The notes beneath the pieces were generated by a model, which was given only the letters and a program-made list of their open reading frames with translations, made no database searches and was not told the origin of the DNA. 64,000 nucleotides of DNA from Ceratodon purpureus (lineage: Eukaryota > Streptophyta > Bryopsida > Pseudoditrichales > Ditrichaceae). How positions within the stretch are numbered: the stretch's first letter is position 1; each line of letters begins with the position of its first letter. The DNA lies in contig CM026422.1 in assembly GCA_014871385.1 (NCBI GenBank), forward strand, positions 12,135,311 to 12,199,310, read 5' to 3'. The translations under genes were made by a program, and so were the position numbers. Shown here piece after piece: positions 1 through 64,000 of this stretch.

Positions 1-43
1 TTGGCGGACTGGGTTTAAGAGAGGAGGCATCACAGGGCTTAAC

Positions 44-1792
44 CTTCAGAGTGCTTGCAGGGCTAAGCGTTCTTATTGCTGTGTTGAATCCTTGAGCGAG
101 GTTCGAGTACCCGTTCGCACTGTTGGACAACTTGGACATGTCAAAAACTGTGTGCAGGTCTCCGATGTTGTTCGCATTTACAAGTAGCTGCGTACAAGGA
201 AGTACATATCATAAGGTATCATGTGAGGTTGTAAACAAGTCCAAATTACAGTCCGAATAACTTCTGCAATTTACACAATTGCTGCAGGCTCAGAGCAATC
301 ACGTCAATAAAGAACGACACAATGGGGGAGGGAAGACTTACAGATTTCGGTTGCATCAGAGATGCGGTCGTTGAGTCGAATGTTACCACATTGACAGAAT
401 CGTTCATGCGAAATGTGTCAAAAAGCTCCGAAACAGTATTCACTGCTAAGTTGAAAGTACCGGCGTCAGCATGTCCTGTGTCGAGAAGCACCACCAGGTC
501 CTTCACAACCGCCGTTGCGTCGATGTACCACGGTCGTTTGCGAGGATCGTACGTTATGCAGCCTTTGCCAGGCTCGGCTACCTGTCATCCCAGGAGAATC
601 ACAGTTTGCGTCAAACAGAGAAAATTGCTCAAAATACATAGTTATCCAGAAAATCGAATTTTTGCACAACTGGATGCATCGACGTTGTGAATCATGATGA
701 ACCGCGCATCCGAGTATTGGAGGATTGGAACTTACTCGCCCAGGGTAGCTGCGCCAAACACCTTCTGCTGAACCGAAGTAGTTCCAAAACGTGAGGTTGA
801 TTTTGCTGCTTGCCGTGAACTGAAGATTCGACTGCGAGCAGATTGCTCGTTTGATTTCCGGCCTCAAATTTTCGTTCGAGTAATTGCTGAACGCTGGCGG
901 AACTCTACATTTGGAGAACACTTCTCTTATGGGTTAGGTGGGAGTTATGATCGGCAACTGTCCTCTCGTCGGTAGATATTCGTGATGAATCAGCAAACGA
1001 ATACCTAACAAGCCTGGGTGTCGGAACGCGTGAAATCAACCATGATATGTTTCTTTGATATGAGAGGCTTTCAGTTTTTAATCCGACTCCGAATTAGAAT
1101 TACGCATGGCTGATTGGCATCTCAGTGATTGGCATCCACTCTAGCAGAAGAGAGATAAAAAACTAGTTCAAAAGAGATCCAAAACTAGTTCAACTTACCT
1201 TACAAAGCCGTTCTTGCCGAAGTTGAGCTGCAATTGTAAGCATGTTTTGTTAGGATTAAGTGCATCACAATCCGCAACGGATCTCAGCGTGTTGGCGCAC
1301 AAGAAGTTGTCGTTGTGAGTGGCCGAGCAGGCATGTCGAGCGCAGTTGTCGACGCATAACGAAAGACCTAAACAAGCAAAACCAAGGTTTTAGTTTATCA
1401 AATTCGAAGCAGCTAATTCTGAGTACCGAATCCTATCATTACTTCAACGACTCTCGAATCCGAAGTCCCTCCTATATCACAAAAATCGGGAAAGAGGCTC
1501 TCATCTCTTGAGCACTTCAAAACTGACCCAGCTACCTGATGCCGGCCGGGCGCCGGGAAGGGTTCATGTATCCTAAGATTCGGAACGCATTCTTACCGCA
1601 TTCTTCTGTGTCCTGAGCTAAGTGAAGCGCATCGTCGGCTAAACGGAGCACATTCTTCTCCTTGATAGCGAATTCCTCAGGCGTCATAGAATTCACAGGC
1701 AATGCCCACGACACCAACAAAAGCAACGAAACTATCGCCACCAACCCCAATCCAGACTCACAACTCTTCCACCACAGCATCATCCTGTCCAT
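44..1792 (-). CDS. VWFA-domain secreted/membrane protein, alpha-2/delta-like (5' part; continues off left edge)
   Basis: Five exons on the minus strand: 1597-1792, 1199-1367, 736-904, 342-581 and 44-187. All have GT-AG borders and phases that close, giving the first 306 residues; a donor at 43/42 shows the gene continues beyond the window. The ATG at 1792 begins a hydrophobic signal peptide (about residues 1-35, core LVAIVSLLLLVSWALP). A Cys-rich stretch follows. Exon 4 carries DPRKRPWY (residues 190-197), the hallmark just before the VWFA domain of alpha-2/delta calcium-channel subunits and related VWFA/Cache proteins, and then DLVVLLDTG. The metal-site motif normally DxSxS reads DTGHA (Asp212), so metal binding may be weakened. 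By family this would be an extracellular, membrane-attached protein; a channel partner is not shown here. The Cache domain expected downstream lies outside the window. Confidence 0.8.
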
Positions 1793-4700
1793 ATCTAAAT
1801 CTCACTTTCAATCCCTTTACAGTTCAGCTCCCATTCTGTGAAAGCATGATCCTCGGGCTCCATGGCCCTCCTCCACCTGAGCTCGCGAGCACATTCCCAG
1901 TGGAGACATCGAAGCCCCCACACTCGTGGTGAACTGCATACAAAACACTAGCGTTTGCATAACCTGGACCAAGATTTTCACCGGTCGCTTAAATGCTCAA
2001 CCTAATATCCTCATCGTCTACCACCGAGCATTCCCAGCTCTATCAAGCCAAAAACAATCCAAACGGAGCTGGATTCTAGACACGTCTGGTGTTTCTACAT
2101 CTCTGCCCTCACGCCTCTATCGATAGAACTGCAAGGCGCTCGAAACAGTTATCACCAGCCTAGGCTCCGAGCGCTGATTGTGGGGACGTTGTCCCGTTCG
2201 AGATGCGGAGCTGCGCAACTGAAGTGAACCGGACAAGACAAGAGAAATGTACTTCAGGTGCGCATGCAATGCTCTAGTGGTGGGCCTCGGTCGGCGGCGC
2301 TGATCTAGACAAGCCGAGGTGATGGGAGCACCCTGCAGACATTTCGCTGAAGCAGTCGACGCACTTCACTTCTGGATTGGCACTTGAAACTTTCGCCGTG
2401 GATTCCAAGCTGGATGGCGACAAGATTGTCTGTTCCTTAGAGATTGAACTTAGAATACTTCAAGTTCGTGGGCGAGTTTCATCTCACAACAGCGTCGAAC
2501 GCAACCATCTCATTCGTGACTGCAGAAAACTTCATTGATGATCGACGATGGCTGCTTCTCATGCTTTCCATACAGTACTGTTTACTGTATGTGTTTGTGC
2601 GCCGCTGGAAAAGGATTGAGCGTTCAGAGGTCGTACACGTCGCTTGCGATGCAAAGAATTCGGCGAATCTCGGTGACTCGGACCACGATCAGATAGATTT
2701 TTTGACCTGTTTTGCGATGTGAATAGTAATGCTGCCGTACATATTGTCTTTTATGCATGACAAGTTTGGATCATATTGTACTTCAGAGTGACATCGAGTT
2801 AGACTTGCTTCGAATCAGTTAGTTTTGGCTGGACACCGATGCTATTGTTCAGCTTGAATTTGCATTTAGGCTAAAGGTGAAGTGAATTCTGGGAAGCTAG
2901 CAAAACTACTGAAACATTTTTTGATTAGCAACTTGATAAAACAAGCCCGGTATTTTCTTTTTTAATTACACGAGTAATTTTACCAATTTGGATTTTTTAA
3001 CACCTTGCAAAACGAATTGTCGGGCAAAATATGATTCAGTCGGGAGTCTCAAGTTTTTATTTAAAATAACTGTTCAAATGTCAGTGCCAATTTTCAAGCG
3101 CTTGGGGGAGTGAATTGGTCCTCCAAAGAATGATAACTTTGTCGGCCCGAAGATTGTGAGCAACTTTGATATCTTTAATGTTTGACATACGTGAATTTCA
3201 CTCCACAACTCAAATCCGACAGTACTAATTAAGTATTTTAACACCCGACTTTCTTTTACCGTCTAGATCTCCTACCTTGAAATGGATTTTGTAGGAGAAG
3301 TACAGTTATACCTCCAAAATATGATAGTCGGAAAGGTTTATGTGCAATTTGTCTGCAAAATGGAGGAACAGCTGTTTACCGATTTGGAAGTGATTTCCAA
3401 GAAGTTGATTGTTTTTCCCAGTCTTGTGAACATAGCAGGAGAAATTAGAAACGTTCCAAATGGTCTGCACTCTTGCATAGTTAGTGGCGTCATCCTCGGT
3501 CATCACAAACCCAAAAATTAAGAATCATGTGCATAATGGTATAGAATTTTTTGTGGCTGTGACACATATCGATCGTCACTAGTATGGCCATTTCTACTAA
3601 AATATTGTATCAAACAACTTATGCAAAATCTTGATCAAATACTACTCACCGACTAGATGAGCAGGTGACAGGGCAGACTCAACTCTATTGACTTCATTGC
3701 CCAACTGACCAATTCTGATGAAAGTCCCTACCTTGCTTGGCAATGGATGTGGGGACTACGCCTCCGAAGCTGCTCATGAGAGTGTCATTGTGCGAGCCGC
3801 CCAAGGTCCCAAGATGCACCACTTTCGTTTATTTTGGGGAAGAGCACATCCTGGGCGGTGATGTGCGTTGGCCTCCAGGGTTTGCTACTTTGAATCTGCA
3901 CCTCGCATTCACCTACCATTGACCATCTGCTCAACAGTGCCCAGTGCGGAAAGCATCTCTCAGATCTCTGCACCAAAGAAAACATTCAAGTGACAAATAA
4001 GTTAGAACAACAGAAGACAATTTAATGATCATTTTCTGAAACTTCGGAGCTTTCAAGTTTCGGTTTAATCATAATTTAACTCTTGTTACAAATGTGCGCA
4101 AGGAACGGAGGACTACGGCACCGAGTAACATAAGAACACGAGGATATCTCTTCTAATTAGGGCTAGAGGATGCTTGAGCAGAGATGCAAAATCATTACAA
4201 AATCATTAATTGTCACTGCTGTCTCGACATCTACGGAGGAGCAAGATTTCCTAACGGCTCACTAGTGGTGGTAACTTTTTTTGGATTATTGTTTTCATAC
4301 AATCAGATCGACTCTGTCCACTGCAAAAAAAGAACACAACTTACACAAAGAAATAAAAGTTATCACAACAGGTGATGCTGATTCTGCAGAAATTGCTGGC
4401 ATTCTTGTGGCGTTTGGTCGGCACTCACATCGCACATTGAGCGTTACTTTATGCTAAGAAAGGTTACTCTGCGGTGACTGGACGGCAGGCTGTAAATCGA
4501 ATACACCTTGTGAGCTGCCAGCCACTGCATTCTTCCTCGTTGCCAAAACCGAACTTGGAACCCTGCTATGGTGATGATCAAGGAATCTTAGAGAAAGTGA
4601 GGCCGGTGCAATCATGAACAGACTACATGCTACAACCTGGTGTGAGTGGTCCCACTAAAAGCAGCTACAATTTTAGGACCAACTTTTTAATGTTAGGTCG

Positions 4701-7165
4701 TGGAAAGCCATATGGGTCCCTAAAAAACAATAAGGAACAAAAATGAAGCTAATGGGGACTATCATTCTTTGATGATTGGCGTTATCGGCGAGAGATCACC
4801 TCCGGCCCTTATCCGGTACAAAAATTATGCAGCACATGACCACGCGAGCTTTGCGTAGATCGGAAAATTGTTCTAGTCTGTCACTCGCCAAAGATGGATC
4901 ATCACTCCATCACTGTCAACAATCCTGCACAAACGCAGTTCCGCTGGCATTTGTAAGAATTTCGCGGAACAAATCAGGTCTTGGTAGTTCTCCTGGCACC
5001 AGTTAACATTCTAACACTGAATCTCATTTCAGAACCAAATTGATTGCAGCTTGTGAACTCAATCTGGAAAGGTACCAGGATGGTGTGGGGGCAGTACCCT
5101 CAGAGTTTGAGTCTGTAGACGTTCATTGGAATTCGAAGACTTAAAGATTGTATGGCTTAGGTGGACACTGATTCAAGGTACTTCACAAACAGAGACTTGA
5201 TTCACGCCAGCCCCTAAAAAGAGGGACTGGAGTTCTTCTTCTTGTATGGTTGAGAGGAAGGAAAGAAAGTCCTCAGGTGCGTAGAGCTCATATGCCAGGA
5301 GTTAGATCAAAGACGCCACTCTGTTTCTTCAAATGTTGTGGTGCCCATGGCCACATATTTTACGGTTGCCAGGTGTTCATGATTTGAGGTCCTCCTTCGA
5401 CACAATACATTCTCCTCTGCACTACACCGCACATAATTGCAGGCTATAATTGTGCACCATGTCAGAACTACAACAAATAGTTCTACCAACTGCTAGGCTT
5501 GTGCTAGATCAAATTCAATCTCGTCAGTAGTTGGCCATGTCGGTATCATCCAAATGGAACGTGTCGCTTGAAAAAAAGGCATGGTTTTGGCACTTGCACA
5601 ATTCGCGTTACAGAGGAGACATAACATTGACCAGTCTTCTCTTACCATGCGTTTCATCACTTAGCGATGGCTCCATATTGCTGCAATAGTCTGTTGTGTA
5701 CATCTGCATGAATTTTGTTTTTCAGCTGAGATCTAACTTCGTCACCATGACTGAGGTGCCTCACTGTGGTTATCAGTTCATCTTTGTCTTCAAGCCCTCG
5801 TTCCAGCAAATTCTATCTGAACAGCACCAAGGAAACACTGATTGAGGGAAAACTCATCAATACACACATCCTCACGTGAAATTTACATGAGAAATTTACA
5901 CGAGAGAGACCAATTTCTCTGGAAATTCCATTTCCATGTCAAGCCAGCGGAGCTGCTCAGCATCCTTTCCAAGCTCGTGGACTGGATTTCTCGTATCGCA
6001 AGGTAACAACGTCATCAGCACATGTGTGCGCAAGGTGCTCTCGTATCGCAAGGTAACCAGCACCAGAGCACACATCCCAATCCAATTGACAACTTCCCTC
6101 TCCAAAGAGTAAAACGAAATTAGGCTTCACCCAATTATCGACACCCAATTCGAATGACTTCACATGTTCTGTTCATGTTGTGACATCTAAGTCATCGAGG
6201 AACAATGCTCTGTGAGGGGTCACTGCGTTCAACGATGAAAAAAACACATTGTCTTCAGCACAACAAATATGCAATAAAAGCAAGGAGGTCAGTGATGATT
6301 CAGTGACAAGTTATATAAATCATCAAGGGCCTGTAGACTGGAAAATTCCAAGAAAGCACGAACTTCTCCGTTGTGCAATCCACCATATCCCCACAGCAAA
6401 AAAAAACCCTGCGTTGCTTTCCAGCCAGACCATCATATTTTGTGACAGATCAAACAACAGAGAGACTCCAATCCCCCAAGCCCATCACAATGAACGTTTC
6501 CACAAATACAGTTTGAGACGTTAGTATGCAACATAAACCCGTTTTTAACTAAGAATAATATCAGAGTCTAGGGACCTGACATCATGGACGTTGTATGTCA
6601 AAACGTACTCCCAACTTCCTGAGTAGCTGGCATCCCGAACAAGAGAACCATAGCTTAAACAACCCAAAAGATCGAAAATAGAAACAGTACGATTCATGCC
6701 AAGTAGCAGACTCAGAACTACACTCAAACGTGAGGGCCACAGACAATACCCAAACAGTTCACTCGTTCAACAACTAAGGAAGTTGATAGAAAGTCTTCTG
6801 CCTACATTGGCTATGACCAATAATGAATAAGATTCAAGACACACATAGCTATAAAGATAAGAGATCTATACAATCAAATTAAATTGCTGGAACAGCACGC
6901 CATGTTTCCCCTTATACATACTTGTACAATTTCAGAGGCCTCAACCCTAAGCCATGGCTTGCTAATACATTCTCAAGGCAATACCTGTAATTTTGCACTT
7001 CCATTTGGGCGCATTCTCTATAATAACTACGAAAAGATGAAGCTGCAGTAACTGATGTAATGATTTCTAAGTTGAGAAGTATGCACAACTAGATTGAAAA
7101 ATCACGCAATTGGAGAAAAGTAAGAAGGCAGTCCAGGAACTCTTACAATCTCAATTCCAACTCTA
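1793..7165. other. Intergenic stretch with exon-like fragments, no gene model supported
   Basis: Between two minus-strand genes I find no reading frame that can be linked into a gene. On the minus strand 3700-4000 contains coding-looking pieces with splice-like borders: a piece reading EMLSALGTVEQMVN (about 3910-3958), with a stop just before it, and one reading GGSHNDTLMSSFGGVVPTS (about 3740-3800). Another at 5900-6000 reads GKDAEQLRWLDMEMEFPEK. They do not join in frame and I do not recognise the family, so they may be remnants of a decayed gene. The 3' untranslated region of the RabC gene must also lie at the right end of this stretch. Confidence 0.4.
5989..6057. repeat. Short direct duplication, 19 bp at 50-bp spacing
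   Basis: TCTCGTATCGCAAGGTAAC occurs at 5989-6007 and again, identical, at 6039-6057. The sequence between is only partly similar. It is a small local duplication with no feature attached. Confidence 0.8.
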
Positions 7166-7801
7166 TCAACAACTGCACGCGCCGCCTGGCGTAAGAGAGC
7201 CTTGATCCGAAGCATGGTCAGGTCTCAAAAGATTCGACTTCAATTGAGTCGTGTCAGCTGTCAAACTGGGCGTCTCTATAATCTTATGCACGAGCTCCTC
7301 GAAGCAGCGTTGTACGTTGATGCTCGTCTTCGCGCTCGCCTCCAGAAACAAGCACCCATGTTGCCTCGCAAACGCAATCCCTTCCTTCTTCGTCACCACC
7401 CGTTCACTCTCCTCCAAATCCACCTTGTTGCCTATCAACATCTTGATACAATCCCTGTTCGTGGAGAACCGGTCCACTTCCTTCAACCACACGTCCGACA
7501 AGTCAGTGAACGTCGCCCGTCTCGTAACATCGTACACCAGGATGATCCCCTGGGCGCCTCTGTAGTATGAGCTCGTTAGGGTTCTAAACCTCTCCTGCCC
7601 CGCGGTATCCCAGATGGTGAGCTTCAGCCGCTTCCCTTGCAAGCTCAGCATCTTCACCTTAAAATCCACTCCAATTGTCGGGGACATGTCATCGAATTTC
7701 CCCGCCGTGAACCGCAGAAGCAGACTACTCTTCCCAACCCCGGAGTTTCCTATCAAAAGCACCTTGAACAGGTGATCAAAATCCTCACTCATGCCAGCCA
7801 T
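7166..7801 (-). CDS. RABC: Rab GTPase of the RabC (Rab18) subfamily, intronless
   Basis: One uninterrupted 211-codon frame encodes a complete small GTPase. All G motifs are present: GNSGVGKS (residues 18-25), switch I Thr42 in SPTIGVDFK, WDTAGQE (64-70), GNKVD (124-128) and EASAK (154-158). The C terminus is Cys-Ser-Cys, a double geranylgeranylation signal. DFDHLFKVLLIG, DDMSPTIGVDFKVK and NRDCIKMLIGNKVD match plant RabC1/Rab18 closely. In the family this protein cycles between cytosol and ER or lipid-droplet membranes and regulates trafficking. The ATG at 7801 was chosen as the first in frame; a second Met follows at residue 4. Related plant RabC genes have introns, so the single exon suggests a retrocopy or intron loss. 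I see no poly(A) tract beside the stop. Confidence 0.93.
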   Translation of the reverse strand: MAGMSEDFDHLFKVLLIGNSGVGKSSLLLRFTAGKFDDMSPTIGVDFKVKMLSLQGKRLKLTIWDTAGQERFRTLTSSYYRGAQGIILVYDVTRRATFTDLSDVWLKEVDRFSTNRDCIKMLIGNKVDLEESERVVTKKEGIAFARQHGCLFLEASAKTSINVQRCFEELVHKIIETPSLTADTTQLKSNLLRPDHASDQGSLTPGGACSC

Positions 7802-9800
7802 CTACTCGAATTCTTGCAACCAATCTCACTCTCAACCTCGAAACTCTCCTCTCCGTCCTCAAAACCTCAAAACCCAACCTCTCCCGTCCCCCAACACATC
7901 CTCAACCCCCCAAAAATCCCCCACTGCACGCCAATCCTTGCCAAACCTCGCGTCTCAATGCAGGTTCCTCCACCAACGTCGCCGGCCATGCAAAGCTTCC
8001 TACTGTTCACTTAGTCACCAAATCCCCGCACCACGAAAACGAAAATTCTCGACCTCCCTGACAACAGTTTGGTTGAATTCGACGCGTAACCCAATTCAAG
8101 TACCGAGAAGAAAACTTGGGCAACAAGCAACCTCGTCAACTCTCAACACAGATTGCTCTCTCATGAAACACAGATTGCTCTCTCGTGCAACAAAGCTTAA
8201 CTCAGCAAACTAGTCTCAACTGAGCTATATTCTGCTGAGTTGCCGCCAAAGACTTCCACTTCACGACCGCATATTCCCGAATTCTCTTGAGCTCCATCTC
8301 GGATGGGTTTGATGATTTCAATGCTGGGGAGCGGGTTTCCTGAAGTTGGTCGTTACAACCTATGGAGAATCTACAGTGCTAGCATTCGAGCAATTGACCA
8401 GCAATTACTCGGTCGTCTTTCCATTCTGCAAATTCTAGGCCACAGGCTATGACACTCTTTTGAAGAGGAAGGACACCAATCACAACAGTTTCGGCATCTT
8501 TTACTGTGGTATAGTGCTATATTTATGCACCAGCTTCGACAGTAGATGACTGTACAGTGTTTTAGAGCTATCTTCTCCGAAACAGCAGGAACCTGTATGT
8601 GGGTTATCTTTGGACGTTGTGATGGCTTATATGGTGTATTGATAAGCATGTATTTATCAGTGTTCTTTTTTGCAGGGATGAGTTCAGTTACTTTGAGGAA
8701 CAGGTTATCAATCGCCTGACATTTTCAGTTTTGATAAGGTCCAGTACAGGTGGTTTGAAAGACGGTGCCTGACTGGCTGTGCACGGCATAAGCCAGCTTA
8801 TTGTTGTTATCGGCACGTCAATTGTTTGTTGAATCGTTCAACTGCAAGGAAAAGTAGGACCGTAGGAGTCTTCTGCAGAGATCGAGGAACCAGTCCGGGA
8901 GGTTTTGCTGATGACCGAAGAAACCTACTTCTCTGATGAGGATTTCTAAATTCTTGGACCTGTCAGACTCAGAATCTGTGGACTTAGTATACGTCTGTGA
9001 AGATGTCTGGCAATAAAATGAAAAATGCCGAGTGCAAACTGGACAGTGTCAACTTTAACTAATCAGCCAGCAAATGAGACTAAATAGTGCGTCCTGAATT
9101 GGTAAACATGCTGGCGTATCTAAGAGAATTCCTCACAAAATTGACATTCAATCCCACTTTAGGAATGACTATGTTAGATATTGACAGATCAACCACCTTA
9201 ATTTAGCGAGCAGGAATCCTGGTACAATCCGTCATTTCCTTGGAGGCAGATAAACTGAGGCACAATCCTTCATGTTGATGATAGAATATGGAAAGTAGAA
9301 AATTTGTTCTAATGGATACTTCTGATCTTGCTGGTTCTAATTCACCCACATTTATAAGCTAGAATGCATCTTGCATCTTGCATTTGTCTAATAGATGTAC
9401 AACCTCTCTAGAAAACAGAACAGTAAATCATATTGTTGGAGGTTTTGAACAATAAATAGTGGTGCTCCTCGACTGTGTTTGAGAAAATTTTCTCTTCAGG
9501 GTACCAGGGCATCGTCTATTCGGGGGTCAACGACAGAATGCATACCCCTAATCCTATCTACAGCGAAAATCCAAACATCATGTGAGCCTACGAATATCGG
9601 GCACTACATGATGAGAAGATTAGCGTGCTTAGAGTCTCTAGAAAACGTGACCCCGGCGAACCAAACCATATTAAAAAACACTCGCCCATCATAATGTATG
9701 ACAGGGCTCTGGTCCCATACTTTTATGCAGCTCCAGAATGGCAAAGGAAAAAGCATCCAGATGGCCGTCTTTGAAACCACACAAGAACTTCCAAGTACCG
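7802..9800. other. Upstream region of the RabC gene and intergenic DNA
   Basis: The first 400 bases are C- and A-rich and probably hold the RabC promoter and 5' leader. Open frames here on the plus strand come from the skewed composition and match no family. From 8220 to 9800 the sequence is ordinary AT-rich spacer, and part of it must be the 3' untranslated region of the Bet v 1 gene. I see no RNA gene or repeat. Confidence 0.5.
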
Positions 9801-10555
9801 TTATTCAAAGGTGGGATTGGCGAGAAGATACTCACACAAGCTTGTCTGCATCAAGGATATCATCTCCGTGATCTCATCTGAGAAGCCCTCCTCGGAATCA
9901 TCAATGTCATACTCAGCGTTGAAAATCGCAGAGGACGAGGCACCATCTTCGCTCGCGACGTACCTAATGGTTGCCCTCATTGATTTATACCGGGGATCGC
10001 CTTCTACAACAGTATAACTCATCGAATGTCCCACATCGTCTATTCCATCAACCCGTTCCCGAATTACAAAACCTTCTTGTATTGCTGCAAAAACAGCACA
10101 AATCAACCAATTATCACTCAGTTACAAAACCCTAAACCTCTCAAAAACTCAAAACCCGACCACTGGATACATCTCTCGCAAATCATCACCCAAAGCGATC
10201 ATCGATCTCACATCCGCTCCGGGGCGCAACAGCCTCATCGCAACCCACTAGACAAAGAAACCCAGCTCCCCACGAGAAGCGATCAACGCCTGATTCCAAA
10301 GAAATGATCGTCACACAATGATCTCATCCTCCAAACGATCTCACAACAAGATCTAGAAATCTAGACCCGCGACATACCAGGACCACAATGATAGACGCGG
10401 ATCGAACCAGGCCCGCCATCGCCCTCCAAGTCGCACCTGACAAACACGTCAGGAAGAACCTGCGGCATCAGCACCTCGATCTTCTTCGCCGCGCTCCACA
10501 TCCGCTCCACCGGCACTCCTAGCTTGACCTCCACTTCTGCTTTCTCCGGCGCCAT
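9801..10555 (-). CDS. Bet v 1 / MLP-type START-fold ligand-binding protein
   Basis: Two exons, 10378-10555 and 9801-10084, joined by a GTATGT donor and a TTTTTGCAG acceptor, encode 153 residues, the usual length for a Bet v 1 protein. The first exon begins MAPEKAEVEVKLGVPVERMW, the typical opening beta strand and helix. The second contains GHSMSYTVVEGDPRYKS and a long C-terminal helix starting near EEGFSDEITEMI. A single intron near codon 60 is the conserved position in plant Bet v 1 genes. These proteins bind small hydrophobic ligands in a central cavity in the cytosol; relatives include PR-10 proteins, major latex proteins and norcoclaurine synthase. The ligand cannot be told from sequence. 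Two in-frame ATGs exist; the one before APEK was chosen because it matches the family start. Confidence 0.87.
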
Positions 10556-13075
10556 TCTCTCCCACTCTCTCACTCTCTCTCCCTCACTCACTCACACTTC
10601 CGCTCAAATCTAGACAAACTAACAACAACACAACCCTACTCACTTCGCTCAGATCGACAGTCTCGACTTCGCTCAGGTTCCTAGACAGTCGATCTCTTCT
10701 TCTAGCTAGATCACTCTCCACGTCCGCATCGTGATCGATCGATCGATCGATCGATTTCATCCGTCGTGAGGACTAGCCTGCGATTGTATCGCGATGGAGT
10801 AATTAGCGAGCTTCCGATCCGATCGATCGGCATTAATGCCGCCGCGACGGATCAGGTGTCACGACGTGATCGAAGATGTCCTTCCGGCAACTTGTTGGAC
10901 CAGCGCTTCTTCATTCTTCTGTGGTTTCAGTTCGTGACTGACTTCGTTGTACGACGCTGCAATCTGGGACGATGATTGCGTAAATTTTTTAAATTTTTAA
11001 GAAATTGTTTTTAATATATTTTTTGGTATATATTAGGATATAAATAGGATTCAATTGCATGAAAAGATTGCGTGAATTTTGTCACCAGTGGATTGGTCGC
11101 TGCTTTGTTTTGCTTTGCTTTGCAGGTGAATATCTTCTGTGGGTTTCTTGTTCCAACAGGGAGATCGTGGTTACCACTGTGAGGTTCACATGATTGTGTC
11201 AGTTGTTAAGAATGATATTCTAGATAATTTTATTTTTTTAACCCTGATAGGACGAAGCAACTACTTTTGGGTTATGCTAGAAATAGAAAGCACTGTAAAA
11301 TACCCTAGAAGGGTTGGATTGAAGTGTTTTCTGTTCCTAGCCACTTTAGAATGAAGTTGGAAGTAAGGATACGTTGAAAATTTACTAAGAAAGTGCACTC
11401 CTCATTTTAGAAAAAAGAAATAAGTTCGGTGGTGAGAGTGTTTTTATTGGTCTGAGCACTATATTTGGTATACTAGATTGAACATTGCATTTCCCTAGAC
11501 TTTGAGCACATTGCGCACTGAATGAGGATCTCTGTAAGTAGATTTGGGTTTTTTTAGCGTTTTTTTTTTTTTGTTTTTTGGAATGCTTGTATGACCACTA
11601 CTTTATGGCTTCATCATTTTGGATTTATTAGAAACCCTTTCAAATTTGCCAAAAAGTGCAGGAACAACTCCTTGTTGAAAAAAATCAAATTTCATAGTGA
11701 CACTTATGTCAAATCCATTTTCTCCAAATTGGTCATTTGGAAAGATCTTTAAAAAATTGTGCATGTTCCTGACATACTAAAGAAGAGAATCAGCCAAGTT
11801 TCTATAAATTTTTAAAGTAGCAATTTTTAGTCAAAGGCGGAAACTCACTGTTAGTTTTTCAGAAATTCACTAATCTTCTAAACTTCACATGTTATTATCT
11901 CCTAATTCGTTGCTTCCCCAAACTCAAAATTTGGTACCGATGTTGGTAGCCCACTACTTTCAAAAATCCTACAGTTAAATTGCTTATGTTTTTTCTCAAA
12001 TCTGTCTCACATTGGACGATGCAGGTATGGCACTATTTTTACTCAAAAACTATGGAAATACCCATCCGTCTTTTAGAGGTTAAGTTAGTGTAAGAGTTTG
12101 ATAGAACAATATGAATGGTTTTAATTAGAACTTAAGAAAACCTGGATTAGACCATGAGAGACTCAATCCCGTTTTGCGAATGTAAAGTGTTCTTATGATA
12201 TATTATAATTTAGATTGTAGTTAGAATGATTGGGTTGTGAATTTTAGAGTATGTTTATATGGTTGGACCTATGATTTTTAATATTATTAACTTTGTTAAA
12301 TTTTTGAAACATTTGTTTCAAATTTATTTTATGATTTCATTGAGTACAAGGTATTGATAATCTATGAGTAGAATCTGTTGTGATTGGTTAAAATATGCCA
12401 TTCTAAGTATAGTGGAGTTTTTCAAAAAAGATTTATACATATTCATATTATACTTGCTGAACTTTTCAATGTGTTTTTTAACACAAATCTTAGGAGTTTT
12501 TGGTGAATCATTCATATATGACATAACATGGAAAATTTATAAATTATCTCTTTATGCAAAATCAATATATATATATATATAGCAATTTTATCTAAGATTT
12601 TATATGATATTGTATATAGCTTTCAAATCAATGATCTCTATACTAATTTATGATACATATAATATTCTAGATTTTAATCCTTAGATGCCCAAAGTACCAA
12701 ATTGGATTTAAAATTCAACTATCATGCCAATTTGACAAATTTGCTCCAATCAACTTACCAAATTTCGCTCCATACACTAGCTATCTTTGAAATTAGATTA
12801 ATTTTGGCAACCACTATCCAAATCAAGATTATTTGGTGTCAATTTCCATGATTTTCAATGTGCTTTCAATCACTTTAATTTCAAAGTCTTAACTTTTTGT
12901 GAGGAAAAGATTTTTTTTCACAGTTTTAGCGTGCCCGACAATTGATGCTCTCACGCATCATGCATGAGTTGAATTGCAACCTTCGAGTTACATCAATCAC
13001 AAATTCCGTGTGTCAAAAGCCAATCTAGACGGACAACATGTGCAATATCCGTTGACCGAAGCTGAGTATTCTCAC
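10556..13075. other. AT-rich spacer upstream of the Bet v 1 gene
   Basis: The first 200 bases are CT-rich and probably contain the Bet v 1 promoter and leader. A (GATC)n run lies at 10733-10755 and an (AT)n run at 12565-12581. The rest is AT-rich. I see no gene, RNA or transposon terminus. Confidence 0.6.
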
Positions 13076-13466
13076 TAAGGTAGAATGACCTTAAACTGTG
13101 CGGCCCCCCAGAAGCGCAGGGTAGACCGCCCCTTAGCCACCCATGGCATGGACCTTATTGCGTGCACAGCAATTTCATAAATAGTGACTCGATATGGACA
13201 CGTGTAGGGAGGTGGTTGGTTCATAGATTCATGGTTCATTAACTCTATTTGCACGGTTTTAGCTACATGCGTGAGCGCCACAAAGGAGAGTCTACACTTT
13301 TCGCTTCAAAAATTTGTAGTAAATTCAGTTTTCGCTATTTAATTCTGGAAATTTTTGCATTCACTCTCCCTCCTGTTTCCCCATCCAAGAAAAATTACAA
13401 ACAGTACACGAGGTCCACAACCATGCTGAATCTCTTATTCGCACGGTTTAAGGTCATTCTACCTTA
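13076..13466. mobile_element. MITE with TA target duplication, Mariner/Stowaway-like
   Basis: A 387-bp non-coding element lies between TA dinucleotides at 13076-13077 and 13465-13466. The 25-bp terminal inverted repeats, 13078-13102 and 13440-13464, begin AGGTAGAATGACCTTAAAC and differ at one position. Terminal inverted repeats with a TA duplication and no coding capacity fit a Tc1/Mariner-derived MITE. A short open frame crosses the right end but resembles nothing. Class assignment rests on the TA duplication alone. Confidence 0.75.
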
Positions 13467-14501
13467 CATGGTTTGTGCACTAAACTCACATTTCAAGAAT
13501 CGAAAGCACAAAACTTATCAGATACATCACTACAACTCATCAGGTGGATCCAAGGGAATCAGTAAAAATTCTAACTTAATCGCACAGTACAAACTCCACA
13601 ATTAGACACAGGCAACGAGACGTGATTGAGAAAATCGAGCCTGGCATTTATAAACACCAGATATACAACAGCTCGCTGTCCTTATTGTGAATACTACACG
13701 TGAACTGTACAACTTCCACTGGATTTGTGACCTTCGAAGTTCCAACTTCTACTCACCAAAATCTAGACTCTACCTCACTCTACGTGCCTCAACTCACTCT
13801 GCCTACAAACTCTTCACAGTACATATATTACACTAGACTGCATGCTAACCTGCCTGTCGTGTTGATACTCTAACATTAAGCCTTCCAAGATAAATGTAGA
13901 AGACTGCTACCTAGTACCCACTTGCTTACATATTTCTCTTACAACGTCGGTGGCACCTAAGGTTCCAATCAGAACCTCTCAAATCCTTCTGAAGATAATT
14001 ATTGATGGTGACAATATACGTTAACAAAACTGGGAAAGGATTTCAGAGACAGAAATATTTTGAGATCGGAGGATATGGTATTATCTTGCTTGTACCATAT
14101 CTGATACTATCAACGGCGGTGCCATCGCTCCTGCTCTTCTCAGATCCGAGACTGGTGGGCGTGTCTGAGCTGAATTCTTTCTGGCAAGAAATGAGGGTAT
14201 GTCTGCAGTCAGTGAGGGCTTTGATTCGAAGCCACGCTCCTTTTTCCAAGCTGGATCAACTGGGGGTAAATGGAAAGGGTCGGCTTCCAGTGCGATTGGG
14301 AACTCGGGCAGTTTGGGTGTAGTGCCTGGCATTCTGCAGTGCAAACATTCGCTTAGAACGCTGTGATTCAATATACGGATGGGGAACCAGACTTGAGTCA
14401 TCAGAATGGCAAAGAGGTATATTAGTCATGTTCTCAGCTTGGATGCTTGAGTGCCCAATAACTGAAATTCGGGAAACAGGGGTGGTGATTAAATGCTTCA
14501 C
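13467..14501. other. 3' flank of the BRO1-domain gene
   Basis: Between the MITE and the BRO1 stop codon there is no supported gene. The part next to 14501 is likely the 3' untranslated region of the BRO1 gene. Overlapping short frames near 14000-14500 on both strands match no family. Confidence 0.5.
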
Positions 14502-17450
14502 TTACTTTTCTTTGGAGTAATTATCTCTGTAGATTCGTCCTTTGCTCAGCGTCTCCCTCGGTATTCTCTGGGCGAGGTACTTCATTGGACCCCACAACGG
14601 AGGAATCCTGCATATCACAACATCAGGTACTTGAGCTTTGCACCAAACCCCTTCTCACGTCCACTAAGTTGACAAGCACAGAAGGGATTACTAGTTCTAG
14701 AGACGTTTCATCATCTTCTAAGAAATCATCTATATGTTATCTTAAATGAAAGAAATTGGTTAAGTGTATCATACTTTGTGAGGGGTTCCATGTTGCCAAA
14801 TTCAGTACGGGCTTTTTGGCTTTCTTTCAAGTAGGCGTGTGCAGCTTTGAGGCACGACAGAGCTTCTGCGTGTGTGTTGTCTTCATATCCCTCGTCCAAA
14901 ATGAGGCCATGGAAATAGTAAGCTGCAGCCTGTACAATGGAAAAGAAAAACGTTAGTTTAGCCTAGACTAATTAGCAAAAAGAAAGAAGAATCCAGGTTC
15001 GACTGCATTCAAATCAGAATTATAAGGATGGCTTTTCTAATTTGACTGTTGAGAAGTATACCTTCGCTTCAGCAAGTTTCCATTTCACGAAAAGCACTTG
15101 CTTATCTCTCAATGCTTCTGCTAAGGGCACGGTAGCCAGCTTTTGGACCGCCTGTAATGCGTACAACATACATTAAACTTGCTTCAGAAAAAAGAAAAAT
15201 ACAGATAGACTAGAAGAAAACAAATTTAACAAGAGTTGTTGCGTGGAAAATGCTTGCTCCAATATCACCAGAAGCTTAGAACCATTCTTCACCCGGCATC
15301 GCATGAAAAAATCCCACAAGAAATGCTTGCGAAGTTGAAATATACCAAATATTTTGAATTACGTCCAATACTCCAGATTTTCCCACTGTAAAGCATCAAA
15401 ATGTTCTAACACCTACCTCATCCCATACTTCAACATTCTCACAGGCTAGCCTCCGCTTCACTGCAAGCGAGGCCTTGACATTCCCAATCGCAAACCCTAA
15501 TTGTAATTCCATAGCCTGCACGACAAGGATGTTGGAGGTACCCAATTCGAGGTTAAGATTTAGCGTATTTCACATTCACGAAAAAATGACCTTCAATGGG
15601 CTGCAGGACTAAACAATATGCACCACTTATATAAAACTATAAGTACCTGGCCTAAGGCTTGCAGCTCTAATGACCTGAGCATTGTTTCTGTTAAATCGGC
15701 TGGTAGCTTCGCCCTGTTCATGAACCATAGAAACATTACGATCAGCTCAAAACTTATTTTTACTTTATCTGTAAATATTTATAATGACAACTTCATGCAG
15801 GAACATGAAAGCTTGAACACCACATCGACACAAATGTAGACTTACTTTATATCGTCTGGGGTATTCGGCAGCGCGGCTTTAATAGCACACTCAAAATATG
15901 ATGCAGCCTTCAACAAAATCTCGATGGCGTTCCTCATGTTATCTGTAAAGATCATTAGCCTAGTTAGAATAGCCCAACAAAATCCTCGAGCCACGAACAG
16001 AGCTCAAGAACAGAGTATGCTTAGGTCATTCATGCCTAGCAACTTTAAAAAGCTGCTTACTTCCTCTTGCAGGAATGATACAAATATAAGCTAGCAGGTA
16101 GACAGACAACCCCAAAGACACTTTAGACACAAACCAGACACACTTGTAAATCTAAACTGATTATCTATCTGGAGACAATATCGACTAGAATCCAATTGTT
16201 GAACATGGCAAACTAACTATGACTCCCTCTGAATATTATGGTCTCCCTCTGCATTACAATTGCAGGTGATATGAGTGAAGCTTTCATGCCGAAAAGCCAC
16301 AAAGAAAAATGAATCTACTGCAATTGCGATGCGGAAAGTGGCAAAGCTAAAGCTAGTAGGAGTTACCATCAGATACACTGTTCCAAGAAAGACTCGCAGA
16401 TATGTACCGCCCAAAAGCAAAGACTGGGTGCAAGGCAAAGCACATGCCTTCAGAGGCTTTGGGATTGAACCCATCTGCCGTCGGTCTTGGAGTTAAGCAT
16501 AGATTGGCTTCTTGTATAGCCATCATCCCTAAAAGATGCAGCACTGACAGCAACTCATAATACCCACTTCCAAGTGCAGTCTCCTGCCAAAAGAACAAGC
16601 ATGTTAATGTATTTTCAGGAGACAGCCAATTCCCTATAATGCGACTGAAAGAAAAGATCAAATCCATTGATAAATCTATTGAGGTTCAATTTCATTTTGG
16701 CACGAATTCATTGTTTATAAACTGTGAAAAACACTTGAGTATTTTTTTAAATTAAAACAACGACCAAAAAGAGCAAGCACTGACCTTATTCTCGTCCACC
16801 ACATTTGTCCAAGGAAATTCAACAGCCAAGCTGAATTTCTCACCTAACCAACAGGTAAATGTGACTCGTATCAGTATTAGAGGTGCAATAAATCAACTGC
16901 ATTTTAAAATATCAAATATGATGAATCAAATATCAACTTAAACGATACCCTAGCAAATTTTGGAACAGGACACCGACTGAAGGACTATGAAGATGCATTA
17001 CCTCCTGTGACAAGGCCCAATAATGTAGGTAAATAGTCATTCAAAGCCTTCTCCAAATCCGGCTCCCCAGGATTACCTGCAGCTCATTCAAACCACTTCT
17101 TTCAACTCAGTACAAGAAATATGCATATACATCCACTCGGAGTATTCTACTACTTTATAGAATGCAGGAAAGTATGGATGATTGTAATTACCATCTAATG
17201 ATTTCCTTCGAGGCCTTATTTTCATAACAGAGCTGTTTCTGCCGCTGTTTATGACAGCGATTATTTGCGATCGAAGAGATTGCAGCCTTGCAGCTAACCC
17301 TGCAGACACTGTTCCCTTTAGCCGCTCTGTTAAATCAATCTGTTTAGGCTCCCTGAAGCCGGGTACCCATACATAGATTTCGCCAGCTTGGACTGGAATC
17401 TCTAAGGGGCCCCCGTCATCTACAGCTTCGGTAGAAAATATGCATCCCAT
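14502..17450 (-). CDS. BRO1-domain protein (plant endosomal BRO1-like / BROX type)
   Basis: Ten exons with closing phases encode 380 residues: 17192-17450, 17002-17076, 16785-16843, 16448-16583, 15846-15942, 15647-15713, 15417-15515, 15062-15151, 14775-14929 and 14502-14607. The product starts MGC, an N-myristoylation and palmitoylation type start shared with Arabidopsis homologues. It contains YYELLSVLHLLGMMAIQEAN, ASLAVKRRLACE, KQVLFVKWKLAEAK and AAAYYFHGLILDEG, all conserved landmarks of this plant BRO1 family. It ends WGPMKYLAQRIPRET...YSKEK. BRO1 domains are helical solenoids that bind ESCRT-III on endosomes. The fourth exon ends at a GC donor (AAG followed by GCATGT); only that choice keeps the frame and the family alignment. 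The gene looks intact. Confidence 0.92.
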
Positions 17451-18898
17451 GGTCCTGCAAACCAAAGCCCCCACATTAGACTCATCAACCATGCCACATT
17501 GCGGTATAACAAGAAAGCGATAGTCGCTCTTTTCCTCAACCTAAGAAAGAGCAGCTTCAACACAGTGCCTAGAAAATTTAGGGAGGTCCTAGCACTAATC
17601 AACCTCAAAGTATAATTACAAGCGTAAAAAACACCACCACTCAAAGCTCACAACCTCCACATTACCAAAAAACATCAAACCCAAGCCGAAACCTTTCATT
17701 CCTAACTCCAAAACGCTCCACCTCACTAAAACAACTCACTAAACAAAACTCCCAATTAGCACACAACAGGCTCGAACTAACCACAGCTCTCCACAACCAA
17801 CCACTTCACAAAGTAGACACACAAACACAAACAGAAACCAACAACAACAACAACAACAACAACAACAACTCCACAATGCACAACCCACCTCCACAAAAAC
17901 TCCCAAAAACCACAACCCCTTTCATCACCTAACCCCTCCACACACACCAACCTTACCTCCCAAAAACCAACCAACACCCTTCCTGTCACCGCCTCGGCAG
18001 GAAACCAAAACGTCCAGCAGAGAATCCCAAACCCAGCCTCACCCTCCCAACCTCCAAAGACGAAATCCCTGTCAACAAACTCCCTCCTCCACCAGGTATC
18101 TTGCACAAATGGGTAGAGTGAAGTGCACCAGAGCTCAGTCTCAAATCAGATTCTTCCCAGCGTGCATGGAGTAAACCTTACACCACAAGACAAGGCCTTG
18201 AGTCACCAAAGGAAGCAAGGCCTGGAGAAAATCTAGACAAGTGACAGAGACAGGGCTGTGGCGATGGACTAGAGTACAGGAGTAGAAATGGAGTGGGACT
18301 GGGATGGTTGTAGTGATTGCAAAGGAGGGGCCTTGGGCAGGGAAGGAGGGAGCTTGGGGGGGCAATCGAGTGAGTGAGTGTCCTTGCAGGACCAGGCTCA
18401 TGGGTTTGGGCAGGGAGTGGAGAGGAGGGGCCTTGGGGGGATGCCAGTTGGGGCAGGAGGGGACCCATGGCCGTCGCCCTGGCACGGTGAGGGGGCGACA
18501 CCTCGGCAAGGGGGGGCGGATCATTGGACCTCTGATATCTGGGGGAGGCTCCCCCCCGCTCGGGGCTGACCTGGCACGAGGCCTGCATCGTCCGTTCGCT
18601 CTGGAGCGCGCATCGACGACCGGGAATGATTCCAGCTGTGGGGTCGTAAATATTGTGCCAGGAATTTGCTTTGGGTTGTAAAGGGTTTGTTTTTTGAGGA
18701 GGAATCTTGCTGAAAAGGAACTGATTTATAGGGAATGGATTTTTTTATTTTTATTTTGCAGTAAAGATATTTTCATGGTTGTGATTGTGGGGAGGGGTGT
18801 TAGTAGTTGTATTATGGGGAGGGGAGAAATTTTAGTCCGATTACAAGCGTTAGCGTGCTAACTTATGTTGTAACTCTCCTTTGCTATTAAGAATATAG
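17451..18898. promoter_or_regulatory. Upstream region of the BRO1-domain gene
   Basis: This stretch holds the likely 5' leader and promoter of the BRO1 gene. An (AAC)n microsatellite occupies about 17840-17869. A GC- and G-rich block spans roughly 18280-18620. No core promoter element can be assigned with confidence. Long frames here on both strands follow the skewed composition and resemble no protein. Confidence 0.45.
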
Positions 18899-19202
18899 TA
18901 GAGCGTCCAAAAATGGCGCAGTGCCAAAAATGGAGCTCTAGTCATCTTCCATCAGAGGTACATAATAGCTTCCCCACCCAACAGTACCATGTACTGATGG
19001 AAAACATTATATGGTGTGCGCCATTTTAGAAACACCTATGAATCCATCTTCAAAATTCACAACTAATTGTAGAAGAATCCAAAAATGATGATTCCACTTG
19101 CTCCAACTTTTTAATTAGTTTCCCCATGCATGAAAATTATTTGCACTGCTAATTTTGCAGTAGATTCCCCAGGCTGAAATTTGCGCCATTATTGGACGCT
19201 CT
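18899..19202. mobile_element. Second MITE with TA duplication
   Basis: Inverted termini beginning GAGCGTCCAA and continuing to TGGCGCA lie at 18901-18920 and about 19181-19200. They differ at one position and are flanked by TA at 18899-18900 and 19201-19202. The 300-bp interior is non-coding and contains a further inverted pair built on TTCCATCAG / CTGATGGAA. This is the layout of a Mariner-type MITE. Its termini are unrelated to those of the MITE at 13 kb. Confidence 0.65.
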
Positions 19203-20020
19203 ACCATATACTAGAAAGTAGAAAATTTTGTTATGTTTTAGAGTGTTGTCTTACCTTCTTTGACAATTTTCAATGTGTGTTTTTTGTTTTGTGCAGATTC
19301 AAAGTTTGTTATTGTGTTGCATTGGTTGTTGAAGAGTGGATTTCATTAGAGGTTTGTTGAAATATATATTATATAGTTGAATTTATCAACTTTGCATAGT
19401 AGAAAATCTCAACAAGAATAACTTTTATAAACCGAATGGTGATGTTATTTGGAATACAACTATGTTATTAAAATTCTACAAATAAACTTGTAGAAAATTG
19501 TACATCAAATTTGCATGTGCTTTTCAATGATGCTAGTGTATATGCATTTTGTTAAGATTGTGTATAACGGTGGTTCATAAAATCAATTAAGACATAAGGT
19601 AATGGATATGTTATTCTCTTGTAGATTAAGTTTTTTACGTAGATTGTCTTATGGAGATTTAAGAAATAAACACAAAAGATTCCAACTAGTGGAGTCATGT
19701 TCCTATGAGCTATGATGCACATCTTCAACTTTACAAAATTAGTATTGATGTATGCTATTGGCGGATGATTTCAAAACTTCAAACTTAAATTAGGGTTCTG
19801 ATAGATTTTCAGTTTTCAAGCGGACAAGTGAAGGTTCTCTTCGAAAATTAACCTGAATTCATCTAGGTATATGTATGTCAGGGACCGGATTGTTGATTTT
19901 GAGTAAAAGGGAAGTGTGTTGGGCACTCTATCCTCACATTGAGCACATTTGTTTTTTGTCACTAGAGTGTTTTTTGGATTTTTTGGTTAGGTTTCATTTT
20001 GAAATACTATAATCAATTGT
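19203..20020. other. AT-rich spacer, nothing recognised
   Basis: No frame, RNA or repeat structure is recognisable between the MITE and the 5S-like sequence. Confidence 0.5.
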
Positions 20021-20136
20021 GATGCGGTCATACCAAAGCTACTACACTAGATCTCATCAAAACTCTGAAGTTAAGTGCCTTTAGGCTAGAATTATACTAG
20101 GATGGGTGACCTCCAGGAAGTCTCAGTGCTGCATCC
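20021..20136 (+). pseudogene. 5S rRNA-derived pseudogene or 5S-headed SINE
   Basis: About 116 bases align end to end with plant 5S rRNA, which is about 119-120 nt long. The start GATGCGGTCATACCA, the middle CAGAACTC-like block followed by AGTTAAG, TACTAGGATGGGTGACCTCC and the terminal GCTGCATCC are all recognisable. The internal polymerase III control region, especially GGATGGGTGACCTCC, is best preserved, while helices elsewhere carry several changes. A T-rich terminator is not directly adjacent. It is a single diverged copy, so I call it a pseudogene. A 5S-headed SINE is the alternative. Confidence 0.75.
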
Positions 20137-20168
20137 ATTTGAATACTTAATTCTCTCTTACTTAATTT

Positions 20169-21064
20169 TCTCTCAAAAAATATGATTCTACTTTTCCAAG
20201 TTCTAATACTACGATTGTATCAATCTCATATGGCATTCTCAAGTATCTTTGAAATGTCAAGTTCGTATTTCCGAATTGTCCCTAGAGCATAAGTATGATA
20301 CTTGAAAAGATTATGTACTTTGAATACACACGTAACTATGTAAGAGTTACATTGAACTTACAACAAATTTACTTTGATCAAATCCATATATCTCTCAAAA
20401 AATATGATTCTACTTTTCCAAGTTCTAATACTACTATTGTATCAATCTCATATGGCATTCTCAAGTATCTTTGAAATGTCAAGTTCGTATTTCCGAATTG
20501 TCCCTAGAGCATAAGTATGATACTTGAAAAGATTATGTACTTTGAATACACACGTAACTATGTAAGAGTTACATTGAACTTACAACAAATTTACTTTGAT
20601 CAAATCCATATATCTCTCAAAAAATATGATTCTACTTTTCCAAGTTCTAATACTACTATTGTATCAATCTCATATGGCATTCTCAAGTATCTTTGAAATG
20701 TCAAGTTCGTATTTCCGAATTGTCCCTAGAGCATAAGTATGATACTTGAAAAGATTATGTACTTTGAATACACACGTAACTATGTAAGAGTTACATTGAA
20801 CTTACAACAAATTTACTTTGATCAAATCCATATCAGTTTTACAGAAAACTTATGTCCTGCTTGAAAATCAAATAACATTTGAAATGTCAAGTTCGTATTT
20901 CCGAATTGTCCCTAGAGCATAAGTATGATACTTGAAAAGATTATGTACTTTAAAAACACATGTAACTATGTAAGAGTTACATTGAACTTACAACAAATTC
21001 ACTTTGATCAAATCCATATCAGTTTTACAGAAAACTTATGTCCTGCTTGAAAATCAAATAACAT
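20169..21064. repeat. Tandem array: three 222-bp units, then two 186-bp-period units
   Basis: A unit beginning TCTCTCAAAAAATATGATTC starts at 20169, 20391 and 20613 with almost no differences, giving a 222-bp period. A fourth, shorter copy starting at about 20878 shares the right part of that unit. The two last copies are each followed by a block beginning CAGTTTTACAGAAAAC, at 20834 and 21020, giving a 186-bp period. The near identity of copies implies recent expansion. No open frame spans the units. Confidence 0.9.
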
Positions 21065-21937
21065 AAAATTTATACTAGGTTTATATGTAGATATGATTGT
21101 TAAAAGAGAATATTGTCAACGCTTTTAGTTCACACTTGGAGTGACTCTTATTTTGTATTACAGTGAATTCTATTCATTATAGAATTAGTTTATAAAAATA
21201 TTTTGAGGTTAACAATATAAATCATTTGAACTGTAATTTGTAACAAGAAGTCATGTGTGTAGAATTGAGTTTACCATCGTGAGATCCCCATACTTTTACA
21301 TGAGATGTGAAACTCTTAATTTCAAAAAAAATTCAGTTTGACCAGTAACAGTATATGTAATTATTATTTTTGAAAATGATCTTAATGCAAAATGTATTAG
21401 GGCTTTGTAATGCTATATACAACCATTAAGGATAAATTATGGTTAGAACTAAAAAGATATATTGATATTAAACATTTCATAATGCGCATTGAAATTTTAT
21501 AGCTTGATTTAATGTGATTAGGATGTAATTGAAAGCTAAATAATATGTGCCCTAATTATTAAGTTAAAATTTAATTAGTACAAAAATTCAACAAAAAAAG
21601 TCCATGTAAAATATTAGTACATACATAAGTCCAACAAATATCTACGGTTGTTGTACATTCTTTACCTTTGTTGTAAAAAGTAAAACAAACAAGCTAAAAT
21701 GTTAAAAAAATATAATTTAAAAATGTAATAATGCAAATTACTGTGCGATTGTATAAGTGTTTCATCCGGTATATGATGCTCATGATACTCTCAGTTCTTA
21801 CCTGAGCTCTCTCCTTTCAGTATTTTCAAGGTGCCTTTGAAACATATCACTTCATGATGACGTTAAAATGATCATTTTGTTCTATACACGTACGTGTATT
21901 TGTCTGCGTTGTCTAATTTATGCACTTGTTGTTACAG
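21065..21937. other. AT-rich intron-like or spacer DNA left of the RPN10 fragment
   Basis: No further RPN10-like exon is visible upstream of the acceptor at 21937. The stretch is AT-rich with no recognised feature. Confidence 0.5.
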
Positions 21938-22333
21938 GATGATGATAAACTTACTGCACTCTTAGAGCATCCCCAATCGTGCCGCGCCATAGGGACGCGG
22001 CAAGCGACAGTGGCGTGCTCTCTCAAAAACAAAGTGGGAGTTAAGCGGGAGGGCGCCCCAATCGTGGCTCGCTACCTGCCTCTCATCGGGCTCTTGGCGA
22101 GCTGATGTGGCGTAGGGCCCTGCCCTCGTAGCAAGTGGGCGGATTCATATCTCACTGTAGAGAACCAAGCCGGCTCCTTCTTTCAGATTGGGGTCGGAGG
22201 AGCAGGGGCTCTTGGCATGCGAGAACAGAGTGTTCTTTCTTTAAACTTGCTGCACCTGGGGGGAATTGATGCAGAGTGAATTGAGAGGTGGGTGTTGGAT
22301 TAAATTTGTTTGTTTTTTTAGTTTGTGAGAGTG

Positions 22334-23656
22334 ATGGAGTCGTGGGAAGATGAGATGGAGAGGAGTCTTGGGTTTGAGATTGGGTTTGAAGAGGACATGG
22401 AGAATGAACTTGAAAATGACCTATTTTTGCAGATGGTTGATGTTGTTTCAAGCAAGTTATTGGGTGAGCCTTCCACCAAGCCCAAGGTGGGAGGTAGTGT
22501 ACATGGAAGAGAGTATGTGTGGCGTGATAGAGAGGTATGTCACAATCTTCTCATGAAGGATTATTTTTGTGAGAATCCTACGTATGGCCCTAGGAAGTTC
22601 CGGAGACGGTATAGGATGCGGAAGGAACTTTTCACAACCCTTCATGATGTTGTTGTCAGTTTTAATCCATGGTTTATACTACGTGTGGATGCTACAAACC
22701 GTTTGGGTTTATCTTCTTTGCAGAAATGCACTGCCGCCCTCCGTATGTTAGCATACAGAGTAGCAGCTGATGCATGTGATGAGTACTGCAAATTAGGTGA
22801 ATCTACAACTCAAGAGTGCTTGGCCCGGTTTGTAGTTGCCGTTCGAGCTTGCTTTGAGTCTACTTATTTAAGGCAACCTACACGATATGATATAGAGAAG
22901 CAGATGGCTATCAATGAAAAGCGTGGATTTCCAGGGATGTTTGGGAGTTTAGATTGCATGCACTGGACTTGGAAGAATTGTCCTGTAGCGTGGCAGGGTC
23001 AATTCCAGGACAAAGACAAGAACAAGAGTATTATTCTCGAAGCTGTGGCAGATCAAAGTTTATGGATATGGCACGCTTTTTTTGGATTGCCTGGAGCCAA
23101 CAACAACATCAATGACTTGGACAGTTCTCCATTTCTTCTAAACCTACTGCGGGGAGCTGGTCATGACATTAGTTTTAAGGTAAATGGACATGTGTATCCT
23201 CGATACTACTTTTTAGCTGATGGCATTTATCCATCATGGGCATGTTTTGTGCAGCCAATTCATGAGCCACAAGATGAGATGAAGGAGCATTTTGCCAAGT
23301 GCTAAGAAAGGGCACGCAAGGATGTTGAAAGGGTTTTCGGGGTGTTGCAAGCCAGGTGGGAGATCATTAAGAACCCTGTGCGGCAATGGAATTTAGAGGT
23401 TATTGACAACATCATGATGGCATGCATTATTATACACAACATGATTTTGGAGGATGAGAAGGGATTTCATCTAGAGCCGTTTGCAGACTGCGGAGGTCAC
23501 TCCTTGAATACTCCAATGCCCTTCACATTTTGGGATTTACAAGAAGGCACTAGGGAGATTGAGAACATTGAGTCTCATTTTGCATTGAGAAATGATTTGA
23601 TAGATCATTTGTGGAAACTTAAAGGGAAGAGAAGAAGACTAGGTTTAATACAATGA
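22334..23656 (+). pseudogene. PIF/Harbinger DDE transposase with one premature stop
   Basis: A 440-residue frame from the ATG at 22334 has the plant transposon protein fold. The catalytic acids are Asp207 in GSLDCMHW, Asp296 in FLADGIYPSW and Glu332 in DVERVFGVLQARW. FFGLPGANNNINDLD is a further family signature. The frame is open apart from a TAA at codon 324 (23303-23305), where relatives have Gln, so a single C-to-T change explains it. The stop falls between the second Asp and the catalytic Glu, so the truncated product would be inactive. The rest looks hardly decayed, suggesting recent loss. Start choice: the ATG follows a GTG-initiated extension of three codons. Confidence 0.9.
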
Positions 23657-26209
23657 AATGTATCTCTTTATTGTTGAAAAAATCTGGCATTCAAGTTCAA
23701 GCCTTGTCCAAAATTTCTAAAACTATACACCTGGCCATCCCCCATGGGAGAGTGGTGTGCATCAAAACCAAAAGGAGAAGCTAGAGGGTACATAGGAGGG
23801 GGGTGAACAAAAGGTTGCTGCCTATTCTCTACAAATGTTTGTTGTATGCTTGAAGGTGTCATTTGTTGTTGAGTGTCGGGGATGCACTGGGAATCGTCCC
23901 AATCATCCCCCCTGTGCGTCATCTGCAAAGTACAACGGAATCCCCAATCAATCAAGCCGAGAAGAACAACAAAGCCAAAAAAAATTTAAACCAAGAAAGC
24001 AGTCTACAAATTGATCAGAGGGAAAGCAGTCGACAGACCTGTCAATGCAGACAGCGACGAAACAAGGAAGACTACAGACATTCACAGAGAGAGGAAAATT
24101 AAAATAAAAAGAAGCAAACCGAGAAGGGAGAAGGCAGATGGTAATTGAGAGAGAACAGAGAAGGAGTTCTGGACTGATTTTTAAAAACCACAAGAAAACA
24201 GTGAAAATTATAAAAAAATTAAAAATTAGAAAGACAAAACAAACAAGTGAAGTCAATTGGTGACTGAGCGGTCATACTTCTCAAAGCTGCAGAAAACCAA
24301 AGTTTTGAGAAAGTGACTGAGTAAGAGGAGAGATGTGAGTAAACAAGAAAAATGAATAAGAAGATGCAAACAAATGCACCGGGGAGAGATATCAAAACAG
24401 AATGAGAGTGATAGTTAAAAAGAAAAATAAAGAAAATGTCAAGGGAGGGCAAGAGAGTAAGGGGGACAGTGGAGAGACTACGAGGGGAGGCACTTCACCG
24501 AAAGAATGAAGCATACAGTCAAGCAATAGGTTTAATGAAAACAACAAGAAGATTTTTTATTTTTTAAAAAAAAACAAAAAAAAACTGAGTGAATGCTCGG
24601 ATAAAGGGAGAAAAAAGAGAATACACAAAAGGGAGAGGAGTCAAACTGAGGAAATGAGTGAAAGCAATAGTCATCTACAGAAACAAGAGAAATTCAAAAG
24701 AAAAGGAAGAGTGGACAGGTTGGAGAGAGATAGAGATTAGTCAAAACAAGGAGAATAGCGAAACTATACAATCAAGCCAAAAGAAAATAAAGAAAACAAA
24801 AACAAAGACAATGAGTGAAGGGTCAAAGAGATGGAAGAAGAACCTACGAGGGAGAGCAGTCGAAGGGAGGTCATGACTGAAACCAAACAGTCAATTAAAT
24901 GAGAGAAACAAAAAAAATTAAAAAATTAAAAAAAAAAAAAGAGTGAAGTGTCGAACAGATGGAGGGGAGAGACTGCAAGGGAGAGAGGAGAGGGAGAAAA
25001 GAGAGAAACAAACGAAAATACAGTGGGAGGGAGAGCAAGAAATTAGAGAGGGAGAGACTTAGATCAAGAACAAAACAAAAAAAAAAAAAAAAATTAAAAA
25101 AATGAGAAGAGAACAGGTGGGAGTGGGGAGAGAGAGTGGACCGCATACAAGAGGGAGAGCAATTGACAAGGGTTTGGGAGAGAGAGAGTAGTCCAACACA
25201 ACAAAATAAAGTAAAAATAAAATAAAAGTAATGGACTCAACTCCAAGCCCTTGGACTGGGGACCCCAAGCCCTTGGCCTGGGAATCCCAAGCCCTTGGAC
25301 TGAGGACCCCAAGCCTTTGGCTTCGGGTCTCTCCACTTTCCATGTGATGTAAAAAAGCAAATGGAAAACAGTAAAGAAAACGAAAACTGAAAACTGTGTA
25401 GGAGTAGTTCAAATAAAAAAAGGAAACAAAAAAACAGTATCCAAATCAGTGTAAAACAGTGAGACCAAACCAGCGAACACCAAACAATATCCAAATTAGT
25501 GAACAATATCCAATTCAGTGATTTAAACACCAAACACTATCCAAATCAGTAAGACCAAAAGGTGAACAGTGAGACCAAGCCACTGAAGAATTAGATATTG
25601 GAAAAAAGAGAAAAAGTTAGATGGGAAGGCAAGCGACTTGACAAATCAGAAATTGAAAAAATATTAAAAAAAATAATGGAGAATTGAGAGCAATCGGGAG
25701 AGCAATCAAAGAGAGTGGACAATATTTCAAAGCCGAGAGCAATCGACAAGGGTTTGGAAGAGAGAGAGCAGTCTAACAAAAAAAAAAGTAAGAGAGACAA
25801 AAGAACAATCAAAGTAGCATTCAAAGAGAGTAGACAACATGCGATAGGTAGAGTAGTGGACAAGGGTTTGGGAGAGAGAGTAGTCCAACAAAAAAAAAAA
25901 GAAAGATAAAACAGCAATCAGAATAGCATTCAAATTTCAAAGAGAGTGGACAGCATGCGATAGGGAGAGCAGTCGACAAGGGTTTGGGAAAGACATAGGT
26001 GAACCAGAACAAAAAAATAAAATTAATAATTGGAGAAGAGAGCAATCAGGAGAGGTTGGAGAGAGTGGACAACATGCGAGAGAGAGGAGAGGGGTTTGAG
26101 AGGGAAGAAACTGTGAAAGCAAGAGAAAATTTAAAGAAAAAATGAAAGAAGAGGCAGTGCAAAAATGCAAAAGAACATTGAGAGACACCATAAGCACATG
26201 AGACAGAGA
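23657..26209. repeat. Purine-rich interior of the Harbinger element with degenerate tandem repeats
   Basis: The plus strand is dominated by A and G. Between about 25125 and 26100 a degenerate unit containing GAGAGTGGACAACATGCGAT and GACAAGGGTTTGGGAGAGAG recurs about five times at uneven spacing of roughly 115 bp or more. At 25247-25322 a unit of about 22 bp built on CCAAGCCCTTGG recurs four times. Long frames on the minus strand here (Phe-, Leu- and Ser-rich) are products of this bias. Confidence 0.7.
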
Positions 26210-27401
26210 TTAGAAGGGGGAAAGCGTACCTATGGCATCGTCTTTGAGGGAGTCTTCTGGACATACAACCGGCTCAGGGGGGTTTGTCATGCGGGGCTCC
26301 TCTGTCATTGTAGTCATTGAGGAGGGTGGGGACGGAGAAGCAGGTACAGTGGTCGCGGGGGTAGAAGTAGGTACAGTGGTCGTGGGGGTAGAGCTTGGCA
26401 GTCGCTGCCGCTTTGCGCCCTGTGACTCCGATGCCCTTTCTCGCAACGATCTTTCAGCAACCCTCTCCCACATCAGTTTGTCGTACTCCTCCCTATCCTT
26501 CTCGGCGGCTCTCTTTTCTTGCTCCATCCTGCGTTTGATTCTCTCAAGCTCCTCCTTCCTCCTAAGCTGGAAGTATTCGCGGGCATCTTCATCAAGTTCT
26601 TCGATTGGCATCCGGAACAAGCTCATGGCAGCGTGGTCTGCCACGGCCTCGGCCTTCCTCATGTTAGCTTCAGCCATCTGCTCGGTAGCACGAGCTGTAG
26701 ACTTCAAAATCGCCTCTCTTCTTCCCTGCTCTGCAAGGTCGGCCTTCGCGGCCTTGTTCCCTTGCGGCCGTGCAGGGCGTGAGGGGAAGCTCTCCTTCGT
26801 CACAACGGTTACCTCCTCTTCTCCGGGTGCTCCATCCGCTCCTACTCCATGGCCTCCTTCGGGGCTCCCGCTGCTCTGGCCTCCACCATCAACCGCAGCT
26901 GCAACTGCTTCCCTCCCTCGAGCCATGGTAGCCGCTGAAGCTCCTCCTTCTCCTACATAATACATTCTTCCGCTGGACATCTAAGGCAGACTGCCACCAC
27001 CTCGGTACCTCCTTCAGAATGTGCCAACAATGCAAAAATGGGAAGGTTTGCTGCTTGGGATGTCTATGCTTGTAGTATTCCAATGCTCTCTCTAAGACAT
27101 CCTCAGCTGAAACCATAGACTCCCTTGAATCTGCAACTTATTTGTACACACCTACAAATTTCGCAACATCATGTTTCAAATGACTCCACTTAGACTCAAG
27201 AGACCTGGCAGGACGGATAGGAGCATATCTTGGTTTGGTGTGATTGAAGTGTTGTGATGCGCTTCCAAAACGCCGTGTTGCATTGCCCATTGCCACACAC
27301 AGGATCCTGCGAAGCAAACAAAAACTCCTACACAAGCATCTCTCCTCATCAGCACTAAAGTTCTTCCCCTTCTTTCCCCTTCCCGCCTCAAAAGCTGCCA
27401 T
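26210..27401 (-). pseudogene. Harbinger ORF1: Myb/SANT-like DNA-binding accessory protein, decayed
   Basis: The frame opens at the ATG at 27401 with GRGKKGKNFSADEERCLC, the start of the Myb-like domain typical of PIF/Harbinger ORF1. Further pieces are recognisable in shifting frames: QDPVCGNGQ, RPARSLESKWSHLKHDVAKF, ALEYYKHRHP with FPFLHCWHILKEVPRWW, and a charged C-terminal helix region with EYFQLRRKEELERIKRR ending at 26210. Intact relatives run through these in one frame. Here there are at least three frame changes and an in-frame TAA just after KFVGVYK. In the family this protein enters the nucleus with the transposase and helps it bind the termini. Confidence 0.8.
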
Positions 27402-27823
27402 CCTGGCGCTGACTACGCAATAGAGTGTGGAAAATGTCTCCCTCCAAACTGTGAAAATTTGGCAAGAGCAGGGCTGCTTTGGAGAGTCACGGCAAGGTGG
27501 CGAGGGAAGTAGCCCGACCATTGGGGGGTGGATAACGCCGCGGGCCCGCCAATTGCCATTGGCGGGGTCCGTTGGCGCATGATTGGGGATGCTCTTAGAG
27601 CAAGCTCTGGCTTATGTCTATGGCCGAGGCTGCGCAGGCTGCAGCAGCTGCAGGTGATGGGGCAGCTGCCACTAATACTTCTATGGCAGAATATGGTGGA
27701 GATGGTTAGAAGGACTCCTTGAACCTGTGCTCAAATGGCTACGTTGTAATTTAAACCATGAAGGTTTCTAGCCTCACCAATGTAAATATAATGTAAAAAG
27801 AGGGTGCACCGTAAGCAGATTAC

Positions 27824-27899
27824 CTCTTCTTCCATTTGCAGAGAAGCCAGGACATCTTGCACAGATGGATCGTTTAGGTCTTCTCGTCTACTCCAAGTA
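27824..27899 (-). pseudogene. RPN10: RPN10 C-terminal exon remnant, opposite orientation
   Basis: On the minus strand the sequence reads LLGVDEK, then after a frame change DLNDPSVQDVLASLQMEEE, followed by a GTAATC donor. Plant RPN10 proteins end with LPGVDPNDPSVKDLLASL, so both parts match. It lies 115 bases from the plus-strand RPN10 fragment but faces the other way, which means the locus was rearranged or assembled from separate copies. It is not translatable as it stands. Confidence 0.65.
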
Positions 27900-29598
27900 A
27901 CTGCTAGTTACAACCAATGGCATATGTTGAATTAGCCTTGGTTCTCACAATATGTTCACCTTTAAACGTCATATGCTTTCCTGATACCACTTCCAAAATC
28001 TCTTTTAAACTCCATTTTAAGCATTATTTTATTTTTAATTTGCTTGAGCTCTATTCTAAGAAAGTATAAATCTCTTTAAGGTGCTCAGATTGACATTCTA
28101 AAAATCCAATTTGATATAATGGAGTGTAAGTTATGAGCAAGATTCTCTTAAAAAAAAATCCAGCCCCTCGGGCTGGGTCTGATGTTTAAGGGTTAATGAG
28201 CAATGTTTCAACAATGAACTACTATTCAGATCTGTCTATTTCCCCCCGTGAAGCTGTGTTGATGGGGTGGCTCGGAGGCCAGGCTCAGGGGGTGGGAGGG
28301 GAGGGGGCAAATCTCTGCCCCTATTATTTGCCTTGAGTGAGGGTCCTAGTTATCTCAAGGGGACCGCCTTTGGGTAATTTGGGGCCTATGCGACAAATTT
28401 TTTAAAAAAAAAACCAAAAAAAGACCAGGACCCCAAAACGAGGAGGGACAGCAAAATTGAAACCACCGAGCCTAGCAACCGAACCAGCGGTTGTGGTTTG
28501 GTTGCACCTCTCGTCAGGGGAAAATATAGAGACCGTACTATTTGCGCGTGGTTTGAATTGTAGATTTGATCGTCTCCACTAGATTCTTTTCCTAGAGGCA
28601 AACCCATGACAGATTCACGATGTGGATATTTTGACATAAGATTGTTCCTATTTCGTAACCAGAGAATGGTCCCAATTCGCCGAATGTATTCACTTCACCG
28701 GATATCAAACTCACCATGCCTATCTGAAACTGTGTAAGATACAATCTATAATCACTAGCTATGAGATCCTTCTGTGAAAACTTTGTCTCCGAGACCTGTG
28801 GACATGGTGGGAGTCTCTAGTTATAAGTTACATACATGACCCAAATTCTTGTTACATACAGCGGACCAATATGGTACTCGAGGGAGCCTTTCGCAGCTTT
28901 TGATCTCAACGGTGGTATTTTTTGAGATTTTACCCGATGTAGTTGTTTGTTTTTGTGTTGGGTACAAAACCAAGTTACCTCTGCATTCACCGTTTCGGAT
29001 TTTCAAAACTATTTCATTATCTATGCAGAAATATGGCAAAAAGCCAATGAGGTTGCATTTTTCTCCAAACAAGGATGTCAATCAAGGGTTAAACTTCATG
29101 CCATGTCCCTCACTGATTACATCCAGGCTCAATGTTTAGAAATAAGCATGAATAAAACCAACCGAGACCCAGTTTCAATCAGGTTTTGAAGTATCAAACA
29201 CTCATGAAACTTATCAATTCCATTCTGTCAACTCTAAACTGCGACCTAGTCTCTCCCAAAACTAGAGAAAACTTTAAAAAATACTCAGAAATAGAGTAAA
29301 ATAAGAGCAAAAACGAGATGTCCGAAACTCTGAGAAAGCCCCAAATCATGCAATCCAATAACCTCCGACGCCGTTGCCGATCACAAAGCATTTCAATGAA
29401 TTGCGGTGACTCGAAACACAATCAACGAGTCATGTCTTGAAAAGTGAACTCAACGAGAGAAGGCGGCGACACAAGACACTTCGGCAGCTAAGTTGTTTTC
29501 ATGGCGGAAGGAAGCTTTGAAGCTCGGAAGTGTGAGTACTGATTGCTGAGGAGTTCTGTGAGCTTCGGCATTTCAAGGATACAAGGTGAGGTGCAGCG
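27900..29598. other. Intergenic DNA upstream of the iminopeptidase gene
   Basis: No gene is supported. There are scattered short poly(A) runs (for example near 28400) and a small palindrome CCAGCCC CTCG GGCTGGG at about 28161. The last 150 bases before 29599 probably include the leader and promoter of the proline iminopeptidase gene. Confidence 0.5.
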
Positions 29599-32500
29599 AT
29601 GGAGATAGTGGTGAGGATGTCCGCTTGTGCGCCCGTGCTGGTGCCCGCAGCGGTGTCGACTTCGTCTCTACCGCGGCGCTCTGTTCCGCTCGTGAGAACT
29701 CTGCGCTGGACAAGAGGCGGTACGCGAGGGCGCGTGCAGAGGACGCGGTGCTACCGGGAGGAGGGAGCTGGAAGCGGCGGTGCAAGTAGCTCGCCGGAGC
29801 AGCAGTCAGGTCAGAGTTGTGTAGTTTTGAATTTGCGCTGAATTTGAAACCCTAGGGGGAGCGCTTCGAGAATTGCTTGGGGAGTTTCCCTCGGCGGTTG
29901 AGGAGCATGTAGTTGATTCTATTCGATTTGCTTGTCAATGTGCTGCGAGACTGCTTGCAAAGTTTGTCAAGGCGTTTGGGGAGCATGTAGTTGAATTCTA
30001 TTCGGTTTGCTTATCAATGTGCTGCGAGATTGCTTGTCATCAGGATTTTGTTGTACCGGAGGGATTAGCTGAAATTATTCTCTGGATTTCTGGTAGCTCT
30101 GATCCGGGATGGCGAGTTGCAATGGTCAGAATTATGCTCCAGCTTGCTGCTCATGTTCTGCATAACGTTTGCGCTGAATTTGAAGCCTTAGAGCAGCGAG
30201 TGCTTTGACGATTGCTTGCAGAGTCTATCACGGCTTTTGATTGGTTCTATTTAATTTGCTTGTCAATGTGCTGCGAGATTGCTTGTAAATACGGCTGGAG
30301 TTTTTTCGTTGTGCCGGAGAGATTAGCTACAATTGTTTTCTGGTTTTCTGGTCGCTCTGATCCGGAAAGGAGAGTTGCAATGTCTAGAATTATGCTCCAG
30401 CTTGCTGCTGATGTTCTGCACAGCGTTATTAGCTTGTCGAGTTTTATGAGCTGGTTTTAGTACTGACGGGGTGTGGATATGGATGTGGAGTAGGTGCTGG
30501 AGGGAAGACGCCGTTTGTGCTGGATTCGGAAGTAACGACGTCGGGAAATCTCTATCCGCCGTTGCAGTCTCATAAGAAGGGACATCTGCAAGTTTCGAAC
30601 CTGCATTCCGTCTACTACGAGGTGTTCGGAAATCCTAATGGGAGACCTGTTGTGTGTGAGTTTCCACCTTTGTGTCTTCCTGATTGAAGTGGCATTTTTC
30701 TGATGTATTTCTGAGCTCCTGTTATGGTCCTTTTAGTTGAACAATTGCGGTTCTCACACTTTCACAGGGCTGAATGTGAAATTAAATGAAAGAGAAACCC
30801 ACAGTTTAATCCTGTTGCATTTGCTGTTTAACGAGCTCTCGTGATTTCATCGATAGTTGTGATATGGAAGTAAGTTTTTAGAATTTATTCCTGTTTGCAG
30901 TATGATTTGTGAGATTATCTGCAAATGAAGTCCAGTTTTCATGTGCTCTGATGTTTTGAACCTTGAGCTTTGTAGATGATTTCTTTGATCTTGTATGAGG
31001 TGCAGTTCTTCATGGAGGTCCAGGGGCAGGCTGCTCGGACAGACACGCACGATTCTTTGATCCTCAGCACTATCGCATCGTGCTTTTCGATCAGAGGGGG
31101 TGTGGAAAATCGACTCCTCGAGGATGTCTAGAGGAGAATACGACGTGGGATTTAGTGTCTGACATAGAGCAACTGAGGCAACATCTTGGAGTGGCTAAGT
31201 TCGTGCTCTAGCTCCCCTTATTTACCATTCTCTCTGGTCTTACCACACTCGACACTGTCGGCTTCTCTGCATTTGGACGTAAGGCTCAGTCAATGTATTG
31301 TTTAGTACGTTCGATAGAATCTGAGATTTGTTTGAGGGATTTATCACTGGTGGTTCTAGAATACTGGTAGGTGATTCTTTAACATCAGAGGTACTAGTCA
31401 TTGGCATCGGCATTGTAGAGCAGCGAATGTTGGTTGTGAAATTGCTACACTTGTTAGCCATTTTCGTGAGATTGATTGGAAAAATACTCTGCAGGTGGCT
31501 TGTAATGGGAGGATCCTGGGGTGTGACGCTCGCTTTGGCATATGCACAGTCTCATCCAGATTCAGTCGCTGGCCTCATCTTACGTGGTGTTTGCCTTCTA
31601 CGGCCCCAAGAAATTGATTGGTTTTACAAACAGGTATTTCAGACGTGATGCAATTACTGCTCTTTTTATTTTCAAGGAGAGCTATAGTGTGGTCGTTGTA
31701 GTGCGTAATGGAGGTTGCTTCTGTAAATTTGCCATGGGACCCTTCCTCACCCGCTGCTTGCCAGTTCTGTCGATTGCCACTAGCGATTGACAATTGCTGC
31801 ATCGTCAAATCCTAACGATAATGCGAATTCAATCATCAATCTCAACTTTAAATCCTCGTTTCTTTCTAGGGTGCGAATGCTCTGTACCCTATGGCATGGG
31901 AAGAGTTATTGTCGGTGTTGGAGCCGGATGAGCGAAAAGATGTGTTGTCTGCATATTATAAGCGTTTAACAGGAGATGACACCTCAATCCAACAGCGAGC
32001 GGTACGTTGTTGTTTACGCTTACGTCTCACTCGTTCACATTCCGATGCTGATCTCTATGCATGAAGCGATGAGATAGTTATAACCCAAAGTAGACCAGGT
32101 TTTTAGTAGTGTGAAGCCGATGGTTGCTATTTCTCGCACCTTTTTTGCCTCTCCTCATCTTGATTCACATACTTTCAAATTTGTTTTCCTAAGACGGTGG
32201 ATATCGAACTACTGGGCTATCCGGATGTAGCTCTTTTAGGTGCCTTATATTTTAACCTGCATATCATCGTCTATTAATCAATTACAGTGGTGGTCTACTG
32301 CAGGCTCAAGCGTGGTTAAGATGGGAGATGGGACTGAGCTTTTTTTCTAAATCTCCATACTTGGTTGCGTGGAATGGTAAAAAGTATCAGAACTTGCTAT
32401 CACCCCTGGTAAGATGAAATTCATGTCGATCAGGCCATGTATTCATCAATATGAAATCTTATCTCGTCTTCAGCAGATAATCTAATTGGTGATTGTTGAA

Positions 32501-33776
32501 ATTCAGGTAGCTGGTGCAGAAACAACTGAATCCAGTCAGAACAAGGAAAGGGGCCCTCAAAGAGCACCAGCAGGTACGAGGATTCTATTCTCTCTTAACT
32601 TTATCAGTGACTCGTTTAGTGACTCTTAACTTTATCAGTAACTTTCTTTTGTTTTGGTGCACATGTTATTAGTGACTGGTTTCTTCTCAAATTCGCAGAA
32701 TGAGGGTACGTTGTATCTTTTACTACCGGTACATCACAATTAAGGACTCACAGGTTTATTTCGTAAACTACAGGACAACCTCCAACTCCAGGACCAGCAC
32801 CCACGTCGTCTTCAACCACATCACAGACACAGTCCTCGTCACAGCCATCTCCATCCTCATCATCAGCGTCGAGTTCCACCTCTGAATCCTCATCAAGTAC
32901 TTCACAAAACAAGGGATCTTACTCATCGCAAGTGGCTCAAGCACGCTTGGAGAGCCATTATTTTGTGAGTATTAAACCGATTTATGACTTGCTTGTAGGT
33001 GACCCAGTGTTGCTGCCCTGCATGATTCTGAAACGTTAACATTCTCTTGACTTGAACGTTGAAGCTATTCTGGAGTTCACTTATGGGAATTTGGTAGTAT
33101 ACCTGCGTTTTGTATCTGACTTTCTAATCCTCATTTCTTTTGGGCTGGAGTACAGATAAATGGAGGTTTCTTTGACGATGATCAGTTGATACAAGGAGTT
33201 CCAAAAATGCGTCATATACCAGGAATTATAGTTCAAGGACGTTATGACTTTGTCTGCCCTATTGCAGTAAGCGACTTGTTTTTCTCTAGTCACGCTTTGA
33301 CCTTTGGGGTTGTGAGCATCTTATTTTCGTATCATCCTGCTGCAGTTAATTCTTGGATCTTGACCGGTTTTAAATGTCTGTTAGAAAATGCAAACGGGTG
33401 GAAAAAGCAGATTATTACTTTTTAATATATTGATATTGTTTGAAATTTTCAATGATAATAATAATGTTTGAATGTGCTGGTATATGTGTAGAACGCCTTC
33501 GACCTCCACCGAGCATGGCCAGAGGCTTATCTTAGAATAGGTACACCTCTTGCATTTTTATCTGCTTTGTGAGTCCAGCTGGTTAAGTACGTTCACATAC
33601 ATATTTGACATATTTTCTTGATAGAATTCTTATTTTCAGGCAACAAACAAGCGGAAGATCCTGATGGTTCATGTATGTGTGATTCAGTGCCAAATGCAGG
33701 GCATTCAATGTATGACGAAGGCATCCTGTATGAGCTTGTGCGAGCTGCGGACTCTTTCAAAAACTTGAAATATTAG
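29599..33776 (+). CDS. PIP: Proline iminopeptidase (alpha/beta hydrolase, peptidase family S33) with Ser/Pro-rich insert
   Basis: Eleven exons close in phase to 498 residues: 29599-29809, 30494-30655, 31006-31198, 31495-31633, 31870-32001, 32304-32408, 32507-32573, 32774-32964, 33156-33266, 33492-33540 and 33640-33776. Family landmarks are HGGPGAGCSDRHARFFDP (from residue 127), FDQRGCGKSTP, the nucleophile elbow GGSWG (Ser196), RYDFVCP (Asp431) and NAGHS (His475), so the triad is complete. The enzyme removes N-terminal proline from peptides. Residues 1-70, Arg/Ser-rich with few acids, look like an organelle transit peptide; exon 1 is the least certain part. Exons 7 and 8 add about 75 residues rich in Ser, Thr, Pro and Gln (315-390), absent from usual plant enzymes. 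About 14 extra residues precede the catalytic His region. Confidence 0.9.
29835..30445. repeat. Diverged tandem duplications inside iminopeptidase intron 1
   Basis: The block GCGCTGAATTTGAAACCC at 29835 recurs as GCGCTGAATTTGAAGCC at 30171. ATTATGCTCCAGCTTGCTGCT at 30131 recurs at 30388, 257 bases on. The core TCAATGTGCTGCGAGA occurs three times, near 29936, 30015 and 30264. The intron thus grew by overlapping duplications. Confidence 0.75.
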
Positions 33777-35276
33777 TGTCTTGCACCTTAGTAATTTGAA
33801 ATCAACCAAATAAAGTTCCCGCTTGAAGATCTCATGTATTCATACAGGCATACACTTTGGACCGAAGTGCCAACAGTTCCTAGTTACCTGTGGTAGAGTT
33901 CGTATATTTTTTGTACAAGGGCACGAGCAAGGTGAATTGAGTAAGCTTGCTGCATACGATTCTTATTTGGTCGCTTGACCAAGGTGGATGCAAAAAAAAT
34001 CAGTACAATAAAAAGGTTTCAAATGGACAAGTTCAGAGGTTAAACTCTCGCATTGGAGGGGATCTGATCCGCTGTTTTCTGGTATATGCCACTATGTCTG
34101 GTTTAAGAAATGACATCTTCAGCCCTGGAGAAGGACTACTCCGAAAAGTCTTCAGTGAGAAGCATTTAGTGAGCAAGCCGGGCAGGTAACGTCCATCTGC
34201 GGTACAAAAGTAATGTAACCCCAAAACCGACATTGAACCAACAAACCACCAGTATCTACGCCCCGTAAAATATTCTAAACACCAGATCGAACGCAGCAGG
34301 TACAGAATGCCGGGCTTAGGCACAGCGACGGGTCTGGGTCCTGGCCGCCAGTGAAAGCAGCCACGCAAGGATCGAGACCACTCGACGCATCTAGGCGCAG
34401 CTGGGCCTGGCGAAGTCCAATGGGGTGGTGCCTCGCATCGCCCTGGGCATCCCCCAAAGTGCCGCATCGCTGACCCGAAGGGCTTCGTCTGCCAAGGTAC
34501 TCGATCGATCCATCGCACTTCACCACACCATTCCTACTCCCTTACGCTGCTTTCTCAGCTGCTTTCTCAGATCCGTATTCAGGTCAATTGTACCATTTCT
34601 TGGCACAAATCTGAAAACTGCATTTCTATGGAACTAGGCTTAGAATCGGTCCGGCCGACAGTTAGTGCCCTCCGATATGAGAACTCGTAGAGCTTTTGGT
34701 GTCAGCAGTTCTCTAGGTTTGGAACTTTGTATCTTGCAACATATGCAATATTATTGTTTAGATCATTTCGATGATGCCTTTGACAATCAATCATGCGAGA
34801 GCAGAATCGCAGCTTCACAAGTCGGAATAACTAGTTCCTTGCTATGAATGCATTATTACTGATCAATGAATGGTCTTCGCCATCCCAATATGGGTGGGTG
34901 TGGATCAGGTTTTATTCTATTTCCACACCTGAGCAATCTGATAAATCAGTCATCGCTCATGAGCCAATGTTTCATATTCGAATTCAAAGATGTAGCTGGC
35001 CAGGTCCATGGGTTAATCGAACTCTGGACATGTCATCTTGAATATGATCTTCAAATCCAGATTCTTAATATCTGTGTCAACTCATGTCTGACTCACTGAG
35101 GGATTCATCCCAATTCCGAAATACAAGATCACCCCGTGGAGTTTTTTCTTTACTTTTCGTTTTATTTTCAATTAAAGAAGGCGTAAAAATTGGATAGTGT
35201 TCGAAACACACATGGCCCCAGTGTTCGAAACACACCATCTTTTTCAGAACCGCAGTCAAAAGCCCTGATGAATTAC
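33777..35276. other. Spacer between the iminopeptidase gene and the CACTA element
   Basis: This stretch contains the iminopeptidase 3' region at its left end. At 34260-34640 there is a GC-rich block with open frames on both strands that resemble no family. The rest is AT-rich, with nothing recognised. The TAC target duplication of the CACTA element is at 35274-35276. Confidence 0.5.
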
Positions 35277-35281
35277 CACTA

Positions 35282-36260
35282 CTGCAAAGGGGGGAGGAGA
35301 CGAGGCAATCTGCGAGGGAGGGGACGACTGCGGACGCGTCGATCGAGGCGCGTCGAGGGCCTGTCGGGTTCCCGTCGAACTGTCCATGTGTCAGTTAGCT
35401 TTCGGCAATGCCAGGTGCCCCTGGTCACTCTGTGGGTCCGGGCATCATTGTGAACGGGCAAAGCAAATTAAAACTTTGGGCAGCCCATTTCTAAAGAGTT
35501 GGTCGCAGTTGGATGATGGGTTTCGTCAACGCAAATCCAAATGACTGATATTTATCTACCACGGCCAGTTAAAATCCTACTTCACCTGTCCATGTTTGTA
35601 ACGTGGTGTTACCTGGTACTAGCTACCCTGGTTGATATCCGGGATATGGGATCCTTTTCATATGTCCGGAATAGGACCTCCGTATGACTTCGGTGAAGTT
35701 TATATCCGTTTCCGTAGTAGAGGTCCGTCGAGAGGTGCAGGTCGTTGTTTATGTCCGCATTTGTTCCGGGTATATTCTACGGATCAAATATTCGTAAATT
35801 GAGGACAAAATTCTATTATGGTTAAAGTAGGTCCCACGATATAGCCCTTTTTTTAGAACGTGTTCGGTTCTTTTTAAAGTTACGGCAGGTGGTCCAGGAT
35901 ACGTTGTCATGCTATCTAAATCGGGGATACTGATTTTTTCTATATATACGTATATTTTCGCTGTATAAATTTAGAGACAATCGTGGTAAATTTTACATAT
36001 GCATCATCGACCGCTGAATATTCTGTTCGGCCAGATTTAGAAGAACATTAATTACTGCCGGATTACTCTGTTAGGACATAATCTGCATGCATCATCCATA
36101 ATTCCACGGTCTGCTCAGTCCATGGAATGTATGAAGTGCAAATTTCATTGATATTAAAATGTCCATCGTCACAAAGGACTACACTTTTGCATTACAACGT
36201 GTCTAGCCCGTCATCCGTGGTAGACAAAGAGACAATGTACTGATACTACCGAACTGAAGG
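35282..36260. other. Left subterminal region of the CACTA element
   Basis: About 100 GC-rich bases inside the terminus are followed by non-coding sequence with recurrent short words such as ATCCGGGATATGGGATCC and TCCGGAATA around 35640-35770. Repeated subterminal words are typical protein-binding sites of CACTA elements, but I cannot define a consensus by eye. Confidence 0.4.
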
Positions 36261-39200
36261 TTAACCAGAAATGCACGTTGTCTCTTCCACTTTGTAAGGG
36301 ACGAGGAATTTAGAGCCCCACATGATTAATCCATGTTTTCCGCGTTTGGGAGGGAGAGCGCAATCCAATGAGTGGCGTTCGTCGGTGGAAGACGGGTACA
36401 TTACGTTCACAGAGTGCTTGAAAATCCTCATGACATGCACCCATTGAGCACCAGGAGGGCATGGGGGTCCGTCCTTCAAGAGTTTTGATTTTGGTCCTGG
36501 GCCAGTCCTGCCTGCAGCTACTACAACCTCCCCGTGGTCGGGATGGATTATCCAGACAGACTTCTTGGCGGGGACTATGGCGTCGGATTCCTTAGCTGGC
36601 TGGAACTCCGGAGGTACCTTGGAGCACACCCCCGTCTTCCTGGCCTTCACCCCGCGGGTGACAATGGCAGGGCATGTATTACTCTCTGCGAGACGTTGAA
36701 CTTCTGGCATACCGCGGCCTTCGTCACCTCCTGACTGCGTGATGCATGCGGAGTTGAAAAGATTCTGAGTCTCTGCCAATGTTGATGTAGGATAAATGTT
36801 GGTGCCTCTGGAGCTCTCCGGTGAAGTGAGAGTCGGCGCACATTCGGAGTTAGTGTGCTCGTCTTGGGAGAGCGCATTTGGATTTAATAAAACCGTGTCT
36901 CCGCTCAGTGGCGAATCGGTCACTGCGACGCTAGGAGGGCCGGGGTCTCTCTGAATTGGAATGTCTGCATCAATACATAAGAAAACAGTTTAACCCGTGA
37001 CTCCATGGAACTGGTGGAAAGTATCGCGAGGACTCTGTACACTGCAAGTGAATACGAAGGATTCTATGGAAGAGTTCTGAATTGTGCTTTACCTGGATTT
37101 GTTTCCGGTGCAGGATCCAATGGGTCGAGTTCTACTGAATTCAGCTCGGGAATTGAAGGCGAAATCAAAGAGTTCTGAACGCCTCGGAAGACGTGGACAG
37201 AGGTCCTGCCCTCGTGTCCAACGCCTTGCTTAATCAGTTGCAATAGTTCGGTCAGATTCGTTTGAAGGGAATCCATTCTTGATTCCATGCCCTCCTTCCA
37301 ACTATCAGACAGTTTCTCTGTTGGTGTCGATTGGTTCAGACTTCTTGTGCCCTGCGAGTACACTCAAACTTTTAGAGTATTTGAAAACATATCGAGTTAC
37401 ATCCAGGACACGTGACCAACAATTACTGAATAATGCATGTGTAGAATTCAGGACACGCAATCAACTGCTACTGAAGGATGGACGTGTACAACTCTTACCT
37501 GACGGATAGAAGTGGAATTCACAACTTCCGGGGAGTGAGCGTGTGATCCATAGGTCTCGGTCGCACAATATTGCGTTGGTGCATCCATAATCCAGTCAGA
37601 ACACATCGGTGTCTGGTACGGATTTGCATACTGTCAAATCTCAACCACGTTAATTACGAGAAGCTCACCGCATATTCAAATTCATGGAGTGCTGCATTAG
37701 AACACACAAAGGGAAATAACCACAGCGTACTCAACCTTCGATAATAAATTGAATATCATTCCAGAAATAGAATATAGTACTCTAATACCTTGACTTCTTC
37801 AGAACCGGGGGTATGGAAATCATCAGAAACGGATTTGCTCCGCCAAGTATGCGTTGGAGTCTGCTGAGGGTCTTGGTCACTGAAAAAGCCAACATCTTTT
37901 CCAACCTTAGAGCGGATTTTGGCCATGTTTTCACTCTTGGCCTTTCCCTCTGGACTCTCCCAGAACTGACGTAAAGCTTGAAAGGCATCGTCTGGACAAT
38001 CTTCATGCTGACCACCTTCTGTCTTAACGTAATGCTTGTGCCATTTATATCTGTCGTTGCTCAATACCTGTGATAGATACGATGATAGTATCTCTGGCTT
38101 CACGGGATATACAAATGAGAATCGAAGATCAAGCTCCCTTTGTATCGTTCTCAACAACCACTTCCACTCATTCGGATTTTTTCGATATTCACGAATTGAT
38201 CTGTCAACTGTAAGTTCAACGATGGACCTAACCGCAGCTTGCCATTTACCCCGATGCCCAATTATTTCTCCCTCAGGGTTCGTTAAGATAGGGTACCTCA
38301 TCTGTCTGCCCTCGGCATGCGCAATCCTTTGTAATGCGTATGCTTCATTCTGTAAAATACGAGCCCGTTTTTTTGCCATTGCCTCTCTTTCTTTTGTCGC
38401 AGGGCTCCTAGGCCGCCTCTGACCTCGCTGCACGCATAGAGCACCCCCGGCTGACGTTTCCAGGTGGTTGTTCATAGAGGGCGGTGCAGTGTGAGCGGGT
38501 CTTGGAGCAATTTGTGGAAGCCGTCGTTGGAAAGGGGAGGATCCTCGGTAATGTGAGTTCACGTTTTGAGGAATGCCTGGCAACTCGGTCGACGGTTGTT
38601 GCGAGAGTTCAGGTGGCCATCCGAAAGGAGCGTCCTCATGCTCTGACCCCATTTGTGATCCCTGCTGCGATGTCTGCCTCGGAAGGGGACGGCCTAAGAT
38701 CGACTGCGCTCCACAGTATGTCCACACGTCAGATAGCGCACACGAGTAACAAGTTCGTAATTATGTGAACAAATTCTGTTGCTAATTAGGTAGATTACTT
38801 ACTTCTAAACAACCAGTATACCGTCGAGGAAGAAATTAACTAAACATACATGATAGAATCACCTGAATCTATTTCGAAACCCTAAAATTTTATGTTTACA
38901 TACAGCTTTCTTGTTCCTACGTATGAAAATCTGGGAAATAGGTAAACTGATCTTTGCCTAATCAAACATTGCCTAAAACAACCATCGCCTAATGCGGGAT
39001 AGAGATGTTCGACGTTGCTCTAAACTTAGGGCAGAGCTTCAGACAAGAAAAACAGGCGGATCTGAAGTACTACTGTTTGTAAGCATATCTAAAAAATTGA
39101 TGAAATCGGTAGGCCTCTGATTACATATTGGTATCGAGGAAATTAGAGGTGTAGGGTTGAATCACTGTTATAAAACGCAGCAACAAGAGGAGCTATATAC

Positions 39201-39653
39201 CCGAATTTAAATATGGACAGGACCTACATAACATACGAATGCATGGCTTCCGCTGATAGCAAAGGAATCAGACGCGATCAGCATGGAAAACCAGAAGGAA
39301 TCCTAGAGGATGTGTGGGTTTAGGGTTTTCTCCAAAAAAATTATCTTCAATATTTCCACAGTGATCCTTAGAGAGAACTCTGCTTCAGAGTAATGCACGA
39401 AATGCACACACGGGCAATATGGACGGGAAGGTTAAGATGATGCGAATACCTGTAATGTGGTGGGCGCCGTTCGTGAAGGGGCGCTCCCCGAGGTGGGTGT
39501 GGCAGACGCCATGACGGTGTCCCGCAGCTGTTTGAAGCACTGTCTGGTGTCGCGCCGCTTGACTCTACTGGCTATCTCTTGTGTATCGGAGATGTACCCC
39601 TCCTGCTCGGAATCGACCGAGCAGCTGCCGCATTCGGAGACTGACGACGCCAT
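36261..39653 (-). CDS. CACTA ORF1 protein, Transposase_24 (Ptta/En/Spm) type
   Basis: Five exons, 39450-39653, 37789-38706, 37499-37630, 37093-37351 and 36261-36964, close in phase to 738 residues. Exon 2 holds the recognisable domain at about residues 220-345: RGKWQAAVRSIVELTVDRS, WLLRTIQRELDLRFSF, VLSNDRYKWHKHYVK and FWESPEGKAKSENMAKIRSK. This is the pattern of the plant Ptta/En/Spm accessory transposase family, which includes a conserved region before a run of Lys/Asn helices. The first exon starts MASSVSECGS. The C-terminal third is Pro/Ser-rich and unremarkable apart from a possible basic patch. In CACTA elements such proteins bind subterminal repeats and assist the TNP2 transposase. The frame is open throughout. 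Confidence 0.82.
38768..39449. other. Intron 1 of the CACTA ORF1 gene
   Basis: The interval between exon 1 (ending 39450) and exon 2 (starting 38706) is AT-rich. It is bounded by a GTATTC donor and an acceptor GAGCGCAG. No separate feature is visible. Confidence 0.6.
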
Positions 39654-40002
39654 CGACGTTATCTAGGGTTCACGAAAAATCCAAACTCTGCATTACTTAC
39701 TGCCCTACGTCGACAAAAGACTTAGAATAGAAGCATGCGGTATTTAGAGGAGGGTTACGCACCATCGTGCGATTCTATTTAGCACCTGAACTTCGTTGCG
39801 GCGCAAAAGCCAACTTCGGAGGAAGGCCTGGTGCCCGCCGTTTTGTCCGTTGGCGCATGGCGAGTTCTCTTTCCGCATCCATGCGATCCTTGAAAACAGC
39901 TGACAACCACGGTTATTTGGGGAATGAGAAATATTTTAGCCGGACGAGTCCATACCCAAGCTTCTCCTTCTCCTGTATTGTCTTTCTGCGGGCACAACTG
40001 AC

Positions 40003-40761
40003 ATGGAGCCCTGTGGGTGTGGGACATACGAGAGTTTGTTGTGCGAGGACATGGTCGGTGAGGATAGATGGTGGTTCCTCAAGGACGTAGGGGAGGATAG
40101 TGCGTTGTTGAGTAAGGAGATTCCGGGAATTGAAGCATCCGGATTGCCCCACGACGGCACAAGCGATCACCAAGATAGCGGGGTGCTTTCCGATAGTGCT
40201 CGTAGAGAAGAGGAGGTTCTGATTCTCGACGGGAGAGAGATGGCCATCGTGGACACCTTCTGTGCGGAACATGGCGGTACTATGATCTTCAGAAGGGACC
40301 TAATGAAGCTCTTGACGTACATAGTGTCCCTGCGGGAGTTGCCTGCAGTAGCATCTTCTCTTTGTCCTGTACACGGATGTGCTGCAAATGGAGCTGCTGA
40401 ATCCCCTTTCAGTGGCTTACACTTAGCACTATCAGCGATTGCTGTCTGCTTTCTTACTGTCGTTATATGGCGCCTATTCAGTATGTTTTGTGAGCATTTA
40501 CAGATCGGTGCTAGTATTGAACACAACAGATTTCAGGGATTCGAAGATGAGTCGTCGCCTGATGACGACACGATGGTGGGTGATCCAAGCAACTGGATCT
40601 CCAGAAGACACATATCTACTTCGGCTTCACATGACGAGAACTCGGATGGAGTTGAAGATGATCCATCGTTACGTGAAGAGATGATCCAGGCGTGGGGGGA
40701 TTTCTATGGCAACATGACAGAGGAGGAGGAGCATAACCTAGAGTGCTGGTCCCCTCATTAG
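40003..40761 (+). CDS. CACTA passenger ORF: 252-aa acidic protein with one membrane segment
   Basis: A single ATG-initiated frame of 252 codons lies between ORF1 and the other minus-strand genes of the element. Residues 138-160 (centre LALSAIAVCFLTVVIW) form one clear transmembrane helix, with acidic Ser-rich sequence on both sides. There are two Cys pairs near the N terminus (CGC) and before the helix (CPVHGC). I recognise no family. CACTA elements do not normally encode membrane proteins. It may be a passenger gene or an exon of a larger transcript; the first ATG was used as start. Confidence 0.5.
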   Translation: MEPCGCGTYESLLCEDMVGEDRWWFLKDVGEDSALLSKEIPGIEASGLPHDGTSDHQDSGVLSDSARREEEVLILDGREMAIVDTFCAEHGGTMIFRRDLMKLLTYIVSLRELPAVASSLCPVHGCAANGAAESPFSGLHLALSAIAVCFLTVVIWRLFSMFCEHLQIGASIEHNRFQGFEDESSPDDDTMVGDPSNWISRRHISTSASHDENSDGVEDDPSLREEMIQAWGDFYGNMTEEEEHNLECWSPH

Positions 40762-41331
40762 TAGAGATTTGATATGTGCACTGTGATGTAATATTAATCC
40801 TTATACAATAAATAAGATTTAAATTTTCCCACTTATGCCTGTGTAAGATTGGAAAACCTGGGTAGTATGGTTCTGCAAATATGACGTAATGTCCTTACCC
40901 TCCATATGTTGAACCGATTTAATAATAAGGTGTGCGAATGCACGAGAGTTCTTGGATTAGAAAATGTTTCAAATTCTACAAATATATCCACAGCCGTGGA
41001 CCCGGACGTAACAAACAGTAAATGGCGTTTCAGGCGTGCAAAAATATAGCTCAGCTGTTTCTATATGTACTTTAGCAGTTGCCATGCCAGATTCCAGTCA
41101 CCCAAAATTGTAACCATATTATATCCCGGGCTGATTCTATTCTAGCATTAAATGAAACGTTCGAGACTAAGCGACGTTTCTATTACAAAGCCTGACAGAT
41201 TATCGAAGGTTGCAACAAAAGTTTTAACTTCTAAACAGGGGATGATTCCACACTTGTCTTGGACTTTATATCCAATTTGCTGTGGACAAGTGTCCATCTT
41301 TCGTTTGGCAGCGTTCTGTCAGCTGAAAGAG

Positions 41332-42659
41332 TTAGTTTCGGGGACGGCCCTCCTTTCGCATGAATTCGGTTACTGTGTTCATGAGGACTTCCTCTTGCTC
41401 AAGCGCTTTGGAGGCACGATCTCTCCGACACAAGAGGTCTTCGTATGCTTCTACTTGAAGTTCCACCCGATAACGTGCTCTCTGCAAATCATCTTCGAAC
41501 GTTCCAATTTTTTTTGTAATCCTTTCCAGCTCGACTGTAGAAGACCGGAGGACTGCTTGGCTCAACTTTGCGAGAGACTGGAGATTCTGAACAGCAATTG
41601 CTTCTGCACCTGAAGATGTAGCTTCGGCAAGTTGGATTGTGGCTGACTTACTGATTTCCGAGGCATTCTTGTGATGTTCTTCAGCGCGTCGTTGGTGCCT
41701 CAGCATCTCTTTGTGTTTACCACGTATCAGCACAACTTTGTCTTGAGCGTCTACGAGAGATATTTTCACTTTATCGACGTCGGCAGTAGAGGCTACAAAC
41801 TCAGCTTCAAGTTTTCTCTTGTTTCTCCGAGCAGCCTCGATTATATCGTCCGTGATTACACGTAAGCCTTGAAGGAGAGGCGAGTCCGGGCCACATACGC
41901 ATCTATGACCGTTAGTAAGTAGAGTGGAACCTGGACGCACATGCTGTTCTCCGGTGACGTCCACACGCTCGTCCTTCACAGCAAAGTCCTAAACAAGTCT
42001 CAACAAACACAAATCAGTCCCAGAAGAAAAAGAAAGAAAGCTGTACAATTCGGTGGTTCCCGGTATAGAGGACTCAGGATATGCCACGGTAATTTCAATG
42101 TCCACGCATGGTTGATCCCACAGAATTCAGATATGGAGCATTTGCGTCCGGAGGATTTCCACATTACCTGACGCAGGTTACGTACGGGTCCAGCAGGTGG
42201 GCCTTCTTCTCCAGGCATTACTTTATCGTTAATCCAGGGCAGTGGAGCATTGACCGTGGAGTATTCCACCAGTGGTACGAAAGGTGTTTTTTTGTGAGCC
42301 GGGAAACAACGGGCCATCGCAAAAGCAACCCAGTTCACTGCGACGCCCTGGGCCTCCACAGCTAGCCCCCGAGCAAAGTGGAAAGGCAGCACACGCCTCA
42401 ACAATTTCCGCTGATGAACTCTTTCGAACAGCTCAATTACATACAAGTGGTACTTCTCACCGTCTTCATCGCGAAAATCGTACCCTCGACACGGCGCACC
42501 TACACCTTCCACGTACTCCACTGCGGGACCCCATCGCTCGACGACCTCACCACGTCCACAGATTGTACGTGTTGCAGGCACCCCTGGAATGAAGCCATTC
42601 CTGTTTAGAAGCATGCATACAGAGAACCACTCTCGCCATTGGTCCTTGGTTCGCTCCAT
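41332..42659 (-). CDS. CACTA passenger ORF: 382-aa protein with C-terminal coiled coil
   Basis: Two exons, 42168-42659 and 41332-41988, join in phase 0 (CAG/GTAATG donor, TTGTTTAG acceptor). The N-terminal 164 residues, with GAPCRGYDFRDEDGEKYHLY and HFARGLAVEAQGVAVNW, look globular. The second exon is largely a long charged alpha helix with heptad spacing (about residues 200-370), for example EAARRNKRKLEAEFVAS. I do not recognise the family. The position between ORF1 and the transposase suggests an accessory protein of this CACTA lineage. The frame is open and coding-like, with no stop in 382 codons across a clean splice. Confidence 0.65.
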
Positions 42660-43189
42660 GTCTGTAAAGCTCTGAAAATCACGGAAGTTCTCTCTATGTA
42701 TACGACGTTGGCGACTTAGAGCGAAAGTGGGTTACTCGGTTCTGGACACTACAATCTCGCAAACTTGGATCAAGTTGCGAGCCATCTGAGCATGAATTGC
42801 CCATCTTCGTTGATATTTTGGTACTGAGTTCATTAATTTCAATTACTGCTTTCTAATGAATACAGTCGCCTTCAGGATCGCGGGAGAGATTATGGGATCG
42901 GTTACGCCGTACTCAGCAATTGCTGATCACATTTTACTGATGATTACTTGTTAATGGACCAATTTCCATTACATCTGTGAACCGCGGGCATCATAACACG
43001 AGACAACGGTAATGGACTCACTTGTACTTCATAACAATGGTCTGGATTTAAAGTCACAAATTCTCCGTGACAAATTCTACAGAGAGACACTCGCATTTCC
43101 ACAGATCTAAGGCGTCGCCTCTTCTTTCATCTCACTAGAACTTCTCTTATCCTGTCCCCGTATTCTACCCGAAAGTTTTTGGAAGAAGC

Positions 43190-43741
43190 CTAAGCCTGAA
43201 AGCTGGAATCCTCCTCCCCATCAGTCCAGTATGAGACGGGGGATCCGCGGTAGGAGGTGTCGTCCGATGCTGACTCAGAGCTCCCACTTGTAGTATATCC
43301 ACGCCGAATCCGTTCTTCAAGACAATCAAGAACTGAATCAGAGCATTCGCGCTTCCGGATACATGGCCCGGTGGCGGTCATCTCGCAAACTTCGGTGCAG
43401 CGCTCGCAAAACCAGGCCCCCCACGAAACCCTCTTTGAAGGGTTGCAACGACAGTTCCGCCTCCTGCTGCGAATCCGTTCTTCCAGCCCGAGGTAACGTA
43501 CCCTTTGCCACGCTTTACACTTACAATGCTGCGGCCTTCGTAGCCATGTCAACTGGTAGCACCTCCCGCAGAGACACTCACACTCGTCATGCATTCCGTG
43601 CAGATTGTCTTCAAACTCGAGGGTGAGGCAGTCCAACATCCACGGTGATATGCGCGCTCTATTTGTGACCCATTCTAAGCGCCAATCTTCAGACATAGCT
43701 ACACTGTGGAGATCGGACGCCATGGCCGTCGAAACCCTCAT
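43190..43741 (-). CDS. CACTA passenger ORF: 183-aa Cys-rich, probably zinc-binding protein
   Basis: A 183-codon ATG frame carries many paired cysteines: CECLCGRC, CKCKAW, CRCNP, CERCTEVC and GPCIRKREC. The pairing suggests zinc binding. The phrase LEERIR occurs twice, at YLGLEERIR and DCLEERIRRG, which may mark an internal duplication. The C terminus is acidic and Ser-rich. I recognise no family. It lies inside the CACTA element and reads the same way as ORF1. A role in DNA binding or chromatin would be a guess. Confidence 0.55.
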   Translation of the reverse strand: MRVSTAMASDLHSVAMSEDWRLEWVTNRARISPWMLDCLTLEFEDNLHGMHDECECLCGRCYQLTWLRRPQHCKCKAWQRVRYLGLEERIRSRRRNCRCNPSKRVSWGAWFCERCTEVCEMTATGPCIRKRECSDSVLDCLEERIRRGYTTSGSSESASDDTSYRGSPVSYWTDGEEDSSFQA

Positions 43742-44655
43742 GGAAACACACTGTCTAGTTGAAGGATACGCTGCGTTTCCGCTATCTGAACTTATTGTCG
43801 AGTAGTCAATTACATTAAACTACAGTATCGTTTACAGATTTGTCCGTTTAGGAAGCCCTGTTTTTATGAAAATGCAGAGGATATGAATTTAGGTTAATGA
43901 CAAGGGTTTCTTTTTTAGCAGCCGCCCTAATAGTTATCATGCCCTCCTTGAATTAGTACGATTTAGCGGTTTGAGCAGCCACGATCATGCTTGAGAGGTG
44001 GCCACTTTTATGCATTCTAATAATATTTTCCGTCGTATCTACTCGGAAGACGTTAGCGATCAAGATCCTCGGCCCACCAATCCGGTTTTGTATTTCAAGA
44101 AGGATTACGATAGCCTTCTCGTCCTGATATGATGCTAAACGGGAGTTGGAGATTGACAATATTACGGAATAGATCTCGAACCTGCATTCTGTAGAGGACA
44201 GCAGACGATGGGGTTGGATGCTGGCGATTGAGCTTTCTTCTCCGATGCAACTCGAAATCCTAGTAAGTCCTGGAAAACTATGTACTCTCCAATTCCGCAA
44301 ATTGACTTATGTTTCGCTCACATATCCCAGATGATTTCTTTCATATCTTACGAGTAACGACATAAATGTTCTGTATTACTGTCTTAGGGCAAGACCGCGT
44401 TGTGTACGCTGCTCTGAATTGAAGAGTACTTACTACGACCTAAACAACGCTCTTAAAGCGTTCTGAATTGTGCTCCAGTAGCCGACATCCGAGTGTGTAC
44501 GTACGAGTTCTCAAGTAGGTCACACATTTCCAACTTGTGTTTCTGCGAAAAGTAGTTGATATCCCCGCTGTTACAATGCAAAGGTTCTGAATGTTGTTTC
44601 TGCAATTTTGCCCTCAGACCTACCGGGAGGATATATCTATAGCGAATTTGTGGAA
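43742..44655. other. Spacer before the CACTA transposase gene
   Basis: This is probably the promoter region shared by the divergent Cys-rich and transposase genes. A minus-strand frame at 43953-44300 lacks an ATG and might be an unassigned exon; it resembles nothing known. No repeat is evident. Confidence 0.4.
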
Positions 44656-47600
44656 ATGCCTTCAACTACCAGAGAATCGTTAAACGCTCCAGGTCGAATA
44701 GTGTCGAGGGACGCTAAGCTACTAATTCGAGAACAACATTTAGCAGAAACCAACAACTACTACCTCGTCAGATGTAAGTGCAACATCTGTGTGGGGTCTC
44801 CAGCGTCAAAACGGTCCCCGAGGATGGCGAGAACTCATCTACACGATTTTGGGAGACACCCTTATTTTAGGGGTCGTACTCAGGTATGTTGCAGGCTCTA
44901 CTTAGATGGACCTTGGAATGTGTTTGAATTCTAAGAGCAGATGAGACAGAAGTCTAATTACTGTGCATTCCAAAACTCCGTCGCGCATGTGTCTGAAAGA
45001 GGAATGAACGTTAATTATTACAATGTAGTTTACGCCAGTGGATATGGTACTGAAATTTACATCTTAAGAAGATCTACAAGAGGCCTTAAGGATAGGTATG
45101 ACATAAGCGGTCATAACCTCTGAGATATATCTACTGGGGTTTAGTATACCTTACACTTCTATCGTGATGCTTGAAAATGACGCATGCGACTTATGAGCAG
45201 TTTAATCCAATTAGTTGCCTATCGGTGATACATGTATTTTTCTGTGGTCGGGGACATAGAATTCGTCATTTCCTGGTCGTTGCAGTACGTACCAATGTAA
45301 GAGAGTATAGAGTCAGTTTTTGGGACTAGGTCGTTCGATGAGGGATCGACTTATCCATGTCAACTTAATTTCGGTAGCACATCTGTATTTAAATTGTCCA
45401 TGTGTTGCATTCTGAAGCTTCGTATGGAACGTACTCCTTTATTGGTTCGAAATTGATAGGATCCTGAAGATGTCTTGATAACGTACAATATGAATGTGAT
45501 CTGAGAGAATCATATGCTCATTTCATAACCTTAGAGATTTAGTCATGCATATGTGGAGTACATATGAATGTCTTTGGACTTAGAATCCGTCGTACGTATG
45601 TAGCGCTGACACGATATAGAGATCATCACGTAACTGTCGAATGCACCTACAGCATTAACAGAAGCAGTCGCTAATTTGCAACGTCAAAAATGTCTGTGTA
45701 GGGCATTCCCCCGGATTCTTCAGACGAGGAATGGGATTCTCACATACAAGGAGAATACGGGAGATTTGGTAGGGCGAGGCTCCTCAGAGAAGCAGCAGAG
45801 GTTACTGATGCGAACATGAATATTTCTGGCCTTGTACAGAACGCATTTCACAGATACGAGGATATGTCTCGGGAGGCTGAAGAACACGGGGTACGTGATG
45901 AGAACCCTCCGTTTGCAGACCTAGCAGGAGATCTTCCGGTGCAGAATAATGAAGACAGCGATGACGAGGGAGTCCGAAATACCACGCAGGAAGAAGAAAA
46001 TGTGACCGAGGCGCAGCGGTTGTTAGAAGAAAGTTCACACACTCTCCTGTATGCTGGTGCTCGTTTGAGCAGCCTCAGCGCTACAATGATCCTACTTCAG
46101 GCATGCAGAACACACAAGTGCAGTAGTGCGTTCATCACCGAGCTCATGACGATACTGAAGAACGCCATTCTTCCCGAAATTAACACACTTCCTTCTAGCG
46201 AATATGCGGCAACGAAACTCTTGCGGAAGCTGGGACTGCAACACCAAGACATTGACGTATGTCCGAGCAACTGCATGCTGTATCGGGGGGAAGATGTACA
46301 CAAGGAACGCTGCACTAAACCAGGTTGTAGAGCTCCGCGGTACAGAAGAGTGGGTGCTTCGAAGGTGCCTTGCAAAGTTCTAAGATTCTTTCCTCTAATT
46401 CCCCGTCTCCAACGCATATATAGTACGCCCAAGCTATCAGCGCTACAGACTTGGCACGTAGCGAATAGAAGTAACGATGGGAAATTAAGACATGCCGCAG
46501 ACAGCAAGCAGTGGGCGTTTATTGACAGCATGGACGTATCCTTCAGCGCAGAGCATCGAAACATAAGACTGGGCCTTGCTACTGACGGGCTAAATCCATT
46601 TTCGGTTAAAAGGTCGACGTGGTCAACGTGGCCCGTTGTATTGGTAAACTATAATGTACCCCCCTGGCTCAGCACGAAGAAGGGTTTTCTAATTCTCAGT
46701 TTGATCATACCGGGTCCACAGTCAGTTACAGGGGCGTGCTTTGACGTATTTCTGCAGCCTTTACTGGAAGAACTGCAGACTTTGTGGCGAACAGATGGAG
46801 TGGAAACAATTGACGCAGCGAAGTATCAGGATCAGTGCACCTTCAAAATGCGTGCAGTCCTAATGTGGACCCTGCACGATTTCCCCGCCTATGGCGTGGT
46901 TTCTGGCAGCGTTACAAAGGGATATGTTGGTTGTCCGTGTTGTGGCGAAGCAACTGTGTCACGACGTTCAACTGCTCTAAAAAAAAACATCTACTCCTGC
47001 TTTCAGTACCGCAAGTGGCTCTCACCTAACCATCCGCTGCGTGTGGACACCGTGCAGTTTGGCGGCAACGAAGACCATGATGCAGCCCCGTCACGACCCA
47101 CAGGAGCTCTGACAATTCGTCATGGTATGCTGAGGCAGACATTTCTATATAACGGGGGGACCCCAAAGAGCTCGGACCCAGCTAGGAAGTATGGAATTAA
47201 TCGGGTCTCTACGCTCTATCAGCTGCCGTATTGGAAGGTAAACTTGTACACCCCTTCCCTTGAATTTAGCTCTCGAATTCTTCTAGAACTGAACCTTTAC
47301 TTCTGTTTGTTTTGGAATTTCCATTTCCCCATTCGCAGCTTTGCATGCTGATTGACCTATGTGTGTTAATTCACTGCATACAGGATCTGCCCCTTCGTCA
47401 CCTTATTGACGTAATGCATACAGAAAGAAACATATCGGCAAACATAATCAAGCATATTTTTGGGGAAAACGACACAGAGGAGGTACGGAAGGACATGGAA
47501 CAGGCAGGTGTAATGCCACAGCTTTGGCTACGACCCCGCCCAAACTCAGAAAGCTACATTCTACCCCGAGCCCCCTACGTGCTGTCTGAATCGGAGCGTA

Positions 47601-49260
47601 GATCCTTCCTTCGAGTGGTGGCTGAAACAAGAACTCCAATAGGTTTTTCCTCGACACTGCAGAAAGTTGCACAGAAAGACCGCCTCGCAGGTATGAAATC
47701 CCATGACCACCATGTTATCTTGCAGCAAATCATGCCTGCAGCCCTGCGAGGCAGTTTACAACCCGGGCCTAGGGACGCCGTGATCAGGATGGGCACCGTG
47801 TTCAGAAGGATATGTTCGAAAGTTATCGACCCAGTGGAAATTCCAGCCCTTATGAACTATACCGCTGAAACACTTTGTCTATTCGAACTTCACTTCCCTC
47901 CCAGTTTCTTCGATATAATGACTCACCTCTGTGTACACCTGGTGGAGGAACTAGCTCAATGCGGTCCCGTTCACAGTCGTTGGTGTTATCCAATCGAAAG
48001 GTATATGGGTGTCTTGGCAAGTTACGTCCGGAACATGGCCAGGCCCGAAGCCAGCATGGCGTCAGGATATAGGGATGACGAAGCCCTTGGCTTCGCAACA
48101 GAGTATTTTTCAGAATTTCCCCACTCCAGACGTCGAATCTGGGACGCCGAGGAAGAGCTCCGTGACTCGGAAGAGCTGGTCATGGGGAAAGTGAAACCCT
48201 TCACTCTGTCAGAAGAAGACATCAGTGACATACATGAGCACGCAATTGCTCACTCCGAGTACACAGAGGAACTATTGGGGTGAGTACTGTACAAGCCGCT
48301 TAAATTTTCTGCTTATGTTAACCTGTGCGTCGTTCTCATGCATGTTACTTGCTAGTTTAATAAAAGAAGTGCATGTGATACAAAGTAACCCGTGCATGCA
48401 TTCTCAGGGAGTACCGAACACAGAAAGAGTGTAGGATTTCGGAGCGTCAAGCCTTCAGAGCTGTGCACCAGCGGAGGAATGCAGGCAGACCTGTTACGTA
48501 TCCCTCTCATCTAGAAGCAATGCCATCTTTCTCAACGTGGCTACGAGAGCATGTCCTACAATTACAGGCTTCGAATTTCCCATTGGACGAGAAATTGATC
48601 CAATTATCAACACCGCCATCAGCCCATGCAGAGTCATACAACTATATGTGGTCCTATGGTGCTTTACTGAGATGCATAGAGGACAAAGGCAGCAGAGCGT
48701 ACGCAACATACGATTCCGGGATATCAACATCAGTAAGTGAACGTGCAGTGGACCGAATCGAGGTGGGAGTGTTGAAGGGAATTTATCGAGTAAACTTTTC
48801 AGGATGGGACATCATTTTTTTGAAAGTGGATTGGATCCGTCACGACATGGTGAAGAAGGACCGTCTGGGATTCTGGACGTGTAGAACGGACATCCGAGAA
48901 GATCGCCGGCGCATGAATCCGTATCTCTTACCCGGGAACGCCGAGCAGGTATTTTTTATGGAGGATGTTTTGACTCCAGAATGGAAGATTGTATTACGCC
49001 ATGATCCAAGAGGACGTCGGGTTATTGGGGATTCCGAAAACGCATTTGACTACAGTCACAGCGTGTTGGATAATGTTGATCGCAACTCGGCTATCGCAGA
49101 TTCAGTAGCCGACGCTGTGAACCAGCAGTCGCAGCTCAGACAAGTACCTATTGCACGAGTGCATGAACTGGATGCTAATCTCAGAAGAGAGGAAGATGAC
49201 TCCCATTATGATGACAACGAGTATGAAGATGAGCCAGAGTCGGACTTTGGCGTGTTGTAG
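44656..49260 (+). CDS. CACTA TNP2-type transposase with DUF4218 and DUF4216 regions
   Basis: Four exons, 44656-44883, 45702-47237, 47384-48279 and 48408-49260, close in phase to 1,170 residues. The N terminus has a Cys pair in YYLVRCKCNICVG. The tnp2 core includes LGLATDGLNPFS (Asp371), WPVVLVNYNVPPWL, LSLIIPGPQSVTG, MWTLHDFPAYG (Asp469) and GCPCCG (from Cys487). The third exon begins DLPLRHLIDVMHTERNIS, the classic join after PYWK. NYTAETLCLFELHFPPSFFD with HSRWCYPIERYMGVLASYVR is the DUF4218 region. VFFMEDVLTPEWKIVLRHDP near the C terminus is the DUF4216 region. The frame is open and all key blocks are present, so the protein may be functional. It cuts and joins the CACTA ends, in the nucleus. 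The ATG at 44656 is the first in the exon; an upstream start is possible. Confidence 0.92.
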
Positions 49261-49722
49261 TGGAGAAAGACGTAGCACGTAGAGAGCTGCAAGTTTTCTC
49301 GGTGATAGTTACGGCTATTCATGTTCCTTACGAAGATCATAGTACAGGGAATGTTGATTTCTAATATGTATAACCGTGATTTCTCGGCTTCGGCATAGAG
49401 TTAAGGTTTTAACAGACTCTTCAATATGAGGAACTAAACTATGTGCTCTACATTGGAAGTTTACATTTTTTCAAATACGCGGTCTACTTGTTTTCCCATT
49501 AACGACAGCATATCCTTGACGTCCTGTTGAAACGTAAATTGGAACATTTTCCGAGACAGCAGAATCTCATACAAAATATCAAGCATCAGTCAGCATGATG
49601 AATGATTAGTAATGTCCAGCAGAAGCTGTCCACATATCATCCAACACGTCACATTTACTACATAGTAACTACGTCAGAAAAAATCCCCATCCATAAATCC
49701 AGAACTCGGTGAAACAGCACCT
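49261..49722. other. CACTA sequence between the transposase stop and the nested element
   Basis: Non-coding sequence, probably the transposase 3' untranslated region and part of the right subterminal region. It ends with the target triplet CCT (49720-49722). Nothing else is recognised. Confidence 0.5.
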
Positions 49723-49756
49723 CATTAGGAGCAGTTTGGGGTCTCCAACGGGCCTT
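49723..49756 (+). repeat. Left terminal inverted repeat of the nested element
   Basis: It begins CATTAGGAGCAG and ends TCTCCAACGGGCCTT. It pairs with 60496-60529 at 27 of 34 positions with no gap, and is preceded by the CCT duplication. Confidence 0.8.
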
Positions 49757-49802
49757 TTCCATGCTTTCCGTGCCAAAGTTTTGGGCATGCCCGTGCACTT
49801 TA

Positions 49803-49829
49803 CCTGCTGGCACCAACTGTGCCAGCAGG
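49803..49829. repeat. Perfect 11-bp hairpin inside the left end of the nested element
   Basis: CCTGCTGGCAC (49803-49813) and GTGCCAGCAGG (49819-49829) are exact reverse complements around a 5-base loop. Each arm carries a half of the dispersed GCTGNCAGC motif, so this may be a paired binding site close to the terminus. Confidence 0.8.
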
Positions 49830-50489
49830 TCGCCAAAAGCGAGCCAAATCGCGAATGGGGGGGTCCGGCCAATGGTCGCGCAGGAAGGCTTCCCTTGCCC
49901 GCGCGTGTAGTCCCGCAGGTCGAGAACGGAGCCTCTTCGCGCACGGAATTCGAGCATTGCAGAAGGGTGTCAGCGGTGGTGGGCTTTATGAACGCCTGCG
50001 AAACTGACTCCACAGGCCACCTACCGAAATCGAATTGCCGCTCCCCCTTTGAGATGCAACGTGCACAAGGTGTTGATGTCGAAATGCTGCCAACGGTCAT
50101 TCCGAACCTCATGCGTTCCCCTGAGAGAGTTGTCGTTGTTGCGTTGTCAAGCAGGATGGAGCGGTGGAGGCCTCCAAAGGCTGGGCGAAGTTGTTCGATT
50201 TGGGTTGTGGGTGGTCACGCATTGTGCAGTAGAGATTTAGGGTTTAGCTGTAGTGGTCTTCCAACGCTGCCAGCGGTCTGCCATCCACATAGGTTGGAGA
50301 GAGTACCTGAGTTGGGAATTGGGGTTTCGGGATGAGGTTTTAGGGTAGGTCGTACCTTGGTTGCGAGGCCGTGGACGCAGGTTTCAGCCGTTCGTGATGG
50401 CGGAGGGTTTGTTGACAGCGTGTAGTTCTGGCGGATGATGACAGCGACGACACCATTTGTAAGTTTTTGAGTTCACAGTCGAAAATTTC
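49830..50489. other. Leader and promoter region of the 426-aa gene in the nested element
   Basis: GC-rich sequence without a convincing coding exon. A possible short upstream exon ending at a GTAAGT donor near 50461 exists but its frame cannot be joined with confidence. One motif copy lies at 50266. Confidence 0.45.
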
Positions 50490-51828
50490 ATGCATTCTAG
50501 TGGTATGGCTTCACGGCCAAACTCCCTCGTACAGAGTGTCATTCTGCATAATACTCAAGACTTGGAGGGCAACTGGATCCCCATGAAGGTGGATCGTGAT
50601 TCATGGGTTATGCTGCAACCAGCTTCGGATGGGCCTTGGGGTAGAGAGGCAAGGCGACATGGTGGAGAAAATTTTCGGGGGGCCTTCAAAGCGCAGATCA
50701 GAGATTTCTCTTGGATCTCCACGGAGCATGGAGCATGCGACCTCGATAAGGTGCTTGTGCAACATGCATATCAACCAAGGCATCTGCGCTTGGATCCTGC
50801 GGAGGCAGCAACCAAATTGGGAATGGCAAACTACCTGTACGCGTCGGTTTCGGAGGATTGGGTACATCCCGCATCTATCCTTGGTCCCATTCTTGTGCTC
50901 CATGTTGAGATTGGGGAGGCAACACGGAATCGACAGAGCCACGCGGAGTTGCTGGACATAGGTACATTCTTCCTTGGTGGTCAGTATTTGCCTCCAACAG
51001 GTGACACGCTGTACGGGAAGGTTGAAGCACTCCCGCTTCCAGGGTTCAACGATGTGGAGTGGCCTTTGCCAGACATGCACACATCTGAGGCGTTTAGAAC
51101 AAAGCTCACTCTCGATTTTGCAAATGCTATGAAAGCAACAACTGGTAGCAGCTTCGTCCACCAGCAATGGTTTATGCCAATCCATGTTATGGTTGATTTG
51201 TTTGCGGTAGCTGCTGACAGCATTAGGCGGACACCTACATTGTTTGTTTTGAGTAGTCCATCCGAGGCTCTGCTGAGCAGTCTAATGAACCCAGGGTGGA
51301 ACGAGAAGTTCCACATTGGCCAAGATGTCATCAAGTGCGTTGCCAACAGGACCAGCATTGTTTTCCGCTATCACGTGGGAAGACAAACATTATACACCAG
51401 GTTCATGTATACAAGGTATAAGGGGGCTGCCAACAGTCAGTGGGAAGCCTTGGATCACCTACCAGAGGAGGTGATGGTGGAAGTGTCTTGTATGTTCAGG
51501 GGGAACTTGCTGCCAACATTCGAAGTTGGCAAGGGTTGGCCAGTATCCCACCTGCGGCACGAAATTGCAATGGCACTTGGAGATGACGTGCCTGGGCAGT
51601 ACAACCTGGTTTTGATAGAGGCCAACGGTGTTCGTGAGAAAAAGGTACGAGTCTAGCCGAATTCATGTAGTCGTTTTGATGTGTTGGGAATTGGCTGTTC
51701 AGAGCTCCTTGCTGCCAGCAAACGAAAATGACAGGATTTGTTGGATGCAGATCAACCAGCGCCATGAGAGACACCTTACAGCTGCGGATGTCACGGTTCC
51801 CAAAAGGATGAAGATTGTGGAGCTGTAG
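50490..51828 (+). CDS. Nested-element gene A: 426-aa protein of unknown family
   Basis: Two exons, 50490-51644 and 51703-51828, join in phase 0 (AAAAAG/GTACGA donor, TTGGCTGTTCAG acceptor) to 426 residues. I see no signal peptide, membrane helix, coiled coil or known motif. The composition is that of a globular protein with many Trp and His (for example WFMPIHVMVDLFAVAADS, then SIVFRYHVGRQTLYTRFMY). A GCTGCCAGC motif lies in the second exon, read as LLPA. It is the only plus-strand gene of the element and diverges from nothing nearby. Two ATGs, at 50490 and 50505, are possible starts. It may serve in target recognition or regulation, but nothing in the sequence shows this. Confidence 0.65.
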
Positions 51829-52804
51829 GAAAAGTGATTTCGGGGATGGGTAGTCACAGTATGTGGGAAGTCATTAGGTTCTTCGCGAAGTCGTTAGCGA
51901 GTTCAGGTAGTGGTTTTGCTTACCATTCAGGACTTTCTGTGGGACATCCTGTATTAACGTGTTATATGGAGGCAAATTTGTGATTACCCTTGATCTTCGT
52001 GCTGCCAGCGGAAATAGAAAAGAAAAACAGTTACAATTACCAGTGGTGAATCCTAGGGTGCAAAATGAAAAATAGAATAAAATACAAGAAGTCTGAAGAA
52101 TGGCCGGGGTTTCAGAGGGCCTGGGTCTGAATCGCAAAATTGCTTCGAACTTGTGGTGGCGCCATTGACGCTGGAGCCTGCTGCCAGCGCAAAATAAGAA
52201 AAGAAAAACAATTGCATACAATAGAGCACATGACCCTTCAGAGGCACAAAATGGAGTTTGGCACTTGACAATTATGAAGTAATTAGGAAGGAATGTAAAG
52301 TTTGTTACTTCCTCCGAAGAGGCTGGCTCCTTCGTGAACCTGGTGCTCTGAACTGGCAACGGCGGGCACAATGCAGCTCTTGGTGCCAACAAAGACGAAA
52401 AAATGAAGGTTGCAAATAAAAAAAGAACCACGCTCGATTCTAATAGAACAAGATAAAAATAAAAAACAGTTGTACATAAGAGATGAAGTAGGTCGCAGAT
52501 GGTAAATAACAACAATGGCCAAAATTGAAAGGGACCATGGTGGCGAATAATGAAAGAAGAAAAAAAAAATGGCGGCTAAAGAGCAGCCCTTGCTGTCAGC
52601 AGTCCACAATAAAGAAGAAATACAGTTGCGAATAAAAAGGAAGGGTTACAAGAATGCCATATCTTTCAAAGAGACATGGCAGTCCAGAGGCAAATTGTTT
52701 TCAAGTTCGGAAAAGTTTAAGAGAGGTGGCCCATAAAAGTCCGGACCAGAAGTCGCTGCCAGCAAACCCCTAACCCGGCCTACAAAACTATCCAAGGTGG
52801 GAAT
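51829..52804. repeat. Motif-plus-A-rich degenerate repeats between nested-element genes A and B
   Basis: In this spacer GCTGCCAGC-like words at 52001, 52180, 52377 (variant), 52592 and 52755 are each followed within 30 bases by an A-rich tract such as AATAGAAAAGAAAAACAGTT or AATAAGAAAAGAAAAACAAT. The spacing is 166-212 bp. The pattern is a diverged tandem repeat whose best-kept part is the palindrome. Genes A and B converge on it. Confidence 0.65.
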
Positions 52805-54740
52805 CTACTCCACGTTTGCGTTTGTGGCAATTGCCTCAACAAGGCTCGACAGTCCCTCCATGTTGGTGTCGTCCTCGTTCTTCTCTGCTTCAGGTGGTCC
52901 TTGCGTGGTGGCGGATGAGTCCTTGTTCCCATCTCCAGATAGGGCTGCCTGGGTCTCCTGAGGAGAGCGTTGCGTGGGATCGAACGCCAGGGAGTCTGAG
53001 TCGGGGAGAGCATCCTCTGCAGTTGCCGGCAACAAACAAGAGTTAGAAAACAAGAAAATGTAAATGTAACAGCAAGGCAGGCAACAAGAAATGGGTAGAT
53101 GGGATGAGGGGCCACAAACCTTGGTCGCCCTTGGCCTTCTTCCACGGAAGCGCGGCCACTGAGGGGGCAGCGGGCCTCTTGCCGCCAGCACGTGGTGAAG
53201 CGGGCTCGGCCAGAAGGATCTCCTCCGTGAGGCGTAGTTCCTCCGCGGCCTTGGAGTCAAGGTCGAAGCCCCACTGCCCAAGCCACCCTCCAGTCATCCC
53301 CCGCTCGCATCGACGGCACCGGGCGTCCTGGGAGAAGACTGCCTCAAACATACAATGGGGATGTGCCAAGCAGCCGCAGAACAAAGGTACGCAGCAGGTG
53401 TCAACGAAGTAACGCTCGCAGAAGGGGCATGGGTCGTTCAGGGCTATTGGCAACACCTGGAACTCCAATGGATAACGAGCCAGCACCTTCTTCGGGCGCA
53501 AGAAAGCTGAAGCCAACTCCAAGGCCGAGATCTCCGCTGTCAGCGCGGAGACCTCGGCGTGGCGTCTCTGCTCATCGGCTTCCATCTCCTCCAACTTCTT
53601 GTAGACCCTGTCAATGCGGGCTTGGGCCTCCATCAGTGCCTTGCTTGCAAGCCCCAGCTTGTCTTGGCCTAAGCGGGCCGCGTGATCAAAGCGCCTCTTC
53701 TCTTGGTCGTTGCCATCAGCCGCGGCCTTCTTGGAGGCCTCGCGGGCGGAGAAGATGTCGTCATAGAGCTTGGACTCCTCGGCCTCCTTGGCTTTGATGT
53801 AGTCCCGCTGGGTTGCAAGGTCGACCTTCACGCGGTCCCGGCTGGCCTCCACCTTCAGAAGTGCCGCCTCCAAGGACTTCTTCTTGAGGCGCTGCTGCTC
53901 CAGGACCTGCTTCGGATCCGTTGCCACCAAGGGCTGCACCTTGATGGCAACGGCAGCAAGGGCCTTCACGGCCTTCTTCTCAGCCACGGCCTTGGCAGGA
54001 GGGGGCAGGGATCTAGGTCCCCTGACCTTCTTCGCCTCCGCGGCCGTGATCAAAGCCTTGGAGGTGGCTCCAAGTGGCTTGGCTCCTCCGCTCGACTCCG
54101 CCCCTCCTCCCTTGCCCTTGCTGCCAGCACCGGGGATGTGGCCAGCGAGGAAGTCGATAATGGCTTCAATCTGCTCCCTCAAGGCCGGGGGAGTCAACTT
54201 CTGCGGATTACGCCCTGGCAGCTTCTCACGCCCCTTCACGATTGCCTCCGCCTTCTGGGCGAAGTTGACATCCACGCCCTTCTCAAAGTAGAGGTGGCAA
54301 GCCCGAAGAAAGGAGGTCCCGAATGCCCAGTTGTCGGGGTCACCTCCATAAGTCCACCGGTACATCTCGCAGTATTTCCTCTGGGCCTCCGGATCCTCAC
54401 AGTCAGCAACGTAGTGCCGCCCAGAAGAACGCTCTGGCCATCTGTCGATGAAGTCGGCCTTCCTGCAATGCTTGTCGCCGCTGAGGTCACTGAACTTGAG
54501 CCCCTTGTTGGAGAGCTGCAAGGTGCGGGCGAAGAAGTCCTCATCGTAATCCGCAGCGTGCCTACCCAGCAGAAATGGGGCGAGGTGGTGGAGCTGTGCA
54601 TGAAGTGCAGGGGGTAAGCCGTCCAAGTCGAAGGCGTCATCCCACGGCGTCTCAACATCGTTGCCATCCTCCTTGCTGTCAGCAACCTCGACGACCTCCT
54701 TCTTCACGACGGCCTCCTTTCCCTTCCTACGGCTCGACAT
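52805..54740 (-). CDS. Nested-element gene B: 610-aa coiled-coil and RING-type zinc-finger protein
   Basis: Two exons, 53120-54740 and 52805-53016, join in phase 1 to 610 residues. The start MSSRRKGKEAVVKKEV is basic, suggesting nuclear entry. A low-complexity Ala/Lys-rich middle is followed by a long charged coiled coil (about residues 300-420, including KLYDDIFSAREASKKAA). Then comes a zinc module at residues 438-478: CPFC, a CC pair, CGC, HPHC and CRRC, a RING-like spacing. The tail is acidic. By analogy RING proteins act as E3 ubiquitin ligases, but an architectural zinc finger is equally possible. Several GCTGNCAGC copies lie in its exon. No frame breaks. Confidence 0.75.
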
Positions 54741-55039
54741 CCCTGGCGCTGGTAGTGCAAAAACAACACGTTTTACGAAAGGGGGATCGCGCATGGCAGC
54801 TGAAAAAGGGAAGACCACAAGCAATTGGGATTATTCTTGCAGATTACTGTAGTTTAGTTCTTACCCAAAAATCCTCACAGCTTGGAGGACCTTCGCGGCC
54901 ATGGCTGAACGACCCTTCTCAACTTTGCCATGGCCGATTTACTCCAACTCTACAGGAAATAGACAATCAGAAGAGAACAACTTAGCAATGGATGGGCAAC
55001 TTACCTTGAATTTCCTCACTGTCCGCGCGTGAAGACGTG

Positions 55040-55520
55040 CAGCTCGCCCCCTTCGCCTAACCTCCTTGTGCCGCAGCTCCTTCTGTCACAGCTCCTGAAT
55101 GTGCCCGAGCTCTTTGCGCCCCCTCTCCTTCTCTCGCAGCTCCTTGCGCCGCTGCTCCGCCGTGCTGCCGACGCTGCAGCTCCTTCCTCCGCTCCTCGCA
55201 GCGCTCCCTGCTCCTCACAGCCGCTGCCCTTCCTCCGGTCCTTGCAGCGCTCCCCGCTCCTCACAGCTACTGCGCCTTCCTCCGCTCCTCGTAGCGCAAC
55301 CTGTCCGTCACAGGTACTGCCCCTTCCTCCGCTCCTCGCAGCGCACCCCGGTCCCCAGCTCCTCAGAGCTACTGCCCCTTCCCGCACTCCTCACAGCTCC
55401 TCCCCGCTTCTGACAGCTCTCCCCCGCTTCGCACAACGCACCCCGCTCCCCTTCGCCGCACCTCCTGACCTTCTCCTTGCGCCGAAGCTCCTCCCGCTAG
55501 AAAGTCACCACGCCCCCTCC
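55040..55520. repeat. GC-rich minisatellite upstream of nested-element gene B
   Basis: A unit of roughly 60 bp built on CTTCCTCCGCTCCTCGCAGC and CTCCTCACAGCT recurs imperfectly about six times. The long plus-strand frame across it (Leu, Pro, Ser and Ala) is a by-product of the repeat and not a gene. Confidence 0.7.
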
Positions 55521-56556
55521 TCCACGGCCCGCTCCTCACGCTGCAGCTTCCCGCGCCCAAAAACCCCCACGGCCCCCACACACCTCAAGATGATGATGTC
55601 GCACGGCCTCAGCACATTCTTGCGACTCGCAACGGCTCGAAGGAGGTGCGTGCTCCTGAGGATCTGCACGGAGCCCACGGAACTTGGGTGTCAGTGCAAC
55701 CGCAAGGGGGCTTGCTGGAAGCAAGAGGACAGCGGAAGAAGAGAGGAAGAGAACCGCGCCAGAGTCAACGACATATAGCAAGGCCGAAGCCCCGTATGCG
55801 CTTACAAGAGTCAACCGCCAGCCAAATCGACAGCCGAGGTTTAAGGGGGGGTTGAGACTCTTAGGCTTCATTTATTGAAGGGATGTTAACAAGAGTTGGT
55901 TGGAACCTCACATTGACCTTAATTACCAATCATTGTCACGGCCTTACACCTCACTTCCCCATTTGTTGTGGATTAAAGAAAAACCGGCATAGAAATTAAA
56001 ATTAAAATTAAAATTAAAATTATCAAATGAGTAACATGTATGATTACTAAGACACATTCATTGAATTCATCATTATGAAGAGTTATAATCCCTTGGATTG
56101 GTCTTTCTAGTGAAATAACCACAAAACAAGTTTAGGGGAGAAACATGGTCTAACTCATTCAAAAAAAACATTGTTGCCAACCACATTCTACATAGGTATA
56201 ACATAATTACCAAGGCACATTGCGGTCAAGTCACACACGGCCATTGCTCGCGTCGTCACTGTCCTCATTGCTGCCAGCGACCTCACTGTCAGTGGACTCC
56301 CCTTCTTCTCCATGGGTGCCTCTTTAATAATTATCGAGATTAACTTAGCAATGGATAAGCCATTTTAGGGAATTGCTCGAAAAAATCCTCATTTTTTGAT
56401 AAATCTATCCGTAAATGGCTATTCTAGAATGAAACCAAAAAACATGTTAAAGAAGAACCACTGTCTACTCCGATCAAAAAAATTAAAAAAAATTAAAAAC
56501 TTGCTACATTATAGATGTCCATCCAATGAGTTTAGAACGCATAATTTGTACTCAAT
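55521..56556. other. Spacer between nested-element genes B and C
   Basis: The left part continues GC-rich; from 55860 on it is AT-rich, with AAAATT microrepeats near 55998-56020. One motif copy lies at 56270. No gene is seen. It holds the promoter of gene B and the 3' end of gene C. Confidence 0.5.
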
Positions 56557-59500
56557 TCATACAGGCTCGTTGCCAGCGTCATCGCTGTCCACGTTGTTGC
56601 CAGCGTCGTCACCGTCAATTGAGTTGCGTCCTTCCTCAAGATCCACATTGTTGCCCTCCTCCCCGGGGTCATCTTCGTTGGCAGATCCTCTTGCTTGATC
56701 ATTGTTGGCTCCATCACCTCCAACGGTGTTATCACACACCCAAGCTTTGCCAACACGCCGTCGCCTTGACCGCCAATTCTCTAAAGCCCTGGCAGCATTT
56801 GATCGATGCCACTGTTCTCGCCTTCTACGTGTAGCCTCCATGCGGGCCTCATCGTCCGGGGTATTTAGAACCCTGGTGCACTCTAATTTCTTCTTATACC
56901 GATGCTGTATATTTCGGTACCAATGTTGGAATTGTTGCAAAATAACACTGATGCGCTCTTTGCCACCACCGTGAGCTGTATGCGCTTGATTCGCTGCCTT
57001 CGCTTGATGATGGGATTTCTCCATACCCTGGCAACTCCATACGGCCAGACTACCGTATTCCTCCACAAACCAACTGCCATGCCTGACAATTACATGCTGT
57101 CAGCAGCCACTCCAAGGTTAGTCCTGGATAGAGAATTGACAAAAGTGAGGTCAGCCATCAACCCCTAATTCATCCCAAACCTCGTTCATATAACTCACCA
57201 TGTAGTGCGACACATGCTCCTCTCCGAAGGCCTCCAAAAATGTTCTCCCCCACGTTTCTATCTTCCCTTTGAACTGGAGTCGTTGTTCTGCTGTCAGCAC
57301 CAAGCCGCTGAAATATGGTAGAACCTCTTCAAAGGCTTGCCACATAGCAGCCCTTGCCCTACGATGTGCACCGCCGCCACTATTATTGCTCTCTGCTTGA
57401 CATATGTCTTTCCAGGCCTTGTCGTTTCCAGACCATACGCTTGGTTTAAATAGTCTGCTAGCAACAACCCCACTGAAAGATGGCTTCTGTGGCACATTCC
57501 CTGTGCTGCCACTCAGTTTCGGATCCTTTCTAATCTCCACATTGCCACCGTGAGCCCCGATAGCTGACAAGGACTTCTCCATTTGCTCTATGGCTGTAGC
57601 CCTCAGTCTTTGATCTTGTATGTTCCAGACATAAATGATGTGTTGATGCACAATCTTCTCCGCTAGGCGAACTAGGGCGTGAAGTGTACAAATGTGCACT
57701 CTTTGCAACGGAATTGGCAAGATAGGCCTCCACCTTGTATGTGCACGCATGTCACATGGTTCTGGCTCCACAGAGTTGGCAAACAGTCCCTCCACCCAGT
57801 TTGGTTTCCCACGTTTTCTGATGGCAGCACTCGCCTGGCTTGCTGTCCCTACGGTAGGCTTAGCCCTCTTCTGCTCGCAGTATATGCAGTTCATCGCACA
57901 CGACGGCCCCGACTGAAGCCCGTACATACACTTGATCGTCTTCATGTCCGCAGCGAGATGCCACTCCACATGGAATTCTCCAACTTCAGGGACCGTGAGT
58001 TTCTCGCCACTGGACTGTGCTGCAATCACAGATGGAAATTTGGATTTCCCAAATATCCACGACAGAACTTCGTAGGACTCTTTTTCCACTTGAAAGGTTG
58101 CCACTGGCCAGATTTCCTGCTCCGACTGGACTGAGAAAAACAGGGCATGGTTTCTCTGAATGTCTGGGTCGAGCGCCCTATTCATCAATGTGATGCTGAC
58201 CCGTTCAAACTTCTTGCCATTGACAATCTCGGCCTCGTCCAATTTCATGACAAATACCAGCGGTGCCCCTCTTAACTCTGTGGAAACATGGCGAGTGGAT
58301 GTGTAAGTCACGGTTAATTGATAACTAACCCTGCTGGCAGCAAACTCTGAAAACAACAGTCTGAGGTGATTACGTTACCTTCTTCCGTGATGCCGTAGAA
58401 GATCACCATGCTCCTTTGGACCACCTCAAGGTCTGTGAATAGGGAATTCTTGTCAGTCAAAACGACTTCCTTTACCATGTCCTCGGACTTCTTGTTCTTC
58501 TTAGAACTTGCTGGCAGCGTAAGTCGACCTTCAGCATGGTAGTATTCGCCAATATACTGTGGCAGGTTTGCATTTAACTCCTGCCGAAGCAGTTTCACGT
58601 GATAGGGGCTCGGCAAAATACTCCCGGAGACTCCTTTGTTCAGAGCAGCAATGGGAGCCTTCACAGATTTGTAGAGAGCACCATATCCCCGATGGGAAAC
58701 CCCTGCCTGGTCGCAAGCAGCAAGAATTTTGTCCGGTCCAATACTCTTACCAATCGATTTGAGCACATTTTTCGCAATATCTGACTGAACATGTGCCATT
58801 GCAGGCTGAGAAGCGAGCGCTACACCTTCATGCCGTGACAAAATTCGAGCTAGTGCTACTGCAGTCCTATTTTGGGACTCTTTATCCCCCCGCAGTCGAG
58901 AGCACTTCCGGTTCTCTCGGTTCCTTTCGACAACAAACTGCACCACATCTGGTTGCAGCACTGTCCGCACAAGCTTCACTCTTGCTTTTGATCCACCTGA
59001 TCCAGGTTTTAACTCGTGAATCCCTCTGAGAGCCCTCCTCCTATTTCGCATGCCCATGGGGGTCTCCTTCTCGAAGCTGGCCCTCCGCTGGCAGCGGTCA
59101 ACGTCTTCTTGGAGACCCCGCACATGGCGCTCCAATTGCTCCACCCTTTGGGCATGGCAATCACGGACAGCCTGTAATTCAGCTTGCAAATCCCTGCATT
59201 TCTTCTCTAACTCAAGGCAACGCATTCTCCCCAATTGGACATCTTGGGCTGCCCTTGAGTTGCTGGCCAGAGCTTCGCCTCTAAGCTGAAGCACTTCTTC
59301 GCTCAACTGTGCCAACTGGATCCGCGTCTCCTCCTCTGTAGAACCATGTACACAATGATCCAGCAGCCTGTGCGTATATCCGCGAAGACCCTGCTCTCCA
59401 TGACATATGAATTCAACAAACTCTTTTAGCGACTTGATTGGAGGTGGCTTCCCTGTCATTGGGTCAACAGGGTAAATGTCTCCATTGATCCACAAGTCAA

Positions 59501-59651
59501 TGTTCGTGTCTCCACGCAACCTCCGTGTTGGAAACGAGCTCCTCATGCACAGCTCCACTTGCGTAGAACCTCGTCTCATGACCGGGGCATAGCGTGTGTC
59601 CAGTGCAAAGTGGGGAATGTACTGATTGCTTCGTTCAGCCCTTGCTGCCAT
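56557..59651 (-). CDS. Nested-element gene C: 986-aa candidate transposase
   Basis: Three exons, 58379-59651, 57199-58346 and 56557-57096, close in phase to 986 residues. The first exon has a coiled coil (about residues 105-195, for example RCLELEKKCRDLQAELQAV). The second has HLAADMKTIKCMYGL (Asp558) followed by SCAMNCIYCEQKR (Cys578, Cys581). That resembles the [GA]D[LM]K...G...CxxC arrangement found in several eukaryotic DDE-type transposon proteins. The third begins HVIVRHGSWFVEEYG and contains WSCQGMEKSHHQ (Glu833) and HTAHGGGKER, which could supply the acidic third residue. The C terminus is strongly acidic. The last intron's acceptor CAG lies inside a GCTGNCAGC motif copy. Catalytic assignment is inference from pattern; I cannot name the superfamily. 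Confidence 0.75.
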
Positions 59652-60495
59652 CGTGGACCCTACAGTCGGTAATCTTGATTGAATCTCCCCTGGTCACACT
59701 TGGTGATTTGCTGTTATTCGAGAGAACTTGTTCTGATCTTCGGACACCTCCTACACCCAATGAAAAACTGAATTCACAACCTCAAATACTCCGAACCTAA
59801 TTCGATAGACCTGCGTGGCATCTACAAGCGCTATCGACCACGAAACCTACATTGCCTTATGCCGTTGTGGCAGCAAGGGCTAATGAAATCGAAATTCAAA
59901 TTGCTCAAAAACCCAGTAGCCCCTGAACACCCCACAAAGGTTTATCGAATTAGGTTAACTTACCTTCCCTTCAAGTACATCAGTTTTCATCTCTTCGTTG
60001 AAACCTTGGTCGCCGACTGAGAACAACCCCTCGCCGCCGTCGCTGCCAGCGGACGCTGCCAAGAAATGAATTGCAATCTCAATTTTGCTCCTCCGGTCTG
60101 GGGCGCCATCGCCACTCGGAATCTTTCCCGCAAATCACATACGACTGTGCGTCCCACAGTGCCAACAACGACTTGCTTGAAGCAGAAGAGGGCGCTTCGT
60201 TTTCTTGGTGCTGAACGGCGTAGAGCCGGTGGCGCCATCGCGCCCAGACCGTTGTGGCAGCAATTCGAAGTTGACAATCCGGGGATCGAGGCAACGGATC
60301 GAGGCACTTCATTAATCGCCGAGCAATAAATCCCAAGGATTGGCGCTCAACAACCACCGCCACGCCCTCTCGCCAACAAGGCAAAATCCGGCCACGCAAC
60401 TCCCCTCCGTCCGCTTCGGGCAGCGTTTCAGACCCCTGCTGACAGCGACAGAGGGGGTTTTGGGCAGGCAGCCCACCTAATCCGGGCTGCCTTAC
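59652..60495. other. Upstream region of nested-element gene C, to the right terminus
   Basis: This contains the leader and promoter of gene C and the right subterminal region. Two motif copies lie at 60042 and 60438, the first followed at once by a near-copy (GACGCTGCCAAG). GC-rich frames here match nothing. Confidence 0.5.
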
Positions 60496-60529
60496 AAGGC
60501 CCGTTGGAGAGCTCATTTTTCCCCTAATG
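60496..60529 (-). repeat. Right terminal inverted repeat of the nested element
   Basis: Read inward on the minus strand it is CATTAGGGGAAAAATGAGC followed by TCTCCAACGGGCCTT. It pairs without gaps with 49723-49756 and is followed by CCT at 60530-60532. Confidence 0.8.
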
Positions 60530-60837
60530 CCTGTAACGAACAGAGTACAAAGGGAACGAAAAAATTGAACCTTTAACGATTTCTGTTAACGGTCCTTTAT
60601 CGTGTATCTTTTACGAAAGGAGCTCTGAAACGGGCAGTAATTTGAAAGGGTCACCCGCAGATGTGTACCCGATATACATTAAGAAAGGACCCACCCGGGC
60701 CTGTGGATACCGAGAGTCACAGCTTCGCGTCACCGATTGGTCGGGTGATACCATTGGAGGGCCAGAACTGGTCAGACGACGGAGAGGAGAACGAGCGTCG
60801 CCGCCCCCAAGTCGTATGGGACAGGTTTCCACTAGTG

Positions 60838-61080
60838 TACAGACCTGAACTACCTTGGGAATTTAGCTGTGAAATTTGACACTGTCCTAAAATCATGGAT
60901 GCCCAGCAGGAAAAAAAAAAAAAAAAAAAAAACTAAAAAAAAAAACTAAAAATTGTAGGTGACATCAGCCTCACAAGATCTTTAACGTTACTTCTACCGT
61001 AAAAAGCAACAGGAGCATAGACTTTGTGGAGCTGTTTGTATTTATTCCAGAAAGTGGAAACGCAGGGTCCAGCAAATTAC
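60838..61080. other. Junction flank right of the CACTA element
   Basis: The TAC duplication (60838-60840) is followed by host-like sequence with an A-rich run at 60911-60950. Nothing else is recognised. Confidence 0.6.
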
Positions 61081-61326
61081 CTCGTACGCATTGCTGATGT
61101 CCTTGAATTTTTGTTCTGCACCCGGATCTCTGGAAACCCATGTGATATAAAACTATGAGCCACATAAATTAAGCCTCTCAAACTGTGCCCTAAAGCAGAT
61201 CTCCGTGTTTCCTAATTTTTGGAATTCAAACGATCATGGATTCAAGTCATCTAGCTGCTGGAGTCAAGAATCATGAAACTCACTTGTTGACATCAGGATG
61301 AAATTGTCGTGCAAGCTTGCGATAAG
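61081..61326 (-). pseudogene. DnaJ (J-domain, HSP40) gene fragment
   Basis: Two adjoining exons, 61284-61326 and 61081-61129, splice in phase to AYRKLARQFHPDVNK followed by DPGAEQKFKDISNAYE. These are helix II, the invariant HPD loop and helix III of a J domain, close to plant organellar DnaJ proteins. Splice signals are good (TTTATAG acceptor, GTGAGT donor, TTTCCAG acceptor, GTAATT donor). Helix I should lie at higher coordinates and the VLSD block at lower ones, but neither is found within 500 bases on the right or beyond the CACTA element on the left. It is therefore a fragment, or part of a gene with very long introns. Confidence 0.65.
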
Positions 61327-61811
61327 CTATAAACATCCAGCCACGAAGATAAATCATCAAAGAAGTGGCAAAGTATAAAACCTTGGCTACACATTAGTTG
61401 ATGTTTGTCTATTTGTAGACGTCTGAGACTATTTCAGTACTTTTCTTCTGGAAACATAAAATTCATAAATTTTCATTTTTAAAAGACAAACCTTACTTCC
61501 TCCCTGAAAAAAAAACATATTGAGATGGACAGACCTGCTGCCCAAGCACAGTATTGGGTGAAGGCTCTCATATAATATTGTTGGTCACACAGTGCACAGT
61601 GTAAATTTCAGACGAACGTTCCAAAAACATACTCCCCAGACTTTGATGCATATGACCATGGCAAGACACTGCTTAAAGCCTAATTGCTGCAACATGGGCA
61701 CGTTTTTGCTTCGATAGCGTTTTTTTCATGTTTTGTTGCGGGAGGAGGACGACAATCGATTGCCAGGAAGTAGGAAAGAGAGCACAGAGAACTGAGGAGA
61801 AGAAAGAATAA
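61327..61811. other. Spacer before the tail-anchored protein gene
   Basis: AT-rich, with no J-domain exon and no RNA gene. The last 60 bases, purine-rich, are the likely leader of the next gene. Confidence 0.5.
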
Positions 61812-62989
61812 ATGGGTGGAGGGAGCAGAAAGCGTAGATCGGACAAGAAAAGGAAGGATGGAGGGGGCAGAAGGAGTGGAGCGGACACGAACGGGGTGGC
61901 GCTCAACACGAACGAGCCGGATGTCTTAGGAGACGATGGCATGGACAAGCTGGTCGAGATGAGCCTGGAGGATATTCAGCGCATGATCGAGGCGGATGTC
62001 TTAGGAGACGATGGCAAGGACAAGCTGGCCGAGATGAGCTTGGAGGACATTGAGCGCATGCTGGCCAATGAGCTGCGCGTAAAGGACAATGAGATCCGCG
62101 TAACGAAGGTACTGTTCATCGCATCGTGCTCCAGTGTTTGGGAGGTGACGGGGGTGATGGTTTTTGTTTTGAGGTTTGGGTTGATGTTGAGTGTATGGTT
62201 GATTGGTTGGGTGGTTTTGGGGTTTTTGTAGGATGAGGTGCAGAAGTTGACGCTGGAGCACGATGCGGTGAAGGAGAAGGTTGAGGAGAAGGAGGAGAAG
62301 ATTAAGGAGGAGACTAAGGAGAAGATCAAGAAGAAGATTAAGGAGAAGACTAAGGAGAGGACTAAGGGGAAGAATAAGGAGCAGCTTGACGGAAATGTGG
62401 TGGAGGTGAGGGCGGGTGTTGGTGTGTTTTTGGATGAGCAGTTGACGGAGGCAATGAATGGGACTTCAGGAGCTTCTGGGGTTTTTGTGATAATTGGGGT
62501 ACTCCTGAGTTTTGATGAAATTTGGTCTCGGTTTAGGGTTTGTGGGTTATTTTCTTTGAGTCTGGGAAAAATTGAAAGTATTTTGAATGCTGAGTTGATC
62601 TTGTAGGCGTTCCAGGAAATGTAGCATCAACTGCAGGTAGATAAATCTTCCAGATAAAAATATTATCTTCTAGCTACCTGGGTTTTTTCTAAAAACATGT
62701 GGCCTTGTTCTAGATTGTGGACATGCTTGAAAACTCGGGAGCGTCGGCAGATCCGTTTTTGGACGGCCAAGCCCATGGAGGCTTTGCTAAAGCTACGGAT
62801 AACTTGGTTAAGGAGGTCGTTCCAGCCCATGTCCATGAATTTCTAGAAGCATGCGGTTTCCGGATACATGGTACTGCAGAAAGAGCCTGTTCGCGAAATG
62901 GGACGGCCTCCAGCCATGTTGGAATCTCAGTGGCCTTAGGTTTAGCCATACTAATCATTCTAATCAGTCTTAGTTACACATTTGGGTAA
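61812..62989 (+). CDS. Small charged coiled-coil protein with C-terminal membrane anchor
   Basis: Three exons, 61812-62108, 62232-62405 and 62714-62989, join in phase 0 to 248 residues. The N terminus is very basic (GGGSRKRRSDKKRKDGGG). Then the phrase DVLGDDGxDKLxEMSLEDI occurs twice in tandem (about residues 37-80). The second exon is almost pure Lys/Glu helix, as in EKIKKKIKEKTKERTKGK. Residues about 225-246 (ISVALGLAILIILISLSYTF) form a single C-terminal transmembrane helix, so the protein is probably tail-anchored, facing the cytosol. I do not recognise a family. Another possible exon at about 62608-62637 does not fit the phase and was left out. Exon 3 is the best supported as coding only by its open frame and the anchor. 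Confidence 0.6.
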
Positions 62990-63087
62990 AACTATAAATT
63001 GTTGAGGCATGTAACATAGGCCGAGATAGAAATATGGACCTTGTTTGGACGTAATCACTTTCGTAACACTGAACAGTTGACGAATGA
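62990..63087. other. Short gap before the Copia fossil
   Basis: Contains the 3' end of the tail-anchored gene. Nothing else is seen. Confidence 0.5.
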
Positions 63088-64000
63088 TAAGAAAGGAAAC
63101 ATCCTCGCCCCTAGTAGTTGATAAGAAAGGAAACATCCTCAGCCTCGGTCGTGGAGGAGGCGGTACAGGCTTGTTTGCAACTGAGCCAGGCAATGGGGCC
63201 GTTATTTAGCAGCAAGACCACTCCGGATCGTGACTTCCTGTCATTGGTGTCTTGGCCATAGTCGGCGTCGCAAAAGGCCGTGAGAAGATGCGGGGGATTA
63301 CTGCTGTAGAAACCAATGCCGTAGTTTTTGGTTGCCTTCAAGTAGCAGACTACTTTCTTGAGCGCAATACAGTGTGACTGAGTATAGCAGTGGTTGAAAC
63401 GGGCACAGCTACTGATGACATATGCGATATCAGGGCGAAAGCCCAGGGCAACGAATGCAACACTGCCAAGCAGTTGTTTGTAAGGGAACTCCGGTGTTTG
63501 GTCGTCTGCTTTGTCATGGTCCATATTAGCATGTAGCTTTAGGTTTGGATCTGCTGGTACCTGCACAGGATGGAGGTTCGTGTATCCATAGCGCTTTAGC
63601 AGGCGTTCAATGTACTGAGTTTGATCGAGGAATAAAGATAACATGCTCCTGTTTCTTGTGATATGAAGTCCCACATAGGTATCGGGGTCATTGTGTCTCA
63701 CTTGGAAGACATCGTTCATCTCGTCCAGGATTGTTGTAATTGAACTCCTTGTTTTGGCTGCTACTAAGCCATCATCATCAAAGATGGGGAGAAGAATTAT
63801 GGGTTCAACCGTGGAGATGTACAGACAGAGGTCTGCATCAGTGGGTTTCAAGGTGTGCTTTGTGAGGAATCGGTGGAAACGTCTGTTCCAAACGCGGGAC
63901 GCTTGACGAAGGCCATAAATCGATTTCTTGAGGCGACACACTCGTTGAGGGTGATCAGCGTCTTCAAAATATGGGGGTTGTATCATGTATAGCTCTTTCT
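63088..64000 (-). mobile_element. Ty1/Copia LTR retrotransposon fossil, 3' part of pol (reverse transcriptase and RNase H), runs off the right edge
   Basis: On the minus strand the end of the reverse transcriptase and the RNase H region are recognisable. RLKKSIYGLRQASRVWNRRF, LFLDQTQYIERLLKRYGY, KQLLGSVAFVALGFRPDIAY and LTAFCDADYGQDTNDRKS are standard Copia blocks. The element is incomplete within the window: no LTR is seen at its left end, and the upstream gag, protease and integrase would lie beyond 64000. It ends abruptly at about 63088. A 22-bp direct repeat, built on TGATAAGAAAGGAAACATCC, lies at that end (63087-63108 and 63118-63139). It looks broken but moderately young. Confidence 0.9.

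Follow-up and report, generated by a model that had tools for sequence, protein, structure and literature searches.

The window, by which we mean the whole 64,000-nucleotide stretch of Ceratodon purpureus DNA analysed here, contains a transposon of 10,807 bp (49723..60529) that lies inside a CACTA-type element and carries three open genes, A, B and C (Table 1). The first-pass annotation, which was made from the letters alone, had proposed such a nested element, and our results bear out its exact ends, its multicopy nature and its DDE-type transposase, for which there is no Pfam family.

Table 1. Features of the element, its insertion site and its host in window coordinates.
Feature	Position	Strand	Basis or remark
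Host CACTA-type transposase and partner ORFs	45702..49260	+	Transposase_21 3.3e-66, DUF4218 2.3e-29, DUF4216 1.2e-4 (below cut-off)
CCT left of element	49720..49722	.	Pre-existing target, not duplication; empty sites L078, L079, L080
Left terminal inverted repeat, CATTAGG...	49723..49756	+	27/34 against right end; 40/40 scored genome matches (438 candidates) to first 78 bp 100% identical
Dispersed GCTGNCAGC palindromes, 18	50266..60446	.	Exonic, intronic (one intron) and intergenic
Gene A exon 1: BAH-like N-terminal domain, start of C-terminal ubiquitin-like region	50505..51644	+	ORF, 29 homologues, low-confidence model and fold search
Gene A exon 2	51703..51828	+	Predicted splice; product 421 aa
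Gene B candidate C-terminal exon	53016-52805	-	Likely; splice read by eye
Gene B: coiled-coil protein with RING-like Cys/His cluster	53043..54740	-	ORF
Gene C exon 3: H785/H790, E810, C-terminus	56557..57096	-	Join supported by intronless relatives P0090, P0091
Gene C exon 2: D438, D535, C555/C558	57199..58277	-	Predicted exon
Gene C exon 1: coiled coil and region before catalytic domain	58379..59651	-	Predicted exon
Right terminal inverted repeat, ...CCTAATG	60496..60529	-	27/34 against left end
CCT right of element	60530..60532	.	Pre-existing target; CTT in same three empty sites

The element, its copies and its surroundings

The two ends pair without a gap, and none of 12 neighbouring registers exceeds 12/34, which confirms the inverted repeat at the proposed positions. 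In the 362-Mb assembly (151 contigs), many further matches to both ends were found; the last 78 bp were 99-100% identical in all 40 scored matches (676 candidates), one of them over 76 bp only. Nineteen copies, including that of the window, were paired by hand from the scored end matches, 15 of 10,801-11,081 bp and four of 3.5-6.2 kb. Four full copies showed 99.64-99.86% identity to the window copy with at most one gap. The gene C frame and the main frame of gene B were open in all five full copies compared (window included), the gene A frame was checked in four full copies, and 63 of 102 scored genome matches to gene C exon 2 had no stop (1,108 candidates; counted by hand). We also observed a 451-bp non-autonomous form, in which 118 bp remain at the left end and 68 bp at the right (L001, L002, L006, L007, L008); four of its five copies are identical and the fifth differs by one base. 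The spread of the element is a recent burst, and its description as an autonomous-looking DNA transposon is supported.

The genome contains three more copies (86-91% identity) of the 300 bp that border the element on the left, and this repeated host DNA, together with the Transposase_21 gene upstream, supports nesting in a CACTA element. A Copia-type reverse transcriptase fragment (RVT_2 7e-23) adjoins the element at 63111-63998. The two flanks of copy C1:26353172 (L041, L022) match each other at 94% in inverted orientation along 380 bp, so that this copy either sits inside an inverted repeat or made one. Upstream of gene B, a GC-rich imperfect tandem repeat of 46-47 bp occupies 55173-55369. 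None of the five element ORFs scanned reached a curated Pfam cut-off, and Rfam gave nothing at gathering scores over 49500-60800. A viral or phage origin was considered and rejected: 27 pattern-matching stretches in viral contigs included none encoding a relative, and there was no phage match.

Four insertions neither duplicate nor remove target bases

The window copy does have a CCT triplet at either end, as first noted, and copy C1:24061880 is likewise flanked by ATG, as would be the case if an ordinary cut-and-paste transposon had duplicated 3 bp of its target. However, the host repeat is also present in three uninterrupted copies, which read GCACCT|CTTGTAACG gaplessly across the insertion point, and both flanking triplets therefore predate the insertion; instead of the single CCT that the duplication hypothesis had called for, the positions of both triplets are already occupied. 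At C1:24061880, the sequence of an empty site with 96% identity is TTCATG|ATGTGCC, and thus ATGATG was present before insertion. Copy C4:11347451 aligned without gaps to an empty site of 99% identity. Finally, a repeat elsewhere in the window (junction 22985/22984, reverse strand) matches the joined flanks of C4:21163936 without a gap, and this is the weakest of the four empty sites because its identity to the filled copy is 64-78%. The repeat that serves as this empty site spans 22895-23455; its reverse strand presumably resembles a plant PIF/Harbinger-type transposase. A genome search with the left flank was made for three copies and gave an empty site each time; the fourth came from a comparison of flanks with the window, and all four insertions are precise. 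Duplication-free and loss-free insertion is therefore shown at four insertions.

The remaining 18 of 22 insertions were judged by flank comparison alone. The 22 comprise the window copy, the five 451-bp copies and 16 of the 18 other paired copies, the latter having both ends standard; two of the 19 paired copies were left out of the count since their last bases differ. Flanks shared 3 bp at two insertions, the window and one of the 16, which is slightly above chance (expected 0.34, P 0.046), and at least 4 bp at none. Further copies thus do not carry the 3-bp duplications that had been anticipated: 20 of 22 share no 3 bp with the opposite flank, and in both that do, the triplets pre-exist in the empty sites. 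Where an empty site is available, at four insertions, a 3-bp duplication is refuted, and we give it next to no credence as a description of the element.

The base at the third outward flank position was T in 34 of 62 cases (p 1.7e-5, before allowing for the 12 positions examined), with 23/37 at the right end and 11/25 at the left, the left alone not being significant. The target is weakly symmetric around the junction, ANN|NNT, as a stagger of zero would predict. We suggest that the gene C protein cuts the element out after binding its CATTAGG...CCTAATG ends, and that both ends would then be joined to directly opposite target phosphates; with zero stagger, no target base is duplicated or lost. 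The missing duplication might also be explained if insertion were not the work of gene C but of a Helitron, a tyrosine recombinase or host end-joining capture at blunt breaks. This we consider very unlikely, given terminal inverted repeats at both ends, a DDE-type triad in gene C, no helicase, Rep or recombinase family among the five ORFs scanned with Pfam, and joins that, at all four insertions with empty sites, neither lose nor add bases, unlike usual end joining.

Gene C and its place among known transposons

The D...CxxC...E pattern reported for gene C was recovered, but its layout had to be corrected to three exons, with the last histidine pair and the glutamate in exon 3. The completed D/D/E triad has C(2)C and H(4)H between the second D and E. 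In 55 aligned rows, the first D is present in 49, the second in 54 and the two cysteines in 52 and 53; most other rows stop at or before the intron, and the last H pair and E were seen in four sequences (the window, P0090, P0091 and P0092). A second H(4)H (HICTLH, residues 619-624), conserved in 54/55 rows, is better attested than H785/H790, the pair equated with RAG1 H937/H942.

A fold model was made on the relative P0091, about 42% identical to gene C (mean pLDDT 72.8, pTM 0.57; the stretch holding the last H pair and E is below pLDDT 50). The predicted fold is a RAG1-type RNase H fold with a zinc-binding insertion, although VIA Z scores for other HzTransib chains drop to 7.3-10.1, with an unrelated match close by at 6.7. 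Together with the C(2)C / H(4)H / E spacing, this predicted fold points to RAG1/Transib. By sequence, gene C gave no Pfam family at cut-off, sequence searches of the PDB, one of them with the profile and E up to 10, returned neither a RAG1 nor a Transib chain, and hhalign against the window's own CACTA transposase gave a probability of 0.2% and no match. Sequence comparison ties gene C to no known transposase, and the RAG1/Transib affinity is suggested by a single predicted model. Weak Pfam matches below cut-off, mostly coiled-coil or one-member (Filament 0.01 in exon 1; CENP-H 0.0044 in 1 of 55), look like chance. The later part of P0081, an annotated protein of the fern Adiantum nelumboides, resembles the N-terminal half of gene C, so the gene C family is present in ferns; its start is unrelated and retroelement-like by eye.

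RAG1/Transib-type systems have RSS ends and a 5-bp duplication. The element has CATTAGG ends that are not RSS-like, no 5-bp duplication and its RING-like finger in a separate gene. The earlier claim that the gene set lies outside known superfamilies stands only in part: it is not the CACTA set, but predicted fold and motif spacing point to RAG1/Transib. EnSpm/CACTA elements are marked by Transposase_21 (PF02992) and CACTA termini, whereas this element has no PF02992 match and CATTAG termini.

According to the available text of Kojima 2025, the CMCT clade comprises EnSpm/CACTA, Mirage, Chapaev, Transib, Plavaka, ESTA and Lanisha, a C(2)C / H(3-4)H motif set is common to CACTA-type enzymes and RAG1, and CMCT lineages make target-site duplications of 2-5 bp (PMC12730594). 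The element shares with this clade the C(2)C and H(3-4)H between the second D and E and the 5'-CA..TG-3' termini (CATTAGG..CCTAATG), but differs in its gene set and in being gapless at 4/4 empty sites, as far as the accessible part of that paper describes the clade (PMC12730594).

Lanisha was proposed by Maumus, McDaniel and Carey (Repbase Reports 20:2521, 2020) and, in the part of Kojima's paper available, is placed among EnSpm-like lineages with C(2)C and H(3-4)H, motifs as in gene C (PMC12730594). That the element is the Lanisha superfamily or a family of it, and so already named, is in our view evenly balanced: its source moss, Ceratodon purpureus, is perhaps the same organism, but the clade duplication length as given in the accessible text, 2-5 bp, does not fit an element without duplication, the two being compared by description only (PMC12730594). 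Our literature search found no description of the element and no duplication-free insertion for a RAG1/CMCT fold, but the Lanisha entry could cover it. We take the authors of Lanisha to work on Ceratodon purpureus.

Duplication-free insertion by a DDE enzyme is already known from Spy, a member of the PHIS superfamily whose insertion is precise, like that of the element, and is described, in the sources as available, as proceeding via blunt breaks (PMC4482050, PMC11304231). Spy has a PIF/Harbinger-type transposase and an AAATTT target in those same texts, whereas the element has a RAG1-type predicted fold, ANN|NNT and no Pfam transposase match. For the RAG1/CMCT fold, we found no report of such insertion in the literature searched.

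A distant set of families occurs in the same genome, with scored gene C matches mostly 40-47% identical to P0091 (51 of 1,787 candidates scored). These families have the same exon layout; a sharp right end, ...CTCCTAATG, was seen in 3/3 copies examined (C1:25124933, C3:18380585 and C6:105265898; L093-L095), and left ends were not found in 8.7 kb at each of two copies. A gene B homologue (39%) was present in one of two distant copies examined. To the left of a distant gene C copy, a 1,109-codon open frame with a BED-like finger by eye runs from 2004 of L096 to 330 of L098 and is perhaps a nested hAT element; L098 also holds a GC-rich repeat.

Accessory genes, palindromes and implications

For gene A, BAH folds head both the Foldseek and the VIA matches, though from a poor model (61.6, pTM 0.39; best Foldseek E 0.025), and Pfam BAH is absent from all 29 family members. 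Glyco_hydro_4C stayed below cut-off (best 0.0056, 3/29 members, residues 310-344 of P0101) and looks like chance. One homologue, P0128, is named Ceratodon purpureus. The finger of gene B has a RING-like Cys/His pattern by eye and no Pfam match, and NCBIfam gave nothing near cut-off for P0091, P0101 or gene B. These genes would encode accessory proteins, which most likely act on chromatin or ubiquitin and might thereby keep copies expressed or let them reach open targets.

The palindrome GCTGNCAGC occurs 18 times in the 10.8-kb element and once in the other 53 kb of the window; the first-order Markov expectation is 0.32, with a maximum of 3 in 300. Five full copies have 18-19 sites each, the 451-bp form has two, and 48.5 kb of flanks have none. 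By analogy, one element protein may bind GCTGNCAGC, and the dispersed sites would be its putative targets. In Arabidopsis, VANC anti-silencing proteins target dense family-specific motifs, and VANDAL elements resemble the present one in having a short motif dense inside one transposon family and rare elsewhere; GCTGNCAGC, however, is a palindrome and also exonic, whereas the VANC21 motif is described in the available text as mainly non-coding and often in tandem repeats (PMC5735166). Alternatively, GCTGNCAGC could be a by-product of coding bias or shared repeat ancestry, since nine of the 18 sites lie in exons as drawn and protein binding is purely putative. Among seven stretches of or beside distant families (L093-L099), moreover, four have one or two sites and three have none, so the density may be peculiar to the window's element family. 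We nevertheless regard a by-product as unlikely, as the count far exceeds expectation and sites occur in each of the three genes, within an intron, between genes and in the 451-bp form but not in the flanks.

Altogether, we consider it probable that the element is a recently active, autonomous-looking cut-and-paste transposon in which gene C encodes a DDE transposase of RAG1/Transib fold that joins its ends with zero stagger, and in which A and B are accessory. A bolder reading, which we hold only tentatively and think somewhat improbable as a whole, is an undescribed plant lineage with a RAG1 fold, blunt duplication-free joining, a BAH and ubiquitin-like reader and a RING-like protein on separate genes, and the palindrome as a self-recognition mark. 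RAG2 is a chromatin reader; if this reading is true, the separate gene A reader and gene B RING-like protein would be a functional parallel to RAG2 and to the RING of RAG1.

DDE superfamilies are commonly recognized by the length of their target duplication, and annotation that relies on it could miss an element of this kind or call a false duplication, as with CCT. A RAG1-fold enzyme with zero stagger beside relatives with reported duplications of 2-5 bp would, if true, allow a natural comparison of the factors that determine the stagger in this fold. The accessory genes suggest that a plant transposon may encode its own chromatin reader, an idea open to test, and near-identical copies with open genes make the element a candidate living system in a moss.
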